Shown here: one piece after another, positions 1 through 64,000 of the stretch
Layout: every line of letters begins with the position of its first letter
How positions within the stretch are numbered: the stretch's first letter is position 1
Assembly: GCA_002813895.1 (NCBI GenBank)
Contig: CP024912.1
Span: 62,001-126,000, forward strand
Direction: 5' to 3'
Origin: Cyanobacterium sp. HL-69
Lineage (GTDB): Bacteria > Cyanobacteriota > Cyanobacteriia > Cyanobacteriales > Cyanobacteriaceae
DNA length: 64,000 nucleotides
Made by a program: the position numbers and the translations under genes
Notes under the pieces: model-generated
What the model was told of the DNA's origin: nothing
What the model saw: the letters and a program-made list of their open reading frames with translations, nothing else
Database searches by the model: none

Positions 1-808
1 TCCTGTTCAAGCGGTGGCTACCATGGCAAAAATTGCTAGACGCACCGAGGAAGAAAGGGATTCCATTGCCCCCCATATGCTCACCCAAATGGATAGTCAA
101 AATATTCCCAATGCCATTTCTGGGGCAGTCGGGCAAATTGCTAAACAGCTTAAGGCTAGTGCCATCATGACTCTTACAAAAACGGGTGCAACGGCTCGTA
201 ACGTGTCCAAATTTCGCCCGAAAACACCAATTTTGGCGATCACCCCCCACGTGAGCATTTCCCGTCAACTACAGCTTGTCTGGGGAGTAAAACCTTTATT
301 ATTGTTGGATATGCCAGGTTTAAAACAGGTTTTCAGTTCGGCTATTGAGTTGGCAAGGGAAGAGGAGTTGTTAGAAGATGGTAATTTGGTGGTAATGACC
401 GCAGGGACTTTACAGGGGGTAGCAGGTTCCACGGATTTGATTAAGGTGGAGATTGTAAAGGGTTTACTTAGCGAGGGCCTTGGTATCGGGCAAGGGGTCA
501 TTACTGGGCGCACCAAGGTAATCCATGATGTTAATAACCTTACTAATTTTAATCAGGGGGATATTTTGGTGGCGAAAGGCACGGATAATAATTATGTAGA
601 TGCCATGCGTTTGGCTAGTGGTATTATTACCGAGGAGGGTGGAGTGCGATCGCACGCTGCCCAGATAGGAATGCGCCTTGGTATTCCCGTTATTGTAGGA
701 GTTAAAGATGCAACTACTGTTATCCGTGATGCTAGTTTTGTAACCATGAAAATTGAACAGGGCTTAGTTTATCTTGGTACTGATGGCAGTCAAGATGGGG
801 TAGATTAA
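1..808 (+). CDS. pyk: Pyruvate kinase, C-terminal part (5' end outside window)
   Basis: The reading frame enters at base 2 and the true start lies to the left; the GTG at 14 is internal. About 269 residues are visible. They begin in the catalytic barrel (AVATMAKIA), pass through the PK C-terminal domain (KTGATARNVSKFRP) and end in a PEP-utilising swivel-type domain with the conserved histidine segment EEGGVRSHAAQIG. This extra domain is typical of cyanobacterial and Bacillus-type pyruvate kinases. The enzyme converts phosphoenolpyruvate and ADP to pyruvate and ATP in the cytosol. The stop codon is fused to a copy of the AATGGATAATTGAG repeat. Confidence 0.95.
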   Translation, partial: PVQAVATMAKIARRTEEERDSIAPHMLTQMDSQNIPNAISGAVGQIAKQLKASAIMTLTKTGATARNVSKFRPKTPILAITPHVSISRQLQLVWGVKPLLLLDMPGLKQVFSSAIELAREEELLEDGNLVVMTAGTLQGVAGSTDLIKVEIVKGLLSEGLGIGQGVITGRTKVIHDVNNLTNFNQGDILVAKGTDNNYVDAMRLASGIITEEGGVRSHAAQIGMRLGIPVIVGVKDATTVIRDASFVTMKIEQGLVYLGTDGSQDGVD

Positions 809-830
809 TGGATAATTGAGAATGGATAAT
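807..830 (+). repeat. AATGGATAATTGAG dispersed repeat, copy 1
   Basis: Two AATGGATAAT units separated by TGAG. The first unit shares its opening AA with the pyk stop codon. The same motif recurs at 25871-25904, 38699-38737 and, inverted, 58134-58180, each time at a gene end or just before a gene start. Confidence 0.75.
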
Positions 831-1038
831 AAATAAAAACTCAAGTAAGTTGATTATCTATTCTCACTTGATAATCTTCTGAGCTTAAAAATGTCTCAAT
901 AACCTCAAAGTTATCTGACTCATGATCAACCATGAGAATAGAACAGTTTTTCATGGATGTCAGAAGACTAAATCAATTTTACTTTAATCCATAAATTACT
1001 TTTGATAATATAATAATATAATCAGCATTTCAAATTAA

Positions 1039-1791
1039 TTACCAAGGTAAAATAGAACCATCCCAAGAGAAAAACTTTCCGTGATCATCCTTGTTTAAAG
1101 CATTAATTATTGATAGTAATTGGGAAGTGCAACGCTCCACAGAAAATAACTTTTCAGGGACAACATTTCCTTGAAACGGTTTTGATAATTTTGTATCAGT
1201 CGTTCCGGGATGCAAAGCCACCACAATAGTTTTTTTACTCACTCTATTGTATTCGATCGCAATATTTTTGAGAAACATATTAAGAGCAGATTTGGAAGCA
1301 CGATAACCATACCAGCCCCCCAAATAATTGTCCTCTATGCTTCCCACTTTCGCCGATATGGTGGTAAAAATGCTAATTTCTGAATGTTTTAACAAAATCA
1401 ATAAATGTTTAGCTAACAAGACAGTGGGAATAGAGTTGACCTGAAAATAACGTAATAAGTTGTCGTTATTGATATGTTTTAAACTTTTTTCTGGTTCAAT
1501 TTCTTCTTCATGGAGGATGCCGACACAGTTTATAACTAGGTGTAGTTTATTAGCTGTCGATTTTATTTTTTCTACTATGTTAACAATGTCTTTTTCTTGG
1601 GTAATATCTCCTTGTAAACAGACAATATTATGAGGATACTCTTTTTGTAAATTAAATAATTCTTGTGCAGTATTTTGATTTCGATATACCGTATATATTG
1701 TTGTGTAATTTTGTTCTTTAATTAATTGTTTTACAAAGCCTAAACCGATACCCTGACTCGCTCCTAGTATTAAACAATATTTATCAGACAT
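1039..1791 (-). CDS. Short-chain dehydrogenase/reductase (SDR) family protein
   Basis: A 250-residue classical SDR, of normal length for the family. The Rossmann nucleotide-binding motif GASQGIG is at residues 10-16, the NCVG structural motif is near 88-91, and the catalytic Ser146 and YRASK (Tyr163, Lys167) are all present, so it should be an active NAD(P)-dependent oxidoreductase. The ending around DGSILPW and overall pattern resemble C-factor-like (CsgA-type) SDRs; the substrate cannot be told from sequence. It stands alone on the minus strand, convergent with pyk and followed upstream by hspA in the same direction. Confidence 0.85.
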   Translation of the reverse strand: MSDKYCLILGASQGIGLGFVKQLIKEQNYTTIYTVYRNQNTAQELFNLQKEYPHNIVCLQGDITQEKDIVNIVEKIKSTANKLHLVINCVGILHEEEIEPEKSLKHINNDNLLRYFQVNSIPTVLLAKHLLILLKHSEISIFTTISAKVGSIEDNYLGGWYGYRASKSALNMFLKNIAIEYNRVSKKTIVVALHPGTTDTKLSKPFQGNVVPEKLFSVERCTSQLLSIINALNKDDHGKFFSWDGSILPW

Positions 1792-1920
1792 ACTATTGTC
1801 AAATTATTTTTATGGCTATGATAGCATTTACTTTTGTAAAGTGATCAGCAACTTTAGTTGATAAAACAATAAAAAAAGGTGAACAGTTGTCCACCCATAA
1901 TAAATGTCATTGTCGGCGGT

Positions 1921-2373
1921 TTACAATACAGTATTATTGGAATTTAAACTAACCTTGACAACTTTATTTTTTACTTCTTCTACTTTAGGTAAATTTAAGG
2001 TTAAAATACCATCATTATAATCCGCTGTAACCTCATTATTTTTGATGGCTATAGGTAAGGTTATTGTGCGTTCAAACTTACCATAATTAAATTCAGAAAT
2101 ATAATAATTGTTTTCTTTTTCTTCGGCTTTTTGATTAAATTCTCCCATAATTTTTATGCTCTGACGAGTAGCACTGATATCAATATCGTCTTTGTTTATG
2201 CCAGGAATCACTGCTTTTAAGGTAAGATTATCGCCATTATCAAATAATTCTAAAGGAATATTACCAATGGTTGGCACTTGCTCCCAATTATTACTTAACT
2301 CATCAAATAAGCGGTTCATTTGACGGTGTAAAATATTTACATCTGAAAGGGGATAAAAACGAACTAAAGACAT
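1921..2373 (-). CDS. hspA: Small heat shock protein, Hsp20 family
   Basis: A 150-residue protein with an N-terminal arm (MSLVRFYPLSDVN, RQMNRLFDE) and an alpha-crystallin domain from about residue 40. The domain has the typical pattern VIPGINKDDIDIS and the family signature YNDGILTLNLPK, followed by a short VVKVSLN tail. Such proteins bind unfolding proteins in the cytosol and at thylakoid membranes during heat and oxidative stress. No CIRCE inverted repeat is visible upstream, so HrcA control is not supported by sequence. The symbol follows the cyanobacterial hspA (hsp16.6/17) gene. Confidence 0.9.
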   Translation of the reverse strand: MSLVRFYPLSDVNILHRQMNRLFDELSNNWEQVPTIGNIPLELFDNGDNLTLKAVIPGINKDDIDISATRQSIKIMGEFNQKAEEKENNYYISEFNYGKFERTITLPIAIKNNEVTADYNDGILTLNLPKVEEVKNKVVKVSLNSNNTVL

Positions 2374-2877
2374 GAACTTAATCCTCCAGCAATCGTTATT
2401 TATAAATTATTCTTTACTTTATATATTGCCAGTTATTATGTAAAAGTAGGGTAGTGAAAACCGATATTTGTTGAGGACAGTTTACCGAATATTTCTTGTT
2501 AGTTTATTGAGTAGGCATCGCTTAATTTTGTTATCAAATCTTATTAAATTACAATGAACATTCAATATTTTAAATATTATGACCATTACTCATTGCCCAT
2601 TCCCTACTCTCATCTAAACTAAAAATAATATATAAATTCAGCAACGCCGAAATGAGAATGTAAGTAAAAATAGAAGCAAGATAAAGCTGGTTAATACTTC
2701 GTGGTAGGTTCATCGATTCATCATAGAAGGGCAGTCTTTTACTATCAAAAAATAAATTATGCTAATATCAAAGTATTCTAAATAGTTAATCATTAAAGAT
2801 AGAAAAGTATAAAATGAATTATCTTTAACAAGGCTAAAAAAAAGAAAAACTTATTTTCATCACACTAACTCGACAAT
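2374..2877. other. 504-bp intergenic region between hspA and the ctp protease
   Basis: AT-rich divergent region with no credible reading frame. It must hold the promoters of both hspA (minus) and the protease (plus). Around 2563-2615 it carries an AAATATT...ACCATT...CATTGCCCATTCCC stretch that resembles sequence near 54917-54961 and, more loosely, 43390-43425, so it probably contains a degenerate dispersed repeat. No hairpin or CIRCE element is obvious. Confidence 0.5.
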
Positions 2878-4152
2878 ATGAATATCACTAAGAATGGACT
2901 AATTTTAGGGGCGGCTGCTTTAACTGCTGGTAGTGTAGCAATCACAGGCTTTGGACTCCATTATTCCCAAACTCAGGCTTTTGTGCAACAAAGCCCTAAA
3001 GAAATAGTCGATGAAGTATGGCAAGTAATCAATAGCCGTTATGTCGATGCAACTTTTAACGGTCAAGATTGGCGTAGCATCAGAAATGAGTACCTAGAAA
3101 GGGAATACGCTAATGAGGAAGAGGCCTATGAGGCGGTGAGAGAAATGTTGAAAACATTGGATGACCCTTATACTCGCTTTATGAACCCTGAAGAGTTTAG
3201 AAGTATGCAGATTGATACTTCTGGGGAGTTGACGGGGGTAGGTATTCAAATTACCAAGGAGGAGGAGACAGATAATATTGTGGTGGTGGCACCCATCGAA
3301 GACACCCCCGCTTCGGATGCTGGACTTATGGCAAAGGATATTATTACTAAAATTGATGGTCAAAGTACCGAAGGTATGGAGCTTAATGATGCGGTTAATT
3401 TAATTAGAGGTGTCCCTGGAAGTAATGTGGTGTTGACTATACAAAGGGACAGTCGGGAAATAGATTTTGATCTTACCCGTGCCAAAATTGAAATTAAGCC
3501 TGTTAGGGCAAGAATTGAGGAAGACCCTAATATTGGTAAGGTTGCTTATATTCGTTTGGTTCAATTTAGTAATAATGCTTCTGCAGAGATGCGCAATGCG
3601 ATCGCACAGGCGGAATCAGAAAATGTTAATGGTTATATATTAGATCTACGTTCTAATCCTGGGGGTTTGTTATACTCTAGTGTAGAAATTTCTCGAATGT
3701 TTATTGATCAAGGGGGCATTGTCACCACCGTTGACAGGGTAGGGGAAGTGGATAGCCACCAAGCTAATGGTAGAGCTTTGACAGATAAGCCTCTGGTGGT
3801 ATTAGTAGATGGTGGTTCCGCTAGTGCTAGTGAAATTGTGTCAGGGGCGCTACAGGACAACGAAAGAGCAACCATTGTGGGAACTCAAACTTTTGGAAAA
3901 GGTTTGGTGCAATCGGTGCGGGGCTTGAGCGATGGTTCTGGATTAGCGGTTACTATTTCTAAGTATCTTACCCCCGATGGTCGAGATATTAACAAGGAAG
4001 GTATTACCCCTGATATTGTATCGGAACTTAGCGAGGAAGAACAAGAACTTTTAGCGGGCGATCGCCAAAAAGTCGGAACCTTAGAAGATGGGCAATTCAA
4101 AAAAGCCTTTGAGACTCTTCGTAATCAAATTACCAAAACTGCCCAAAATTAA
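2878..4152 (+). CDS. Carboxyl-terminal processing protease (S41 family, Ctp)
   Basis: A 424-residue serine protease with an N-terminal signal/anchor segment (hydrophobic residues about 7-25), a PDZ domain at about 105-185 and an S41 catalytic domain. The nucleophile is Ser316 in GGSASASEI and the general base is Lys341 in TFGKGLVQ, with the 25-residue spacing known from D1 processing protease. Cyanobacteria carry three paralogues: CtpA matures photosystem II protein D1 in the thylakoid lumen, and CtpB and CtpC act in the lumen or periplasm. I cannot assign the paralogue with certainty; the length fits CtpA or CtpC. The start ATG is the only one before the signal peptide. A CAAGGGG hairpin follows 15 bp after the stop. 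Confidence 0.93.
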   Translation: MNITKNGLILGAAALTAGSVAITGFGLHYSQTQAFVQQSPKEIVDEVWQVINSRYVDATFNGQDWRSIRNEYLEREYANEEEAYEAVREMLKTLDDPYTRFMNPEEFRSMQIDTSGELTGVGIQITKEEETDNIVVVAPIEDTPASDAGLMAKDIITKIDGQSTEGMELNDAVNLIRGVPGSNVVLTIQRDSREIDFDLTRAKIEIKPVRARIEEDPNIGKVAYIRLVQFSNNASAEMRNAIAQAESENVNGYILDLRSNPGGLLYSSVEISRMFIDQGGIVTTVDRVGEVDSHQANGRALTDKPLVVLVDGGSASASEIVSGALQDNERATIVGTQTFGKGLVQSVRGLSDGSGLAVTISKYLTPDGRDINKEGITPDIVSELSEEEQELLAGDRQKVGTLEDGQFKKAFETLRNQITKTAQN

Positions 4153-4167
4153 TCATTATTTCCATAA

Positions 4168-4187
4168 CAAGGGGTTTAAACCCCTTG
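4168..4187. repeat. CAAGGGG hairpin repeat, copy 1
   Basis: Perfect 20-bp palindrome CAAGGGGTTTAAACCCCTTG just downstream of the ctp protease and facing convergent pstB. It may act as a bidirectional terminator, though no strong T-run follows on the plus strand. It belongs to a six-member family in this window. Confidence 0.85.
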
Positions 4188-4270
4188 GTTGCTATTACGA
4201 TTTATAGTCAAAAAAAAGAGACGTAATCTATAACGCCCCCACAATAACGATTTAATTAAATGAGCAAACT

Positions 4271-5098
4271 TTAACCAAATTTACCAGTTACATAGTCTCT
4301 GGTTAATTCCTCAGCAGGATCATTAAATATCTTGTCGGTTTGATCAAACTCGACCAAATAACCCACCTTATTACCCTTATTACCCACCGCTTCAGCATTA
4401 AAAAAAGCAGTTTTATCCGCAACCCTCGTGGCCTGTTGCATATTATGGGTAACAATCACAATGGTATAGTTTTGTTTTAACTCGTGCATCAACTCCTCTA
4501 TTTTGAGGGTAGAAATAGGATCTAATGCCGAACAAGGTTCATCCATTAACAACACTTCTGGCTCAGCGGCAATGGTTCTGGCGATACATAACCTTTGTTG
4601 TTGCCCCCCAGATAAAGAAAAACCACTTTCTTGCAACTTATCCTTGACTTCATCCCACAATACCGAGCGACGTAAACAAGTTTCGACCAATTCATCTAAA
4701 TCTCCCTTATAACCGTTGATTCTCGCCCCATAGGCAACATTATCATAAATGGTTTTTGGGAAGGGGTTAGGGCGCTGGAATACCATGCCAATGTGTTTCC
4801 GTAGTCTTACGGGGTCAATATCTTTGGCATATAGGTTTTGTCCATGATAACTTATTCTGCCTGTGAGATGGAAGATTTTGATCAGATCGTTAAGACGGTT
4901 GAGGGATCTAAGAATGGTACTTTTACCGCATCCCGAAGGGCCAATAAAAGCAGTGATTTTATTTTGCTCAATATCTAAATTTACGCCCCTAACGGCTTTA
5001 AACTTACCATAATAAATATCAACGTTCTCTAATGCCATTACCCTTGAGCCACCGCTGTTTATGTTTGGAGAGTCCATGTAACTATTCTCGGAGTACAT
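4271..5098 (-). CDS. pstB: Phosphate ABC transporter ATP-binding protein PstB
   Basis: A 275-residue ABC ATPase. Walker [10 protein letters not shown] is at residues 53-61; the signature [16 protein letters not shown], Walker [14 protein letters not shown] and the switch histidine in [10 protein letters not shown] follow. PstB family hallmarks include [13 protein letters not shown] and the C-terminal DYVTGKFG. It energises high-affinity phosphate import through PstC and PstA and takes part in phosphate signalling. It is the last gene of the minus-strand pst cluster, separated from pstA by 247 bp, a wide gap that may hold a separate promoter. The N-terminus is about 15 residues longer than the conserved core. 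Confidence 0.97.
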
Positions 5099-5345
5099 TG
5101 TTTTATGTGAGTTAGTGATAAATAATAAGTAATAGATTTACTTTGTAGATAAAACAATCCTGTTTTTGTGGCGATAATTGTTGATTTCACACTCCCCCAT
5201 GGGGAAAAAGTTAAACCGAGTATCTTTTCACAATTTATTTAGGAATGTTATGGAACAATTCTGAATTAACTAAAAAAAATGAGATGTTATATCTGTAATA
5301 ATTTTAAGGTTAAAAGTATTAATTTATTTTTGAATCTTTACTCAA

Positions 5346-6236
5346 TTAATACACTTGTTTACGGGTAGCTAGACGAGCAAGAATGCTGGTTAATAATACT
5401 AATGATACCAAGATTAAAGCCCCTGCCCAAGCTAATTCGTTCTGGGCTGGAAAAGGTACGATCGCAAAGTTGTACACCAATACCGCTAAGGTGGCGATGG
5501 GTTCTAAGAAACCTTGAGCAGAAACATTGGGCCAGAAGTTGGAATATAAAGCCGTAAACAATAGGGGAGCAGTTTCCCCCGCTGCTCGGGCGATCGCCAA
5601 AGTAACCCCAGTGATGATACCGGGCAAGGCCGCAGGTAGAACGATTTTGATCACCGTTTGATAATTATAAGCACCAACCCCCAAAGCAGCCCAGCGAACA
5701 TCTTGGGGAACAATTTTTAGAGCCTCATCAGTAGTACGAATGATCGTTGGTAGCATCAACACCGCCAAAGCAACGCCCCCAGCCACCGCAGAAAAGCCGA
5801 TAATACCGCTAGATACCAATAAACCGTAAGCAAATACCCCCGCAATAATAGAAGGCACACCACTCAAAACGTTAGTGGCAAAGCGAATGGTCAGAGCTGT
5901 TTTATTGTTAGCGCTAAATTCTGATAAATAAATAGCCGCCATCACCCCAAAAGGCACAGCAATGACTGTGGCAATGCCTACCACCACCAAAGTCCCGATA
6001 ATGGCATTAGCTAATCCCCCATCCGTTAAACCAGGAGGAGGGGGTAACTTGGTAAACAAATCTGTATTTAAACGACTAAAACCTTGGATCAAGACAAAGT
6101 AGATTACCGCCACCAAAGGAATGACGGTGATGATAACACACAAGGCAGAAATGGCTGTCATGATATTACCCAAAATAGTCCTTGGGCTACTACCTTGCTT
6201 TTTTAAATTTAAACCCTTAACGGTGGAGGAAGTCAT
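5346..6236 (-). CDS. pstA: Phosphate ABC transporter permease PstA
   Basis: A 296-residue inner-membrane permease with about six membrane segments and the conserved cytoplasmic EAA-type loop (ALKIVPQDVRWAALGVGA ... VLPAALPGIITG). The segment AIYLSEF and the LFTALYSNFW region are typical of PstA. Together with PstC it forms the membrane channel of the PstSCAB phosphate importer. It lies 83 bp downstream of pstC and is probably co-transcribed with it. Confidence 0.96.
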   Translation of the reverse strand: MTSSTVKGLNLKKQGSSPRTILGNIMTAISALCVIITVIPLVAVIYFVLIQGFSRLNTDLFTKLPPPPGLTDGGLANAIIGTLVVVGIATVIAVPFGVMAAIYLSEFSANNKTALTIRFATNVLSGVPSIIAGVFAYGLLVSSGIIGFSAVAGGVALAVLMLPTIIRTTDEALKIVPQDVRWAALGVGAYNYQTVIKIVLPAALPGIITGVTLAIARAAGETAPLLFTALYSNFWPNVSAQGFLEPIATLAVLVYNFAIVPFPAQNELAWAGALILVSLVLLTSILARLATRKQVY

Positions 6237-6319
6237 AATAAAATTAGGATAAAACTATACTGAAACTAATAATTAGAGCGGCTAAATTGCTCATCAAAAA
6301 TATTTTTTTAACAATCAAA

Positions 6320-7282
6320 TTAGTCGTATTTTGCCTTAATCTTATTAACAATAATTTCCGCAAAAATATTCACAATAAAAGTTAAAATCATCAATACTAA
6401 ACCAGCATACATCAGAGCCGAAACCTGTAAACCACTTGCCTCAGCGAACTGGTTAGCGATTAAAGAGGCGATCGTATTGGCAGGATCTAAAATGGAAATA
6501 TTAAGACGGTTAGAGTTACCAATAATCATCGTGGCAGCCATGGTTTCTCCCATGGCACGACCTAAAGCCAACATAGTTCCCCCCACAATGCCAGAAATAG
6601 CTGCAGGAATTAACACACGAAAAATAGTTTCCCAACGGGTTGCCCCCAATCCCAAAGATGCTTGACGCAAATCAGGGGGTAAAGATGCCAAAGAATCACG
6701 GGAAATGGCAATAATAATTGGTAAAATCATAATGGATAAAATGATCCCGGCGGGTAGCATACCCGGACCAGGTGGCACAGTACTAAAAATGGGAATCCAG
6801 CCAAAGTTAGTATTCAACCAAGTACCAAAAACTTTTGTGATGGGGATTAATACGAAAATACCCCACAATCCATAAACCACACTGGGGATGGCTGCCAAAA
6901 TTTCTACTAAAAAGACTAAGATTGTACGAATTTGCTCAGGAATAAAATCTTCACTCAAAAAGATCGCAGCACCAACTCCTAAAGGAACAGCTATTAATAA
7001 AGCAATAAAAGAACTTACCAAAGTTCCGTAAATTACCATCAAAGTTCCATAGTTATCAATAACAGGATTCCAATTGCTTCCCGCAAAGAAACTAAAATTG
7101 ATCTCAACAATAGCTGGCCAAGCCCCAATAATAATAATCAGAGCAATACTTACTAAAATTAAACCAATGCCGATGGCAAAAGCATAAGTAAGCCAACGAA
7201 AACCCAGATCAATATTTTTTTCGGCCACAGACCTTGAATCGGTAACGGCACCAGATCGACTGGAATAACCAGAAGCACTCAT
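6320..7282 (-). CDS. pstC: Phosphate ABC transporter permease PstC
   Basis: A 320-residue permease with a short Ser-rich N-terminal tail and about six membrane segments. The EAA loop reads LPPDLRQASLGLGATRWETIF, and GRAMGETMAATMIIG is the PstC-specific conserved stretch. It pairs with PstA in the phosphate ABC importer. It follows pstS by 105 bp, with a strong stem-loop between the two genes. Confidence 0.96.
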   Translation of the reverse strand: MSASGYSSRSGAVTDSRSVAEKNIDLGFRWLTYAFAIGIGLILVSIALIIIIGAWPAIVEINFSFFAGSNWNPVIDNYGTLMVIYGTLVSSFIALLIAVPLGVGAAIFLSEDFIPEQIRTILVFLVEILAAIPSVVYGLWGIFVLIPITKVFGTWLNTNFGWIPIFSTVPPGPGMLPAGIILSIMILPIIIAISRDSLASLPPDLRQASLGLGATRWETIFRVLIPAAISGIVGGTMLALGRAMGETMAATMIIGNSNRLNISILDPANTIASLIANQFAEASGLQVSALMYAGLVLMILTFIVNIFAEIIVNKIKAKYD

Positions 7283-7324
7283 TTTTTACACCAAATTAGA
7301 TGAACTGTAAATATATCGGTTTGT

Positions 7325-7358
7325 ACCATTTTCTCGTCATAATTAACGAGAAAATGGT
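7325..7358 (-). promoter_or_regulatory. Stem-loop between pstS and pstC
   Basis: Perfect 13-bp inverted repeat (ACCATTTTCTCGT, 8-nt loop, ACGAGAAAATGGT) inside the pstS-pstC gap. No T-run follows in the transcribed (minus) direction. It is therefore more likely an mRNA-stabilising or partial-attenuation structure that keeps pstS transcript above pstCAB transcript than a full terminator. The function is inferred. Confidence 0.7.
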
Positions 7359-7387
7359 GAAAAAAGTCCTAACGACTAAATTAAATC

Positions 7388-8551
7388 TTAGTCAACAGTG
7401 ATGGTAAACTCATCAGTTAGCTGATCCGCAGCTTCTGCTACTCTGGCGGCTACATTAGGAGGTAAAGGAATATAACCTAATTCGGTGGCTACATTTTGAC
7501 CTTCTGTCAAAGCGTATTGAATGGCCGCTTCTAAAGCTACAGCCTTTTGAGGATCATCATATTGTTGATAAGCCATAATCCAAGTGTAGGTAACTATAGG
7601 GTAAGAGTCAGCACCTTCAGGATCTAGGATAAACGCTCTGAGGTTGTCAGGTAGTTCCACGTTACCCAAGGTTGCGGAAGTAGTCTCTTCGGTAGGGAAG
7701 ACAAATTCACCAGAAGCATTTTCTAAAGATGCCATGGGAATATTGTTATTAAGAGCATAACCATACTCAATATAACCAACGCCTCCTTCGGTTTGCATAA
7801 TACTTGCAGTTACCCCTTCATTACCTCTACTACCAATAAAACTACCACCAGCAGATCCCCACTCCACAGTGGTTCCTGAGCCGACTTCATTGGCCCAGTC
7901 TTCGCTAATAGCTTCTAAATGTTTGGTGAATACCCCAGTGGTACCACTACCATCAGAACGATGTACGAAGGTAATGGCTAAATCTGGTAACTCAGCATCG
8001 GGGTTATCAGCGGCAATGCGAGGGTCATTCCAACGGGTAATTCTGCCCAAAGCCATATCCACATAAACTTCTCTACTGAGGTTTAATTCTTCGACTCCAG
8101 GGACGTTAAACGCAAATACAATACCACCAGCGGTTACAGGTAAAAGTAAAACTCCTCGATCAATTTCTGCAATTTGCTCGTCAGTCATGGCAACGTCACT
8201 AGCACCAAAATCCACAGTACCAGCAGTAAATTGTTCGATACCAGCACCACTACCTACGGACTGATAGTTAACTTGTAGTTGAGGTACTTGTTCATTCAAA
8301 CTTACAAACCAGTTTTGATAAATAGCTGCGGGGAAACTAGCTCCCGCCCCTGTCAAAGCAACACTATCTTCAAAAGGAAGTTCAATACTGCTGGTTTGAC
8401 CAGTGGTAGTTTCGCCTCCTCCTTCTCCTTCTGTGGGGGTAGTGGTGGTGGACTCACCGCCACAGGCTGCTAAAACAAAAGCTAAGGTAAGACTAGAAAA
8501 CCCACCCAAAACTCTATTTTTTAAAGTTTTACTGTTTAATTTGGTCAACAT
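7388..8551 (-). CDS. pstS: Phosphate-binding periplasmic lipoprotein PstS
   Basis: A 387-residue substrate-binding protein. The N-terminus is a lipoprotein signal with lipobox LAAC (Cys30), followed by a Gly/Thr-rich low-complexity linker (about residues 31-55). Phosphate-binding motifs are present: LTGAGASFPAAIYQNW, QSVGSGAGIEQF, FGASDVAMT and HRSDGSGTTGVFT. It captures phosphate in the periplasm and delivers it to PstC/PstA. First gene of the minus-strand pst cluster, divergent from sphX across a shared 284-bp control region. Confidence 0.96.
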   Translation of the reverse strand: MLTKLNSKTLKNRVLGGFSSLTLAFVLAACGGESTTTTPTEGEGGGETTTGQTSSIELPFEDSVALTGAGASFPAAIYQNWFVSLNEQVPQLQVNYQSVGSGAGIEQFTAGTVDFGASDVAMTDEQIAEIDRGVLLLPVTAGGIVFAFNVPGVEELNLSREVYVDMALGRITRWNDPRIAADNPDAELPDLAITFVHRSDGSGTTGVFTKHLEAISEDWANEVGSGTTVEWGSAGGSFIGSRGNEGVTASIMQTEGGVGYIEYGYALNNNIPMASLENASGEFVFPTEETTSATLGNVELPDNLRAFILDPEGADSYPIVTYTWIMAYQQYDDPQKAVALEAAIQYALTEGQNVATELGYIPLPPNVAARVAEAADQLTDEFTITVD

Positions 8552-8617
8552 ATAATTGTGAATATAAAATTAATTACTTGTTCAGGTTCTAATGATAGAA
8601 CAGGGATGCTTATTTGT

Positions 8618-8636
8618 TGGTAAAGGTTAGGTTAAG
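8618..8636 (-). promoter_or_regulatory. Candidate Pho box for pstS
   Basis: Read on the minus strand, CTTAACCT, 3 nt, CTTTACCA: two 8-bp direct repeats at 11-bp period, matching the known cyanobacterial SphR/PhoB box pattern. It lies about 70-85 bp upstream of the pstS start, so SphR activation under phosphate starvation is likely. Confidence 0.6.
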
Positions 8637-8720
8637 AAATTTATTTTTTATCTATCTTTTTTTTTTGTTGATTTTAAGCCTTAATTTTATTGACAAAAAA
8701 AGCCAATTAGCTCTACTTTT

Positions 8721-8739
8721 ATTAACCTTTTTAAGTTAA
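8721..8739 (+). promoter_or_regulatory. Candidate Pho box for sphX
   Basis: On the plus strand ATTAACCT, 3 nt, TAAGTTAA. The first half fits the Pho-box repeat well and the second only partly. It lies about 100 bp upstream of sphX. Weaker than the pstS-proximal site. Confidence 0.4.
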
Positions 8740-8835
8740 TTTATCTTTTTTGTTACAAAAGGTACAAAACAAGTTTTCTTGAAATAAAATCAAAAGTAAT
8801 ATGTCACTATTGCTTTTATTCAAGAGGTTAAGTAT

Positions 8836-9882
8836 ATGTTTACAAAATACTACCGTAGATCAATTCAAGTTATTTTATTATTTATGGGGTTAGGATTGTT
8901 AACTCAGGCCTGTGGAAATACCGTTGCCGAGGAAACGAAATCAATATCTATTGATGGTTCTAGTACGGTTTTTCCCATCACCGATTCCATCACCAAAAAT
9001 TTCAATGCTGAAAATGAAGAAGGCATTAATGTTGATGTTGGTTTTTCTGGTTCGGTGGGTGGTTTCCGCAAGTTTTGTAATGGGGAAACAGATATAAACA
9101 ACGCTTCTGTGCCTATTCCCCAGGAAGCGATGGCTGAATGCAAAAAAAATGGTGTTGCTTATATTGAATTACCTGTGGCTTTTGATGCCCTTACGGTGGT
9201 GGTTAATCCGAGTAATGATTGGATTGATTCTATTACGGTAGAGGAGTTAAAAACCATGTGGGAACCGAGTGCGGAAAATCAAATTCTTCGATGGAGTCAA
9301 GTTAATTCTAGTTGGGCTGATAATACTTTAAATTTATTTGGACCTGGGCGTGACTCTGGGACTTTTGAGTATTTTACAGGGGCAGTCATGGGGGAAACCC
9401 AAGCTAGTCGTAATGATTATGTATTTAGTGAGGATGACGAGGCTTTGGTTAATGGAGTAGCACAGGATACTAATGCCCTTGGTTATTTTGGCTATGCTTA
9501 TTATGAGCAAAATCAGGATAAATTAAAGGCGATCGCCATTGATAATGGGGAAGGAGCAATTTCGCCTTCTGATGAAACCATTAGTAATAATACTTATCGC
9601 CCTCTAACTCGTCCTCTGTTCATTTATGTTAATGCTAAGAGCGCCCAAGATAACCCAGCCCTAAAAACTTTTGTGGAGTATTACCTACAGTCAGCTTCGG
9701 CGGTGGTAAGGGAAGTGGGTTATTTGCCTTTGCCTGATACGGCCTATGATGTGGGACTAATTCATTTTAATACCCATCAGGTGGGTACGGTGTTTAATGG
9801 TGAGGCAGTATTTAATGTCAGTATAAACGAGTTGTTAAGTAAAACCTATGCTCAAGATGGGGAGAGTGGCTATGTTTTTTAG
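8836..9882 (+). CDS. sphX: PstS-like phosphate-binding lipoprotein, SphX type
   Basis: A 348-residue secreted binding protein with lipobox LLTQAC (Cys26). The binding-site pattern differs from PstS: SIDGSSTVFPITDSI, VGFSGSVGGFRKFCNGE, NASVPIP and FGPGRDSGTFEYF, the pattern of the SphX family. SphX proteins bind phosphate with properties different from PstS and belong to the Pho regulon. The gene is divergent from pstSCAB, a common cyanobacterial arrangement. No second permease set accompanies it, so it may feed the same PstCAB channel. Confidence 0.88.
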   Translation: MFTKYYRRSIQVILLFMGLGLLTQACGNTVAEETKSISIDGSSTVFPITDSITKNFNAENEEGINVDVGFSGSVGGFRKFCNGETDINNASVPIPQEAMAECKKNGVAYIELPVAFDALTVVVNPSNDWIDSITVEELKTMWEPSAENQILRWSQVNSSWADNTLNLFGPGRDSGTFEYFTGAVMGETQASRNDYVFSEDDEALVNGVAQDTNALGYFGYAYYEQNQDKLKAIAIDNGEGAISPSDETISNNTYRPLTRPLFIYVNAKSAQDNPALKTFVEYYLQSASAVVREVGYLPLPDTAYDVGLIHFNTHQVGTVFNGEAVFNVSINELLSKTYAQDGESGYVF

Positions 9883-9895
9883 GATAGGCTAGTTT

Positions 9896-9915
9896 AACGA
9901 CCGTTGGTCTTTTTT
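9896..9915 (+). terminator. Weak rho-independent terminator after sphX
   Basis: Short stem GACC-GTT-GGTC followed by six T residues, 14 bp after the sphX stop. The stem is only 4 bp, so strength is doubtful. Confidence 0.4.
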
Positions 9916-9997
9916 CTCTAGGGTCGATGGGGGTTTAGAATAAAGGTAGATAAATGTTTTGTTTATAGCTTTATTTTAATTTAAACAGTTTTAACCT

Positions 9998-10990
9998 ATG
10001 GATTTAGTTGCTTTACAGAGTACCTTAGATAATATATCGTTTGCTGTGCTATTTGCTACAATGCTTTTGTATTGGGTTGGTACAGCTTTTCCTACTTTTA
10101 CTTGGTTGCCCAAATTAGGTACCACTGGCATGATTATCGCTAACTTGGCGATCGCCACTTTGCTGGGGGCAAGATGGATTGAGGGGGGATATTTCCCCTT
10201 GAGTAACCTTTATGAGTCTTTATTTTTCCTCACTTGGGGCATTACCGTAGTTCACCTCATCGCTGAAAAAATGAGCGATAGTAGATTGGTAGGGGTTTTT
10301 ACTGCTCCCGTTGCCATGGGTATTACCGCCTTTGCTGCCCTTTCCTTACCTTCAGAGATGCAACATAGCGAACCCCTTGTACCTGCTCTCAAGTCTAATT
10401 GGTTGATGATGCACGTTAGCGTGATGATGTTTAGTTATTCTGCCCTCATGGTAGGTTCTTTAATTGCGATCGCCTTTTTGATTTTTACCCGAGGAAAAGA
10501 AATCCAATTAAGGGGAAGTTCCGTTGGCACAGGCGCTTATCGTAACGTCAAGAAATTTAACCTAAAATATAATACCGAGTCAGTACAACCCGACTTAACC
10601 CAGAATCAAGGTGGTACAGCAGTATTAACAAAACCCGTAGAAACGGCAATTACCCTTTCCCCCGAACGTTTGAGCCTAATAGATACCCTCGATAATATTA
10701 GTTATCGCATTATTGGTTTAGGATTTCCCCTCCTCACCATCGGCATTATATCAGGTGGTGTGTGGGCAAACGAAGCATGGGGATCTTACTGGAGTTGGGA
10801 TCCCAAAGAAACATGGGCATTAATTACTTGGCTTGTATTTGCCGCCTATCTTCACGCTCGAATTACCAAAGGTTGGCAGGGTAGAAAACCAGCTATTTTG
10901 GCCGCTGGTGGCTTTTTTGTAGTGTGGATTTGCTACCTTGGAGTTAATATTCTTGGTAAAGGATTACATTCTTACGGTTGGTTTTTTTAG
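9998..10990 (+). CDS. ccsA: Cytochrome c biogenesis protein CcsA (called CcsB in some annotations)
   Basis: A 330-residue polytopic membrane protein of the CcsA/CcmC/CcmF haem-handling family. The tryptophan-rich WWD motif is [18 protein letters not shown], followed by conserved HARITKGW and [17 protein letters not shown] at the C-terminus. With Ccs1/ResB it carries haem across the thylakoid or plasma membrane and attaches it to apocytochromes such as cytochrome f and c6 (System II). A soluble loop of about 60 residues between membrane segments (around 165-225) is typical. Confidence 0.93.
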
Positions 10991-11017
10991 ATATATCATT
11001 AAATCCCTCGCATTGAC

Positions 11018-11194
11018 CAGGGGTGATTCATTCTCCAAAATCTTAACTTCTAAAATTCATTACCAGTATCAAACAAAGAGTTTTTTTAACTACTAATCAG
11101 TCAGTTAATAGTAAATAATTCTCCCCTCGCCTTTTGGGAGAGGGGTTGGGGGTGAGGGGAAATCAATTTTGATACCTACTTTGAATCACCCCTG
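11018..11194. mobile_element. MITE-like inverted-repeat element
   Basis: A perfect 13-bp inverted repeat, CAGGGGTGATTCA at 11018-11030 and TGAATCACCCCTG at 11182-11194, flanks about 150 bp. Inside it are a GC-rich hairpin (CCCCTCGCC ... GGTGAGGGG, about 11123-11160) and AT-rich sequence. There is no reading frame. It fills most of the 246-bp gap between convergent ccsA and the YqeY gene and may also terminate both. No clear target duplication was seen. Confidence 0.5.
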
Positions 11195-11236
11195 CCTTAA
11201 TAAGGGGGGAATGAATATATTTAATAAAAATAAATA

Positions 11237-11695
11237 TTATCCTGCCAATTTAGCTTTAACTAACTCCTGAATTTTTTTCCCATCAGCCTTACCCTTCAAA
11301 TCCTTCATCGCTACACCCATCACTTTACCCATATCCTTGGCACTAGAAGCCCCTACCGTCGCAATAATTTGATCCACAATCTGCCCTAACTCCTCATCGG
11401 AAATTTGTTCAGGTAAATAAGTCTCTATGATTGCTAACTCTGCTTGTTCTTTTTCAGCTAAATCAGGACGATTTGCACCGATATATTGCTCGATTGAATC
11501 CCGTCTTTGCTTTGCCTGTTGTACTAAAATTTGCACCTCATCATCAGGGCTAAGACTATCCTTACCCTTACCTCTCAAATCCACTTCCTTTTCTAATAAT
11601 ACTTTTTTAATGCTTCTGACGGTTTCTAGGCGAATCTTATCCTTTGCTCTCATGGCTGTTTTAATATCTTCGCCAATTTTATCTTTTAAACTCAT
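11237..11695 (-). CDS. GatB/YqeY domain-containing protein
   Basis: A 152-residue YqeY-family protein. It resembles the tRNA-binding tail domain of GatB: an N-terminal helical half (IKTAMRAKDKIRLETVRSI) and the conserved C-terminal half (KDMGKVMGVAMKDLKGKADGKKIQELVKAKL). A role with tRNA or amidotransferase is proposed for the family but the exact function is unknown. It is a single gene, divergent from pdhC with 116 bp between. Confidence 0.9.
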   Translation of the reverse strand: MSLKDKIGEDIKTAMRAKDKIRLETVRSIKKVLLEKEVDLRGKGKDSLSPDDEVQILVQQAKQRRDSIEQYIGANRPDLAEKEQAELAIIETYLPEQISDEELGQIVDQIIATVGASSAKDMGKVMGVAMKDLKGKADGKKIQELVKAKLAG

Positions 11696-11811
11696 TTTTT
11701 AATAACACTCAAAATAAACACAACTTTTATTGTAACCTGTGGGGTTTTGTGGTAGTCAAATTCCTATATAATAAAGAGTTTGAGAACTAAATAAGATAAA
11801 TTGTAAACTAA

Positions 11812-13083
11812 ATGATTCACGATATATTTATGCCCGCCCTCAGCTCTACTATGACCGAGGGAAAAATAGTTTCATGGGAAAAAGCTCCGGGAGATAAGGT
11901 TGAGAAGGGAGAAACCGTCGTTGTGGTCGAATCAGACAAGGCGGATATGGATGTAGAATCTTTTTATTCTGGTTATTTAGCCACTATTTTAGTGGATGCT
12001 GGAGAAGAAGCCCCCGTAGGTGCTGCCATTGCATACATTGCCGAAACTGAGGCGGAAATTGAGGAAGCGAAGAAAAAAGCAAGTAGCGCCCCTAGTTCAT
12101 CCAATGGTGCATCGGCTCCGAAGGTAGAGGAAACGGTTGAACCTACAGCCCCTGAACCTGTAGCAACTACGACGATTAATGCACCTAGTGGCAGGTTAAT
12201 TGCTTCTCCCCGTGCCAAAAAATTAGCTAAGGAATTTAAGGTTGATTTAACTACCGTTGCAGGTACTGGTTTAAATGGACGCATCACTGCTGAGGATGTG
12301 GAAAAAGTTGCAGGAAAAGCACCTAGTCGGCCCACTGCAGCCCCTGTTTCTGCGGTTACAACTCCCCCCGTTGCTCAGGCGATCGCCCCTGCTCCTGTAA
12401 ACAACCATGCTGGGGAAACTGTTCCTCTCAATACTCTACAACAGGCGGTAGTCAGAAACATGATGGCGAGTTTACAAGTGCCTACCTTCCATGTGAGTTA
12501 CGACATTACCACCGATGCCCTCGATGCCCTTTACCGTCAAATTAAGCCCAAGGGTGTCACCATGACTGCTTTACTCGCTAAGGCGGTGGCTGTTACTTTA
12601 CAAAAACACTCCATCGTTAACTCTAGTTACACCGATGCTGGTATCAAATACAATGAAGGAATCAACATTGCGATCGCCGTTGCCATACCCGATGGCGGTT
12701 TGATTACCCCCGTGTTAAAAAATGCTGACCAAGTAGATATTTATTCCCTTGCCCGTAGCTGGAAAGATTTGGTATCCAGAGCCAGAGCAAAACAACTACA
12801 ACCCGATGAGTATAGCACGGGTACTTTTACCATTTCCAACCTCGGTATGTTTGGTGTCAGTAGTTTTGACGCTATTTTACCTCCCGGACAGGGTTCTATC
12901 CTCGCAGTAGGGGGCGCTCGTCCTACGGTGGTATCCGATGGACAGGGTTTCTTTGGGGTAAAAAATCAGATGACTGTTAATATTACCTGTGATCATCGTA
13001 ATATTTATGGAGCGGATGCGGCTTCTTTCCTCAAGGATTTAGCCCAGTTGATTGAGTCTGAAACCCATTCTTTAACTCTCTAA
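11812..13083 (+). CDS. pdhC: Pyruvate dehydrogenase E2, dihydrolipoamide acetyltransferase
   Basis: A 423-residue E2 subunit. The N-terminal lipoyl domain carries the lipoylated Lys43 in ESDKADM. A Pro/Ala-rich linker (about 80-125) follows, then the peripheral subunit-binding domain (ASPRAKKLAKEFKVDLTTVAG) and, after a second Ala/Pro linker, the catalytic domain ending near DHRNIYGADAA. In this motif the usual HxxxDG reads HRNIYG, as in plastid and cyanobacterial E2 proteins. It transfers the acetyl group to CoA, making acetyl-CoA for lipid synthesis and the TCA cycle. The other PDH genes are not in the window. Confidence 0.95.
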   Translation: MIHDIFMPALSSTMTEGKIVSWEKAPGDKVEKGETVVVVESDKADMDVESFYSGYLATILVDAGEEAPVGAAIAYIAETEAEIEEAKKKASSAPSSSNGASAPKVEETVEPTAPEPVATTTINAPSGRLIASPRAKKLAKEFKVDLTTVAGTGLNGRITAEDVEKVAGKAPSRPTAAPVSAVTTPPVAQAIAPAPVNNHAGETVPLNTLQQAVVRNMMASLQVPTFHVSYDITTDALDALYRQIKPKGVTMTALLAKAVAVTLQKHSIVNSSYTDAGIKYNEGINIAIAVAIPDGGLITPVLKNADQVDIYSLARSWKDLVSRARAKQLQPDEYSTGTFTISNLGMFGVSSFDAILPPGQGSILAVGGARPTVVSDGQGFFGVKNQMTVNITCDHRNIYGADAASFLKDLAQLIESETHSLTL

Positions 13084-13101
13084 TTTTTTAGGTGGTAGGG
13101 T

Positions 13102-14049
13102 TTAGGTGTTAGGTATTAGGTTATTAATTTGTGCTTGGGCATTACGGCGCCACATGGCAGGTTTTATCCTTCTGAGGGCGGAGGCGGTAAATCTTTTATC
13201 CCATTCTTCGTCCGATAGTTGGGCTAATTCGGTTAGTTTTGGGTTCAGGTTTTCGGGGTAAGGATTAAAGTCTTCGATGTCGGTGGGTTGAGCAAATCTT
13301 TGATTCCATGGACACACATCTTGGCATATATCACACCCTGCTACCCAATTATTTAGGTTAGGGGCGATCGCACTGGGCAAACTTTCCGCACGATTTTCGA
13401 TGGTATGATAAGCTATGCACCGATTCGCATCCACCACAAAAGGCTCGGTAATGGCGTCGGTGGGACAAGCAGAAATACAACGGGTACAAGTACCACAATG
13501 ATTAGTGTGGGGTTTATCCACATCCAAAGGAATATTAACCAAAACTTCCCCAAAAAAAACCCAACTTCCATAATTTCGGGTAATCACATTACCATTTTTG
13601 GCAATCCAACCAATACCAGCTTTTTGCGCCCATACCTTATCCTGAATCGGGCCCGTATCTACATAATACCTCGCCTCGATGCCCATATCATTAAACCATT
13701 GAGCAAAAACTTTTAACCTCTTTTGAATAATGCGATGATAATCCCTACCCCAACCATAACGGGAAATTTTAGCATCCTCTGGATTCCCCGAACGCTCATG
13801 GGGAGTATAATAATTTAAAGCAACGGAAATCACCGATTGCACCCCCTCCATACACTCATTTATATTCTGCCTTTTGGGGTTACCCATCCACTTCATGTCT
13901 GCCTGATAACCCTTATCTAACCATTTTTGTAAATTGTTAACCGCCCGTTGATGATAATCCCCTACCTCCTCCACCGAAGCAATGCCCACTTCATGGAAAC
14001 CAATTTCCTTCGCCTTTTGTTTAACTTCTTGTGCTGTTAGCTTCATCAT
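13102..14049 (-). CDS. queG: Epoxyqueuosine reductase QueG
   Basis: A 315-residue iron-sulfur/cobalamin enzyme that performs the last step of queuosine synthesis in tRNA, reducing epoxyqueuosine to queuosine. Two 4Fe-4S clusters are predicted from CGTCTRCISACP (about residue 185) and CDICQDVCPWN (about 240), and the family segment ARYYVDTGP is present. It is convergent with pdhC with only 18 bp between the stops, and the short spacer contains TAGG-type short repeats. Length is normal for the family. Confidence 0.95.
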   Translation of the reverse strand: MMKLTAQEVKQKAKEIGFHEVGIASVEEVGDYHQRAVNNLQKWLDKGYQADMKWMGNPKRQNINECMEGVQSVISVALNYYTPHERSGNPEDAKISRYGWGRDYHRIIQKRLKVFAQWFNDMGIEARYYVDTGPIQDKVWAQKAGIGWIAKNGNVITRNYGSWVFFGEVLVNIPLDVDKPHTNHCGTCTRCISACPTDAITEPFVVDANRCIAYHTIENRAESLPSAIAPNLNNWVAGCDICQDVCPWNQRFAQPTDIEDFNPYPENLNPKLTELAQLSDEEWDKRFTASALRRIKPAMWRRNAQAQINNLIPNT

Positions 14050-14139
14050 CAGTGGGTATTAGTAAACTGCTGAATTCTTACAAAAAATGATATTATAAGA
14101 CAATTGTAAACAAATATTAAGGTAGAAAGGTTTATATTA

Positions 14140-15126
14140 ATGTCTCTATATTACATTTTAGGTGCGATCGCCCTGCTAACAGTAGTAGGAATCGTTATTT
14201 ATTTAGTAACCCCCCGCAGTTTTGAATCCCCCGACACCGTAGCCAACTCCTACGACGAATGGACTGATGACGGTATATTAGAATTTTATTGGGGAGAACA
14301 TATTCACCTCGGACATTATGGCTCACCACCAAGAAAAAAAGACTTTTTAGAAGCAAAAGCCGACTTTGTCCATGAGATGGTTAAATGGGGTGGTTTAGAC
14401 AAATTACCCGAAGGTACAAAAGTTTTGGACGTAGGTTGTGGCATTGGTGGCAGTACCCGCATTTTAGCAAAAAGCTATAATTTTGATGCCACAGGTATCA
14501 CCATCAGCCCTAAACAGGTACAACGAGCCACCGAATTGACTCCCGAAGGCGTGAGTGCCAAATTTCAGGTAGATAATGCCCTTAACTTATCCTTTCCTGA
14601 CAATAGCTTTGACGTAGTATGGTCCATCGAAGCAGGCCCCCACATGCCCGATAAAGCAAAATATGCCCAAGAAATGATGCGGGTGCTTAAGCCAGGTGGT
14701 ACATTAGTAGTAGCCGACTGGAACCAAAGAGACGATCGCCAAATCCCCCTCAACGGATGGGAAAAAGTAGTAATGCGTCAATTATTAGATCAATGGTCCC
14801 ACCCTTCCTTCTCTAGTATTGAAGGCTTTTCTGAGCAAATCGCCGAAACAGGCATGGTAGAAGGGGAAGTAGTTAATGCTGATTGGACACAGGAAACCCT
14901 ACCCTCTTGGTTAGAGTCCATCTGGCAGGGGATTGTAAGACCTGAAGGTATCATCCGTTTTGGTGTTTCTGGTTTTATTAAATCCTTGCGCGAAGTACCT
15001 ACCATGTTGCTAATGCGCGTCGGTTTTGGTGCCGGTTTATGTCGTTTTGGGATGTTCAAAGCCACAAAAGCTCAAACTGCCACCACCGCCCAAGCTGGTA
15101 CTACTTCCGAAACCGTCAACGCTTAG
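14140..15126 (+). CDS. MPBQ/MSBQ methyltransferase (Sll0418/VTE3-type function)
   Basis: A 328-residue membrane-anchored SAM methyltransferase. Residues about 3-24 form a membrane segment. The SAM-binding motif is VLDVGCGIGGSTRIL, and WSIEAGPHMPDKAKYA and VVADWNQRDDRQIPLN follow. From memory this closely matches Synechocystis Sll0418, which methylates 2-methyl-6-phytyl- and 2-methyl-6-solanesyl-benzoquinone on the way to tocopherol and plastoquinone. A shorter Thr/Ala-rich tail ends the protein. It is a monocistronic plus-strand gene, divergent from queG. Confidence 0.88.
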   Translation: MSLYYILGAIALLTVVGIVIYLVTPRSFESPDTVANSYDEWTDDGILEFYWGEHIHLGHYGSPPRKKDFLEAKADFVHEMVKWGGLDKLPEGTKVLDVGCGIGGSTRILAKSYNFDATGITISPKQVQRATELTPEGVSAKFQVDNALNLSFPDNSFDVVWSIEAGPHMPDKAKYAQEMMRVLKPGGTLVVADWNQRDDRQIPLNGWEKVVMRQLLDQWSHPSFSSIEGFSEQIAETGMVEGEVVNADWTQETLPSWLESIWQGIVRPEGIIRFGVSGFIKSLREVPTMLLMRVGFGAGLCRFGMFKATKAQTATTAQAGTTSETVNA

Positions 15127-15218
15127 ATAAAATTTTCTTTTCCTCCCCTTTCCTTTTCACAGGAGATACCCTAGACAAAGGGTTTGAAGACTAGAAAAAC
15201 GAAACAAAACAAAGACGG

Positions 15219-15238
15219 CAAGGGGCTTTAGCCCCTTG
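15219..15238. repeat. CAAGGGG hairpin repeat, copy 2
   Basis: CAAGGGGC-TTTA-GCCCCTTG between the methyltransferase and the flavin monooxygenase. It lies 28 bp upstream of the monooxygenase ATG, so it either terminates upstream transcription or folds in the 5' leader. Confidence 0.85.
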
Positions 15239-15265
15239 TTATTCCTTACCTACATCAATTTAATT

Positions 15266-16465
15266 ATGCCTACTTACTCAAAGAAAATAGCCATCATTGG
15301 TGCTGGAATCGGAGGTTTAACCCTTGCCCTCGCTTTAGAAAAAAAAGGAATCGACTTTCATCTACACGAACAGGCAAATTCCTTTGAGGCTTTGGGTTAT
15401 GGTTTGCAATTAAGCCCGAATGTGGTGAGGGTATTACAAGATTTAGGCATTGGTGAAGAATTAGAAGCTATATCCCATCGTTGTTTGGGTTTTGAATTAA
15501 AATCATTTAAAAGTAATAATACCTTAGCCCAGTGGAAGCTAAAAAGTGACACTCCCTACTATCAATGTCGCCGTGCAGACTTACATCAGTTATTATACAA
15601 TTCCCTCAAAAATAAAGATAAAATCAGTTTCGCCCAGAAATTACAATCCTATGAAGTAGAAGGAGAGCAGATTTTTCTAAACTTTGAAAATAAAAATTCC
15701 ATTACTACCCATGCCCTTGTGGGAGCCGATGGAGTGCGATCGCCCATTAGACAAAGCCTTTTCCCCACAGAGAAACCCCAATATGCAGGATATGCAGCCT
15801 ATCGAGCCATATTACCCTTCACACCAGAATATAATTCCCTCATGGACAAAGCCACCGTATGGATGGGAGAAAATCATCATGTCGTCGCCTACCCCAACGG
15901 CAACCAAAATAAAACCCAACCATGGTTAAACCTGGTTTTAGTCGTCAAAGATGCCCAATGGCACGAGCAAGGGTGGACAATTCCCGCTGATAAACAAGAA
16001 ATTGCCGAAAACTTCCAAAATCAATCCCCCCTCCTCAACACCATTTTAAAAGACTTGGTATCCAACCCCGAACCTTGTTTCAAATGGGGACTATTTGACC
16101 ATAAACCCCTTCCTTTTTGGACTCAGGGCAAAATTACCCTTTTAGGAGACTCCGCCCACCCTCTGTTACCCTTCCAAGCCCAAGGGGCAGCCATGGCCAT
16201 AGAGGATGCCTACATTTTAGCCCTATGTATTGACCAAGAAACTACCATCGAAAAAGCATTTATCAAGTATCAAGACTTAAGACTAAAACGCACCACCAAA
16301 GTCCAACAAACCTCCCGCAACAACGCCGATATTTTCCACGCTACGGGTATTAAAGCCATGGTAAGAGATACGGGCTTAAAACTAATATCCTCCATTAACG
16401 GAGAATTACTCAATCAAAAAACCGCTTGGATTTACAATTACGATCCCCTGACCCTTCCTTTATAA
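15266..16465 (+). CDS. FAD-dependent monooxygenase
   Basis: A 399-residue class A flavoprotein monooxygenase. The FAD ADP-binding motif is IAIIGAGIGGLTLALALE near the N-terminus, the DG-type motif is LVGADGVRSPIRQ, and the second FAD motif is TLLGDSAHPLLPFQAQGAAMAIEDA. The family hydroxylates or epoxidises aromatic or isoprenoid substrates (salicylate hydroxylase-like, zeaxanthin epoxidase-like); the substrate is not known here. I chose the ATG at 15266 because an upstream TTG at 15236 lies inside the hairpin repeat and would add residues before the FAD motif. The hydrolase gene follows after 35 bp. Confidence 0.88.
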   Translation: MPTYSKKIAIIGAGIGGLTLALALEKKGIDFHLHEQANSFEALGYGLQLSPNVVRVLQDLGIGEELEAISHRCLGFELKSFKSNNTLAQWKLKSDTPYYQCRRADLHQLLYNSLKNKDKISFAQKLQSYEVEGEQIFLNFENKNSITTHALVGADGVRSPIRQSLFPTEKPQYAGYAAYRAILPFTPEYNSLMDKATVWMGENHHVVAYPNGNQNKTQPWLNLVLVVKDAQWHEQGWTIPADKQEIAENFQNQSPLLNTILKDLVSNPEPCFKWGLFDHKPLPFWTQGKITLLGDSAHPLLPFQAQGAAMAIEDAYILALCIDQETTIEKAFIKYQDLRLKRTTKVQQTSRNNADIFHATGIKAMVRDTGLKLISSINGELLNQKTAWIYNYDPLTLPL

Positions 16466-16500
16466 TTATTAATATAACTTAACAAAACTAAATATAAAAA

Positions 16501-17388
16501 ATGGAAGTTTTAAGCAAATCAATCCATGATGTACCCTCATTGCCCGGGGAATATTGGCAGTGGCGAGGAGAGCAGGTTTATTATGTCAAAGCAGGGGTAG
16601 AAAACCCGACTAAACCTCCCCTATTATTAGTCCATGGTTTTGGAGCATCCACCGATCATTGGCGTAAAAATATCCATATACTAAAAGAAAACTACCAAGT
16701 ATGGGCGATCGATCTCATGGGTTTTGGACGCTCAGGAAAGCCCCCATGGGAATATAACGGTATCCTTTGGCGACAACAGTTAAACGACTTCATCCAAGAA
16801 AAAATAGGAAAACCCACCATCCTAGCAGGAAACTCCCTCGGTGGTTATGCCTCCCTTTGCACCGCTGCCGAGTATCTGGATAATGTTGCAGGATTAATCC
16901 TAATCAACAGTGCTGGCCCGTTTTCCGATACCAAGAAAAAAAACCCTACCATCGCTCAAAAAATAACAGGGCTAGTGTTGCGTCAATCATGGGTGACATA
17001 TATCCTGTTTCAACGTCTCAGAAATAAAAAAAATATTCGCAAAACCCTCGAAAAAGTTTATTTAGATAATACCGCCATCAACGATCAACTAATCGAAGAT
17101 ATTTATCGTCCCTCTTGTGATGAGGGTGCATTGCAAGTATTTGCATCGGTGTTCAAAAATCCCGAAGGAGACAAAATTGATCAACTCCTAGAGCAACTAG
17201 AATGCCCTCTGATGACCATTTGGGGAGAAGCAGACCCCTGGATGAGAACCAAGGAAAGGGGAGCTAAATTTAAAGAATTTTGCCCAAGTCTAACGGAACA
17301 CTACCTCAATGCAGGACATTGTCCCCATGACGAAGCCCCCGAACAGGTTAGTCAGATTATCAGTGATTGGATGGAAAAATGTCTGTAA
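16501..17388 (+). CDS. Alpha/beta-fold hydrolase
   Basis: A 295-residue alpha/beta hydrolase. It has the oxyanion segment LLVHGFGASTDHW, nucleophile Ser112 in AGNSLGGYA, an acid Asp in WGEADPW and a His in AGHCPHDEAPEQV, so the catalytic triad is complete. Relatives in cyanobacteria and chloroplasts include pheophytinase-like and epoxide-hydrolase-like enzymes, but the substrate is unknown. It lies 35 bp downstream of the monooxygenase in the same direction, so the two are probably one operon, perhaps acting on the same hydrophobic compound. Confidence 0.87.
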   Translation: MEVLSKSIHDVPSLPGEYWQWRGEQVYYVKAGVENPTKPPLLLVHGFGASTDHWRKNIHILKENYQVWAIDLMGFGRSGKPPWEYNGILWRQQLNDFIQEKIGKPTILAGNSLGGYASLCTAAEYLDNVAGLILINSAGPFSDTKKKNPTIAQKITGLVLRQSWVTYILFQRLRNKKNIRKTLEKVYLDNTAINDQLIEDIYRPSCDEGALQVFASVFKNPEGDKIDQLLEQLECPLMTIWGEADPWMRTKERGAKFKEFCPSLTEHYLNAGHCPHDEAPEQVSQIISDWMEKCL

Positions 17389-17484
17389 AATGTAACAAAT
17401 AAACAAAAACTAATTACAAGATACCCACAGGGGCTTTACAATAGAAAGGATAGAGATCATTGCCGATGAAATAAAAAAACTTAT

Positions 17485-19260
17485 ATGGTAGCTTCTAACT
17501 TTTCCCCTGTAAAACTGTCCCCCGATGTAGCTTCAGTAAAACAAACTGGAGCTTTCGCACTCATGGATAGCCTTTGCCGTCATGGTGTGGAACATATTTT
17601 CGGTTATCCGGGGGGAGCTATTTTACCTATCTATGATGAATTATATCGCTTTGAAGCCAGAGGACAATTAAAACATATCCTCGTACGCCATGAACAAGGG
17701 GCATCCCACGCTGCCGATGGTTATGCAAGGGCCACAGGAAAAGTGGGGGTATGTTTTGGTACTTCAGGGCCTGGGGCAACCAACCTTGTAACGGGCATCG
17801 CTACGGCCCACATGGACTCTATTCCCATGGTCATTATTACAGGTCAAGTACCCCGTGCGGCTATTGGTTCTGATGCTTTCCAAGAAACTGATATTTTTGG
17901 CATCACTTTACCCATTGTTAAACATTCCTATGTGGCTCGTCATGCCCGTGATATTGCTTGGATTATCGCTGAAGCTTTTCATATTGCTAGTACAGGGCGC
18001 CCCGGTCCTGTTTTGGTCGATATTCCTAAGGATGTAGGCTTAGAAGAATGTGATTATGTGCCTGTGAATCCAGGGGATGTAAAGTTAGCTAGTTATCGCC
18101 CCACAGTCAAGGGGAATCCTCGTCAGATTAATGCAGCCATTGAGTTGATGGGTGAGGCGAAAAAACCTTTGTTATATGTGGGTGGTGGTGCTATTTTGGC
18201 CAATGCCCATGAGGAAGTTAAGGCTTTAGCTCATCGTTTCCAAATCCCCGTGACCACTACTCTGATGGGATTGGGAGCTTTTGATGAACATGATCCTCTT
18301 TCTGTGAGTATGTTAGGGATGCACGGCACAGCCTATGCTAACTTTGCGGTAACGGGTTGTGATTTGTTGATTGCGGTGGGTGCAAGGTTTGATGATCGGG
18401 TAACGGGTAAATTGGATGAGTTTGCTTCCCGTGCAAAGGTTATCCACATTGACATTGATCCTGCGGAGGTGGGTAAAAATCGCCGTCCTGATGTGCCGAT
18501 TGTGGGGGATGTGCGTCAAGTTTTAACTCAAATTTTGGATCGCCTGAAGGAGCTAAATTTACCAGAGCAAACTGTTACCCAAGATTGGTTGGCTCAAATT
18601 GATGAATGGAAAAGGGATTATCCTTTAGAAGTACCTCAGCCTGAAGGTAGTTTGTCTCCCCAAGAGGTAATTGTAGAAGTGAATCGTCAGGCTCCCCATG
18701 CTTGTTATACTACGGATGTAGGACAACATCAGATGTGGTCTGCTCAATTTCTTAAAACTGGCCCTCGTCGTTGGATTTCGAGTGCTGGTTTAGGTACGAT
18801 GGGTTACGGACTGCCTGCGGCAATGGGTGCTAAGGTGGCACTGCCTGATGAGGACGTTATCTGCATCAGTGGGGATGCTAGTTTCCAAATGAATCTCCAA
18901 GAGTTGGCTACTTTGGCTCAATATAATATTAAGGCGAAAATTGTCATCATTAATAATGGTTGGCAAGGTATGGTGCGTCAGTGGCAGGAAACTTTTTATG
19001 GGGAGCGCTATTCTTCTTCTAATATGTCCACGGGGATGCCTAATTTTAAATTACTGGCTGAGGCTTTTGGAGTCAAAGGTATGGTGGTTAGTAGTCGTGA
19101 TGAGTTATCAGGTGCGATCGCACAGATGCTTGACCATAATGGCCCTGTGTTAATGGATGTTCAGGTAACATCTAATGAAAACTGTTATCCCATGGTAGCC
19201 CCGGGTAAGTGTAATTCAGAAATGTTGGGCTTACCAAAAGAGCCTCCCATTTTTAAATAA
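17485..19260 (+). CDS. ilvB: Acetolactate synthase large subunit
   Basis: A 591-residue biosynthetic acetohydroxyacid synthase. The N-terminal catalytic glutamate lies in [20 protein letters not shown], the FAD/central domain follows, and the thiamine diphosphate motif is [17 protein letters not shown] ending in IINN. It condenses pyruvate with pyruvate or 2-oxobutyrate in valine, leucine and isoleucine synthesis. The small subunit ilvN is not adjacent. The 20-residue N-terminal extension before [11 protein letters not shown] is common in cyanobacteria. A good terminator follows. Confidence 0.96.
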
Positions 19261-19281
19261 TTAGTTTTTGATTAAAAGTCC

Positions 19282-19311
19282 AAGTCTCCCTTTCATGGGG
19301 GACTTTTTTAT
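19282..19311 (+). terminator. Rho-independent terminator after ilvB
   Basis: Stem AAGTCTCCC / GGGGGACTT (one G-T wobble) with a 6-nt loop, followed by a run of T. Begins 22 bp after the ilvB stop. Confidence 0.85.
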
Positions 19312-19435
19312 TATCCATTCCCCTTGTGCCTTATCCTTAACAAAATGTTCAAATCAAGAGGATCATTGTTAAACTAAAAAGAAGGGCTAAAAACCAATAC
19401 CTCTCCACGTCCGTTGTGCAAAATCAGTAACAATC

Positions 19436-22400
19436 ATGAATCTACTTAACCAAGCATATCAATTTTTTATTGATGAAGTTCCCCAACTATTGCAAGAAAT
19501 AGAAGAAGGCTTAAATAATCTAAACCAAAGTCATCGCAATACCGCTGAAGTTCACCAAATTATCAAAGCTGTCAATGCTCTGGAAACAGGGGCTTCAGGG
19601 GTAAGTTTACAGGTTATTAGTAATATTGCGAAGAAATTAGAATACTATCTAAAAACTTTATATCATCAAGACTTGACCGTTGATCAAGATTTAAAAAGCC
19701 TTTTTTTAGCAGGTTATGATTGTCTGGCACAACCCCTCACACAACAGATGGAAACAGGGAGTTTTGATACTCAACAAGCCCAAGAAAATGAAGTATGGCA
19801 ACAATTAGAGGAAAAATTAGGGGATTATCTTCATGATATGGAGGATTATCAGCCCTCTTCTCAAGAGTCGGGTATTGATATTATTTCTTCTATTTTTGAG
19901 GTGGATATTGCCCAAGAAATTCGTCGCTTAAAGGGTTTGGTTGCTTCTCCTAGTAGTTTTAATCCCCTAGAAGAGTTGTCTGATTGTTTGGATGTGTTAA
20001 TTGGTTTTAGTGAGTTATTAAATTTATCTGGTTTTTCTTCTTTGGTTACCACTACACAAAAAGCCCTAGAATTGCACCCTGATAAGGTCATTTTAATAGC
20101 TAATTTGTTACTTCAAGACTTAGAAACAAGTCGTGATTTAGTATTGCAAGGAGATAACAATGAGGGGGGAAATTCATGCCCAGAAATTGTTACTTTAGCC
20201 CAAGATATTAATGCTAAAATTGAACTAGAAAATGTTGAGATTAAGCCTGTATTAGAGGGCAATAACGTAGATATTAATGACTCTAGCTATCAATTTTTTG
20301 TGGCAGAAGTGCCTGATATTTTGGCAGAAATTGAAGCTAATTTATTAGTTTTGAAAGAAGATAAAACCGTAGGCAAAATAAATGACATTATGCGGGGTTT
20401 GCACACTCTAAAAGGTGGCTCCGCTAGTGTGGGTTTGAATACCATTAAAAACATTTCCCACAAAATGGAAGACTATATCAAAGCTCTTTTTGATGAAGAG
20501 GTAATAGTTGATACTGAATTAGAAGGTTATTTGTTAGATGGTTTTGATTGTCTTAAAGGTGCTTTAACGGAGCAAATAGACACAGGAAGCCATGGGGAAC
20601 AATGGGAAGCGAAAAGCCATGGTATTTGGGTTAGTTTAGATGAAAAATTAGGACATATTGCCCCTAATGATTATTTACCTTCTTCTAGTGATTTGGGTGT
20701 GGATATGGTTGCCTCTATGTTTGAATCTGATGTGGGAGATGCCATTGAACATTTACAAGAAATTGTGGAAAGTTTGCCTGAAGAAAATCTTACGGAAGAG
20801 GTATTGTTACAGGCGGAAGTTTTCCTTGGTTTTAGCGAAATGTTTCAACTTTCAGGATTTCGTCAAATTGCTGAGGCTACCACTATGGCGATCGCCAATC
20901 ATCCCGAAAATATAAAAGAAATTACCTATTTACTCATAGAAGATGTAACCCGTGCGCAAGAAGAAGTATTACGGGGCGATCGCACTTATGGCGGTAATCC
21001 TTCCATGGAGTTAAGAAAACTATCAGGACAACTAGATACTAATGATCCTGAATATAGTTTAGAGGAATCCCTCGCCATAAGTCAAAAATCTGACATTAAC
21101 CATGGTTTACCCCTTGATGAAGTTGATTACCCTGAATTGGATACCGAAGAAGAAATTTTTGATTTCGCAGACTTTGCCGAGGAAGTAGTCCATCAGGAGG
21201 AAGAAGCCCTCGATTTTGCGTCTTTAGTAGAAGAAGGTGAAGCCGAAGAAGAGGAAACCATTGATTTTGCAAACTTTGCTGAGGAGGTAATCAATCAAGA
21301 GGAAATTATTGACTTTGAAAACTTTGAGGAAGATAACTTCAACTTCGCTAACTTGATGGAAAATTTAACAGAAATGGGAGAAGAAGAAACCCCTGCCTAT
21401 CAACAAACTACCTCAGAGGAATTTGATAGCTTAGAAGATGCCTTTGCCCAGTATGCTGATGAAAATAATGATGAGTTAGCACAACAACGGGAGTTACAAC
21501 AACAATCCTATCAATTTTTTATTGAGGAAGTTCCAGAATTAATCGGGCTTATCGATACAGGATTTGAACAAGTAGTTATTGAACCTGATAATATCAACGA
21601 AATTAACGAAATAGCAAGGGCTGCCCATTCCCTCAAAGGGGGTGCAAGAAGTGCTGGTTTAGAGGATATTGGTAATATTGCCCTACGGGTAGAGAAAAGT
21701 TTTAAAGCCCTTTTCAACGAGAATATCAACCTTGATGAGGAATTAACCGCCTATATGCGGGATATATACCAACTATTACGACAACCCCTCATGGCACGAT
21801 TAGAAAATCAGGATTTTGATGAAAAATTTAATCTCGATTTGGCTAATGAAATGTGGGCAGGTTTTGAAGAAAAATATGGGGAGGAGTTAGCCAAGGCAGA
21901 GGAGTTTTTGCCTTCTTCTAGTGATTTGGGTATTGACATTGCTACTTCTATTTTTGAGGTGGATGTGGCAGAGGGCATTAGTGCGGTGGAAAGTGCAACC
22001 GAAGCCGATGATAGTACTCTCCAAGAAACCCTTAGCTTACAAACAGAAATATTTACAGGGTTTGGGGAGATGTTGAATTTACCCGGATTTGTGGAAATTT
22101 GTCAGATTACAGGGGATATACTACAACAAAAACCAGAAGAATTAAGGGCGATCGCCTCTATCTTTTTAGATAACATAAAAGAAGCCCATGAATTAGTCAT
22201 GGCAGGGGATAGGGAAACAGGAGGAAGCCCCAGTGAGGAATTGTTAACCCTTGCAGGCATTAATCAAGAAGACACTACCCCCATAGAAGAATATCAAGAA
22301 GCTCCCATCGACATCAACGAGCCTAGTTATGGATTCTTCATCGAAGAAGCCCCCGAATTACTCGCCATGATGGAAGAAGGTTTATTAACCCTCAAACAAG

Positions 22401-25400
22401 AGCGCAGCACAGGAAAAATTCACGAAATTATGCGTGCCGCCCACTCCATCAAAGGAGGTGCCGCCAGTGTCGGCTTAGAAGCGGTGAAAACTATTTCCCA
22501 CCGTCTCGAAGACATTATCAAAGTATTTTATGATGAAACCATCATCATTGACGACGAATTAGAAACCCTTTTACTCAATGGGTTTGACTGTCTCAAAGAA
22601 GCCTTAACCGAACAATTGGAAACAGGTACCTATCAACCCGCCGTAGCCCTTGCCAACGCCCAAGAGGTATGGAAAGCCCTCGAAAACAGGTTAGGGGATG
22701 CCCTCAACCGTCCTGATGACTTTATTCCCTCCTCCGAAGATTTAGGTGTGGACATAGTAGAATCGATGTTTGAGGTGGATGTGGCTCAAGAATTAGAGCG
22801 ATTACGGGCGGTGTTATCTACCCCTACATCCCAACCCCTAGCAGGGGAATTACGGGCTACCTTAGAGGTATTTGCCGGGTTTGGGGAGATGTTAAATCTG
22901 AGCGGTTTTGCATCCATTGCCCACTTGGGTTTAACGGCGCTCGAAAATAACCCCCATGAAGTGGTTGCTATTATTGAAACCGTTATTCAAGATGCTGATC
23001 AAGCTCGTGATTTGGTGCTAGGGGGCGATCGCAGTACAGGAGGCTCTCCGAGTCAAAAATTGATTGATTTCGCCCATAACAGCCCCACAGCCACCTCTGT
23101 GAGAGAAAAAGATACCGACCATGAAGAAGAAATTTTCTATCTCGAAGAAGAAAACGAACAACCTCCCATCGAAGACGTATTAAGTGATGTTGTCACCGAT
23201 GCTGATGAATTAATTAACTTTGCCCTCGAAGACAAGGAAACCCATACCAATTCCCCTTCCCTTGATGAAGTATTTGGCAATCAAGAAGATGAATTTGCCA
23301 TGATAGAATCCTTGGATGACACCGAAGAAAATCAAGATGAGTCAGAAATTCCTTCCCTCGAAGACATTTTCACCAGCGAAATCAGCCAAGAAGAAATTAA
23401 CCTTCTCTCCAAAGCCTCAGACATGGCCTTAGAAGAAGACAAAAATATCACCATACCTTCCCTCGAAGACGTATTTACCGCTCCCGAATTTGATAACATC
23501 GACATATCTCCCCAAGAAGAGGAAGAAGAATCCCCCAGTTTAGATGATGTTTTTGGGGAAAAAATTACTTTTAGCACCATCGAAAATGACAATTCCCCAG
23601 AAAATGAGGATACCTCATCCATTCCTACCATTGAGGAATTAATTGGTGATGTGGTAAAAGATTCTAAAAAAACTATTACCCCAGAATCCTTCATTCCTGT
23701 GGAGAGGGAAGAAAAAACCTCCGAAGATAATGAGGAAACTCCCGCCACAGGTGCAAATATTGAACAACAAATAGAGTCTTTACAAAACGTCTTTGATAAA
23801 TTGCCAGGATTGAAAGAAGAAGCTGATATAAACCAGTTTGTCCGTGGTAAAAAATCTCAACCAAAGCAAAAAAAACAACCCATAACCCCTCAAGTTACTC
23901 CCTCTGTCCCTAAACCTAAAAGTAATCTTACCGTAAGGGTAGATTTAGAACGCCTTGAAAGGATGAATAACCTTATTGGGGAATTGTCCATTAACCGTAA
24001 TGGTTTATCCTTGCAGAATGATAGACTACAAACCTCCGTAAAAGATCTTTTAGAGCGTTTTAGTCGTTTCCAATCCACCGCCAATGCCCTCAGGGAGTTG
24101 TCTGATAAAATGCTCACCTCCCCCGAAAAATTTAACGTGCCTCAGGGTAATTCTTCTTTCCCTCTCAGTATTTCTGAGGATGGGGGTATGGACTTAATTT
24201 CTGCTTTCGACTCGTTGGAAATGGATCGTTATGATAACCTTTACTATGTGGTACAGGGGTTAATTGAGCAGATGATTCAGTTAGAAGAATCTGTAGATGA
24301 CATCGCCCTTTATGCCGCCCAGTCGGGACAAACCATGGAAAATCAACGTCAAATGCTCAATCGCATGCGAGATGAGTTGATGTGGGCAAGGATGTTACCG
24401 TTAGGGGAGGTGTTAAACCGTTTCCCCAGAGTGTTACGGGATTTGTCAGTTAAATACAGTAAGAAGGTTAACCTCAAATTAAGCGGTACAAACGTATTAG
24501 TAGATAAAGCAGCCTTAGAAAAATTGTATGATCCTCTGGTACACTTAATTCGTAATGGTTTTGACCATGGTATCGAGACACCTTCGGTGCGTCGTCAGAA
24601 AGGAAAGTCAGAGACGGGAATAATTGAAGTAAAAGCCTATCATCAGGGTAACCAAACCATTATTGAAGTGAAAGATGATGGGGGTGGTTTAAATCTTGAT
24701 AAAATCGGCAATAAGGCCGTAGAGCGTGGTATTCTAACCCCTGAGCAGTTGGCGGTAGCTTCCAAGGATAATTTGCTCGATTTGATTTTTCAACCCGGTT
24801 TTTCCACCGCCGCTTCGGTGACGGAAATTTCAGGCCGTGGGGTGGGTTTGGATATTGTGCGATCGCAATTACGCTCTTTGAAAGGTTCTATCTCGGTGGA
24901 CTCAAACCCAAGCCAGGGAACAACTTTCACCCTCAAATTACCTTTAACCCTTACCATCGATAAGCTATTAGTATTATCCGCCGAATCCCAATTTTATGCC
25001 CTACCTTCGGATAACATCGAAGAAATTGTCGTACCAGATGCGGGACAAATCAAAACCTCTGGCAACAAACGCTTCCTCCACTTTGAAAACCGTATTATTC
25101 CTATCTACGGCTTAGATAACTTACTCCATTATCGTTGTCATATGCCCGATATTAGCAATAGTACCACCCAAGCCCTAGAGGTATTACCCACCCCCAAAGA
25201 TTGGGGCAAACCATTACTTTTAATCCGTCAGGGGCAAGAATTATTCGCCATCGAAGTGGATAACCTAGTCAGTGAGCAAGAATTGGTAATCAAGCCTTTT
25301 GGTGGTGCCTTAAGCGCCCCTAGTTATACCTATGGTTGTACTATCCTTGGGGATGGTACTTTGATTCCTGTGGTTAACAGCGCCATTCTCTTAGAAAACT

Positions 25401-25879
25401 ATTTCCAAGCCACTCAGCCCGGTAGTAGTTTGAATACGACTCTATCAAGTACAGGGGAATCATCCCGTAAGTCCTCATCAGGGGTGTTTAAAGTTACTTC
25501 TGTCTTAGTGGTTGATGATAGCGCCGCCATGAGACGAACCCTTGCCTTATCCCTTGAAAAGTCTGGTTATCGGGTATTACAGGCAAAGGATGGTAAGGAA
25601 GCCCTTGATCAATTACAACAAACCTCTAATATTAATTTAGTAATCTGTGATATTGAGATGCCTAATATGAATGGGTTTGAATTTTTGGGGCAACGTCGTC
25701 GTTTCCCTGAAATTAGTAAAATTCCTGTGGCAATGCTGACTTCCCGTAGCAATGAAAAACACCAAAAATTGGCTACCCATCTGGGGGCAGATGCTTATTT
25801 TACTAAGCCTTATATTGAGCAAAAGTTCTTACAAGCTATTAAAAATTTGGTGGGAGAAAGTGTTTTAGTCAATGGATAA
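19436..25879 (+). CDS. Giant CheA-like hybrid histidine kinase with four Hpt units (PilL type)
   Basis: A 2147-residue chemotaxis-type kinase. Four tandem units of about 270 residues start near residues 1, 280, 688 and 958. Each is an Hpt domain followed by a conserved tail (PSS-DLG-DI--S-FE-DVA ... FGEMLNLSGF). Phosphoacceptor histidines are His323, His731 and His1003; in unit 1 the position is Asn47 with Glu-Thr replacing Lys-Gly, so unit 1 is probably dead. An acidic linker lies at about 560-680 and another at about 1230-1490. Then come a dimerisation/P3 region (about 1498), HATPase (N-box LIRNGFDHGIE about 1700, GRGVGLDIV about 1800), CheW domain (1840-1980) and a receiver with Asp2072. 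It likely controls type IV pilus motility or phototaxis. No MCP, CheW or PatA-type partners are adjacent. Confidence 0.93.
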   Translation: MNLLNQAYQFFIDEVPQLLQEIEEGLNNLNQSHRNTAEVHQIIKAVNALETGASGVSLQVISNIAKKLEYYLKTLYHQDLTVDQDLKSLFLAGYDCLAQPLTQQMETGSFDTQQAQENEVWQQLEEKLGDYLHDMEDYQPSSQESGIDIISSIFEVDIAQEIRRLKGLVASPSSFNPLEELSDCLDVLIGFSELLNLSGFSSLVTTTQKALELHPDKVILIANLLLQDLETSRDLVLQGDNNEGGNSCPEIVTLAQDINAKIELENVEIKPVLEGNNVDINDSSYQFFVAEVPDILAEIEANLLVLKEDKTVGKINDIMRGLHTLKGGSASVGLNTIKNISHKMEDYIKALFDEEVIVDTELEGYLLDGFDCLKGALTEQIDTGSHGEQWEAKSHGIWVSLDEKLGHIAPNDYLPSSSDLGVDMVASMFESDVGDAIEHLQEIVESLPEENLTEEVLLQAEVFLGFSEMFQLSGFRQIAEATTMAIANHPENIKEITYLLIEDVTRAQEEVLRGDRTYGGNPSMELRKLSGQLDTNDPEYSLEESLAISQKSDINHGLPLDEVDYPELDTEEEIFDFADFAEEVVHQEEEALDFASLVEEGEAEEEETIDFANFAEEVINQEEIIDFENFEEDNFNFANLMENLTEMGEEETPAYQQTTSEEFDSLEDAFAQYADENNDELAQQRELQQQSYQFFIEEVPELIGLIDTGFEQVVIEPDNINEINEIARAAHSLKGGARSAGLEDIGNIALRVEKSFKALFNENINLDEELTAYMRDIYQLLRQPLMARLENQDFDEKFNLDLANEMWAGFEEKYGEELAKAEEFLPSSSDLGIDIATSIFEVDVAEGISAVESATEADDSTLQETLSLQTEIFTGFGEMLNLPGFVEICQITGDILQQKPEELRAIASIFLDNIKEAHELVMAGDRETGGSPSEELLTLAGINQEDTTPIEEYQEAPIDINEPSYGFFIEEAPELLAMMEEGLLTLKQERSTGKIHEIMRAAHSIKGGAASVGLEAVKTISHRLEDIIKVFYDETIIIDDELETLLLNGFDCLKEALTEQLETGTYQPAVALANAQEVWKALENRLGDALNRPDDFIPSSEDLGVDIVESMFEVDVAQELERLRAVLSTPTSQPLAGELRATLEVFAGFGEMLNLSGFASIAHLGLTALENNPHEVVAIIETVIQDADQARDLVLGGDRSTGGSPSQKLIDFAHNSPTATSVREKDTDHEEEIFYLEEENEQPPIEDVLSDVVTDADELINFALEDKETHTNSPSLDEVFGNQEDEFAMIESLDDTEENQDESEIPSLEDIFTSEISQEEINLLSKASDMALEEDKNITIPSLEDVFTAPEFDNIDISPQEEEEESPSLDDVFGEKITFSTIENDNSPENEDTSSIPTIEELIGDVVKDSKKTITPESFIPVEREEKTSEDNEETPATGANIEQQIESLQNVFDKLPGLKEEADINQFVRGKKSQPKQKKQPITPQVTPSVPKPKSNLTVRVDLERLERMNNLIGELSINRNGLSLQNDRLQTSVKDLLERFSRFQSTANALRELSDKMLTSPEKFNVPQGNSSFPLSISEDGGMDLISAFDSLEMDRYDNLYYVVQGLIEQMIQLEESVDDIALYAAQSGQTMENQRQMLNRMRDELMWARMLPLGEVLNRFPRVLRDLSVKYSKKVNLKLSGTNVLVDKAALEKLYDPLVHLIRNGFDHGIETPSVRRQKGKSETGIIEVKAYHQGNQTIIEVKDDGGGLNLDKIGNKAVERGILTPEQLAVASKDNLLDLIFQPGFSTAASVTEISGRGVGLDIVRSQLRSLKGSISVDSNPSQGTTFTLKLPLTLTIDKLLVLSAESQFYALPSDNIEEIVVPDAGQIKTSGNKRFLHFENRIIPIYGLDNLLHYRCHMPDISNSTTQALEVLPTPKDWGKPLLLIRQGQELFAIEVDNLVSEQELVIKPFGGALSAPSYTYGCTILGDGTLIPVVNSAILLENYFQATQPGSSLNTTLSSTGESSRKSSSGVFKVTSVLVVDDSAAMRRTLALSLEKSGYRVLQAKDGKEALDQLQQTSNINLVICDIEMPNMNGFEFLGQRRRFPEISKIPVAMLTSRSNEKHQKLATHLGADAYFTKPYIEQKFLQAIKNLVGESVLVNG

Positions 25880-25904
25880 TGGATAATTGAGAATGGATAA
25901 TTAT
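25871..25904 (+). repeat. AATGGATAATTGAG dispersed repeat, copy 2
   Basis: Three tandem ATGGATAA-type units that include the last codons (Asn-Gly) and stop of the CheA-like gene. The repeat therefore supplies the kinase C-terminus and stop codon. Confidence 0.75.
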
Positions 25905-25954
25905 CGTCTCTTGCCTATTTATTCATGAAACCTTAAGTAAACTATTAATTTTTT

Positions 25955-26782
25955 ATGACACAAGCCCCAGATTTAACCGTTGAAAGTGCGATTGTTAATT
26001 TAACCCAAACAGAAGATTTAGGACTCCGTTACTATGCTGCTTGGTGGTTGGGCAAATTTCGGGTAAATGATGCCCAAGCCGTAGAAGCCCTCATTAACGT
26101 CCTAGAAGATACCAAGGATATTGCCCCCGATGGGGGTTTTCCTCTCCGTCGTAATGCTGCTAAAGCCCTCGGTAAACTTGGGGACGAAAGTGCTGTTATG
26201 CCCTTGATAAAGTGCCTTGAATGTGAGGATTACTATGTTAGAGAGTCGGCGGCGCAGTCGTTGGAAATGTTGGGGGATAAAAGGGCGATCGCACCTTTAC
26301 AAAATTTACTAAAAAAAGCAGTTTCCGAAGGTGCATTGACTGATTATGCCATAGATACAGTACCCGAAAAACCTCACCTCTATCAACCCTATGAAGCAAT
26401 ATTGGAGGCTTTAGGGGGTTTGGAGGCTAAAAATGACCTGAGTTTAGTTAAACCCTTCTTAAAACATCCTTTTCCTAAAGTGAAATATGCTGCCCAAAGA
26501 GCCATGTATCAACTGACGGGGGATAAGAGTTATGGAGAGATGTTAGTAGAAGCCCTCAAGGGTAAAGAGTTACAGTTAAGACGCTCGGCTTTGATGGATT
26601 TAGGAGCCATTGGTTATGTGGATTCGGCAAGTGCGATCGCCTCTGTCTATGCTGAAAATAGCCTCAAACTCATTGCTATGAAAGGATTACTGGAACATCA
26701 AGTAAAAATAGATCAACAAAATCAGCAGGAATTGTCTGATGATACTATGATGGTGATGAATCTCATGGATTCACTACTATAA
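25955..26782 (+). CDS. cpcE: Phycocyanobilin lyase subunit CpcE
   Basis: A 275-residue HEAT-repeat protein. Hallmarks are RYYAAWWLGKFR near the N-terminus, GGFPLRRNAAKALGKLGD, CLECEDYYVRESAAQSLEMLGD, LQLRRSALMDLGAIGY and the exact C-terminal LMDSLL. From memory these match cyanobacterial CpcE closely. CpcE and CpcF form the heterodimer that attaches phycocyanobilin to Cys84 of phycocyanin alpha. The gene is away from any cpcBA operon here, and cpcF is not in the window. A group II intron sits 10 bp after the stop codon, in the same orientation, so it would be transcribed in the cpcE 3' region. Confidence 0.9.
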   Translation: MTQAPDLTVESAIVNLTQTEDLGLRYYAAWWLGKFRVNDAQAVEALINVLEDTKDIAPDGGFPLRRNAAKALGKLGDESAVMPLIKCLECEDYYVRESAAQSLEMLGDKRAIAPLQNLLKKAVSEGALTDYAIDTVPEKPHLYQPYEAILEALGGLEAKNDLSLVKPFLKHPFPKVKYAAQRAMYQLTGDKSYGEMLVEALKGKELQLRRSALMDLGAIGYVDSASAIASVYAENSLKLIAMKGLLEHQVKIDQQNQQELSDDTMMVMNLMDSLL

Positions 26783-27198
26783 ATTGATCATAGTGCGACC
26801 TGATAAGTTGCATTCTTTGAGTCTTGAGAAAATCAAGCAGGGGAGTCATCCCCCTCGTTACCGCCCGAAGGTGCGTCCTGAGTAATTAGGAGGTATCACA
26901 GCTAGAGGGTTAAATGTCAAGATGGAGAAAAATCTAACAATCAAAATTTTGGCTAGGTAAAGATGGACATGAAGTCGAATAATGCGTTTGAAGCTCCGTT
27001 AATCTATACTTCTTCGTTAAGGTTAGGTTAGGAGAAGAACGAGGGTTTGATACACTATTTTTGTATTAGTGTATAAAAGTGATACATTTTATGAATATGA
27101 ATCATAGATGACCATAAAGAGTGCTGACTTCTAACAGGTGTTTACCGCTCTATTTACAATCGGAGACAGTTTTGAATTATTATGGAAAAGATAGATAA

Positions 27199-28942
27199 AG
27201 GGCAACCTTATCAGTAAAACGGAATCGTGGACAGAGAAAACTGCCATCACCTACTAAGGAGCAACTTATTAAAGCCAAGTCCTTAAAAAGAAAAATCGGA
27301 AACCTTCAAAAGTTATTAACTCGTAGCCTCTCAAATATACTGGTATCAGTTAGAAAGGTTACTCAGATTAATAATGGCAAGAATACGGCAGGGGTAGATA
27401 GAATTCTAATCACGACTCCAAAAAATAGGGAGGAATTAATCAAAATAATTCAAGAAAACTTGAGAAAAGGTTACACCCCCAAAGCCATACTTCGTAAGTT
27501 TATACCCAAGAAGAATGGGAAGGTCAGACCACTAGGGATACCCACAGTATATGACCGCTGCATTCAAAACATGGTGAGAAACTCTTTAGAACCCTATTGG
27601 GAAGCTCACTTCGAGGGAATCAGTTACGGTTTTAGACCATGTAGGAGTACCCATGATGCTATTGCCAAGATTTATTCTTTAGCAAGACCCAACAAGACAA
27701 AAAAATGGATTGTTGATGCGGACATAGAGAAGTGTTTCGACAATATCACACACGAAGCACTACTAGAGATATTAGGTAATTTCCCTTACAGGAAATATAT
27801 CGAACAATGGCTCAAATGCGGAGTTATGAATAATAACACGCTCGAAATGTCTCAATCAGGTACACCACAAGGGGGTGTTATTAGTCCCCTTTTGGCAAAT
27901 ATAGCACTACATGGTATGGAAGAAGCACTCGGTGTCAAATACACTTGCCGAGGTGAGATAACAGGCAAGAGGGCTTTAGTCCGATATGCCGATGACTTTG
28001 TAATCTTCTGCGAAAACAGGTTGGATGCCAAACAAGCTATTAAGGATTTAGAACCCTTTTTAAGTAAGAGAGGATTAAACTTGTCAGAAGCAAAGACAAA
28101 GATTGTTCACATAACAGAAGGATTTGATTTCTTAGGTTATAACATCAGACAACACAAAGTCAGTAACACGAAGACGGGTTACAAATGTCTCATAAAACCT
28201 TCCAAAGAGTCAATCAAAAACGTAAAATATAAAATCAAACAGATATTCAAAGAGTATCTAAGTAAACCATTAGACCTACTAATTGGTAAAATCAACGAGT
28301 TAGTGAGAGGTTGGGGAAACTATTACCGAAATGCAGTAAGTAAGAAAATCTTTTCACATCTTGATAATTATTTATTTAAAAGATGTGTCCGATATGTTAA
28401 AAGGATGCACCCCACCAAATCTAAGAAGTTTACGATACTTAAATACTGGGGGAGATTCTAACCCAGTAGGGATGATAAATAGGTCTTTGGTAATAAATCC
28501 AATGGTAACTACATAACTAAGTTCACATGGATTAAAATAAAACGCCATGAACTCATTGAGAAAACCAACTCACTAGATAACCCAGAATTAAGGGAGTATT
28601 TTTCCAAAAGGAAAAAGAAACTAGACAAACTGGAATCTGAAAAATTCAACGCAAGATGGAGAAACATTGCAAAGCAACAAAACTTCACTTGTCCACACTG
28701 TCAACAGTCGTTGTTTAACGGTGAGTCAACGGAAATACATCACATCATTCCAAGAGCTTTAGGAGGAAGTGACAACACTAAAAACCTAGTAATAAATACT
28801 GCATTATTACTGCCACAAAGCTCAACACAAAGTCGCTGTGAGAGCAACACAGAGACATGAAACGGACACACCAAAAGGACAATACTCTAAGGAGAACGTA
28901 ACAGAGGAATTGTCAACCAACATTCAACTTAGTTTATTCTAA
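27199..28942 (+). pseudogene. ltrA: Group II intron reverse transcriptase/maturase, degraded
   Basis: The RT palm and fingers are intact: FIPKKNGKVRPLGIPTVYDR, YGFRPCRSTHDAI, SQSGTPQGGVISPLLANI and the catalytic YADDFVIFC. The open frame reaches back to 27199 (KIGNLQKLLTRSLSNILVSVRKVTQ) but has no ATG, GTG or TTG before 27460, and the usual N-terminal WxxIxW segment is missing. After domain X two in-frame stops occur, TAA at 28459 and TAG at 28480; the latter stands where a Trp is expected (DDK-W-VFGNK). Reading continues in frame into an HNH endonuclease domain (CPHCQQSLF, EIHHIIPRALGGSDNTKNLV) and then shifts frame near 28800 before HYYCHKAQHKVAVRA. The multiple lesions indicate a dead protein. 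Confidence 0.87.
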
Positions 28943-28976
28943 TATCCATTAGAATATATAGTAGATGTGAATGCTT

Positions 28977-29010
28977 GAGCCGTATGCTTGGAAACTTGCA
29001 CGTACGGTTC
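28977..29010 (+). ncRNA. Group II intron domain V
   Basis: A 34-nt catalytic hairpin GAGCCGTATGC - TTGGAAACTT - GCACGTACGGTTC with the GAAA tetraloop and AGC triad. Its stem is fully complementary apart from the conserved bulge. Confidence 0.88.
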
Positions 29011-29563
29011 TTAGGGGAGAAAAGGGGAGTAATCCCCTCTACTTACCCGACAAATATATTCTTTGCCATATTAATAAAGCGTTCTTTAAATATATAGTAT
29101 TTATTAGCTTCTTCTAAAGAGAGTAATAAATTATTAAGTAAGTTTTTTGATCCCAGTCCCGCTTTTACAGTTTTTCCATTATGTAAAATAAGATTTTTAC
29201 CTTTTCTTTCACCTAAATAATCTTCAACACCTAATAAATAAAACAAAGCCGTTTTTTCAAATGAGCCTAGATTAATTTCTTTGTTTGATTGAATTAGTGT
29301 CTTGACCGATAATTCATAATTATTTTCAAAAATTATATTAGCTTTTTCTCGTCTATTAGATAATACAAAATTAGTAATAAACTGATTTTCAACAAAAATA
29401 TTACTCGACTGTAAATTTTGATTGCTTCGACCTATTTCATCGGTTACTTTTCCATTAAATATAATAAATAGTCTTCAAAGTCTCTTGCCGTTGTTTTTCT
29501 TTTTGCAACTTCTTTATGAGAAATATTTTTGTAAAGATAGTTTAAAAGATATGCAGTATTATA

Positions 29564-30440
29564 GTCACTTTACTTAAGTATGAACCAATCAAGGGTAAAA
29601 TAATGGATGAAGTAATTATTTTTATATTTAAGTATAATGCCCCATCATATAGAATTAAGACAAAAAGTAATTGACTATGTAGAAAATAGAGGTAACGTAA
29701 CAAAAGCATCGAGAATATTTGGAATATCAAGAGCATCAATATATAGATGGTTGAATAGAAAAGATTTAAGACCAACAGTGGTCAAAACTCGTCAAAGAAA
29801 ATTAGATAAATCAGCACTATATGAAGATGTAGTGAAAAATCCAGATGATAAATTAATAGATAGAGCGAAAAAATTTGGAGTAACAATGTCAGCAATATCT
29901 CATGCATTCAAAAAAATGAACATAACAAGAAAAAAAACAGTTACGTTATAGAGAAAGAAATAGAAAACAAAGAATAGAATACTTACAAAAATTAAGAGAA
30001 TTAGTCAAAAAATACGGAAGTAAGAGTATGGTATTTATTGATGAGTAAGGATTTGAGGAAATAAGTACTTGCATTTATGGGTGGTCAAAAAAAGGAAAAA
30101 AAATTTATGATGAGAAACAAGGAAAACGAGGAAAAAGAGAAAATTTAGTAGCAGGAAGAAGAAAGAAAGAAAAAGATTTTATTGCTCCAATGATCTTTAC
30201 AGGAAGTTTAAATGCAGAAAGTGTTGAATCATGGCTAAAAATGTATTTATTACCATCACTAAAACAATTTTCAATACTAATAATGGATAATGCACCAATC
30301 CACCGAAAAAATATGATAAAAGAATTAGTAGAAGAAGCAGGTCATCTAGTAATGTTTTTACCAACTTATTCACCAGATTTAAATGATATTGAACACGATT
30401 TTAGTGCTTTAAAAAGAGCAAAAATGTATAGCGATAGTAC
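29564..30440 (+). mobile_element. IS630-family insertion sequence, inactivated
   Basis: An 877-bp element between TA dinucleotides (29562-29563 and 30441-30442), the target duplication expected for IS630/Tc1-mariner elements. Ends are GTCACTTTACTTAAG on the left and the reverse complement of GTACTATCGCTATAC on the right; the terminal repeats match only partly. It carries a two-frame transposase and interrupts the minus-strand pseudogene. Confidence 0.8.
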
Positions 30441-30447
30441 TAGCTAA
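29637..30447 (+). pseudogene. IS630-family transposase, frameshifted and with an internal stop
   Basis: The N-terminal part (29637-29951, 104 aa) is a helix-turn-helix region (RGNVTKASRIFGISRASIYRWLNRK). At a run of eight A residues (29930-29938) the frame shifts; in IS630 elements this can be programmed. In the second frame (KKQLRYRERNRKQRIEYL) the first DDE aspartate motif reads FIDE-stop-GFE, with TAA at 30046 where Ser is expected. The rest continues with YGWSKKGKK, the second Asp in LIMDNAPIHRK and the final acidic motif YSPDLNDIEHDFSALKR, ending at a stop in flanking DNA. The nonsense codon within the catalytic motif means the enzyme is probably dead. Confidence 0.85.
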
Positions 30448-30667
30448 ATGTCTCAGTCTTATTTTGATTGACTATAAATCTATTGTTATGGCTCACTAAA
30501 TAAGAAAAAAAAGACTGTATATCATCTAAATCAATGTTATTTAATTTAATTTCTGGTTGATTTTTTAAATATTCCCTAATAACTTCTATTATTTTATAAT
30601 TATTCACCATTATTAATTTTCTAAGTATTGATTATTTATTGGAAACACTAACTCTAATAATACAATT

Positions 30668-30690
30668 AAAAAAGGTGGGCAATGCCCACC
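30668..30690 (-). terminator. Rho-independent terminator of chlH
   Basis: On the minus strand the stem GGTGGGC-ATT-GCCCACC is followed by TTTTTT, 29 bp after the chlH stop. The hairpin is also a dispersed sequence: a variant, GGTGAGCAATGCCCACC, lies at 37105-37121. Confidence 0.8.
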
Positions 30691-30718
30691 CTACAGTTAA
30701 TTAATGATAATCAAAAAT

Positions 30719-33700
30719 TTACTCAATACCTTCGATGCGATCTTCCGCTTCTTGGTAAAGTTGTTGTAACTTCTCAATATTCTCATCAGAAGTTTCCCAA
30801 TAACCACGGCCGTTAACTTCCAATAAAGTGCTAACCATACGACGGAAAGAATTGGGGTTCAAATCCATCAACCGTTTACACATCTCCTCATCTTGGATAA
30901 AGGTAGTGTTAGTGTCCTCATATACCCAGTTGTCCACAGCGTCGGCGGTGGCACTCCAACCCATGGTATTTACAAGGCGTTTGGATAATTCCCTTACCCC
31001 TTCATAACCGTGGGATAACATACCTTCATACCATTTGGGGTTTAATAATTTGGTACGGGCATCTAGGCGCACAGTTTCCGAGAGGGTACGCACTTGAGCG
31101 TTAGCGGTGGTGGTGTCTGCGATGTATGCAGAGGGTTTTTTACCATCATCGCGCAAGGATGCTACTACCTTGGTAGGATCAGAGTCGAAGTAGTGGGATA
31201 CATCGGTTAAGCTAATCTCGGAGGAGTCTAAGTTTTGGAAGGTGGCATCAGCAGTTTTCAAGGATTTCTCAAAAATGTCTCTGCCTTCATCCATTACCCC
31301 CGGATTGTCGGAGTTGAAAGCGAAGGATTTACGGTTTAAGTACATATCCCGCAATTCTTGCTCTTCTTCCCAGCTACTATTTTCTACGGCTAAGTTAACG
31401 TTGGAAGAATAGGAACCAGAGGCGTTAGAGAATACACGGGTTGCCGCCTGACGGAGGTTGATACCCATTTCTTCTGCTTGATCTAAGGCGTGTTTGCGCA
31501 CAAAGTTCATCTCGATGGGTTCATCGGCTTCCGCTGCTTTTTTCACCGCTTGATCTAATAAGTTCATTTGGTTTATGAATAGATCACGGAATACCCCAGA
31601 ACAGTTTACCACTACGTCAATGCGGGGTCTGCCTAATTCTTCTAGGGGAATTAATTCGAGTTTGTTAACCCTTCCCAAAGCATCAGGTACAGGTTTTACC
31701 CCAATCATCCACATGATTTGAGCGAGGGATTCACCGTAGGTTTTGATGTTGTCGGTTCCCCATAATACACAGGCGATGGTTTCGGGATATTTACCACCGT
31801 TGTCGATCTTTTGACGCTCTAGGAGTCTGTCCACCACGATTTTAGCTGATTGTACGGCGGCTAGGGTGGGGATTTTTTGAGGGTCTAGGGCGTGAATGTT
31901 TTTCCCTGTGGGTAATACATTGGGATTACGGATGGGATCTCCCCCAGGGCCGGGTAGTACATATTCCCCCTCAAGGGCTTTGAGTAAACCGCCTAATTCG
32001 TTATCGGCACAAACTTGCTCAAGGCAAAATTCGAGGAATTCAAATAGGGGTTTGATGGCTTTTTCATCCACGTTGGTATAACCAAATTCATGGAGTTTGG
32101 CAACCCAAGGTTCTTTTTTACCCATGTTGAAGAAGTTTAACTTGGAAACAAGGGAGACTCTTCCTTCGGCGTTAATTTGTTCTTCTACTAAGGCTCTGAC
32201 GGCGGCTCTGGTGGCTTCGGTGATGTGTTGTAATAGTTCTACATCGGCGAGTACCCCTCTATCGGCGTTACGATAAATTTCTTCCATATTACGCCCGATA
32301 CTTCTGGCGATGATGGTGGGTAAGCTCCAGATTCCGTCGTCTTCACGATCTAAGCTACCAATGTTGACTAAAGTTGCGATCGCCTCTTCAGCGGTAGGAG
32401 GTTTACCGATGACGTGTAACCCACAGGGTAAAAGACGAGATTCGATTTCCATCAACTTACGATATACCGCCCCAACGATAGTATCCCTTTGCTCTTCGGT
32501 GAGGGTGCTAGAGTCAAATAATTGAGGCTCTTGCCCTTCGGGGGTAGCAATTTCAGGAATATCTTTATCAAGGTTACAGATACGGGCTTGATCAACGATG
32601 GTATTAACGATTTGCACCGCACGACCACCTTCTTTTAACCCTTGGTAAGAACCGATTAACTCACTCAATTCTTCCAAACCTTTGTAGAGTCCAGCATTTT
32701 CAGCGGGGGGGGTAAGGTAAGAAATGGTATTGGCATAACTACGACGTTTGGCGATGGTTGCCTCACTGGGGTTGTTGGCAGCGTAGTAATAGATGTTAGG
32801 AATATTACCGATGAGACTATCGGGGTAACAATCTCCAGACATCCCCATCTGTTTACCAGGCATAAATTCGAGGGAGCCATGGGTTCCGAAATGGAGTACC
32901 GCATCCACGCCCCAAACTTTTTCAAGGTAGGTGTAGTAAGCGGCAAAACCATGATGAGGGGAAGCCGAGCGAGAAAATAACAATCTCATGGGATCTCCTT
33001 CATAACCGAAGGTAGGTTGTACCCCAATAAAGACGTTACCGAAGTGTTTACCGTAAATTAAGAGGTTTTGACCGTCACTGTTAAGATGTCCAGGTGGTGG
33101 TCCCCAGTTTTCTTCTAGTTTTTGGGAGTAAGGGGTTAAACGCTCATATTCTTCCACACTCATGCGGTAAGCCACGTTTAACTCAGGGCTAGAGTATTGT
33201 GCCTGAGCGTCATGGATGACCATTTCCATTAGTTCTTTGGGGGTTTCGGGTACGTCTTGGATGTCGTAGCCGTTGTGTTGCATTCCCTTCAAGACTTCAT
33301 GGATAGAGCCGAATACGTCTAAATAAGCCGCTGTACCGACGTTTCCTTTATCGGGGGGGAAACTGAAGACGGTAATGGCAAGTTTTTTCTCTAATTTGGG
33401 TTTTTTGCGTAGGTTTGTCCATTTTAAAGCCCTGGAGGCGATCGCCTCTACCCTATCTTGTAAAGTAATAGAGCGTCCAGTATTACCATCTCTACCAGAG
33501 AGAATAATAGGCTCAATAGCACCGTCTAACTCAGGAATAGCAATTTGCAACGCTACTTGGATAGGGTGTAAACCAAGATCACTTTCTTCCCATTCTTCCG
33601 TGGTTTGGAATACCAAAGGTAAAGCCACCATGTAGGGACGATTGAGACGCTTGAGCGAATCTACCGCCTTGGGATGATCCTGTCTAGCAGGGCCACCCAC

Positions 33701-34744
33701 GAGGGCAAAACCAGTCAAAGAAACCACCGCATCTACAATGGGTAAAGGCTCCACCCCTTGTACAGGCTTATCCCAGAAATACTCATTTACAGGCTTAGAA
33801 AAATCCAAACCACCCGCAAATACAGGAATTACCCTTGCACCACGATATTCAAACTCCTGTAACATCGCCACATAGTGGGCATCGTCTCCAGTTACTAAGT
33901 GAGTCCGTTGTAATACTAACCCAACGGTAGGAGCAAGAGGATCTTTTAAATCATCACTAATATCATCACGGCTGTTATACCAGTTGAGATACCCTTTGAT
34001 GTCCTCAAACATAGTGGGGGCAAGGGGATGCCATATACCCATATCAGGATAAACGATAGGCTCAGCATACTTAGCGTTACGGTTAAGTAGAGATTTTTCC
34101 CCAGTGAAGACATATTTGTCAGCCAACATCAAGAAGAAGTTTTCGAGGTTGTCAGCAGAACCACCCAACCAATACTGGAAACTTAACATAAAGTTACGAG
34201 CATCTTGAGCTTTTTCCACAGGTAAATATTTCAATACCGTGGGAAGGGTGCGTAAAAGTTTGAGCATAGCATCTTCAAAACCAGCCCCCGACTTTTGCTT
34301 ACGCTTCTTCATAAAGTCGCCGATGACGCTCTTACTTTGTCCGAGTTGTGCCATGCTGAAGCTACCCATTTTGTTGAGGCGCATTACTTCGGGCATGGAG
34401 GGGAAGACTACTGCCGCATCTAGGGTGTCACGGTGGGGAGTCACAGCTTCCACCACTTTTTGAGCCAATTCTTCGATGAAAATTAAAGATGCAATGAAAA
34501 TATTTGCTTCTGAGACATCTTTTTTGAACTCTTCATAGTTTTCAGGGCTTCTCAATTCTTCGATGAGATAACCGCTAATTTCAATGGCGAGATTGGGGTT
34601 ATGGGCGTTAATCGATTTGATGGCCGCAGAAATAGAACTTTGATACTGAGGTTCTAAAACAACATAAACCACCTTCATTAAAGCACGATCTCCTAGGTTT
34701 TCTGGTGCTATGTGTCTGATGGCGGATTTTACGTTTGTAAACAT
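30719..34744 (-). CDS. chlH: Magnesium chelatase subunit H
   Basis: A 1341-residue ChlH, normal for the oxygenic-phototroph form. It is the porphyrin-binding subunit of the ChlH-ChlI-ChlD complex that inserts Mg2+ into protoporphyrin IX, the first committed step to chlorophyll. Conserved blocks include the N-terminal [21 protein letters not shown] region, [39 protein letters not shown] and a C-terminal [20 protein letters not shown]. It is a single-gene unit with its own terminator. It is divergent from ndhF with a 468-bp control region. Confidence 0.98.
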
Positions 34745-35212
34745 TAATGTTTTTTCTCCTATTTAGGTGAATTTAAACGGGATATGTTAAGAATTATTAC
34801 AGAGCTTAATATACGCTCTTTATTGTTTGTACCACGAAAATAAGCTCTTTTACCTATATTTTTGGGAATCTTTACGGTAATCCGTAGTATTTTGTTACAA
34901 ATTGTTACAAGTATGCGGTTTTTGAGAATGAAAATTAAGAAATCAAGGGAAAACCATGGTTTTTCCATAAAAATCAAGTTGTGAAGCAAGGATAATATTC
35001 TCGGTTTTTCGCCTTCCCTAGACCATTTTTTCGGTAACGTCTAATTGATGAGGTGATTCTGGGCAGAAGGCTAAAATATGGTACAGTCAATACAAATTTA
35101 AGAAAACGTTTTTATATTAATTTGCCTTTTTTGTTTATTAATGATTTAAATCATTGTCATGGAATTAGGTAATTTTTGATTGAGCTAAAGTTGCAGATAA
35201 GAAAAATTCAAG
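34745..35212. other. 468-bp divergent control region chlH / ndhF
   Basis: No credible gene. It contains a 10-bp-period direct repeat TTGTTACAA-A-TTGTTACAA at 34892-34910, about 150 bp upstream of chlH, a possible activator or promoter element. The ndhF-proximal half is AT-rich with TTTAAATCATTGTCATGGAAT near 35145. No riboswitch-like structure is recognised. Confidence 0.5.
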
Positions 35213-35215
35213 GTG

Positions 35216-37102
35216 ATGACAGAATTTCTGGTTAGATATGTATGGTTAGTACCTTTTTATAGTTTACTTGGGGCATTATTTACCCTTCCTTGGGCTTTAG
35301 GGTTTGTGCGTCGTACAGGGCCACGGCCGGCGGCTTATATAAATATTTTGATGACTTTACTATCATTTATTCATGGTAGTGTGGCTTTTAGTTATGTTTT
35401 GAACCATGATTCTTTTAATTTAAATTTTCCCTGGTTTACCATCGCTGATTTAGATTTATCTTTTGCGGTGGAAGTCTCTCAGATTAGCATGACGGCCCTA
35501 AGTTTGGTTACATTAATCAGCTTATTGGCACAGGTATTTGCGATCGGTTATATGGAGAAAGATTGGTCTTTGGCTAGATTTTTCGGTATCATGAGTTTCT
35601 TTGAGGCAGCTATCGGCGGTATAGCCCTAAGTGATTCTTTACTCCTCAGCTATGGCTTATTAGAACTATTAACCCTTTCTACCTATTTATTAGTGGGTTT
35701 TTGGTATGCTCAACCCCTCGTCGTTACAGCGGCCAGAGATGCTTTTCTTACTAAAAGAGTGGGAGATATTATTCTTTTAATGGGCTTAGTGGCTCTTTCT
35801 AGCTATGGGGCAGGGTTGACTTTTTCTGAGTTAACCACTTGGGCGGCTGATCATCCTCTATCTGATTTTACCGCCGCTTTGTTGGGTTTATCCCTTATTG
35901 CTGGGCCTACTGGTAAGTGCGCTCAATTTCCCCTTAACCTATGGTTAGATGAAGGAATGGAAGGGCCTAGCCCTGCTAGTATTCTGCGAAATTCCGTGGT
36001 AGTTTCGGCGGGGGCTTATGTATTGATTAAATTAGAGCCTGTATTTACTCTCTCTCCTGTATCGGCGGATGCTTTAATTATTATTGGTGCTATTACTGCC
36101 ATTGGTGGTTCATTAATTGCCTTGGCACAGGTCGATTTAAAGCGAACTTTATCCCATTCTACCAGTGCCTATTTAGGTTTAGCATTTATTGCAGTGGGTT
36201 TGGGTCATGTAGATATTGCTTTTCTGATTGTCTTAACCCATGGCATTGCCAAGGCTTTATTGTTCATGAGTGCGGCTTCGGTGATTCTTACTACCACAGC
36301 TCAAAATATTACCGAGTTGGGGGGATTATGGTCAAAAATGCCCGCAACAACGATCGCCTTTATGACTGGTAGTGCAGGAATTGTGGGCTTATTACCCCTA
36401 GGAATGTTTTTCACCCTTTCTCGTTGGTTTGACGGCAAATTAGATGTCCCTTGGTGGTTATTGGGGATTTTGTTAACGGTAAATCTAATTAATGCCCTTA
36501 ACTTCACCCGTGTATTTCGTCTTGTTTTCCTAGGACAAACCCAACCGAAAACAAAAAGAGCGCCAGAGGTTATTTGGTCCATGGCTTTACCCATGGTGAC
36601 ATTAACAATTTTCACCTTACTAAGCCCTTTAATTCCTATTAAATACTCTCTATGGTTAAGCCCCATATCACCCCTAACTAATAATAATAGTCAGATATTG
36701 ACTTTTGCCGTACCCGCATTAATTATTTCTGGGGCGGTGGGAGTCATTGTTGGTTTTACTTTACCACTACATCGATTATGGGATCGTCCTTTAAACAAGT
36801 TTGTCCGTTTTACCCAAGATTTACTGGCCTACGACTTCTATTTAGACAAAATTTATCAATATACCGTGGTGGCTTTTGTCACTGCCTTATCTCGTCTAAC
36901 GACATGGTTTGATCGTTATGTGGTTGATGGGGCGGTAAACTTGGTGAGTTTATTCGCTATTTTTAGCGGTAACGCATTAAAGTACAACACTTCTGGACAA
37001 TCTCAGTTTTATGTCCTTACCATCTTAGTGGGGGTAAGTCTTTTGATGTGGTCAATTGTGAGTGGTCAATGGGGTAATATTCTTAGTTATTGGAATTTTT
37101 AG
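35216..37102 (+). CDS. ndhF: NAD(P)H-quinone oxidoreductase subunit NdhF (CO2-uptake NdhF3/F4 type)
   Basis: A 628-residue, highly hydrophobic proton-pumping subunit of NDH-1 (complex I subunit 5 family). It has ELLTLSTYLLVGFWY, GPTGKCAQFPLNLWLDEGMEGPSPASILRNSVVVSAGAY and KRTLSHSTSAYLG. Length is shorter than respiratory NdhF1 and fits the NdhF3/NdhF4 forms used in NDH-1MS CO2-uptake complexes. It is followed by ndhD but not by cupA, which mildly favours the constitutive F4/D4 set. A GTG three bases earlier (35213) could also start translation. The gene stands 103 bp before ndhD. Confidence 0.92.
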   Translation: MTEFLVRYVWLVPFYSLLGALFTLPWALGFVRRTGPRPAAYINILMTLLSFIHGSVAFSYVLNHDSFNLNFPWFTIADLDLSFAVEVSQISMTALSLVTLISLLAQVFAIGYMEKDWSLARFFGIMSFFEAAIGGIALSDSLLLSYGLLELLTLSTYLLVGFWYAQPLVVTAARDAFLTKRVGDIILLMGLVALSSYGAGLTFSELTTWAADHPLSDFTAALLGLSLIAGPTGKCAQFPLNLWLDEGMEGPSPASILRNSVVVSAGAYVLIKLEPVFTLSPVSADALIIIGAITAIGGSLIALAQVDLKRTLSHSTSAYLGLAFIAVGLGHVDIAFLIVLTHGIAKALLFMSAASVILTTTAQNITELGGLWSKMPATTIAFMTGSAGIVGLLPLGMFFTLSRWFDGKLDVPWWLLGILLTVNLINALNFTRVFRLVFLGQTQPKTKRAPEVIWSMALPMVTLTIFTLLSPLIPIKYSLWLSPISPLTNNNSQILTFAVPALIISGAVGVIVGFTLPLHRLWDRPLNKFVRFTQDLLAYDFYLDKIYQYTVVAFVTALSRLTTWFDRYVVDGAVNLVSLFAIFSGNALKYNTSGQSQFYVLTILVGVSLLMWSIVSGQWGNILSYWNF

Positions 37103-37104
37103 TT

Positions 37105-37121
37105 GGTGAGCAATGCCCACC
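37105..37121. repeat. GGTGAGCAATGCCCACC hairpin after ndhF
   Basis: Imperfect 7-bp stem hairpin 2 bp after the ndhF stop, a variant of the chlH terminator sequence. No T-run follows, so termination is uncertain. Confidence 0.6.
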
Positions 37122-37150
37122 GTACTTGTTGATCTGGCGTTGGTTTTGGG

Positions 37151-37170
37151 CAAGGGGCTTAAGCTCCTTG
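37151..37170. repeat. CAAGGGG hairpin repeat, copy 3
   Basis: CAAGGGGCTTAAGCTCCTTG with one mismatch in the stem, 36 bp upstream of ndhD, followed by TAAGAAAAAATTT. Lies inside the presumed ndhF-ndhD operon. Confidence 0.8.
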
Positions 37171-37205
37171 TAAGAAAAAATTTATGATTATTTACTTTTA
37201 AAAAA

Positions 37206-38693
37206 ATGCTGAGTTTGTTAATTTGGATTTCAGTATTAGGGGGCTTAGTGGTGGGCTTTTTACCCAAAAATAAAAACCCTAATATCTATCGTAATATCGC
37301 TTTAGTGTTTGCGATAATTACCCTTGTGGTTAATTTATATATTGCTTTTAATTTTAGAACTGATACTTTCAGTTTACAGTTTACAGAGCATTATCAGTGG
37401 TTGGATTGGCTAGGACTTAGCTATGATTTAGGTTTAGATGGTCTATCTTTTCCTCTTATTTGTCTGAATAGTTTTTTAACTTTAACAGCAATTTATATCA
37501 CTCCCAAAGATTTACCACGTCCTAGACTTTATTATTCTTTAGTTTTATTGCTTAGTGCTGGGGTAATGGGTGCATTTCTCGCACAAAATTTACTACTATT
37601 CTTCCTTTTCTATGAGGTGGAAGTAGCTCCTCTGTATTTCTTAATTGCCATTTGGGGAGGACAAAGAAAGGGTTATGCGGCAATGAAGTTTTTACTTTAC
37701 ACCGTATTGTCTGGATTTTTAGTGTTAGTTTCTTTCCTTGGTTTAGTGTGGTTGAGTGGAGAATCAACTTTTGCTTTTGAGCCTTTAAAATCTCATTCTA
37801 TTCCCGTGGCTAGTCAGGTATTACTTTTAATTCCTTTGTTGATTGGTTTATTTATCAAAATTCCTATTTTCCCTTTCCATACTTGGTTGCCCGATGCCCA
37901 CGTGGAAGCTAGTACACCCGTATCAGTGTTGTTGGCAGGGGTATTGTTGAAGTTAGGAACATATGGTTTACTCAGGTTTGGGGTTGGTTTATTTCGTGAT
38001 GGTTGGTTGGTATTAGCTCCCTATCTAGCCTTTTTGGCGGCCATTAGCGCCCTTTATGGGGCATCCTGTGCGATCGCCCAGAAGGACATGAAAAAGGTGG
38101 TTGCTTATTCATCTATCGCCCATATGGCATATATTTTACTGGGGGCGGCTGCCACTACCCGCCTAAGTTTGGAGGCTTGTATTTTACAGATGGTAAGCCA
38201 TGGTTTAATTTCCGCCATGTTATTTATCTTGGTGGGTATTGTGTACAAAAAAACGGGTAGCCGTGATGTAAACTACCTCAGTGGTTTGTTAAATCCTGAA
38301 AGGGGATTGCCTGTAACGGGTAGTTTGATGATTTTGGCGGTGATGGCTAGTTCCGGAATTCCAGGAATGATTGGTTTTATCGCTGAATTTTTAGTATTTC
38401 GGGGTAGTTTTCCCATTTTTCCCATACCGACTCTATTATGTTTAGTGGGAACGGGTTTAACGGCTGTTTACTTCCTATTAATGGTTAATCGAGTCTTTTT
38501 TGGTCGTTTAACTGTTGAGTTGGCTAGTTTGCCTCGAGTAATGTGGTCTGAGCGAATACCTGCGATCGCCCTTGCCATACTTATCATCATCTTTGGCTTA
38601 CAACCAGATTGGATGCTGAGATGGTGTAAAACCGAAGCCTCGGTGATTCTTTACGGTAATCAAATTGTTGTTGAGCAACAAATCAATAGTTAA
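37206..38693 (+). CDS. ndhD: NAD(P)H-quinone oxidoreductase subunit NdhD (CO2-uptake type)
   Basis: A 495-residue membrane subunit of NDH-1 (complex I subunit 4 family). Conserved segments: YDLGLDGLSFPLICLN, FLFYEVEVAPLYFLIAIWGG with the key glutamate, KIPIFPFHTWLPDAHVEASTPVSVLLAG with the pump-channel lysine region, and HMAYILLGAAA. It partners the upstream NdhF in the NDH-1 module that hydrates CO2 with a Cup protein. No cupA or cupB follows; pyrB is next. Which of D3 or D4 it is cannot be decided here. Confidence 0.92.
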   Translation: MLSLLIWISVLGGLVVGFLPKNKNPNIYRNIALVFAIITLVVNLYIAFNFRTDTFSLQFTEHYQWLDWLGLSYDLGLDGLSFPLICLNSFLTLTAIYITPKDLPRPRLYYSLVLLLSAGVMGAFLAQNLLLFFLFYEVEVAPLYFLIAIWGGQRKGYAAMKFLLYTVLSGFLVLVSFLGLVWLSGESTFAFEPLKSHSIPVASQVLLLIPLLIGLFIKIPIFPFHTWLPDAHVEASTPVSVLLAGVLLKLGTYGLLRFGVGLFRDGWLVLAPYLAFLAAISALYGASCAIAQKDMKKVVAYSSIAHMAYILLGAAATTRLSLEACILQMVSHGLISAMLFILVGIVYKKTGSRDVNYLSGLLNPERGLPVTGSLMILAVMASSGIPGMIGFIAEFLVFRGSFPIFPIPTLLCLVGTGLTAVYFLLMVNRVFFGRLTVELASLPRVMWSERIPAIALAILIIIFGLQPDWMLRWCKTEASVILYGNQIVVEQQINS

Positions 38694-38698
38694 AACCA

Positions 38699-38737
38699 TT
38701 GATAATTAAGAATGGATAATTGAGAATGGATAATTGA
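38699..38737 (+). repeat. AATGGATAATTGAG dispersed repeat, copy 3
   Basis: Three tandem GATAATT(A/G)AGAATG units between ndhD and pyrB. An in-frame TTG within the repeat (38734) could be mistaken for the pyrB start. Confidence 0.75.
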
Positions 38738-38781
38738 AGTACCCCAATTCCTCATCAACAACATTAACAAAAACCCAAAAT

Positions 38782-39807
38782 ATGACGACTACAACCCACT
38801 GGACAAAAAAACATATTATTTCCCTAGAAGACTTTAGCAAAGAAGAGTACGACACCGTCTTAACCACCGCTGCTAGTTTTCGGGATGTCTTGAAAAGTAG
38901 AACTAAAAAAGTTCCAGCCTTGCAAGGGCAAGTGGTAGCGAATATGTTTTTTGAGCCTTCCACCCGTACCCGTAGCAGTTTTGAGTTGGCAGCCAAGAGG
39001 CTATCGGCGGATATTCTTAACTTCGCCCCTAGCTCATCATCCCTCACCAAAGGGGAAACCATCCTTGATACTGCCAAAACCTATTTGGCCATGGGAGCGA
39101 ATATCATGGTAATTCGTCACAGTCAATCGGGAGTACCTTTAAACATTGCCCAAGAGATGGATCGACTAAAAACGGGGGTAAGTATTTTTAATGCGGGGGA
39201 TGGCTTACACCAACATCCCTCCCAAGGGTTATTAGACTTATTTACTATCTCTAATTTATTAGATCCCAAAAATCCTCGCACCGCCCTGTTAGAAGGAAAA
39301 AAAATTGCCATTGTGGGGGATATAATCCATTCTCGTGTAGCTCGTTCCAATATTAACAGTCTGTTGGCTTCTGGGGTGCATTTGCATCTTTGCGCTCCTC
39401 CTACCCTTTTACCCCATCTATTTGCTCACACGGTTAAACCTGAATATAGGGACCGTTTATTTATCCATTGGCACATTAAACCAGCCCTTGAAAATGCTGA
39501 TTTTGTGATGACTTTAAGGCTACAAAAAGAGCGTATGGCAGATTATTTATTACCTAGTTTAAGGGAATATCATCAATTATTTGGGATTACGCGCGATCGC
39601 CTCTTATGGTGCAATCCAGAAGTTAAAGTATTACACCCAGGCCCTGTAAACCGAGGGGTAGAAATAAGTTCAGACTTAATGGACGATGAAAGACTCAGTT
39701 TGATTTCTGACCAAGTTACTAGCGGAGTAGCCGTGAGAATGGCTTTACTATATCTCATTGGTAACTTAAAACAAGAAATTAGCCCCCAAATATTATCTAC
39801 CAATTAA
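38782..39807 (+). CDS. pyrB: Aspartate carbamoyltransferase catalytic subunit
   Basis: A 341-residue ATCase that joins carbamoyl phosphate and aspartate in pyrimidine synthesis. The carbamoyl-phosphate loop is [18 protein letters not shown] (about residue 57). The 80s-loop region [20 protein letters not shown], the [12 protein letters not shown] motif, and GPVNRGVEI near the end are all present. I start at the ATG at 38782 rather than the in-frame TTG at 38734, which lies in a repeat. No regulatory subunit gene is nearby, as usual in cyanobacteria. Confidence 0.96.
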
Positions 39808-39809
39808 AG

Positions 39810-40067
39810 TTATCGAGAAAGTTCCTCGACAATTTTATCGCCACGTCGATTATTATATTTGCTATTATCCAAAACATCGGATTTTTCTTCGATAGATAAG
39901 GCGCTGGTGATAGATGTACGGAGATGATAACTTGTCTTACTCAACGGCTCAGGTAAAAATTGATCTCCAAAAGCGATAAAAACGATCAATAATAAAGGGC
40001 TAGTTCTGAGCAAAAAAAGCATATTTTGAAAACAAAAACTGGTTATATTACTAATAAATTTTTTCAT
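39810..40067 (-). CDS. Small conserved-looking membrane protein, 85 aa
   Basis: An 85-residue ORF with a single hydrophobic segment (about residues 12-33) followed by FGDQFLPEPLSKTSYHLRTSI. I recall similar small cyanobacterial proteins with an FGD-FLP-PL motif after a membrane segment, which supports it being real, but no function is known. The C-terminal part is charged (NNRRGDKIVEELSR). It is convergent with pyrB with 2 bp between stops and divergent from the ABC1 kinase gene. Confidence 0.6.
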   Translation of the reverse strand: MKKFISNITSFCFQNMLFLLRTSPLLLIVFIAFGDQFLPEPLSKTSYHLRTSITSALSIEEKSDVLDNSKYNNRRGDKIVEELSR

Positions 40068-40261
40068 TGCTTTTACTACGATGGGAACATTATAAAAAAC
40101 TCTCTAACTATTATGATGCCCAAAACAACGCCTTAAGTTATCGGGTAGTGTCAATTACAAATTTCCCTCCATTAACCATTCGGGCGAATAGTGAGAAAAA
40201 TGTTAAGATATTGTTACAATGACTAACAACCCCAGATACTAAATAATATAGTACGGATCTC

Positions 40262-42286
40262 ATGACTCAAACTACTTCCCCCCAACCATTATCTAATCAA
40301 GAAGAAAAGATAATTGATGTCCCGTCAGAAATTGTTGCCACTCCTAAGACACATCAGGAAAATTTAGGCCCAATTCCAGACATCTCCCCCGAAGATTGGG
40401 AATATAATCCGGATACTATTATCAAGTATTATCGGGGCAAACCTTTACAAGTATTAGGTCGATTAATCAATATTTCTTTTCCCTTTGCATCATTCATGCT
40501 CACTAACTGGTGGCATTCCCTTTTAGGTACATCGAAAAAAAACCAGAAAAAACAGGCAGAAAAACTAAGAAAAATCTTAACCAGACTAGGCCCTGCTTAT
40601 ATCAAAATTGGTCAAGCCCTCTCCACTCGTCCTGATTTAGTTTCCCCTGCTTACTTAGAAGAATTAACCAGTTTACAAGATCAACTTCCCCCTTTTCCTA
40701 ATGAAATCGCTTATCAATTTATAGAAGAAGAATTAGGCTCTAAACCAGAAGAAGTATATCAAGAAATAACTCCAAATCCCATTGCGGCAGCTTCCTTGGG
40801 GCAGGTATATCGTGGCAGATTGAAAACAGGGGAAGAAGTTGCCATAAAGGTACAGCGTCCTGATTTGGTTAGAAGAATTACCCTTGATATATACATCATG
40901 CGTAGCATTGCTACATGGGTAAAAGAAAATGTGAAGCGCATTCGCTCGGATTTAGTCGCTATTACTGACGAACTGGCGGCAAGAATTTTTGAAGAAATGA
41001 ATTATATGAAGGAGGGGGAAAACGCCTCTAAATTTAAAGATTTATATGGTCATTTAGAGGAGATTTATGTGCCAAAAATCTATTGGGAATATACTGGCAG
41101 AAGGGTATTGACCATGGAATGGATTGAGGGTACTAAGTTAACGGATATTGAGAAAATCCAAGCTCAAGGTATTGATGCTACCCATTTGGTAGAGGTGGGA
41201 GTGCAATGCTCTTTGAGACAATTACTAGAACATGGGTTCTTCCATGCAGATCCTCACCCTGGTAACCTTTTGGCCATGGGGGATGGTAGATTGGCATATC
41301 TAGATTTTGGGATGATGAGTAATATTAAGCCTTACCAAAGATATGGGTTAATTGAAGCGGTGGTTCACCTTGTCAATCGTGATTTTGATGGGTTAGCCCA
41401 AGATTATGTTAATTTAGACTTTTTGACCCCAGAAACGGACTTAACGCCAATTATACCTGCCTTAGCGGAAGTTTTTAATAATGCTTTGGGGGCTAGTGTA
41501 GCGGAGTTGAATTTCAAAAAGATTACCGATGAAATGTCGGCGATGATGTATGAGTTTCCTTTTCGTGTTCCTGCCTATTATGCTTTGATTATTCGTTCTA
41601 TGGTGACATTGGAAGGGATTGCTATTAATATTGACCCTGAGTTTAAGGTATTGAGTAAGGCTTATCCCTATGTGGCCAAAAGGTTGTTAACGGATCAATC
41701 TGAGCAATTACAGGCTAGTTTAAGGGATTTACTATTTAAAGATGGTAATTTCCGTTGGAATCGTTTAGAAAATTTGTTGCGTAATGCCAAAGATTCTCCT
41801 GATTATGACTTTGATAGGGTGATGAATCAGGGCATGGAATATTTACTTTCTGAAAGGGGTAAGTTTATCAGAGAAAGATTAGCCACTGAAATTGTTAATT
41901 ATCTGGATAAGATGGGGCAAAAAACATGGTTTAATATTTCTAGCTCTGTGAGTCGGGTTGTGGGTTGGGATTCTCCTCAACGTCCTGCGGTAATGAATAA
42001 TGGTTCGGTGGAGAGTCAATCTATGGAACATTTACAGAATATTATCGAAATTTTACAGGAAACCGATGGTTATGATCCTATGAAATTGGTACCGATTATC
42101 ACGAAGATTTTACAGAATTCTGAGACTCAAAAGTTGGGTCAACAAATTGCTGGGGGTTTGGCTCAAAAGGCTACGGCAAGGTTGATTCGTAATTTATTAT
42201 TAGATAATAATTCTAATAATAATGGTAATGGTAAAAGTCCTAGTAAAAAAGATCAGTTGTCTTTACCTGTGGCGGCGATGAGATAG
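40262..42286 (+). CDS. ABC1/UbiB (AarF) family atypical kinase
   Basis: A 674-residue member of the ABC1K family. The KxGQ-type motif appears as GPAYIKIGQALSTRPDLVSP, the Ala-rich loop as AAASLGQVYRGRLKTGEEVAIKVQRP, the metal/catalytic region as HGFFHADPHPGNLLAMGDGRLAYLDFGMMS. The C-terminus is predicted amphipathic with an Asn/Gly-rich tail. Family members in cyanobacteria and plastids regulate prenyl-quinone and tocopherol metabolism at membranes; several paralogues exist per genome, so no symbol is given. A long hairpin with T-run follows at 42408-42458. Confidence 0.9.
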   Translation: MTQTTSPQPLSNQEEKIIDVPSEIVATPKTHQENLGPIPDISPEDWEYNPDTIIKYYRGKPLQVLGRLINISFPFASFMLTNWWHSLLGTSKKNQKKQAEKLRKILTRLGPAYIKIGQALSTRPDLVSPAYLEELTSLQDQLPPFPNEIAYQFIEEELGSKPEEVYQEITPNPIAAASLGQVYRGRLKTGEEVAIKVQRPDLVRRITLDIYIMRSIATWVKENVKRIRSDLVAITDELAARIFEEMNYMKEGENASKFKDLYGHLEEIYVPKIYWEYTGRRVLTMEWIEGTKLTDIEKIQAQGIDATHLVEVGVQCSLRQLLEHGFFHADPHPGNLLAMGDGRLAYLDFGMMSNIKPYQRYGLIEAVVHLVNRDFDGLAQDYVNLDFLTPETDLTPIIPALAEVFNNALGASVAELNFKKITDEMSAMMYEFPFRVPAYYALIIRSMVTLEGIAINIDPEFKVLSKAYPYVAKRLLTDQSEQLQASLRDLLFKDGNFRWNRLENLLRNAKDSPDYDFDRVMNQGMEYLLSERGKFIRERLATEIVNYLDKMGQKTWFNISSSVSRVVGWDSPQRPAVMNNGSVESQSMEHLQNIIEILQETDGYDPMKLVPIITKILQNSETQKLGQQIAGGLAQKATARLIRNLLLDNNSNNNGNGKSPSKKDQLSLPVAAMR

Positions 42287-42407
42287 TTGTTCGTTGCACT
42301 AATTTATATGATTATATGTGTTGGGGTGAGGAGGAATAGGGTATGGTTTTTATGATTGTAAATTAAGAATCTAAATGTTGTTTACTCTTTCTCTAACTAG
42401 AATTTAA

Positions 42408-42458
42408 TGAAACGCTATATTCTTTATTGGACAAAGGTTATGGCGTTTTCATCTTTTT
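42408..42458 (+). terminator. Terminator-like long hairpin after the ABC1 kinase gene
   Basis: The arms TGAAACGCTATA and TTATGGCGTTTTCA pair over more than 10 bp with internal mismatches, followed by TCTTTTT. It lies 120 bp after the stop and 64 bp before nadC. Confidence 0.65.
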
Positions 42459-42521
42459 AGATTAAATACACCCTAGTTCATAAAGGGGAACTATTTTTTT
42501 ATTTATACAAAATATTATTTT

Positions 42522-43373
42522 ATGGCAATTTTACCTTCAAAGTTAATTTTAGAACCTTTGTTACGGGGTTGGTTATTAGAGGATATTGGTAGGGGCGATC
42601 GCACTACAAACGCAATTTTTACCGAGGAAAATAAATACCAAAAAGCCCATTGGCTATTGAAAGAAAATGGAGTAATTGCAGGTTTACCCATAGCCAAACA
42701 AGTATTTCAACTATTAGATGAAAAGGTTATTTTTTCCGAAAAAGTGAGGGAAGGGGAATATTATTCTTCTGGTACTATTTTGGTAGAAATGGAAGGAGAA
42801 ATGGATGGTTTATTGACGGGAGAAAGGGTAGCATTAAATTTGGTAATGCACCTTAGCGGTGTTGCGACGATGACAAGGAAATATGTGGAGGCTATTGCCG
42901 ATTTTCCTACTCAGTTGGTGGATACCCGTAAAACTACTCCGGGCTTAAGAATTTTGGAAAAATATGCCACTCAAGTGGGAGGGGCTTTAAATCATCGTAT
43001 GGGTTTGGATGATGCGGTGATGATCAAAGATAATCACATTGAAGCGGCGGGGAGTATTGCTAAGGCGATCGCCCTTATTCGTGGTAATATACCTTATCCT
43101 CTGACCATTGAAGTGGAAACCAATACCCTAGAGCAAGTCCAAGAGGCGATCGATCATCAAGCAGATATTATCATGTTAGATAATATGGCTATTCCTGAAA
43201 TGATAGAAGCAGTAAAAATTATCAGACAGGCTAATGAGAGAATAAAAATAGAAGCATCGGGTAACATTACCCTCGATACCATTGCCCAAGTGGCTCAGAC
43301 AGGAATTGATTTTATCTCCACCAGTGCCACTATTACCAAAGCACCATGGCTAGATTTAAGCATGAAATTCTAA
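42522..43373 (+). CDS. nadC: Nicotinate-nucleotide pyrophosphorylase (carboxylating)
   Basis: A 283-residue quinolinate phosphoribosyltransferase that makes nicotinate mononucleotide from quinolinate and PRPP in NAD synthesis. It has the N-terminal EDIGRGDRTTNAI, the central ALNLVMHLSGVATMTRKYV, the substrate-binding VDTRKTTPGLRILEKYA, GLDDAVMIKDNHIEAAGS, and IEVETNTLEQV. Family length is normal. It is a single gene with a nearby upstream terminator. Confidence 0.96.
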   Translation: MAILPSKLILEPLLRGWLLEDIGRGDRTTNAIFTEENKYQKAHWLLKENGVIAGLPIAKQVFQLLDEKVIFSEKVREGEYYSSGTILVEMEGEMDGLLTGERVALNLVMHLSGVATMTRKYVEAIADFPTQLVDTRKTTPGLRILEKYATQVGGALNHRMGLDDAVMIKDNHIEAAGSIAKAIALIRGNIPYPLTIEVETNTLEQVQEAIDHQADIIMLDNMAIPEMIEAVKIIRQANERIKIEASGNITLDTIAQVAQTGIDFISTSATITKAPWLDLSMKF

Positions 43374-43658
43374 ACATTCAATAAATATTTAAAATATTGT
43401 TATCACTCCTCACCCAAACTAAAAAACAGATCTAAACTTAACAATGCCCCTAGTAAAGATTTAGACCTTGTCACTATTTATTTTAATTCCCATGTTAAAA
43501 TATCTTCATAAAAGTATTTTTTATATCAATTGAATTTTAAGGACGATGCTCTCAAGGCGAATGATCCCCAATATATTTTACATATAGAAAAAAAGTTAAT
43601 CTTGACCTGATAAGGGTAAATTTTAATACACTATTTCAATTATTAATCTAGTCAAACT

Positions 43659-45596
43659 ATGACGACAAAAACTGATAACAAAAACAATTTGTTTTCCTGG
43701 CAAATAATATCTGTCTTCTTGGTACTTTTTTTTGGAGGGGTAGGTTTTGCGGCTACCGCCATGTTACTAAGACTACCAACTAATAACAGTTGTAATAATT
43801 TGTCTTTGTTATTTAGTTCAGCGACTAATCGCTTGTATTGCGCTCAGCTACGAGCAGAAGAAGATACGGTGGAAGGTTTTTTGGCAGCCATTGATTTAAT
43901 TTCTAACTTACCAGAAGATCATCCTCTCATTAGTGAGGTAGATCGCTACATTACCACCTGGTCCGATCGCATTTTAGCCATTGCACAGGAAAAATATCAT
44001 CAAGGAGAGTTGGAAGAGGCGATCGCCATTGCTGAAAAAATCCCCACCCGTGAAGCCAACGAAGCATTAATCTCCCAGAAAATAGAAGAATGGCAAAGTG
44101 TTTGGGAAGAAGGAGAAAGTATCGTGGCGGACATCGAAGAAAAATTGCGCCGTGGGCAGTGGAATCAAGCCTTTTTAGCCACCGTCCAACTATTAGAACT
44201 AGACAACGCCTATTGGAGTAGCACCCAATATGATGAAATGGTACAAACCATTACCCTTGCCCAAGAAGAAAGTAGCGAGTTAGACGAAGCCTTTGCTTCT
44301 ATCAATAGGGGGGGAATAGATAACTTGATCAAAACCATTGAAATTGCCTCTCGAATTTCTAAATCTAGTTTTTCCTATGATCGTGCCACCGAGTTAGCAA
44401 GGGATGCAGAAGGACAAATTATCGATATTGTTAAGGATTTGATCGATGATCGTAACTGGGCAGAAGTTAGCACTATCGCCCGTCAAATACCTCGGAGTAG
44501 CCCCATACGAGACAAAGCCGATGATTGGTCAAATTTAGCTAGTGCTGGAAGAAACGCCAACCTAAACACTGTATCAGGTCTAAATCTAGCCATCTCTCAA
44601 CTAGATAAAATCTCCTCTAGCAGTGGGGTTTATGCCGAAACCAGAAAATTAAAAAATCGTTGGACTTTACAAAAAGAGGATCTGATTTACCTTACCGAAG
44701 CCAAAGATTTGGCAAAACCTGGTAATGTTGATAGTTTGCAACAGGCCATCGCCCGAGCCGAATTTATCAGTAATGAAAACCCCTTACACTCCGAAGCCCA
44801 ACAGGAAATTAGAAAATGGAGAAGGGAAATTCAAGTTAAAGAAGATCAACCCTACCTCAATCGAGCAAGGGAATTGGCTTCTCGTAATACCGTCAGTGGG
44901 TGGCAAGAGGCGATCGCCCAAGCCCAGATGATTGAAGCCAACCGAGCCTTGCACAGTGAAGCCCGAAACCTCATAGCCCAGTGGAGAGGAAATATTCAAA
45001 GGGTAGAAGATCAACCCACCCTAGATCGAGCCATTTCCCTCGGTAGCCAAAATAGGTACCAAGAAGCCATTAACGTAGCCAGTGCCATCGGGAGCAATCG
45101 CTCCTTACACTCCGACGCTCAGTCAAGGATTCGCACATGGCGTCGAGAAATTACCGCCCGACAAAACTTTAACGAAGCCTCTCAAATCGCCCAAAATAGA
45201 GATGCTCAATCCCTCTCCCGTGCCATTACCATCGCCCGTCGCATACCCTCCTCCACCGATGTTTCTGCCCAAGGACGAAATGCGGTTAATAGTTGGTCTG
45301 AGCAACTTTTGGCCATCGCTAGACGCACTAACTCTTTACAAGAAGCTATCAATATCGCCGACATGATTCCTTCGGGCACCTCAGCCTACAATGCCGCCCG
45401 TCGAGATATTCAGCAGTGGCGCGCCCGTTTAGCCCCTCCTCCTGCCCCCCGTAGAACTCCCACCAATCCCCCTAATAATAATGTTGACCCCCGTAATATA
45501 ACTCCCCCTAATAATGATTCTGACCAAGAATCAACGCCCATTACCCCAGATACAGAAATTTCTCCAGAGCCAACTTTAGAGCAAACAAGTTTTTAA
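43659..45596 (+). CDS. Repeat-rich single-pass membrane protein of unknown function
   Basis: A 645-residue protein with one membrane segment (about residues 16-37: IISVFLVLFFGGVGFAA) and a long helical extramembrane region. From about residue 70 it contains repeated 35-50-residue helical units with the pattern (H/S)SEA--EI--WR-EI ... A--LA----(V/L)--W-EAI--A--I, suggesting a TPR/SEL-like solenoid. The last 50 residues are Pro/Asn/Thr-rich. I do not recognise a named domain. Downstream genes follow after 57 bp and 6 bp in the same direction, so it probably leads an operon with the DUF697 protein and the glycosyltransferase. Confidence 0.8.
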   Translation: MTTKTDNKNNLFSWQIISVFLVLFFGGVGFAATAMLLRLPTNNSCNNLSLLFSSATNRLYCAQLRAEEDTVEGFLAAIDLISNLPEDHPLISEVDRYITTWSDRILAIAQEKYHQGELEEAIAIAEKIPTREANEALISQKIEEWQSVWEEGESIVADIEEKLRRGQWNQAFLATVQLLELDNAYWSSTQYDEMVQTITLAQEESSELDEAFASINRGGIDNLIKTIEIASRISKSSFSYDRATELARDAEGQIIDIVKDLIDDRNWAEVSTIARQIPRSSPIRDKADDWSNLASAGRNANLNTVSGLNLAISQLDKISSSSGVYAETRKLKNRWTLQKEDLIYLTEAKDLAKPGNVDSLQQAIARAEFISNENPLHSEAQQEIRKWRREIQVKEDQPYLNRARELASRNTVSGWQEAIAQAQMIEANRALHSEARNLIAQWRGNIQRVEDQPTLDRAISLGSQNRYQEAINVASAIGSNRSLHSDAQSRIRTWRREITARQNFNEASQIAQNRDAQSLSRAITIARRIPSSTDVSAQGRNAVNSWSEQLLAIARRTNSLQEAINIADMIPSGTSAYNAARRDIQQWRARLAPPPAPRRTPTNPPNNNVDPRNITPPNNDSDQESTPITPDTEISPEPTLEQTSF

Positions 45597-45653
45597 GATG
45601 ACAAGGGGGGAGAAAAATTTTATGATAATTTTGTCTCTTATTTCTTTTTTGTT

Positions 45654-47063
45654 ATGAGTATTTCCATTAAAAAACCAATTTTAATTTCTGGTGTTGGGCT
45701 TTCTTTCCTTATTTTTTTCTGGCAAAAAATTTCTCTCTCTTTTCCCCATCTAGGGGAGTACAGTTTTTGGGGCTTAATTTTAGTTAGTGGTTTTTTTTGG
45801 TTATTCAATCCTCGGGGCGAAGAAGATAATCCTCCAGTGGTTTTTAATCCTGTTACCCCAGAAATTTTTGCTCGGAGTTTAGCTCAGGTAAAAAAATTAA
45901 TTACTATTTTTGCTCAGGAATCGGAATCTTCTGAAACTCCTTTTGCTCAAAGGCTTAATGAGATTATCGAAACTAATCGTACCATAGTCCAAGCGGCGAT
46001 CGTTAGTAACCATAAATTAAATAGCGAATGCCTGAAAAATATTCTCGAAAAGGAGATAAAAAATAATAACTGTCAATTGGAAACCTTTACTCCATCCTCC
46101 CTCAATGCTCAAAAATTTGATCATCTACTTTTTAATCATGACCTCGTTTTATTTGTAGTTCAAGGGGATTTGACGGAATCAGAAAAAGAAATAATCCAAA
46201 AATTAATCATAAAGCAACAAAAAACTATCCTAGTATTTAATCAATCTGACTATAATTTACCCGAAGAAAAAGAAATAATTCAAAAGCAACTAGAAACCAG
46301 ATTAAAAGGAATAATTGACCCCACAGAAATTCTTATTATCTCCACAAAAAGCGAAGTAATTAAAGTTAAAAAATATCAAGATAAAGACAATTATCAAGAA
46401 TGGCAAGAAAGCATCAAACCTCAATGCGATAATCTTATTAATTCTCTCTCACAAACCCTAGAAAATCATCAAAAAGATTTATTTTTAGCCACTACCTATA
46501 GACAATTATTCGGATTAAAAAAAGAAATACATCAACAACTCAACATCATCAGAAAACAAAAGGCTTTACCCATCGTTGAAAAGTATCAGTGGATAGCCGC
46601 ATCAGCCACCTTTGCCAATCCTGTTGCTAGTTTAGATCTTCTTGCCGTGGGTGCCATTAACACTCAAATGATTATCGATTTAGGCAGTATTTATCAACAA
46701 AAAATAACCCTCAATCAAGGTAAACAAATATCTTTAGAATTAGCTAAATTAATGATGAAATTAGGCATTGTGGAATTGTCATCTCAGGCGATCGCCACTA
46801 TCCTTAAAACCAATACTATCACCTACATTGCAGGGGGAGTAATTCAAGGCATCAGTGCCGCTTATTTGACTAGAATCTGTAGTCTTAGCCTAATCGAATA
46901 TTTAGAACAACAGGATATTACCATAGAAGAAAACAGTTCTAAATTTAACTTAAATATTATTAAAAATAAGATAGAAAAAGTATTTAAGGAGAATCAAAAA
47001 CAAGCATTTTTAAACAACTTTATCAAACAAACTACCCAAAAACTAGGGTGGCAAAAAGCATAA
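45654..47063 (+). CDS. DUF697 domain-containing membrane protein
   Basis: A 469-residue protein. Two hydrophobic segments lie near the N-terminus (about residues 12-50). A GTPase-like central region follows (ETNRTIVQAAIVSNHKL, LVLFVVQGDLTESEKEII, KTILVFNQSDYNL) that resembles a Ras-like fold without an obvious P-loop. A C-terminal DUF697 domain ends it (WIAASATFANPVASLDLLAVGAIN, GIVELSSQAIATILK). Related cyanobacterial proteins combine a GTPase with DUF697; the apparent loss of the P-loop is notable. Middle gene of the three-gene cluster. Confidence 0.82.
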   Translation: MSISIKKPILISGVGLSFLIFFWQKISLSFPHLGEYSFWGLILVSGFFWLFNPRGEEDNPPVVFNPVTPEIFARSLAQVKKLITIFAQESESSETPFAQRLNEIIETNRTIVQAAIVSNHKLNSECLKNILEKEIKNNNCQLETFTPSSLNAQKFDHLLFNHDLVLFVVQGDLTESEKEIIQKLIIKQQKTILVFNQSDYNLPEEKEIIQKQLETRLKGIIDPTEILIISTKSEVIKVKKYQDKDNYQEWQESIKPQCDNLINSLSQTLENHQKDLFLATTYRQLFGLKKEIHQQLNIIRKQKALPIVEKYQWIAASATFANPVASLDLLAVGAINTQMIIDLGSIYQQKITLNQGKQISLELAKLMMKLGIVELSSQAIATILKTNTITYIAGGVIQGISAAYLTRICSLSLIEYLEQQDITIEENSSKFNLNIIKNKIEKVFKENQKQAFLNNFIKQTTQKLGWQKA

Positions 47064-47069
47064 CTTAAA

Positions 47070-47693
47070 ATGTCAGAAAAAACATTAATTATTTTTACTC
47101 GCTATCCAGAAAAAGGGAAAACAAAAACTAGATTAATCCCTGCCATTGGTGCTGAAAAAGCTGCTAAAATCCAAAAATTGATGACAGAAAACACCCTTAA
47201 AAAAGCAGAAAAACTTGACCCTAATATTAGGGTAAAAATATATTATGCAGGGGGAAATCAAACTTTAATGGAAGAATGGTTAGGCGACAAATGGGAGTTT
47301 ATTCCCCAAGCCGAAGGAGATTTGGGAGAAAGGATGTTTTCGGCAATAGAATCAAACTTTAACATAACAGGAATGCCCGTAATTGTCATTGGCATCGACT
47401 GTCAATCATTAACTGTAGATTTTTTAGAAAAAGCATTTTTAGCTATGGACAATCATGATTTAGTAATCGGAGAAGCTAAAGACGGAGGTTATTATTTAAT
47501 AGGTTTAAAAGAGCCTGTAAAATATTTATTTAAAAATATGAAATGGGGAACTAATACCGTTTATCAAGATACTCTAAATATTGCCAAAAACTATAACTTA
47601 TCTATATTTAATTTACCCATCTTAGCTGACATAGATAGACCAGAAGATTTAGTTAATTTACCCGAAAATATTGAAAATATACTTAGAATGTAA
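47070..47693 (+). CDS. TIGR04282/DUF2064 family glycosyltransferase-like protein
   Basis: A 207-residue protein with a GT-A-like nucleotide-sugar fold: LIIFTRYPEKGKTKTRLIPAIG at the N-terminus (the GT-A pyrophosphorylase-like start), VIVIGIDCQSLTVDFLEKAF for the metal-binding DxD-like position and DGGYYLIGLK. The family includes proteins linked to arsenosugar biosynthesis and is often called rSAM/selenodomain-associated transferase 1. It starts 6 bp after the DUF697 gene stop, so translation is probably coupled. No ArsM or radical-SAM arsenosugar gene is adjacent. Confidence 0.87.
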   Translation: MSEKTLIIFTRYPEKGKTKTRLIPAIGAEKAAKIQKLMTENTLKKAEKLDPNIRVKIYYAGGNQTLMEEWLGDKWEFIPQAEGDLGERMFSAIESNFNITGMPVIVIGIDCQSLTVDFLEKAFLAMDNHDLVIGEAKDGGYYLIGLKEPVKYLFKNMKWGTNTVYQDTLNIAKNYNLSIFNLPILADIDRPEDLVNLPENIENILRM

Positions 47694-47748
47694 CTTTTAG
47701 TAAAGCACACTTGAGGTTTTATGGTTTAATTTAACTTACAACATAGAA

Positions 47749-48204
47749 TTATTCAAAAAGTCTTACATAATCTAGTAATATTTTGTGGTGAATATCTCCT
47801 AAAGGTTGAATTTGATTGGCTTTATGGGAATAAATTTTTCCTTTTCTTATGTCATCAGCAGAAACTAAGGCAAAATCCCATCCGTCCTTAAGGGTTAATT
47901 GACTAATATCAACATTGAGGGGAAATTGGAAAACATGGCGAATTACTTTATTATCTTCATAGTTGCCAAATTTAGAAAAGTTGACCACATCATAATCAAT
48001 TTCTTCCTTTATCTCTCTTACTAAAGCTTTTTCTGGAGTTTTTCCTTCTTCAATATGCCCCCCAAATAACCCCCAGCACCTAGGATAAACTATAGTAGGA
48101 ATATTGTTTCTCAATTGCAGTAAATATTTATTGTTTTGGTAAATAATTGCGATCGCAAAGGGATCTGCTGCACGGCACGCTACTTGAACCATATTTGATG
48201 ACAT
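47749..48204 (-). CDS. Nudix hydrolase
   Basis: A 151-residue Nudix protein. The Nudix box spans residues 48-70 (GGHIEEGKTPEKALVREIKEEID) but note its last position is Asp rather than Gly. It hydrolyses nucleoside-diphosphate derivatives; the substrate cannot be predicted. It is convergent with the glycosyltransferase gene and divergent from the DUF2237 gene. Confidence 0.88.
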   Translation of the reverse strand: MSSNMVQVACRAADPFAIAIIYQNNKYLLQLRNNIPTIVYPRCWGLFGGHIEEGKTPEKALVREIKEEIDYDVVNFSKFGNYEDNKVIRHVFQFPLNVDISQLTLKDGWDFALVSADDIRKGKIYSHKANQIQPLGDIHHKILLDYVRLFE

Positions 48205-48342
48205 AATTCTAAAATAGAATATAAGAAATGTAAGTCTTGCAAAAAAAGGAAGGGAAGAATATTAGCTCTCAGGGCGAAGAATGTATAATAACAACTATCA
48301 TGGCATTATTACCGTAGAAAATCTACAGAAAAAAAGCTAATA

Positions 48343-48705
48343 ATGAGTAACTCAAAAAACGTACTAGGAAAATCCCTAGAAATTTGTTGTCAATCTCCCG
48401 TGACAGGATTTTATCGTAACGGTTGCTGTGATACAGGGGCAGAAGACTTTGGTTTACACGTCGTCTGTGCGCAGGTGACAGCGGAATTTTTGAAATATAG
48501 CAAAGATAAAGGCAATGATTTAATTACCCCCATGCCCATGTACAACTTTCCAGGGCTAAAACCAGGGGATAAATGGTGTTTATGTGTATCCCGTTGGCAA
48601 GAAGCCTTAGAAGCAGGAGTTGCCCCGCCTATTGTTTTGGCTTCTACCCATGAAAAAGCCTTAAAATTTGTACCTTTAGAAGTGTTACAAGAACATTCTA
48701 TTTAA
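48343..48705 (+). CDS. DUF2237 family protein
   Basis: A 120-residue protein of the DUF2237 family with conserved NVLGKSLEICCQSPVTGFYRNG, CCDTGAEDFGLHVVCAQVT, SKDKGNDL and PGDKWCLCVSRWQEAL. Many conserved cysteines suggest metal or redox function, but none is established. It lies 42 bp before moaA in the same direction, so the two may be co-transcribed. Confidence 0.88.
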   Translation: MSNSKNVLGKSLEICCQSPVTGFYRNGCCDTGAEDFGLHVVCAQVTAEFLKYSKDKGNDLITPMPMYNFPGLKPGDKWCLCVSRWQEALEAGVAPPIVLASTHEKALKFVPLEVLQEHSI

Positions 48706-48747
48706 TAATAAGAGAAAGTTTATTTTCTCCTCCCAAAAAACTATTTT

Positions 48748-49734
48748 ATGAATACCATTGACTATTTGAGAATTAGTTTAATTGATAAGTGTAATTTTCG
48801 CTGTCAATATTGTATGCCAGAAGAACAAGAATTAAACTATCTTTTGTCGGAGGACATCTTAACAAAAAAAGAGTTATTAACTTTACTGAAAAAGGTTTTT
48901 ATTCCTCTTGGTTTTACTAAATTTAGACTGACGGGGGGAGAGCCTTTATTACGTCCTGATTTGGTAGATATTATTGCCGAAATCAATAATTTGTCTGCTA
49001 CTCAGGATCTATCTTTGACTACCAATGGATATTTATTAGTGAATCAAGCTCAATCTTTATATGATGCTGGTTTAAAGAGAATAAATATTAGTTTAGATTC
49101 TCTCAATCAAGATACATTTGATCAAATTATTGGTAATCATGGCAAAAGTCGATGGCATCAAACATGGTTAGGAATACAAAGGGCTTATGATGTGGGTTTT
49201 AATCCTCTTAAGTTAAATGTGGTGATAATTCCAGGGGTAAATGATAGCGAAGTGTTGGATTTAGCTCAGTTGACTATTAATAAAAATTGGCACGTTAGAT
49301 TTATTGAATTTATGCCCATTGGAAACGGTCAATTATTTACTGAAAAAGCATGGATTCCCTCGGAGGAAATTAGACAAAAAATTAGGGCAAAATGGGGTTT
49401 GGAGGAAAGTAATATTAGGGGAAATGGGCCTGCGGATGTGTTCAAAATACCCAATGCAAAGGGAACTTTAGGCTTTATTTCGCAGATGTCGGAGTGTTTT
49501 TGCGATCGCTGTAATCGGCTAAGATTATCCGCTGATGGTTGGCTACGTCCTTGTTTGTTAAATGAGACTGGACAGGTAAACTTAAAGGAGGCTTTAAGAA
49601 CGGGAAAAAATATTAATTTTATTCAAAAAAAAGTACAGGATTTATTATTATTAAAACCTGAGATTAATTTTAAGGAAAGAGAATCGGGGACTGATAATAT
49701 TTATAGTCGTACTATGTCTCAAATAGGGGGTTAG
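48748..49734 (+). CDS. moaA: GTP 3',8-cyclase MoaA
   Basis: A 328-residue radical SAM enzyme of molybdenum cofactor synthesis that converts GTP to 3',8-cyclo-7,8-dihydro-GTP. The SAM cluster cysteines are Cys15, Cys19 and Cys22 (CNFRCQYC). The [12 protein letters not shown] motif, NISLDSL and the C-terminal second-cluster region [21 protein letters not shown] are present. The N-terminus is short (14 residues before the first Cys) but begins with the usual [12 protein letters not shown]. Ends one base before the convergent mlaD-like gene's stop. Confidence 0.96.
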
Positions 49735-51081
49735 TTATTTTTTATCAATGTTTTTTAGGTTGACGTTATTTAGGGAGTCGTTGGTATTAGAAGACATTAT
49801 TTTAGGTAATTGACCATTGGTAACATTAAAAGTTCTTGTGGGAGAATTTTGAGACTGATTTTGATTTAATTCTTCTATTTGATTAAGTAGTTGTGCTAGT
49901 TCGATTTGTTTTTCTAACACATCAGTATAGGATACAAGATTGCTTAAACCATCAATAAGACGACGCATATTAAGCCTAAATTGGGGATCTCCTGTTAATT
50001 CGTCAATGTCTGAGGTGATTTTGGCAGTATTGGCAAAGGTAACTCTGGCAGAGTCGAGGGTTTGTTGGAGGGCGACAAGGTTTGTGGGGTTATTTAATTC
50101 TTGAGAAAGGGCGGTTAAATTAGTGGTAACTTGTTCGAGGTTGGCGATAGTTGTTTCTATATCTTGTCCAAATTTAACAACATCGATACTATCAACGGTT
50201 TGATCTACTTTGGTGACTACGGCGTTGGCGTTTCTGACGAGGGTAGCAACTTCTTGGGTTGTGTCGGTGAGGGTAGCAATGGTGCTATTGAGATTTGATT
50301 CGTTACTTTCGATAAGTTGGTTTGTGTTGCGGACGAGTTGGTTTATTTCTCTGTTGGTTTGACTAAAATCGTTGGCTAGTCTATTGATTTGAGAGGTGGC
50401 ACTGTTGGCGGCGGTGTTAAAAGATTCTGAGGTAGTCATGATGCTATCAGCAACGGAGGAGAGTTTGTTGATGTCATCCCCTGCATTTCTGGTAAATTCT
50501 GACAACTCACTACTTAATTCGGCTACGTTTTCAGAGGCGATCGCAATGTTAACTATAGCATCATTAAGTTGATTAATAAAAACAGGTTCGGCAAACACGG
50601 TACTAAGCCTTGTCATATTAGCAATCAAATCACCGCTATACTCTCCAGGAATAGAATCCCCACTGCATAAAAGTTCTTGCTGTTGTTGGCATTCAGGGCT
50701 GGTGGGATCAATTTCTAAAGCCGTGGCGCTCAATTGCTCTTCGGGTACGATGGTGACAATAACTTCCCCTAACAAACCAGATTGGGTAGTTTGAGCCACA
50801 ACATTTTTCGGTATTCTTAAATCCTGATCTACTTGAGTAATGACTTCTACCCCTTGGGTACTGGGGGTGATAGACTCAATGGTACCCACTTCTACCCCTC
50901 TATATAAAACTCTACCGCCCTCCCTTAAGCCACCCGCATTGTCAAACTGTAGTTTAACCTCATATTTCTGTTGACGAAACTGGGTTCCCCTCAAGAAAAA
51001 AATAGCACCACCAAATACCACAAATCCTAAAATTATAAATAAACCGAGAGAGCCTTCCCTTACTAACCTTGAACTTGCCAT
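49735..51081 (-). CDS. MCE/MlaD family lipid-transfer protein
   Basis: A 448-residue membrane-anchored MCE-domain protein. A membrane segment at about 10-30 (EGSLGLFIILGFVVFGGAIF) precedes one MCE domain (KYEVKLQFDNAGGLREGGRVLYRGVEVG ... VVAQTTQSGLLGEVIVTI). The long C-terminal part (about 150-400) is predicted coiled coil rich in Asn/Thr, as in TGD2 and cyanobacterial MlaD. MCE proteins form hexameric rings that carry phospholipids between membranes. Last gene of the minus-strand lipid-transport cluster, 15 bp after the ATPase gene. Confidence 0.92.
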   Translation of the reverse strand: MASSRLVREGSLGLFIILGFVVFGGAIFFLRGTQFRQQKYEVKLQFDNAGGLREGGRVLYRGVEVGTIESITPSTQGVEVITQVDQDLRIPKNVVAQTTQSGLLGEVIVTIVPEEQLSATALEIDPTSPECQQQQELLCSGDSIPGEYSGDLIANMTRLSTVFAEPVFINQLNDAIVNIAIASENVAELSSELSEFTRNAGDDINKLSSVADSIMTTSESFNTAANSATSQINRLANDFSQTNREINQLVRNTNQLIESNESNLNSTIATLTDTTQEVATLVRNANAVVTKVDQTVDSIDVVKFGQDIETTIANLEQVTTNLTALSQELNNPTNLVALQQTLDSARVTFANTAKITSDIDELTGDPQFRLNMRRLIDGLSNLVSYTDVLEKQIELAQLLNQIEELNQNQSQNSPTRTFNVTNGQLPKIMSSNTNDSLNNVNLKNIDKK

Positions 51082-51096
51082 TTTAATCTAACCTCA

Positions 51097-51882
51097 TTAA
51101 ACTACTTGAATTGGACCTTCTCTTTTTGCACTAAAAAATTGTCTGACTAATTCATTCTCAGTAGTATCAATTTCCCCAACTTTACCTTGCCATTGAACTT
51201 TACCATTATATAAGAATACGAGGCGATCGCCCGTTCTCCGAATTGTACTCTCCTGATGACTTACCATAACATAGGTTTTACAAGCCTCACTAGATACCCT
51301 TAAATCTGTCACCAAATCTTCAATTACCGTGGAAGCGATGGGATCTAACCCCGCTGTAGGTTCATCATATAAAATAACCTCGGGACATTGCAACGGATTA
51401 TCTGGGTTAAAAGTAACCGCCCGGGCAAAACTGACCCTTTTTCGCATTCCCCCCGAAAGTTCCGCTGGATATAAATCTCCCCTACCTGGTAAACCCACCA
51501 TGTCCAGACTTTGATCCACAATACTGCTAATTTTATCCTCTGATAAATGGGAATGTTGATAAAGGAAAAAACCGACATTCTCCCTCACCGTCAAAGAGTC
51601 GAACAACGCCGCCTGTTGAAACACCATACTAATGGCCATAGAATCATCATGATCATCAATTAACCCCTCTCGCTTTTCCCCATGGATATATATATCCCCC
51701 TCATCAGGAAGCATTAACCCTGCAATTATTCGTAAAACCGTTGATTTTCCCGTACCACTAGGTCCTATAATCACCAGAGCATCTCCCTGATAAATATCTA
51801 GATCGATTCCATCTAAAATTGTATTTTTACCAAAGGATTTTTTGATTCCTCGCAGTTTAATAATAGGTTCTTTTTCTGTCAT
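51097..51882 (-). CDS. ABC transporter ATPase, MlaF/TGD3-like
   Basis: A 261-residue ABC ATPase: Walker A IGPSGTGKST (about 38), Q-loop VFQQAALFDSLTV, signature LSGGMRKRVSFARAV with the MlaF-type GGMRKR, Walker B ILYDEPTAGLDPIAS and H-loop VSHQES. It drives the MCE lipid transporter with the MlaE permease. It is transcribed right before the MlaD gene. Confidence 0.92.
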   Translation of the reverse strand: MTEKEPIIKLRGIKKSFGKNTILDGIDLDIYQGDALVIIGPSGTGKSTVLRIIAGLMLPDEGDIYIHGEKREGLIDDHDDSMAISMVFQQAALFDSLTVRENVGFFLYQHSHLSEDKISSIVDQSLDMVGLPGRGDLYPAELSGGMRKRVSFARAVTFNPDNPLQCPEVILYDEPTAGLDPIASTVIEDLVTDLRVSSEACKTYVMVSHQESTIRRTGDRLVFLYNGKVQWQGKVGEIDTTENELVRQFFSAKREGPIQVV

Positions 51883-51987
51883 AAGGGGTAAAAAATGAGG
51901 AGAAATTATGAATTATAAAAGGTGGTTTTGTTTCGTGGACAAGAAAATATTGATTGATCCTAATTGTCCATGGTTAATTCTTGATTG

Positions 51988-52413
51988 TCAATTGCTCTGG
52001 CATTCTGCTTCAATGTTGGCACGAATTTCCTTCCATGCTTTCATTTCCTCCTCATTTTTAGAGTCAATGGATTTAACTTGTCCTCTACTACTATAAAACT
52101 CTTGGTTCGCTCTCATGGTAATATCTGAGCTACTACACTGGGCAATGGGAGATAAACTTCTAGGACTATCGGAATTATCCACCGCATTAGTATTATTAGA
52201 AGTAGGAGGATTAGAATTGGTGCTAGTGTTGGTATTGGATGGGGAGTTGGCGGAATTATTGTTATCAGAAGAGTTTTCTATGGTTTGGGTTTGTTCATCA
52301 TAATCTGACCGAATATCCGCATTAATTTTTAAGTTTAAGCCATCGAGGGCAGCGCGATCGCACCCTACAAGGAAAAAGCTAAGGGTAGACAAGATTAAAA
52401 TAGTTTTTTTCAT
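51988..52413 (-). CDS. Small Asn/Ser-rich lipoprotein between MlaE and MlaF genes
   Basis: A 141-residue protein with a clear lipoprotein signal (MKKTILILSTLSFFLVGC, Cys18). Residues about 45-85 are low-complexity Asn/Ser/Thr/Pro, a probable flexible tether. The C-terminal half contains CSSSDITMRANQEFYSSRGQ and a helical ending (EEMKAWKEIRANIEAEC). I do not recognise a family. It sits between the permease and ATPase genes of the lipid transporter, so a periplasmic or outer-membrane partner role is plausible but inferred. Confidence 0.75.
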   Translation of the reverse strand: MKKTILILSTLSFFLVGCDRAALDGLNLKINADIRSDYDEQTQTIENSSDNNNSANSPSNTNTSTNSNPPTSNNTNAVDNSDSPRSLSPIAQCSSSDITMRANQEFYSSRGQVKSIDSKNEEEMKAWKEIRANIEAECQSN

Positions 52414-52669
52414 ACATTTACAGATTGATTAAGTTTTGGTTTAAAATTGAGCCAAATTACTTAACAATCTTAAAGCATCATTTAACAATTTGGGGTTAGA
52501 AAATGCAGGGATAACATTTGGTTAAAACAGAAAAATATTATTAGGTTCTTGATAGGCTTGAAAGTATCTTCCCTTAGTTTTATCGTGCAATAAGCTAAAG
52601 AAAAATAATTTCCTCTCTAATAATTCTATTCTATTAATATGTTTTTAGAAAAGAAGAGAATTGTTCCCC

Positions 52670-53434
52670 CTAACTTATTACAGCGCTTCCCGTACCCTGA
52701 AACATAAGCCAAGAGAGAATAAAATTTAACATAAAAATGGTAATCAAAGAAATAACCACGGCGGCGGTGGTAGATTGCCCCACTCCTTTGGCACCTCCAC
52801 TGGTGGTTAAACCCCAGTTACAGCCGATAATGGCTACGGAAGCCCCAAAAATAGCGGACTTTATCATACAAGCAATTACATCCCAAGTACCTAAAAAGTT
52901 GCGAATGGAATCAAGAAAAACCCTACTAGGAATATCGTACAAAGACTCCGCAATAATCAATCCTCCCGTAATACCCACCACCAAAGAACACATCGTTAAT
53001 ATAGGGAGCATAAAAAAGCAGGATAAAACTCTGGGAGTCACTAAATAGTCAACAGGATCTGTTTTTAAGATCTGGAGCGCGTCAATTTGTTCAGAAACTT
53101 TCATAGTGCCGATTTCGGCGGCGAAGGCACTGCCTACCCTCCCCGCCAAGACCACAGCGGTAAGTACGGGGGCTAGTTCACGGGTAAGGGCGATCGCCAA
53201 TACTCCCCCCACGGCGCTAGTGGCTCCAAAATAAATAAACTCCCGTGCCACTTGAATAGTAAATACCATCCCCACAAAGGCCGCCGTTATCAGGGCAATG
53301 GGTAAAGAAGCAGGCCCGACGAAGGACATTTGCTCGATGGTATTGAGACGATATACTTTCAATTGGATAAGATGAATTACAATCTGTCCCGTTAAAAAAA
53401 TTGCAGAGGAGATACGTTGAAAAAGTTTATTCAT
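52670..53434 (-). CDS. MlaE/TGD1-family ABC permease (Ycf63-type)
   Basis: A 254-residue permease with five or so membrane segments. Family motifs: QMSFVGPASLPIALITAAFVGMVF, LTRELAPVLTAVVLAGRVGSAFAAEIGTMKVSEQIDAL and GVGQSTTAAVV near the end. It forms the membrane core of the MCE lipid transporter. First gene of the minus-strand cluster; the lipoprotein, ATPase and MCE genes follow, with a 256-bp gap before the lipoprotein. Confidence 0.93.
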   Translation of the reverse strand: MNKLFQRISSAIFLTGQIVIHLIQLKVYRLNTIEQMSFVGPASLPIALITAAFVGMVFTIQVAREFIYFGATSAVGGVLAIALTRELAPVLTAVVLAGRVGSAFAAEIGTMKVSEQIDALQILKTDPVDYLVTPRVLSCFFMLPILTMCSLVVGITGGLIIAESLYDIPSRVFLDSIRNFLGTWDVIACMIKSAIFGASVAIIGCNWGLTTSGGAKGVGQSTTAAVVISLITIFMLNFILSWLMFQGTGSAVIS

Positions 53435-53506
53435 TATGAAGATGCAATGGGGGTAGTTGTTGATTATAAGACGAATGACCCCTTGTATTCTACAAAATTG
53501 TCTTTA

Positions 53507-53515
53507 GTTAGAAAC
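53507..53515. repeat. Left target duplication of the MITE (GTTAGAAAC)
   Basis: Nine bases identical to 53668-53676 on the other side of the inverted-repeat element. Confidence 0.85.
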
Positions 53516-53667
53516 TGATGTTACGCAAAAATATAATTAGTTTAAGATGGTAAAAACGTTGGATGTTCATATTGTGTTTGTACACGTGCTGGTTAGGGGG
53601 CTAGGAGTTAGGCAAGGGGCTTAAGCCCCTTGTTAAAACTTAACTTATAAATGAGTGCGTAACGTCA
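53516..53667. mobile_element. 152-bp MITE with 9-bp target duplication
   Basis: Ends TGATGTTACGCA and TGCGTAACGTCA form a 12-bp terminal inverted repeat with one mismatch, and both are bordered by GTTAGAAAC. It has no coding capacity. Inside are TTAGG-type short repeats and one CAAGGGG hairpin (53613-53632). The right target copy contains the stop codon of the beta-barrel gene (TAA at 53669-53671). A 9-bp duplication fits IS4- or IS1-like transposases acting in trans. Confidence 0.85.
53613..53632. repeat. CAAGGGG hairpin repeat, copy 4
   Basis: Perfect palindrome CAAGGGGCTTAAGCCCCTTG inside the MITE; on the minus strand it lies 36 bp after the beta-barrel gene stop. Confidence 0.85.
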
Positions 53668-53668
53668 G

Positions 53669-54754
53669 TTAGAAACGAAAAGAAACATTTACATAGGGCC
53701 CATTTTGGTTAACATCCACATCAAAATCCGTTGATCTGGTTAAATTAGAAGTATAACTGGTATAGCCAAAGCGATAACCCAAACCTAAAGAAGTCTTGCC
53801 TTCAGAAAACTTCCAATCAACCCCCGTACCAAGATTCCATTGGGTTAAGCCACTAATACCAAAACCAGACACAGAGCCTCCCGTAACCCATGCCCACTGA
53901 GGAGAAAGATTAACCCTTGCTCGTCCGCCAATAATAGGCGATACCACCGTTGTATCACCATTAAAACTGGCCCTACCCAAACCAGGGCTACTAAAGTTTA
54001 ATCCTAGGTCAACCCCAGTGATATTCAGTCCCCCAAACACATCAAAAACCGATCGCCCCAGGTCAAATTCCGTTTCTACCCCATCTGGATTAACCTTCGA
54101 TGGATCATAAAAACGGTAAGCCCCTCCCAAAGATAAAGACCATAATGTGCTGTCAACCTCACCATTTAAGGTGATGGGAATACCGCCAAAGGAAGGGGGC
54201 AAAGTACGAGTTACCGAAGCACTGTTATCGGAAGACAGGTAATCAAAGTCCGCAAAAAATCCCCAACGATAATCAGGATTCCAAGCCTTTACTCTGCCAA
54301 AAAAAGCAAAATTGAGGTCATCTTTGATGCTTTTTCTGATCTGACTAGCATCTAGGGAAAAATCACCATTCACACTACCAGCGGCGGCATCACCGTAAAT
54401 CGTAAAAGGAACATAAATAGAAGGTTGCACGAGAAAATGCCAAGAATTTGCAGAGCTAGTTTCTTCGGTTTCCAAATCCGATGCACTCTGGCTAACGAGT
54501 CCATTTTCTTTCATGGTTGCATCCCAAAAAAAGTCTATGTCTGCGTTGATTTGTGTAAATTCAAATCCAGCGTCAATTCCTTTTTGAGTCACTTTAATGT
54601 CTTCCGTTTCCCTCTCAGAATCAGTGATGATTTCCTCATTACCGTCAACGATGATGGGATTTATCGGTACTCCAGAGGCTTGAGCATAAGGGGCGATCGC
54701 CATTAACCCACCAACCATAACCCAAGGACATAGCAACAAACTTTTTTTGCACAT
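53669..54754 (-). CDS. Outer-membrane beta-barrel protein of unknown function
   Basis: A 361-residue secreted protein with a signal peptide (MCKKSLLLCPWVMVGG ... APYAQASG). It has many alternating-hydrophobicity strands (FFADFDYLS, WSLSLGGAYRFYD, LGLGYRFGYTSY) and a C-terminal aromatic (VNVSFRF), the signature for outer-membrane insertion. ATG at 54754 is preferred over an in-frame GTG at 54775 because a GAGG sits 9-12 bases upstream and the signal peptide starts there. It neighbours the Mla-like cluster on the same strand but the MITE separates them. Confidence 0.82.
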   Translation of the reverse strand: MCKKSLLLCPWVMVGGLMAIAPYAQASGVPINPIIVDGNEEIITDSERETEDIKVTQKGIDAGFEFTQINADIDFFWDATMKENGLVSQSASDLETEETSSANSWHFLVQPSIYVPFTIYGDAAAGSVNGDFSLDASQIRKSIKDDLNFAFFGRVKAWNPDYRWGFFADFDYLSSDNSASVTRTLPPSFGGIPITLNGEVDSTLWSLSLGGAYRFYDPSKVNPDGVETEFDLGRSVFDVFGGLNITGVDLGLNFSSPGLGRASFNGDTTVVSPIIGGRARVNLSPQWAWVTGGSVSGFGISGLTQWNLGTGVDWKFSEGKTSLGLGYRFGYTSYTSNLTRSTDFDVDVNQNGPYVNVSFRF

Positions 54755-55059
54755 TGAAACTGACCTCAACACCAAATTTTAAATAGATAATCGTAAGTGT
54801 AAAAGACAAAAAAGAAAAAAGTCAAAATTTATTACAAAAATGAGAAAAATTTTTTTAGTATCGATACTATCTAATTATGGTATAAAACCTAATTGAATAA
54901 CGTTAGAAATTTAGACATCAAAATATTATCACCATTCCCCGTTGCCTGTTCCCCGTTCCCTAAAAACGAGCAAGTATAAAATTCATGTAACAAAATCCAT
55001 ACTCATAGTCAAAAAAAATGTAGGCTTAAAATGTAACCCAAAAAGGAGAACCAGATCCC
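54755..55059. other. 305-bp divergent control region of the beta-barrel and amidohydrolase genes
   Basis: No gene. It holds a 14-bp perfect palindrome TAGTATCGATACTA at 54856-54869, a plausible operator. It also holds a repeat-like stretch around 54917-54961 (AAATATTATCACCATTCCCC, then TTGCCTGTTCCCC). AAAGGAG upstream of the amidohydrolase ATG (55042-55048) is a good ribosome-binding site. Confidence 0.55.
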
Positions 55060-56448
55060 ATGCGATCGCCTTATAAAATAATCATAGGATTATTGTTAAC
55101 AGTTGTATTAGCATTTACAGCCCAACAAACCCTAGCCCAGAGCCAATCAACCATCATGGCTCAAAATTCAGGGCAAAACAGTAGCATTCTCTTTGAAAAT
55201 GTACGTATTTTTAACGGTCAATCAGAACAACTTTCTGCCCCCTCCAATGTTTTAGTGATTGACAACAAAATTCAAGAAATTAACACCAACCGAATCAACC
55301 CACCATCAGGGGCAAACCTCACCAGAATTAATGGCAACGGTCGGATTTTGATGCCAGGATTGATTGACAACCACGTTCACCTAATCTTTACATCTAGCAC
55401 CCTCCCCGAACTTTTATCCCCCAACGTCACCGAAGAAACCATTTTCGCCAGAGCAGAAGTACAAGCCGAGGAGATGTTATTAAGAGGTTTTACCACAGTT
55501 CGAGACTTAGGTGGCCCAGTTTTTCCATTGAAAAGAAAGATTGACCAAGGACAAGTCCCAGGGCCTCGCATTTATCCCAGTGGTGCCATGATTTCCCAGA
55601 CATCAGGCCATGGTGATTTTCGTACCCTCAACGAACGCTCTCGCCGCTTTGGAGGCACCATATCCCGTGGAGAAGAGATGGGAGCCACATTTATTGCTGA
55701 TGGACGGGATGACGTACTGACCGCCACCAGAGAGAACTTACGCCAAGGAGCATCACAAATCAAAGTGATGGCAGGGGGAGGAGTTTCTTCCATTTATGAT
55801 CCCATTGACGTAACCCAATATACCCTCGATGAGATGAAAGCCGCCGTTGAGGCCGCCGCTGATTGGGGAACATACGTCACCGTCCATGCCTACACCCCCA
55901 GAGCCGTCCGACGAGCCATTGAGGCGGGAGTAAAATGTATCGAACATGGGCAACTGTTGGACGAAGACACCATGAAAATTTTAGCCGAAAAAGATATTTG
56001 GCTTAGTGCGCAGGTATTTGAGGAAAGAGAAACCCCCGGTTTTACCGAAGAACAAAAAGCTAAAAGGACTTTGGTGGTACAGGGGGTAACCAATGCTTTT
56101 AACTGGGCAAAAAAATATAATATCAAGTTGGCGTGGGGTACGGATTATTTATTTGTACCAGAACGTAATCAAAGACAAAATCAAGATATTGTCAACCTAA
56201 CAGAGTGGTTTACTCCTTTTGAAGCCCTAAAACTTATTACCCATGATAATGCTCAACTATTGAAACTATCAGGGGAGCGTAATCCTTATAAGGAAGGTGC
56301 TTTAGGGGTAATCGAAAAAGATGCTTATGCTGACCTAATTTTAGTAGATGGTAATCCTTTAGAAGATCTTTCTATTATGGGAGACTATGCCAACAAATTT
56401 AGGGTTATCGTTAAAGACGGCAAAATTTATAAAAATACCCTTAGTTAA
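55060..56448 (+). CDS. Secreted metal-dependent amidohydrolase
   Basis: A 462-residue amidohydrolase with a signal peptide (hydrophobic residues about 6-26, ending AQQTLAQ). Catalytic metal motifs: NHVHLI, a lysine candidate in SQIKVMAGGG, HAYTPRA, EHGQLLDEDT and an Asp in AWGTDYLF. The family includes imidazolonepropionase-like and prolidase-like enzymes hydrolysing C-N bonds; the natural substrate is unknown. The leader suggests a periplasmic or exported role. It is convergent with the LivH-type permease gene. Confidence 0.88.
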   Translation: MRSPYKIIIGLLLTVVLAFTAQQTLAQSQSTIMAQNSGQNSSILFENVRIFNGQSEQLSAPSNVLVIDNKIQEINTNRINPPSGANLTRINGNGRILMPGLIDNHVHLIFTSSTLPELLSPNVTEETIFARAEVQAEEMLLRGFTTVRDLGGPVFPLKRKIDQGQVPGPRIYPSGAMISQTSGHGDFRTLNERSRRFGGTISRGEEMGATFIADGRDDVLTATRENLRQGASQIKVMAGGGVSSIYDPIDVTQYTLDEMKAAVEAAADWGTYVTVHAYTPRAVRRAIEAGVKCIEHGQLLDEDTMKILAEKDIWLSAQVFEERETPGFTEEQKAKRTLVVQGVTNAFNWAKKYNIKLAWGTDYLFVPERNQRQNQDIVNLTEWFTPFEALKLITHDNAQLLKLSGERNPYKEGALGVIEKDAYADLILVDGNPLEDLSIMGDYANKFRVIVKDGKIYKNTLS

Positions 56449-56484
56449 TTAGGTGGTGTTAGGTATTGAAAACCATCGTCCGCC

Positions 56485-57336
56485 CTATCGAAAAATTCCT
56501 TGGGGGCGGAATAATAACACCACAATCATCACCACCAAAGCAACCCCTAACTTATACTCTGAGCCCACTAGAGGAACACTCATTTCCTGAGCCACACCAA
56601 TAATTAAGCCCCCGGCGATCGCACCATAAGGATTACCAATCCCCCCCAAAATTACCGCCGCAAACATGGGCAAAATCAAAAACCACCCCATCATCGGACG
56701 TACCACCGTCACCAAGCCATATAAACCGCCCCCAAAAGCCGTTAACACCGCCGTTAACACCCAAGTGAATAAAATTACCTGCTCCACATTAATTCCCGAA
56801 ACCCTCGCTAAATCGATGTTATCGGCCACCGCTCTCATGCCCTTACCAATCTTGGTATTTTGTAAAATAAAATGTAACGCCACAATGGCTAGTACCGTTA
56901 AAATAATCACAATGACACGATAATAAGCAACCCTTACTCCCCCCACATTAAGAGCCTCCACCAACGGCAAAGCATAGTTTTGGTTACTACCACCCCAAAT
57001 AAACAAAATGCCATTACGCAAAAATAACGCTAAACCAATGGATATGATAATCAAACTGGTACTACTCGCCCGTTGATTGCGCATCGGTTTCCACAACAGT
57101 TGTTCAGTGAGTAACATTAACCCCGTGATTACTACCACCGCCACCCCCATAGACAGCCAAACATTTACCCCATTGGTATTAACTAGCCAAGTGACATAAG
57201 CCCCCGCCGTTAAAAAATCTCCATGGGCAAAATTAGATAACTTTAAAATTCCCATGGTTAGGGTTAAGCCCACCGCCGCCAAAGCGATGATGCTTCCCAC
57301 CGTCAAGCCGTTAAAAAGATTTTGAATTGTTTCCAT
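56485..57336 (-). CDS. livH: Branched-chain/neutral amino acid ABC permease, LivH/NatD type
   Basis: A 283-residue permease with about eight membrane segments. LivH-family landmarks: GSIIALAAVGLTLTMGILKLSNFAHGDFLTAGAY, GKGMRAVADNIDLARVSGINVEQVI and GGIGNPYGAIAGGLIIGVAQE. It belongs to the neutral amino acid (Nat-I/Liv) importer; the binding protein, second permease and ATPases are not adjacent, as is usual for scattered nat genes in cyanobacteria. Confidence 0.92.
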   Translation of the reverse strand: METIQNLFNGLTVGSIIALAAVGLTLTMGILKLSNFAHGDFLTAGAYVTWLVNTNGVNVWLSMGVAVVVITGLMLLTEQLLWKPMRNQRASSTSLIIISIGLALFLRNGILFIWGGSNQNYALPLVEALNVGGVRVAYYRVIVIILTVLAIVALHFILQNTKIGKGMRAVADNIDLARVSGINVEQVILFTWVLTAVLTAFGGGLYGLVTVVRPMMGWFLILPMFAAVILGGIGNPYGAIAGGLIIGVAQEMSVPLVGSEYKLGVALVVMIVVLLFRPQGIFR

Positions 57337-57544
57337 TTATTAATTAAATCTTAAATCTTTATTAAAAAAATATTGCATTCTGTATCAGGTTTAAATCTTA
57401 GCAGTAGAATAGACAAAAAATGACCTACTTTGACAAGGACACATTATAATAATCAGTATGTCCGCTAAAATGTAATCATTCACAAGTAAACCCTTAGTAA
57501 GTATAAAAGTTGTATTCGCATATTGGAGAAATTAATCAAAGCCT

Positions 57545-58081
57545 GTGACCTATAGCAACAATAAAAGAAATCAAAGAGATTTACCAAAAATTAACGATAA
57601 TATTCGCTTCCCTCAAGTTCGTGTCATCGATACCGATGGAGAACAATTGGGCATCCTCGACACTAGAGATGCCAATCGGATTGCGGATGAGAAAGAGTTG
57701 GATTTAGTATTGGTTAGTGAAACCTCTGATCCCCCTGTCTGCCGAATTATGGATTATGGTAAATACAAGTTTGAGCAAGAGAAAAAGGCAAGGGCAATCA
57801 AGAAAAAGCAACACACTGCCGATGTGAAGGAAGTAAAAATGCGCTACAAAATTGATGAGCATGATTATCAGGTGCGAGTCAGTCAGGCGAAACGCTTTCT
57901 CAATTCGGGAGATAAGGTTAAGGCCACCATCAACTTTAGAGGTAGGGAAGCTCAACACGTTCATCTTGGACAGGAATTGTTAGAGCGCATGGCCCTAGAT
58001 TTAGGGGAAATGGCTGAAATTCAGCAAAGACCAAAAAAAGAAGGTCGTAATATGATTATGCTCCTTTCTCCGAAAAAATAA
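57545..58081 (+). CDS. infC: Translation initiation factor IF-3
   Basis: A 178-residue IF-3 that prevents premature 30S-50S joining and checks the start codon. N-domain begins [21 protein letters not shown]; the linker [17 protein letters not shown] is lysine-rich; the C-domain contains [31 protein letters not shown] and ends [15 protein letters not shown]. The likely start is GTG at 57545. No ATG lies between it and the conserved N-domain. IF-3 genes often use rare starts, which ties them to autoregulation. rpmI and rplT do not follow. Confidence 0.96.
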
Positions 58082-58133
58082 TGTTTAAAGATTAAAACCC
58101 CGGGCAGATTGATGAATTAAGAGAAAGTCAACT

Positions 58134-58180
58134 GTCCATTTCTTTTAATTATCAATTATCCATTTTAAATTATCCATTAT
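58134..58180 (-). repeat. AATGGATAATTGAG dispersed repeat, copy 4 (inverted)
   Basis: On the minus strand two ATGGATAATT units and a TTGATAATTAA, just before argJ. Confidence 0.7.
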
Positions 58181-58183
58181 CTT

Positions 58184-59425
58184 ATGACTGATTGGCAAGA
58201 AATAGAGGGGGGGATCACTGCCCCCAAAGGCTTTAAAGCGTCAGGGATTACCGCAGGTCTAAAACCTTCTAAAGCCCCTGATTTAGCCCTAATATGGTCG
58301 GAAACCGATGCGATCGCCTCAGGGGTGTTTACCACTTCTCAGGTAAGGGCTGCCTGTGTGGATTATTGTCGTCAAAACTTGCAAAAAAAAGCCAGTGCGA
58401 GGGCAATTTTATGTAATGCAGGACAAGCAAACGCCGCCACAGGAGAACAAGGGTGGCAAGATGCGATCGCCTCCGCCCAAGCCCTCGGGGAAAAATTAAA
58501 TATTTCTTCTGACTCTATTCTTCTCGCCTCTACAGGGGTAATCGGACAAAGAATTAAAATGGATGTGATGATGGGGGCAATCCCTCAATTAGTAGATCAA
58601 CTCTCCGAAGATGGGGGAGCATCAGCAGCCCAAGCCATTATCACCACGGATTTAGTGACCAAGTCCATCGCCCTCGAAACCACCATAGATGGTCGTCCTG
58701 TGCGCATAGGGGGCATTGCCAAGGGTTCGGGCATGATTCACCCTAACATGGCAACCATGCTCAGTTTTGTTACCTGTGATGCGGCGGTATCGACTCAGTT
58801 ATGGCAACAAATGCTCAAACGAGCAGCTGATAAAAGTTTTAATCAGATTACCGTGGATGGTGACACCAGTACCAATGATAGTTTAATCGCCCTTGCCAAT
58901 GGGCAGTCTCGCACCCCTGCCATTACCACCATGGACAAAAATGGGCAGAAACTCGAGGCAATGTTAACCGCTGTTTGTCAGCATCTCGCCAAAGCCATCG
59001 CCCGTGACGGGGAAGGAGCTACCTGTTTGATCGAAGTTCAGGTACAAGGGGCGATCGATGATTCCTCCGCCAATAAGATTGCTAAAACCATTGTGGGCTC
59101 ATCCCTCGTCAAGTCCGCCATTTTCGGCCGAGATCCCAACTGGGGCAGAATTGCCGCCGCCGCAGGTAGGGCAGGGGTACAGTTTAACCAAGAAGATTTG
59201 ATCATTAAATTGGGAGATTTCCTACTCATGGAAGGAGGGCAACCCCAAACCTTTGATCGTCAGGCAGCCAGTAACTACCTCAAACAAGCCTCCCAAGGGG
59301 AATATTTGAAAGGAGATACGGTTTTAATCTCTGTATCCGTGGGCGGTGGCTCGGGCAGTGGCATCGCTTGGGGATGTGATCTCAGTTATGACTATGTCAA
59401 AATTAATGCTGAATATACTACTTAA
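58184..59425 (+). CDS. argJ: Bifunctional glutamate N-acetyltransferase / amino-acid acetyltransferase
   Basis: A 413-residue ArgJ of the cyclic arginine pathway. It makes N-acetylglutamate and recovers the acetyl group from N-acetylornithine. It is made as one chain that cleaves itself before the nucleophile Thr191 in GSGMIHPNMATMLSF. The oxyanion STGVIGQRIKMD and C-terminal DLSYDYVKINAEYTT are standard. It is single-copy and followed by a CAAGGGG-type hairpin variant. Confidence 0.96.
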   Translation: MTDWQEIEGGITAPKGFKASGITAGLKPSKAPDLALIWSETDAIASGVFTTSQVRAACVDYCRQNLQKKASARAILCNAGQANAATGEQGWQDAIASAQALGEKLNISSDSILLASTGVIGQRIKMDVMMGAIPQLVDQLSEDGGASAAQAIITTDLVTKSIALETTIDGRPVRIGGIAKGSGMIHPNMATMLSFVTCDAAVSTQLWQQMLKRAADKSFNQITVDGDTSTNDSLIALANGQSRTPAITTMDKNGQKLEAMLTAVCQHLAKAIARDGEGATCLIEVQVQGAIDDSSANKIAKTIVGSSLVKSAIFGRDPNWGRIAAAAGRAGVQFNQEDLIIKLGDFLLMEGGQPQTFDRQAASNYLKQASQGEYLKGDTVLISVSVGGGSGSGIAWGCDLSYDYVKINAEYTT

Positions 59426-59459
59426 TGGTTTTGGTTTGATTAGACGAAAATTAATACAT

Positions 59460-59482
59460 GAAAGGGGTTCCAAGCCCCTTTC
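59460..59482. repeat. CAAGGGG hairpin repeat, variant copy 5
   Basis: GAAAGGGGTTCCAAGCCCCTTTC, an imperfect stem 34 bp after argJ, ending 19 bp before the first ATG of the YggS gene. Confidence 0.7.
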
Positions 59483-59558
59483 TTAATGACAGCAATAATA
59501 AATGAGTCGTAATGTCCTAAGATTAATCATTAGTAGTGGTATTAAAATAGATTTTTCA

Positions 59559-60245
59559 ATGGATAGTTCAATGGTGACTCAAATAGAGAAGATTAAGAAA
59601 ACAATACCTTCAGATATTCGTCTCATTGCGGTGAGTAAAACTATGCCAGTGGAGAGTATTCGCACAGCTTATAGTGTGGGAATTCGTGACTTTGCAGAGA
59701 ATCGGTTACAGGAGGCTTTGGACAAAAAAGAGCAGTTGCAAGATTTATCAGATATTTGTTGGCATTTTATCGGGCATTTACAGAGTAATAAAGCAAAAAG
59801 GGCGGTAGAAAATTTTCCTTGGATTCATTCCATTGATAGCTTAAAAATTGCCAAAAGAGTCAATCGTTTAGCCGAAGAGGCACTATCGGCAGGGGTGATT
59901 ACACAGTTACCGCAGGTATGTTTACAAGTAAAAATATTACCAGATGAATCGAAGTATGGTTGGGATGTCGATGCTTTGTGGCAAGATGTGCCGGAGATTA
60001 AAGAGCTTAATTCATTAAACTTACGGGGTTTAATGGCTATTTTACCCTTGGGCTTATCGAAACATGAAACTCTGGGGGCTTTTAAGAATGTTAAGGTTTT
60101 GGGTGATAAATTGAGGACTAATTTTGGTTCTGATTTTAATCAATTGTCCATGGGAATGTCAGGGGATTATCCTTTAGCTATTGAGGCGGGGGCTACAATG
60201 ATTCGTTTGGGTACGATTATTTTTGGAAGAAGGAGAAATAATTAG
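59559..60245 (+). CDS. yggS: YggS/PLPBP family pyridoxal phosphate homeostasis protein
   Basis: A 228-residue PLP-binding TIM-barrel protein. The PLP lysine lies in RLIAVSKTMPVESI; ENRLQEALDKKEQL, WHFIGHLQSNKAKRAV and the phosphate-binding GMSGDYPLAIEAGATMIRLGT are family signatures. It keeps B6 vitamers in balance and affects amino acid metabolism; in other cyanobacteria the orthologue PipY pairs with PipX, but no pipX is upstream here. Alternative starts are ATG 59502 (19 extra unconserved residues) and ATG 59571. Confidence 0.92.
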   Translation: MDSSMVTQIEKIKKTIPSDIRLIAVSKTMPVESIRTAYSVGIRDFAENRLQEALDKKEQLQDLSDICWHFIGHLQSNKAKRAVENFPWIHSIDSLKIAKRVNRLAEEALSAGVITQLPQVCLQVKILPDESKYGWDVDALWQDVPEIKELNSLNLRGLMAILPLGLSKHETLGAFKNVKVLGDKLRTNFGSDFNQLSMGMSGDYPLAIEAGATMIRLGTIIFGRRRNN

Positions 60246-60321
60246 TAATTGGCTATGAATCTTTGATATTTAGGTTCATCATAGAAACATCTTTTCCACA
60301 TATTAAATAAAAAAGTCTCTT

Positions 60322-60414
60322 ATACCAAATCCTAAACTAAAAGTAAACTAATAACTACTATAAACCCCAGTGATTTCGAGTAAATAGACATACTATCTAA
60401 ACAGGATTTGGTAT
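60322..60414. mobile_element. 93-bp MITE-like inverted-repeat element
   Basis: ATACCAAATCCT (60322-60333) and AGGATTTGGTAT (60403-60414) form a perfect 12-bp inverted repeat around 69 bp of AT-rich DNA. No coding capacity. No clear target duplication. Confidence 0.5.
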
Positions 60415-60459
60415 TATGTATAAATGGAAAGTAAGTAGGCATAATTAAATCGATTTAGG

Positions 60460-60479
60460 CAAGGGGTTTAAACCCCTTG
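60460..60479. repeat. CAAGGGG hairpin repeat, copy 6
   Basis: Perfect palindrome CAAGGGGTTTAAACCCCTTG, identical to copy 1. Confidence 0.85.
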
Positions 60480-60577
60480 TTCATAAGAGTCTTAATAAAA
60501 TAAGAGCTATAATTAATTTCGCCCAACCTACTTATAGCGTTTTTTATAAGTATGAGGTACATTTATTATTCTCAAGT

Positions 60578-60594
60578 CCCCCTTATTAAGGGGG
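60578..60594. repeat. CCCCCTTATTAAGGGGG hairpin
   Basis: Perfect palindromic 17-base hairpin in the same intergenic stretch. A similar CTTAATAAGGGGGG occurs within the element at 11018-11208. Confidence 0.7.
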
Positions 60595-60759
60595 ATTTAG
60601 GGGAATCGTTTTGTACCCCGTAATCATGATAATTGCTATATATCAAAACTTGTTTAATATTATTTCTTTTTTATTTTTTAAGAAGACTTTATATGACAAT
60701 CTTTTATGTTTATTAAAGTGAGTAATTATGTTTTTTATAATGAGTATTAATTACTACTA

Positions 60760-60933
60760 TTAAATCAAATCAGCCTGATGACAAATAACCGCACATACAG
60801 CTGAAAATATAGTAATAGCGGTGGCTACTAATGGATTTTGACCATGACTTACAGCATAAGAGGTAATGATTCCTGCACCCACGGCAGCGGTTAGTCCAGC
60901 ACTTAATAGATCTTTTTCTTGAGGTCTTTGCAT
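60760..60933 (-). CDS. Small two-helix membrane protein, 57 aa
   Basis: ATG at 60933 to TAA at 60760 encodes MQRPQEKDLLSAGLTAAVGA ... SAVCAVICHQADLI. It begins with a short charged head. Two hydrophobic helices follow (about residues 11-29 and 36-53) separated by a polar SHGQNP turn. Glycine/alanine-rich helices and the clean coding pattern support a real gene, although no strong ribosome-binding site precedes it. I do not recognise the family. It is oriented away from the LD-carboxypeptidase gene. Confidence 0.6.
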   Translation of the reverse strand: MQRPQEKDLLSAGLTAAVGAGIITSYAVSHGQNPLVATAITIFSAVCAVICHQADLI

Positions 60934-61101
60934 AGCTTTTAAAAAAAGTTTTTAATCATTAAGTATCTAAGATAACATTGTCTCTTAATTAATACTTTTT
61001 TTTGTCAAGAAGGTTTATATTTTGCTATATTTCTTTACAATTGACAATTACTCTATTAATTGTTAACAATTATTAATTATTTTGTTTTTATTTTTGTCAA
61101 T

Positions 61102-61992
61102 ATGTTGTTGCCTCCTCCTTTGAAAGTAAATGATCGATTAATGGCGATCGCCCCTTGTGGTACATTAAGAGAAAAAGAAAAGGAAAAATTTTTAGCAGGG
61201 TTAAAAGTCTGGGAAGATAGGGGCTACCATATCGATTTAGAGGAAAACTATCTGGCCCAAGATGGTTATTTAGCAGGGAGTGATGAGATACGCAGACAAG
61301 CGCTCCAGAAAGCATGGACAAATCCAGAATACAAGGGCATAATTTGCGTCAGGGGAGGTTATGGAGGAGCAAGACTTTTAGAAAATTGGCAGTGGATGCC
61401 CATAGATAGCCCCAAATGGTTGATCGGTTTTTCCGATGTCACCACCCTATTATGGAGTCTTTATCAAGAAAATATTACAACGCTTCATGGTCCAGTTATT
61501 ACCACCATTAGCCAAGAATCTCCCTCCTCACTACAAAGACTATTTGACTACTTAGAAGGGAAAGCCGTGGCACCTTTAAGGGGAAAAGGATGGGGCGGTG
61601 GAAAACAAAAAGGAAGGTTGTTGGGGGGTAATTTAACCGTAGCCACTAATATTTTAGGTACTCCTCTATGTCCTAGTTTTGATGGGGTTATCCTTGCCCT
61701 AGAAGATGTGGGCGAAGCCCCCTATCGCCTCGATAGAATGCTGACTCAGTGGCGGTTGATGGGAGTATTAGAAAAAGTAAAAGGTATCGCCCTTGGGCGT
61801 TTTAGTGGTTGTGATGTGCCTGAAAATATCCCTAGTTGGACGGTAAAAGAGGTTTTAAAAGAAAGATTAGGGGGGTTAAATATTCCCATTGTTAGTGATT
61901 TACCTTTTGGTCATGATGGAGAAAATGCTTGTTTACCCTTGGGGCAAATGGCTTACATTGATGGGGATAAAGGACTTTTGGAAGTAGGATAA
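61102..61992 (+). CDS. S66-family LD-carboxypeptidase
   Basis: A 296-residue peptidoglycan peptidase that removes the terminal D-Ala from murein tetrapeptides during recycling. RGGYGGARLLENW precedes the nucleophile elbow GFSDVT (Ser111); the Glu in ALEDVGEAPYRLDRML and the His in LPFGHDGENACLPLG complete the Ser-Glu-His triad. I prefer the ATG at 61102 (MLLPPPLKVNDRL); the upstream ATG at 61060 adds 14 hydrophobic residues not typical of the family. It is convergent with alr, another cell-wall gene. Confidence 0.92.
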   Translation: MLLPPPLKVNDRLMAIAPCGTLREKEKEKFLAGLKVWEDRGYHIDLEENYLAQDGYLAGSDEIRRQALQKAWTNPEYKGIICVRGGYGGARLLENWQWMPIDSPKWLIGFSDVTTLLWSLYQENITTLHGPVITTISQESPSSLQRLFDYLEGKAVAPLRGKGWGGGKQKGRLLGGNLTVATNILGTPLCPSFDGVILALEDVGEAPYRLDRMLTQWRLMGVLEKVKGIALGRFSGCDVPENIPSWTVKEVLKERLGGLNIPIVSDLPFGHDGENACLPLGQMAYIDGDKGLLEVG

Positions 61993-62013
61993 CAGCATAG
62001 ATAGTTATTTATT

Positions 62014-63147
62014 TTAAATCCGAGGTAATCTATGTTTAAAACCACATAATATTTCCCATGAAATTGTCCCGATAGTATTTGCCCAGTCATCGGCACTTAC
62101 TGCTATATCTTCATCTCTGCCGATTAAAGTTACTATATCTCCTACCTTACACTCAGGAAAATCCGTAATATCTAACATAATTTGATCCATGGTAATATTG
62201 CCTATTTGTTGTACATATTTACCGTTAATTATTACTTTCATTTTATTAGATAAAAGTCGAGGAACTCCATCGGCGTACCCGATTCCGATGACGGCAATGG
62301 TGGAGGGGCGATCGCACTTAAAACTATGCCCATAACTAACTCCCGTACCCATGGGAACTTTTTTGATGTGGGTAATACGGGTTTTTACTTCCATCACAGG
62401 CTTGAGAGAAACTTTATCTCGAAGATGGGGTGCAGGATATAACCCATACAACGCCAAACCAACCCTAACCATATCATAGTGCAACTCTTGACCCACCATT
62501 GTTCCCGCCGAATTAGCTAGATGCACCATGGGAATGTTGATATTATTCGCTTTTAGGTCGTTAATAGCCTCTTTAAAACGCTCATGTTGTAAGTTCATTA
62601 CCGTGGGGTCAAGGTCATCAGCGGTAGCCAAGTGAGAATAAAGACTCTTAATGTGTACATGGGGAGATTTTTTTATTTCCTTGACAAAAGTAACGGTTTC
62701 ATGCCACAGCGTACCTAGTCTGGACATCCCTGTATCAATTTTTAAATGTACAGGTAAACTTACCCCCAAATCAGAGAGAGTTTTCGCAAAAATAGCTCCC
62801 TGTTCAGGGTTACAAATAGTAGGCTCTAACTTCCATTGGATAATCTCCTTTATTTCATCGGGAGTATTGATAGCACCTAAAATCATCATGGGATGGTTAA
62901 TTCCCCCTTGCCTGAGTTCTATGCCCTCGGATAAAGTTGCGATCGCCAAGTAGTCTGCCCCAGACTCCAAAACTGTTTTGGCCACAGTAATGGCTCCATG
63001 ACCATAGGCATCAGCTTTAATGACAGTCATTAATTTAGTTTCAGGGGCAAGGATACCTTTAAGGGTGCGTACATTATGAGCTAGGGCTTGATGGTCAATT
63101 TTTACCCAAGCTCTTCGGGTTTGAAAGTTGAAATCTTGATTACTCAC
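62014..63147 (-). CDS. alr: Alanine racemase
   Basis: A 377-residue PLP enzyme making D-alanine for peptidoglycan. The PLP lysine is Lys44 in VIKADAYGHGA, and the opposing catalytic Tyr lies in GTGVSYGHSF. Conserved HLKIDTGMSRLG, SHLATADD and GNITMDQIMLD follow. Length is normal. The next gene upstream on the same strand is rodA, 55 bp away, so cell-wall genes may be co-transcribed here. Confidence 0.97.
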   Translation of the reverse strand: MSNQDFNFQTRRAWVKIDHQALAHNVRTLKGILAPETKLMTVIKADAYGHGAITVAKTVLESGADYLAIATLSEGIELRQGGINHPMMILGAINTPDEIKEIIQWKLEPTICNPEQGAIFAKTLSDLGVSLPVHLKIDTGMSRLGTLWHETVTFVKEIKKSPHVHIKSLYSHLATADDLDPTVMNLQHERFKEAINDLKANNINIPMVHLANSAGTMVGQELHYDMVRVGLALYGLYPAPHLRDKVSLKPVMEVKTRITHIKKVPMGTGVSYGHSFKCDRPSTIAVIGIGYADGVPRLLSNKMKVIINGKYVQQIGNITMDQIMLDITDFPECKVGDIVTLIGRDEDIAVSADDWANTIGTISWEILCGFKHRLPRI

Positions 63148-63202
63148 TATTTAGATGGACGATAAAAAAACAATGAATTTTGAACAATTACAATGTGAGG
63201 AA

Positions 63203-64000
63203 TTAATCTCTGATCATAAATGATGGAAAATTATTTTTAGCCGTCTTCTTAATTTTCTTCGATACCTTAAAACTAGCAATGGATTCTACGATACCAAAGG
63301 CGAGAAAGTTGGTAAGTAAAGACGAGCGCCCATAGCTGATAAAAGGTAGAGGAATCCCCGTAATGGGGGCGAGTCCCACCGTCATGGCAATGTTGATAAT
63401 AGCCTGAAAAGCAATCATCGCTAAAACCCCAATGGCAATTAAAGAGCCAAAATTATCTTTTGCTCTGGTGGCAATGTACACCAAACGCCAACATACCAGC
63501 CAGATTAACACTAATACTACCGCAGAACCGACAAAACCGAACTGATCGGCGATCGCACTGAAAATGAAGTCCGTATGTTGTTCGGGAACAAAATCAAGTT
63601 GAGTTTGACTGCCATTCATAAAACCGTTGCCCCATAGCCCCCCAGAGCCGATGGCAATGCGGGATTGAATTAGATGGTACCCCCCCCCTAAAGGGTCTTG
63701 TTCGGGGTCAAGGAAGAGCGTAATTCGGGCTTTCTGATAATCTTTGAGCAGATTCCACAAAAAACCGCCCAATTTTCCAGCGCTGTAATTAATAAATAAT
63801 ACTAAAATACTCCATAAGGCGCGATCAGGTAAAGTAAACCAAGCAATTAAGACCATTAGAGCCGTAAAAACCACCCAACCAGGCAAAAACAAGTTAAACA
63901 AAAAGGCACAAAATAAAGGTGAAATCATCAACAGAATCCAACCAAAGTTGGCATTAGCCCAATAAAGCATTGCCAAAGTTACCACCCCAAAAACTAAGGA
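63203..64000 (-). CDS. rodA: Rod shape-determining protein RodA, C-terminal part (5' end outside window)
   Basis: At least 260 residues of a SEDS-family lipid II polymerase, running off the right edge on the minus strand, so the N-terminus is missing; the apparent start near 63985 is internal. Motifs: WNLLKDYQKARITLFLDPEQDPLGGGYHLIQS, GNGFMNGSQTQLDFVPEQHTDFIFSAIADQFGFVG and GIPLPFISYGRSSLLTNFLAFG. RodA polymerises glycan strands of lateral wall peptidoglycan with PBP2 in the plasma membrane. FtsW is the main alternative, but QTQLDFVPEQHTDFIF favours RodA. Confidence 0.92.
   Translation of the reverse strand, partial: SLVFGVVTLAMLYWANANFGWILLMISPLFCAFLFNLFLPGWVVFTALMVLIAWFTLPDRALWSILVLFINYSAGKLGGFLWNLLKDYQKARITLFLDPEQDPLGGGYHLIQSRIAIGSGGLWGNGFMNGSQTQLDFVPEQHTDFIFSAIADQFGFVGSAVVLVLIWLVCWRLVYIATRAKDNFGSLIAIGVLAMIAFQAIINIAMTVGLAPITGIPLPFISYGRSSLLTNFLAFGIVESIASFKVSKKIKKTAKNNFPSFMIRD

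Follow-up and report, generated by a model that had tools for sequence, protein, structure and literature searches.

A 154-bp MITE of Cyanobacterium sp. HL-69, its probable helper insertion sequence and its gene-bearing relatives

The element described here, located in the window, i.e., the whole 64,000-nucleotide stretch of Cyanobacterium sp. HL-69 DNA that was analysed, is a MITE of 154 bp (53515-53668), present in the genome in eight copies. With its 7-bp duplication at a TTAWTAA-like site, it was very likely moved in trans by the NF049921-group transposase of an insertion sequence (IS) residing on contig C2; this role of the C2 transposase, like any effect of the insertion on the neighbouring genes, is what we infer from the comparison of sequences. 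The region 53507-53676 reads GTTAGAAAC-TGATGTTACGCA...TGCGTAACGTCA-GTTAGAAAC, in agreement in sequence and coordinates with the first-pass annotation, which had described a 152-bp MITE with a perfect 9-bp target duplication. The ends, the copies and the duplications bear out the MITE, while the length has to be corrected. The terminal C/G lies inside the inverted repeat, thus the 13-bp inverted repeats are CTGATGTTACGCA on the left and TGCGTAACGTCAG on the right, the element measures 154 bp (53515-53668) and the duplication is TTAGAAA. The element is short, has no transposase gene and, according to the ORF lists of the region, contains no ORF. The features of the locus are as follows:

52670 to 53434, minus strand: MlaE-type permease gene (PF02405, 264 bits), co-directional with the flanking ORF and downstream of it
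53508 to 53514, no strand: left target-site duplication TTAGAAA, its 7-bp length taken from the family tally
53515 to 53527, plus strand: left terminal inverted repeat CTGATGTTACGCA, the same sequence as at either end of the IS (1,108 bp) on C2
53528 to 53544, plus strand: left subterminal region, A-rich
53545 to 53590, no strand: core, with full-length matches in its own genome only, among the matches listed from 60 genomes searched
53591 to 53612, no strand: G-rich degenerate repeat stretch GGTTAGGGGGCTAGGAGTTAGG, of which variants occur
53613 to 53632, no strand: perfect palindrome CAAGGGGCTTAAGCCCCTTG (hairpin), also a dispersed free-standing repeat, in some form in 8/8 copies
53633 to 53655, minus strand: right subterminal region, common to the IVP-bearing elements
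53656 to 53668, minus strand: right terminal inverted repeat TGCGTAACGTCAG, one mismatch to the left end
53669 to 53675, no strand: right target-site duplication TTAGAAA, with the TAA of the flanking gene (53669-53671, minus strand)
53669 to 54775, minus strand: flanking 368-aa ORF with a TTG start, a beta-barrel gene by the first-pass annotation

The G-rich stretch may represent a decayed heptamer array.

The MITE occurs in its own genome far beyond chance. The search for further copies of the same ends, proposed with the first description, returned eight copies, i.e., seven long matches (71 to 100% identity, E 2e-84 to 6e-22) and one copy in three pieces; the other 41 matches listed for the query are mostly the hairpin alone. 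Seven of the eight copies are flanked by a perfect duplication of 7 or 8 bp. The copy in three pieces (C1:2671037-2673199) was considered as a hidden autonomous parent and ruled out, since it is a MITE copy that two IS630-like insertions with DDE_3 and HTH domains have interrupted; the ORF pieces in it score 60-92 bits with the IS630 models of NCBIfam, below the cut-off of 100. In this split copy (L031, G000:C1:2670500-2673700), the IS630-like inserts lie one on each side of the core, apparently at TA sites. The sister copy nearest to the window MITE is 90% identical, thus there is no burst of near-identical copies that would mark a recent wave, and perfect duplications are so common in the MITE family (34/58) that they date little. 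For the recent movement that had been read from the perfect duplication, these data therefore argue weakly. The lack of the insert in relatives shows only that it is young relative to species divergence. The element is neither single-copy in its genome nor conserved at this locus across distant species, the two outcomes that had been named as fatal to the original description.

The duplication length was tallied in 58 two-ended elements, with the inverted repeat taken as CTGAYGTTACGCA. The set is a hand-chosen sample among the matches listed, with one-ended loci dropped, and consists of nine own-genome elements (eight MITE copies and the IS) and of others from the genomes G002, G004, G008, G010, G011, G012 and G013. 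Perfect duplications of 7 bp were found in 27 elements and of 8 bp in seven, one-mismatch duplications in six at 7 bp and two at 8 bp, and none in 16; when flanks were swapped between elements (3,306 pairings), a 7-bp match occurred in 2.8% and an 8-bp match in 0.06%. The 27 perfect 7-bp sites give the consensus target TTA-W-TAA. The window copy taken alone fits 9 bp exactly, as do two other own-genome copies, so that the element could be assigned the ends TGATGTTACGCA/TGCGTAACGTCA and a 9-bp duplication after the manner of IS10/IS50-type IS4 elements; IS10 has a 9-bp duplication and CT ends in the excerpt of PMC2266710 used here. Against this, 34 elements fit 7 or 8 bp once the C/G is assigned to the inverted repeat, 7 or 8 bp is also the length found at related full ISs, and the 9-bp model fits just the three own-genome copies among the 58 elements, which rules it out for the family. 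We regard the IS10/IS50-type reading as very improbable. The family data favour 7 bp, sometimes 8, and the duplication at the window copy is best read as the 7-bp TTAGAAA.

Ends with at most one mismatch were numerous in two genomes, 54+50 in G002 and 25+24 in G010 among the matches listed, compared with 0 and 1 for the reversed pattern. In G002, six loci (L235, L245, L249, L253, L255 and L259) form a MITE class of their own, 94 bp long, which has identical 13-bp ends and another core, and L252 and L258 are 97-bp relatives of this class. Two single ends in the HL-69 genome (C1:679186 and C1:2997376) belong to another subfamily, have no partner end and were left out of the counts.

The insertion lies at the stop codon of the 368-aa ORF, which is conserved, at 58-91% identity, in each of the four genomes of the same genus that were searched (G001-G004). 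A Pfam search of this ORF returned no family; its terminal F and alternating pattern fit a beta-barrel. The gene-side duplication copy holds the TAA of the gene on the minus strand, as originally reported, thus the protein is unchanged. The accompanying claim, that the gene owed its survival to a duplication which restored its end, describes the anatomy correctly but calls for no special event, as a TTAWTAA target has TAA on both strands. The gap before the mlaE-like gene, which would be 73 bp in the absence of the insert, is 234 bp. A comparison with strains lacking the insert, which had been suggested, found the same gene pair without it in G003 and G004, where the stop is followed by 26 and 47 bases, counted from the sequence, and then by the mlaE-like start. 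In G001, no insert follows the stop of the gene and the downstream sequence differs.

Whether stop codons are preferred was assessed with open frames of at least 55 codons; the G002 flanks extend about 200 bp, which limits the detection of stops there. Eleven of the 58 element targets overlap a stop and two lie inside a frame, whereas among 379 control sites in the window with the same 7-mers, 25 overlap a stop and 177 are inside a frame. With in-frame sites left out, the enrichment is not significant (11/56 vs 25/202, p 0.19), and special targeting of stop codons is thus not supported. The own-genome sites alone give 4/9 at stop codons with p 0.02, in a post hoc and small comparison. The simplest reading of the pattern is the presence of TAA on both strands of TTAWTAA together with the loss of insertions in coding sequences.

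The hairpin had been proposed to link two repeat families, and it is indeed an independent repeat that is found in some form in every MITE copy. The palindrome CAAGGGGC-TTAA-GCCCCTTG (window 53613-53632; L009-L029) exists as a free-standing dispersed repeat, the free copies being bordered by TTAA at one flank and by CC at the opposite flank. Of the 18 occurrences of CAAGGGGCNNNNGCCCCTTG in the own genome, four lie inside MITE copies; the sequence was found in 7/12 genomes searched, with 73 occurrences in G010, and some of the free copies carry CAAGGGGTTTAAACCCCTTG, a paired change. Given the position of the element between two co-directional genes, the MITE copy could have been kept as a regulatory 3'-end module, with the hairpin insulating or stabilising the transcript in the stretch that separates mlaE from the upstream gene. 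The minus strand of the MITE folds far better than its shuffles (-35.4 vs -19.3 kcal/mol, z -5.2, 0/200), and the retention of the hairpin in 8/8 copies agrees with such a role, but the fold comes partly from the paired transposon ends, as is expected of any such element. Moreover, a scan of the element for T-run terminators found none, its promoter-like sites do not exceed expectation (2 found vs 1.0 +/- 1.1 expected), and the empty locus in G003 and G004 means that the arrangement is not conserved. A retained regulatory module is improbable in our view.

A full IS with the same ends, whose presence the first-pass annotation had suggested looking for, is located on contig C2 (86 kb), which is probably a plasmid. 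For the region surrounding the IS, a single near match was found, a Geminocystis plasmid covering 11% of the query. The IS is 1,108 bp long, has perfect CTGATGTTACGCA 13-bp ends and an uninterrupted 352-aa transposase ORF, and is the sole element found in the own genome that combines these ends with a transposase gene. The transposase passes the NF049921 (IS701_2) model with 344 bits (cut-off 250), and its best score with the NCBIfam IS4 models is 104 bits, below the cut-off of 250. Several observations stand against this IS as the helper, namely, its flanks have no recognisable duplication, the MITE shares nothing with it except the 13-bp ends, and no 7- or 8-bp duplication is present in 16/58 elements and 13/24 full ISs. 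An origin of the MITE by internal deletion of the C2 IS is ruled out, since identity stops after 13 bp. In G002, an internal-deletion derivative of the IS (L232, G002:C30:49928-50543) is 616 bp long and has intact ends and transposase residues 1-69 and 232-352 left, so the step from an IS to a non-autonomous element does occur in the clade.

The relatives of the IS comprise at least 80 from a scan of the genome collection and 422 records from a plasmid search. We examined 24 full-length ISs, i.e., 17 from the collection scan, six plasmid matches and the own one, which come from Cyanobacteria, Proteobacteria and a Latescibacteria MAG. The ends of all 24 differ from CTGATGTTACGCA by a few bases at most, and their sizes are 1,095-1,191 bp. 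Duplications of 7 bp were found in nine and of 8 bp in two; the other 13 have none, and a reading of their flanks by eye revealed no 4-bp duplication either. The YREK motif, Y(2)R(3)E(6)K, is present in 20/20 transposases (four of the 24 ISs left out). The IS on an Acinetobacter schindleri plasmid has a 51% identical transposase, the same ends and a 7-bp duplication.

The IS701 family, as described in the part of PMC2266710 consulted, has a 4-bp duplication, lacks YREK (tyrosine in 4/27) and measures 1,400-1,550 bp, whereas the ISs analysed here have 7-8 bp duplications, a complete YREK and about 1.1 kb. Neither the 4-bp duplication nor the lack of YREK given there for IS701 was found, thus the name IS701 fits poorly and 'NF049921 group' is used instead. 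According to the same excerpt, the IS4 subgroup ISPepr1 has YREK, a 7-8 bp duplication, YT ends with the consensus YT-AA-YTT---A and a length of 1,500-1,600 bp. The NF049921 ISs share with that description the YREK motif, the duplication length and ends starting with YT, but are shorter (1,095-1,191 bp) and differ at 2/8 end-consensus positions, and no IS4 model of NCBIfam scored above its cut-off for the resident transposase. The resident IS is like IS701_2 (NF049921) in that its transposase passes the cut-off and its length of about 1.1 kb holds a single ORF. ISAba11 is also about 1.1 kb in size. The portions of two papers available to us place ISAba11 in IS701 (PMC8472584, PMC7326120), and we liken it to the present group by this family filing.

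In the proposed mechanism, the DDE transposase of the C2 IS (NF049921, IS701_2) would most likely recognise the 13-bp ends in trans, excise or copy the element and join it to target DNA cut with a stagger of 7 or, in some cases, 8 bases. The target would be AT-rich, palindromic and close to TTAWTAA, and repair would leave the 7-bp duplication. At the window locus, the target was the last codon and TAA of the minus-strand gene (TTTCTAA), and the site before insertion would read ...TTTAGTTAGAAACGAAAAG... with a single TTAGAAA. A comparable arrangement is that of MITEAba12, a bacterial MITE from Acinetobacter with a 9-bp duplication (excerpt of PMC6382973). Both are short and non-coding, with ends shared with a resident IS, a duplication of the length typical of the IS, and identity to the IS at the ends only; judged from that excerpt, the present MITE differs in its ends, duplication, host and presumed transposase family, and in having gene-bearing relatives with the same subterminal sequence. 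Nezha (Zhou 2008, cited in PMC10969869) is a further cyanobacterial MITE. A literature search with the 13-mer ends returned only an unrelated reovirus paper.

Beyond the 13-bp ends, the MITE matches elements of other genera in its subterminal sequence, with 94% for bases 2-36 (G010) and 95% for bases 127-168 (G002) among the matches listed. In three genera, elements with the MITE subterminal sequence carry a four-helix-bundle (23S rRNA IVP) gene; such elements lie in G010 (L104-L110, L307-L309 and L312), in G002 (L117 and L248) and in G014 (L269, with degenerate ends). The first 28 bases of the MITE (left end and subterminal region) differ at one position and its last 32 bases at four positions from the G010 IVP-bearing elements. 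PF05635 matches in G010 are found at 18 places, 17 of which were fetched: ten are between two ends, three beside one end and four beside none. Perfect 7- or 8-bp duplications flank eight of the ten two-ended elements, one has a duplication with a mismatch and one has none. The G010 locus L104 has an intact 124-aa ORF that reaches 136 bits with PF05635 (cut-off 33.8), and many other G010 copies are partial. Against the bAvd model PF22296, the IVP gene of the relatives scores 38.9 bits, below the cut-off of 40. Elsewhere, a one-ended IVP element was detected in G003 and remnants in G008 and G013.

These elements bear on the question of which enzyme moves the family today. In G010, 49 transposon ends were counted and some elements, the eight IVP elements above included, have perfect duplications, but no NF049921-group transposase exceeds the cut-off. 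Such a transposase above the cut-off was likewise not found in G003, G004 and G011, despite many such elements, and the matches in G007 and G010 are weak (45-49 bits, below the cut-off). In G010, another or a lost enzyme may act on the elements, and a transposase other than that of the C2 IS could move the whole MITE family. Since NF049921-type ISs match the ends in 24/24 cases and the duplication length in 11/24, and no element other than the C2 IS was found in the own genome with these ends and a transposase gene, we consider this unlikely and retain the C2 IS as the presumed helper.

Among the 42 IVP sequences placed in a tree, the five of the element type (L269-L273) group together with support 97/93; L272, whose ends are unrecognisable, was counted with them by resemblance. 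The pairwise dN/dS of these five genes is 0.08-0.25, indicating purifying selection on element-borne IVP genes. Short arrays, most of them with a period of 7, lie on both sides of the IVP genes, those on the left being reverse-complementary to those on the right. Arms were compared at loci L268-L293 and L339-L365. A left-right complementarity of at least 18 was reached by 16/20 loci of this cyanobacterial family (13/16 outside the element group), compared with 0/400 random window spans, and by 17/21 order-wide loci (27 loci, six of them too short). Among gene controls, 0/44 window genes and 3/21 neighbour genes reached 18, the latter partly against the arms. The stricter demand of period 7 on both sides held for 11/21 order-wide loci. 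When arms were swapped between IVP loci, only 5/20 left arms scored best with their own right arm, i.e., no locus-specific pairing was seen; many of the loci have heptamer types in common or are mutual copies, which accounts for this. The one IVP gene of the own genome (G000:C1:1059440-1059751, L279) has arms and no transposon ends. A literature search on IVP genes with heptamers or inverted repeats returned no such paper.

In Coxiella, a 23S rRNA intervening sequence carries an IVP/S23 ORF (excerpt of PMC4990558). The IVP-bearing relatives of the MITE resemble the intervening sequences described there in that a PF05635 ORF lies between complementary arms, and differ in that they lie outside rRNA, their arms are mostly heptamer arrays and one lineage is enclosed by IS-type ends. 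We tentatively propose, as a possibility that we would not yet favour, that the window MITE is a stripped-down descendant of a transposon whose IVP-type gene lay within the loop formed by an inverted heptamer stem. The cyanobacterial 'stem plus IVP gene' cassettes would then be a widespread, unrecognised mobile kind, built like 23S intervening sequences outside rRNA, of which one lineage took IS ends before the genera of the family separated.

The MITE itself is ordinary, and our analysis adds a defined MITE family and its probable helper IS. The 7-8 bp duplications at TTAWTAA and the retained YREK argue that the NF049921 group has been wrongly filed under IS701. The relatives of the MITE matter more than the MITE, as in them a non-autonomous transposon has retained a small conserved gene, and the IVP cassette is a lead worth following. 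To our knowledge, a function for the IVP proteins has long been lacking. The inverted arms at most of the IVP genes examined provide a testable handle on the role of IVP, which might consist in binding of the arms or in mobility of the cassette.
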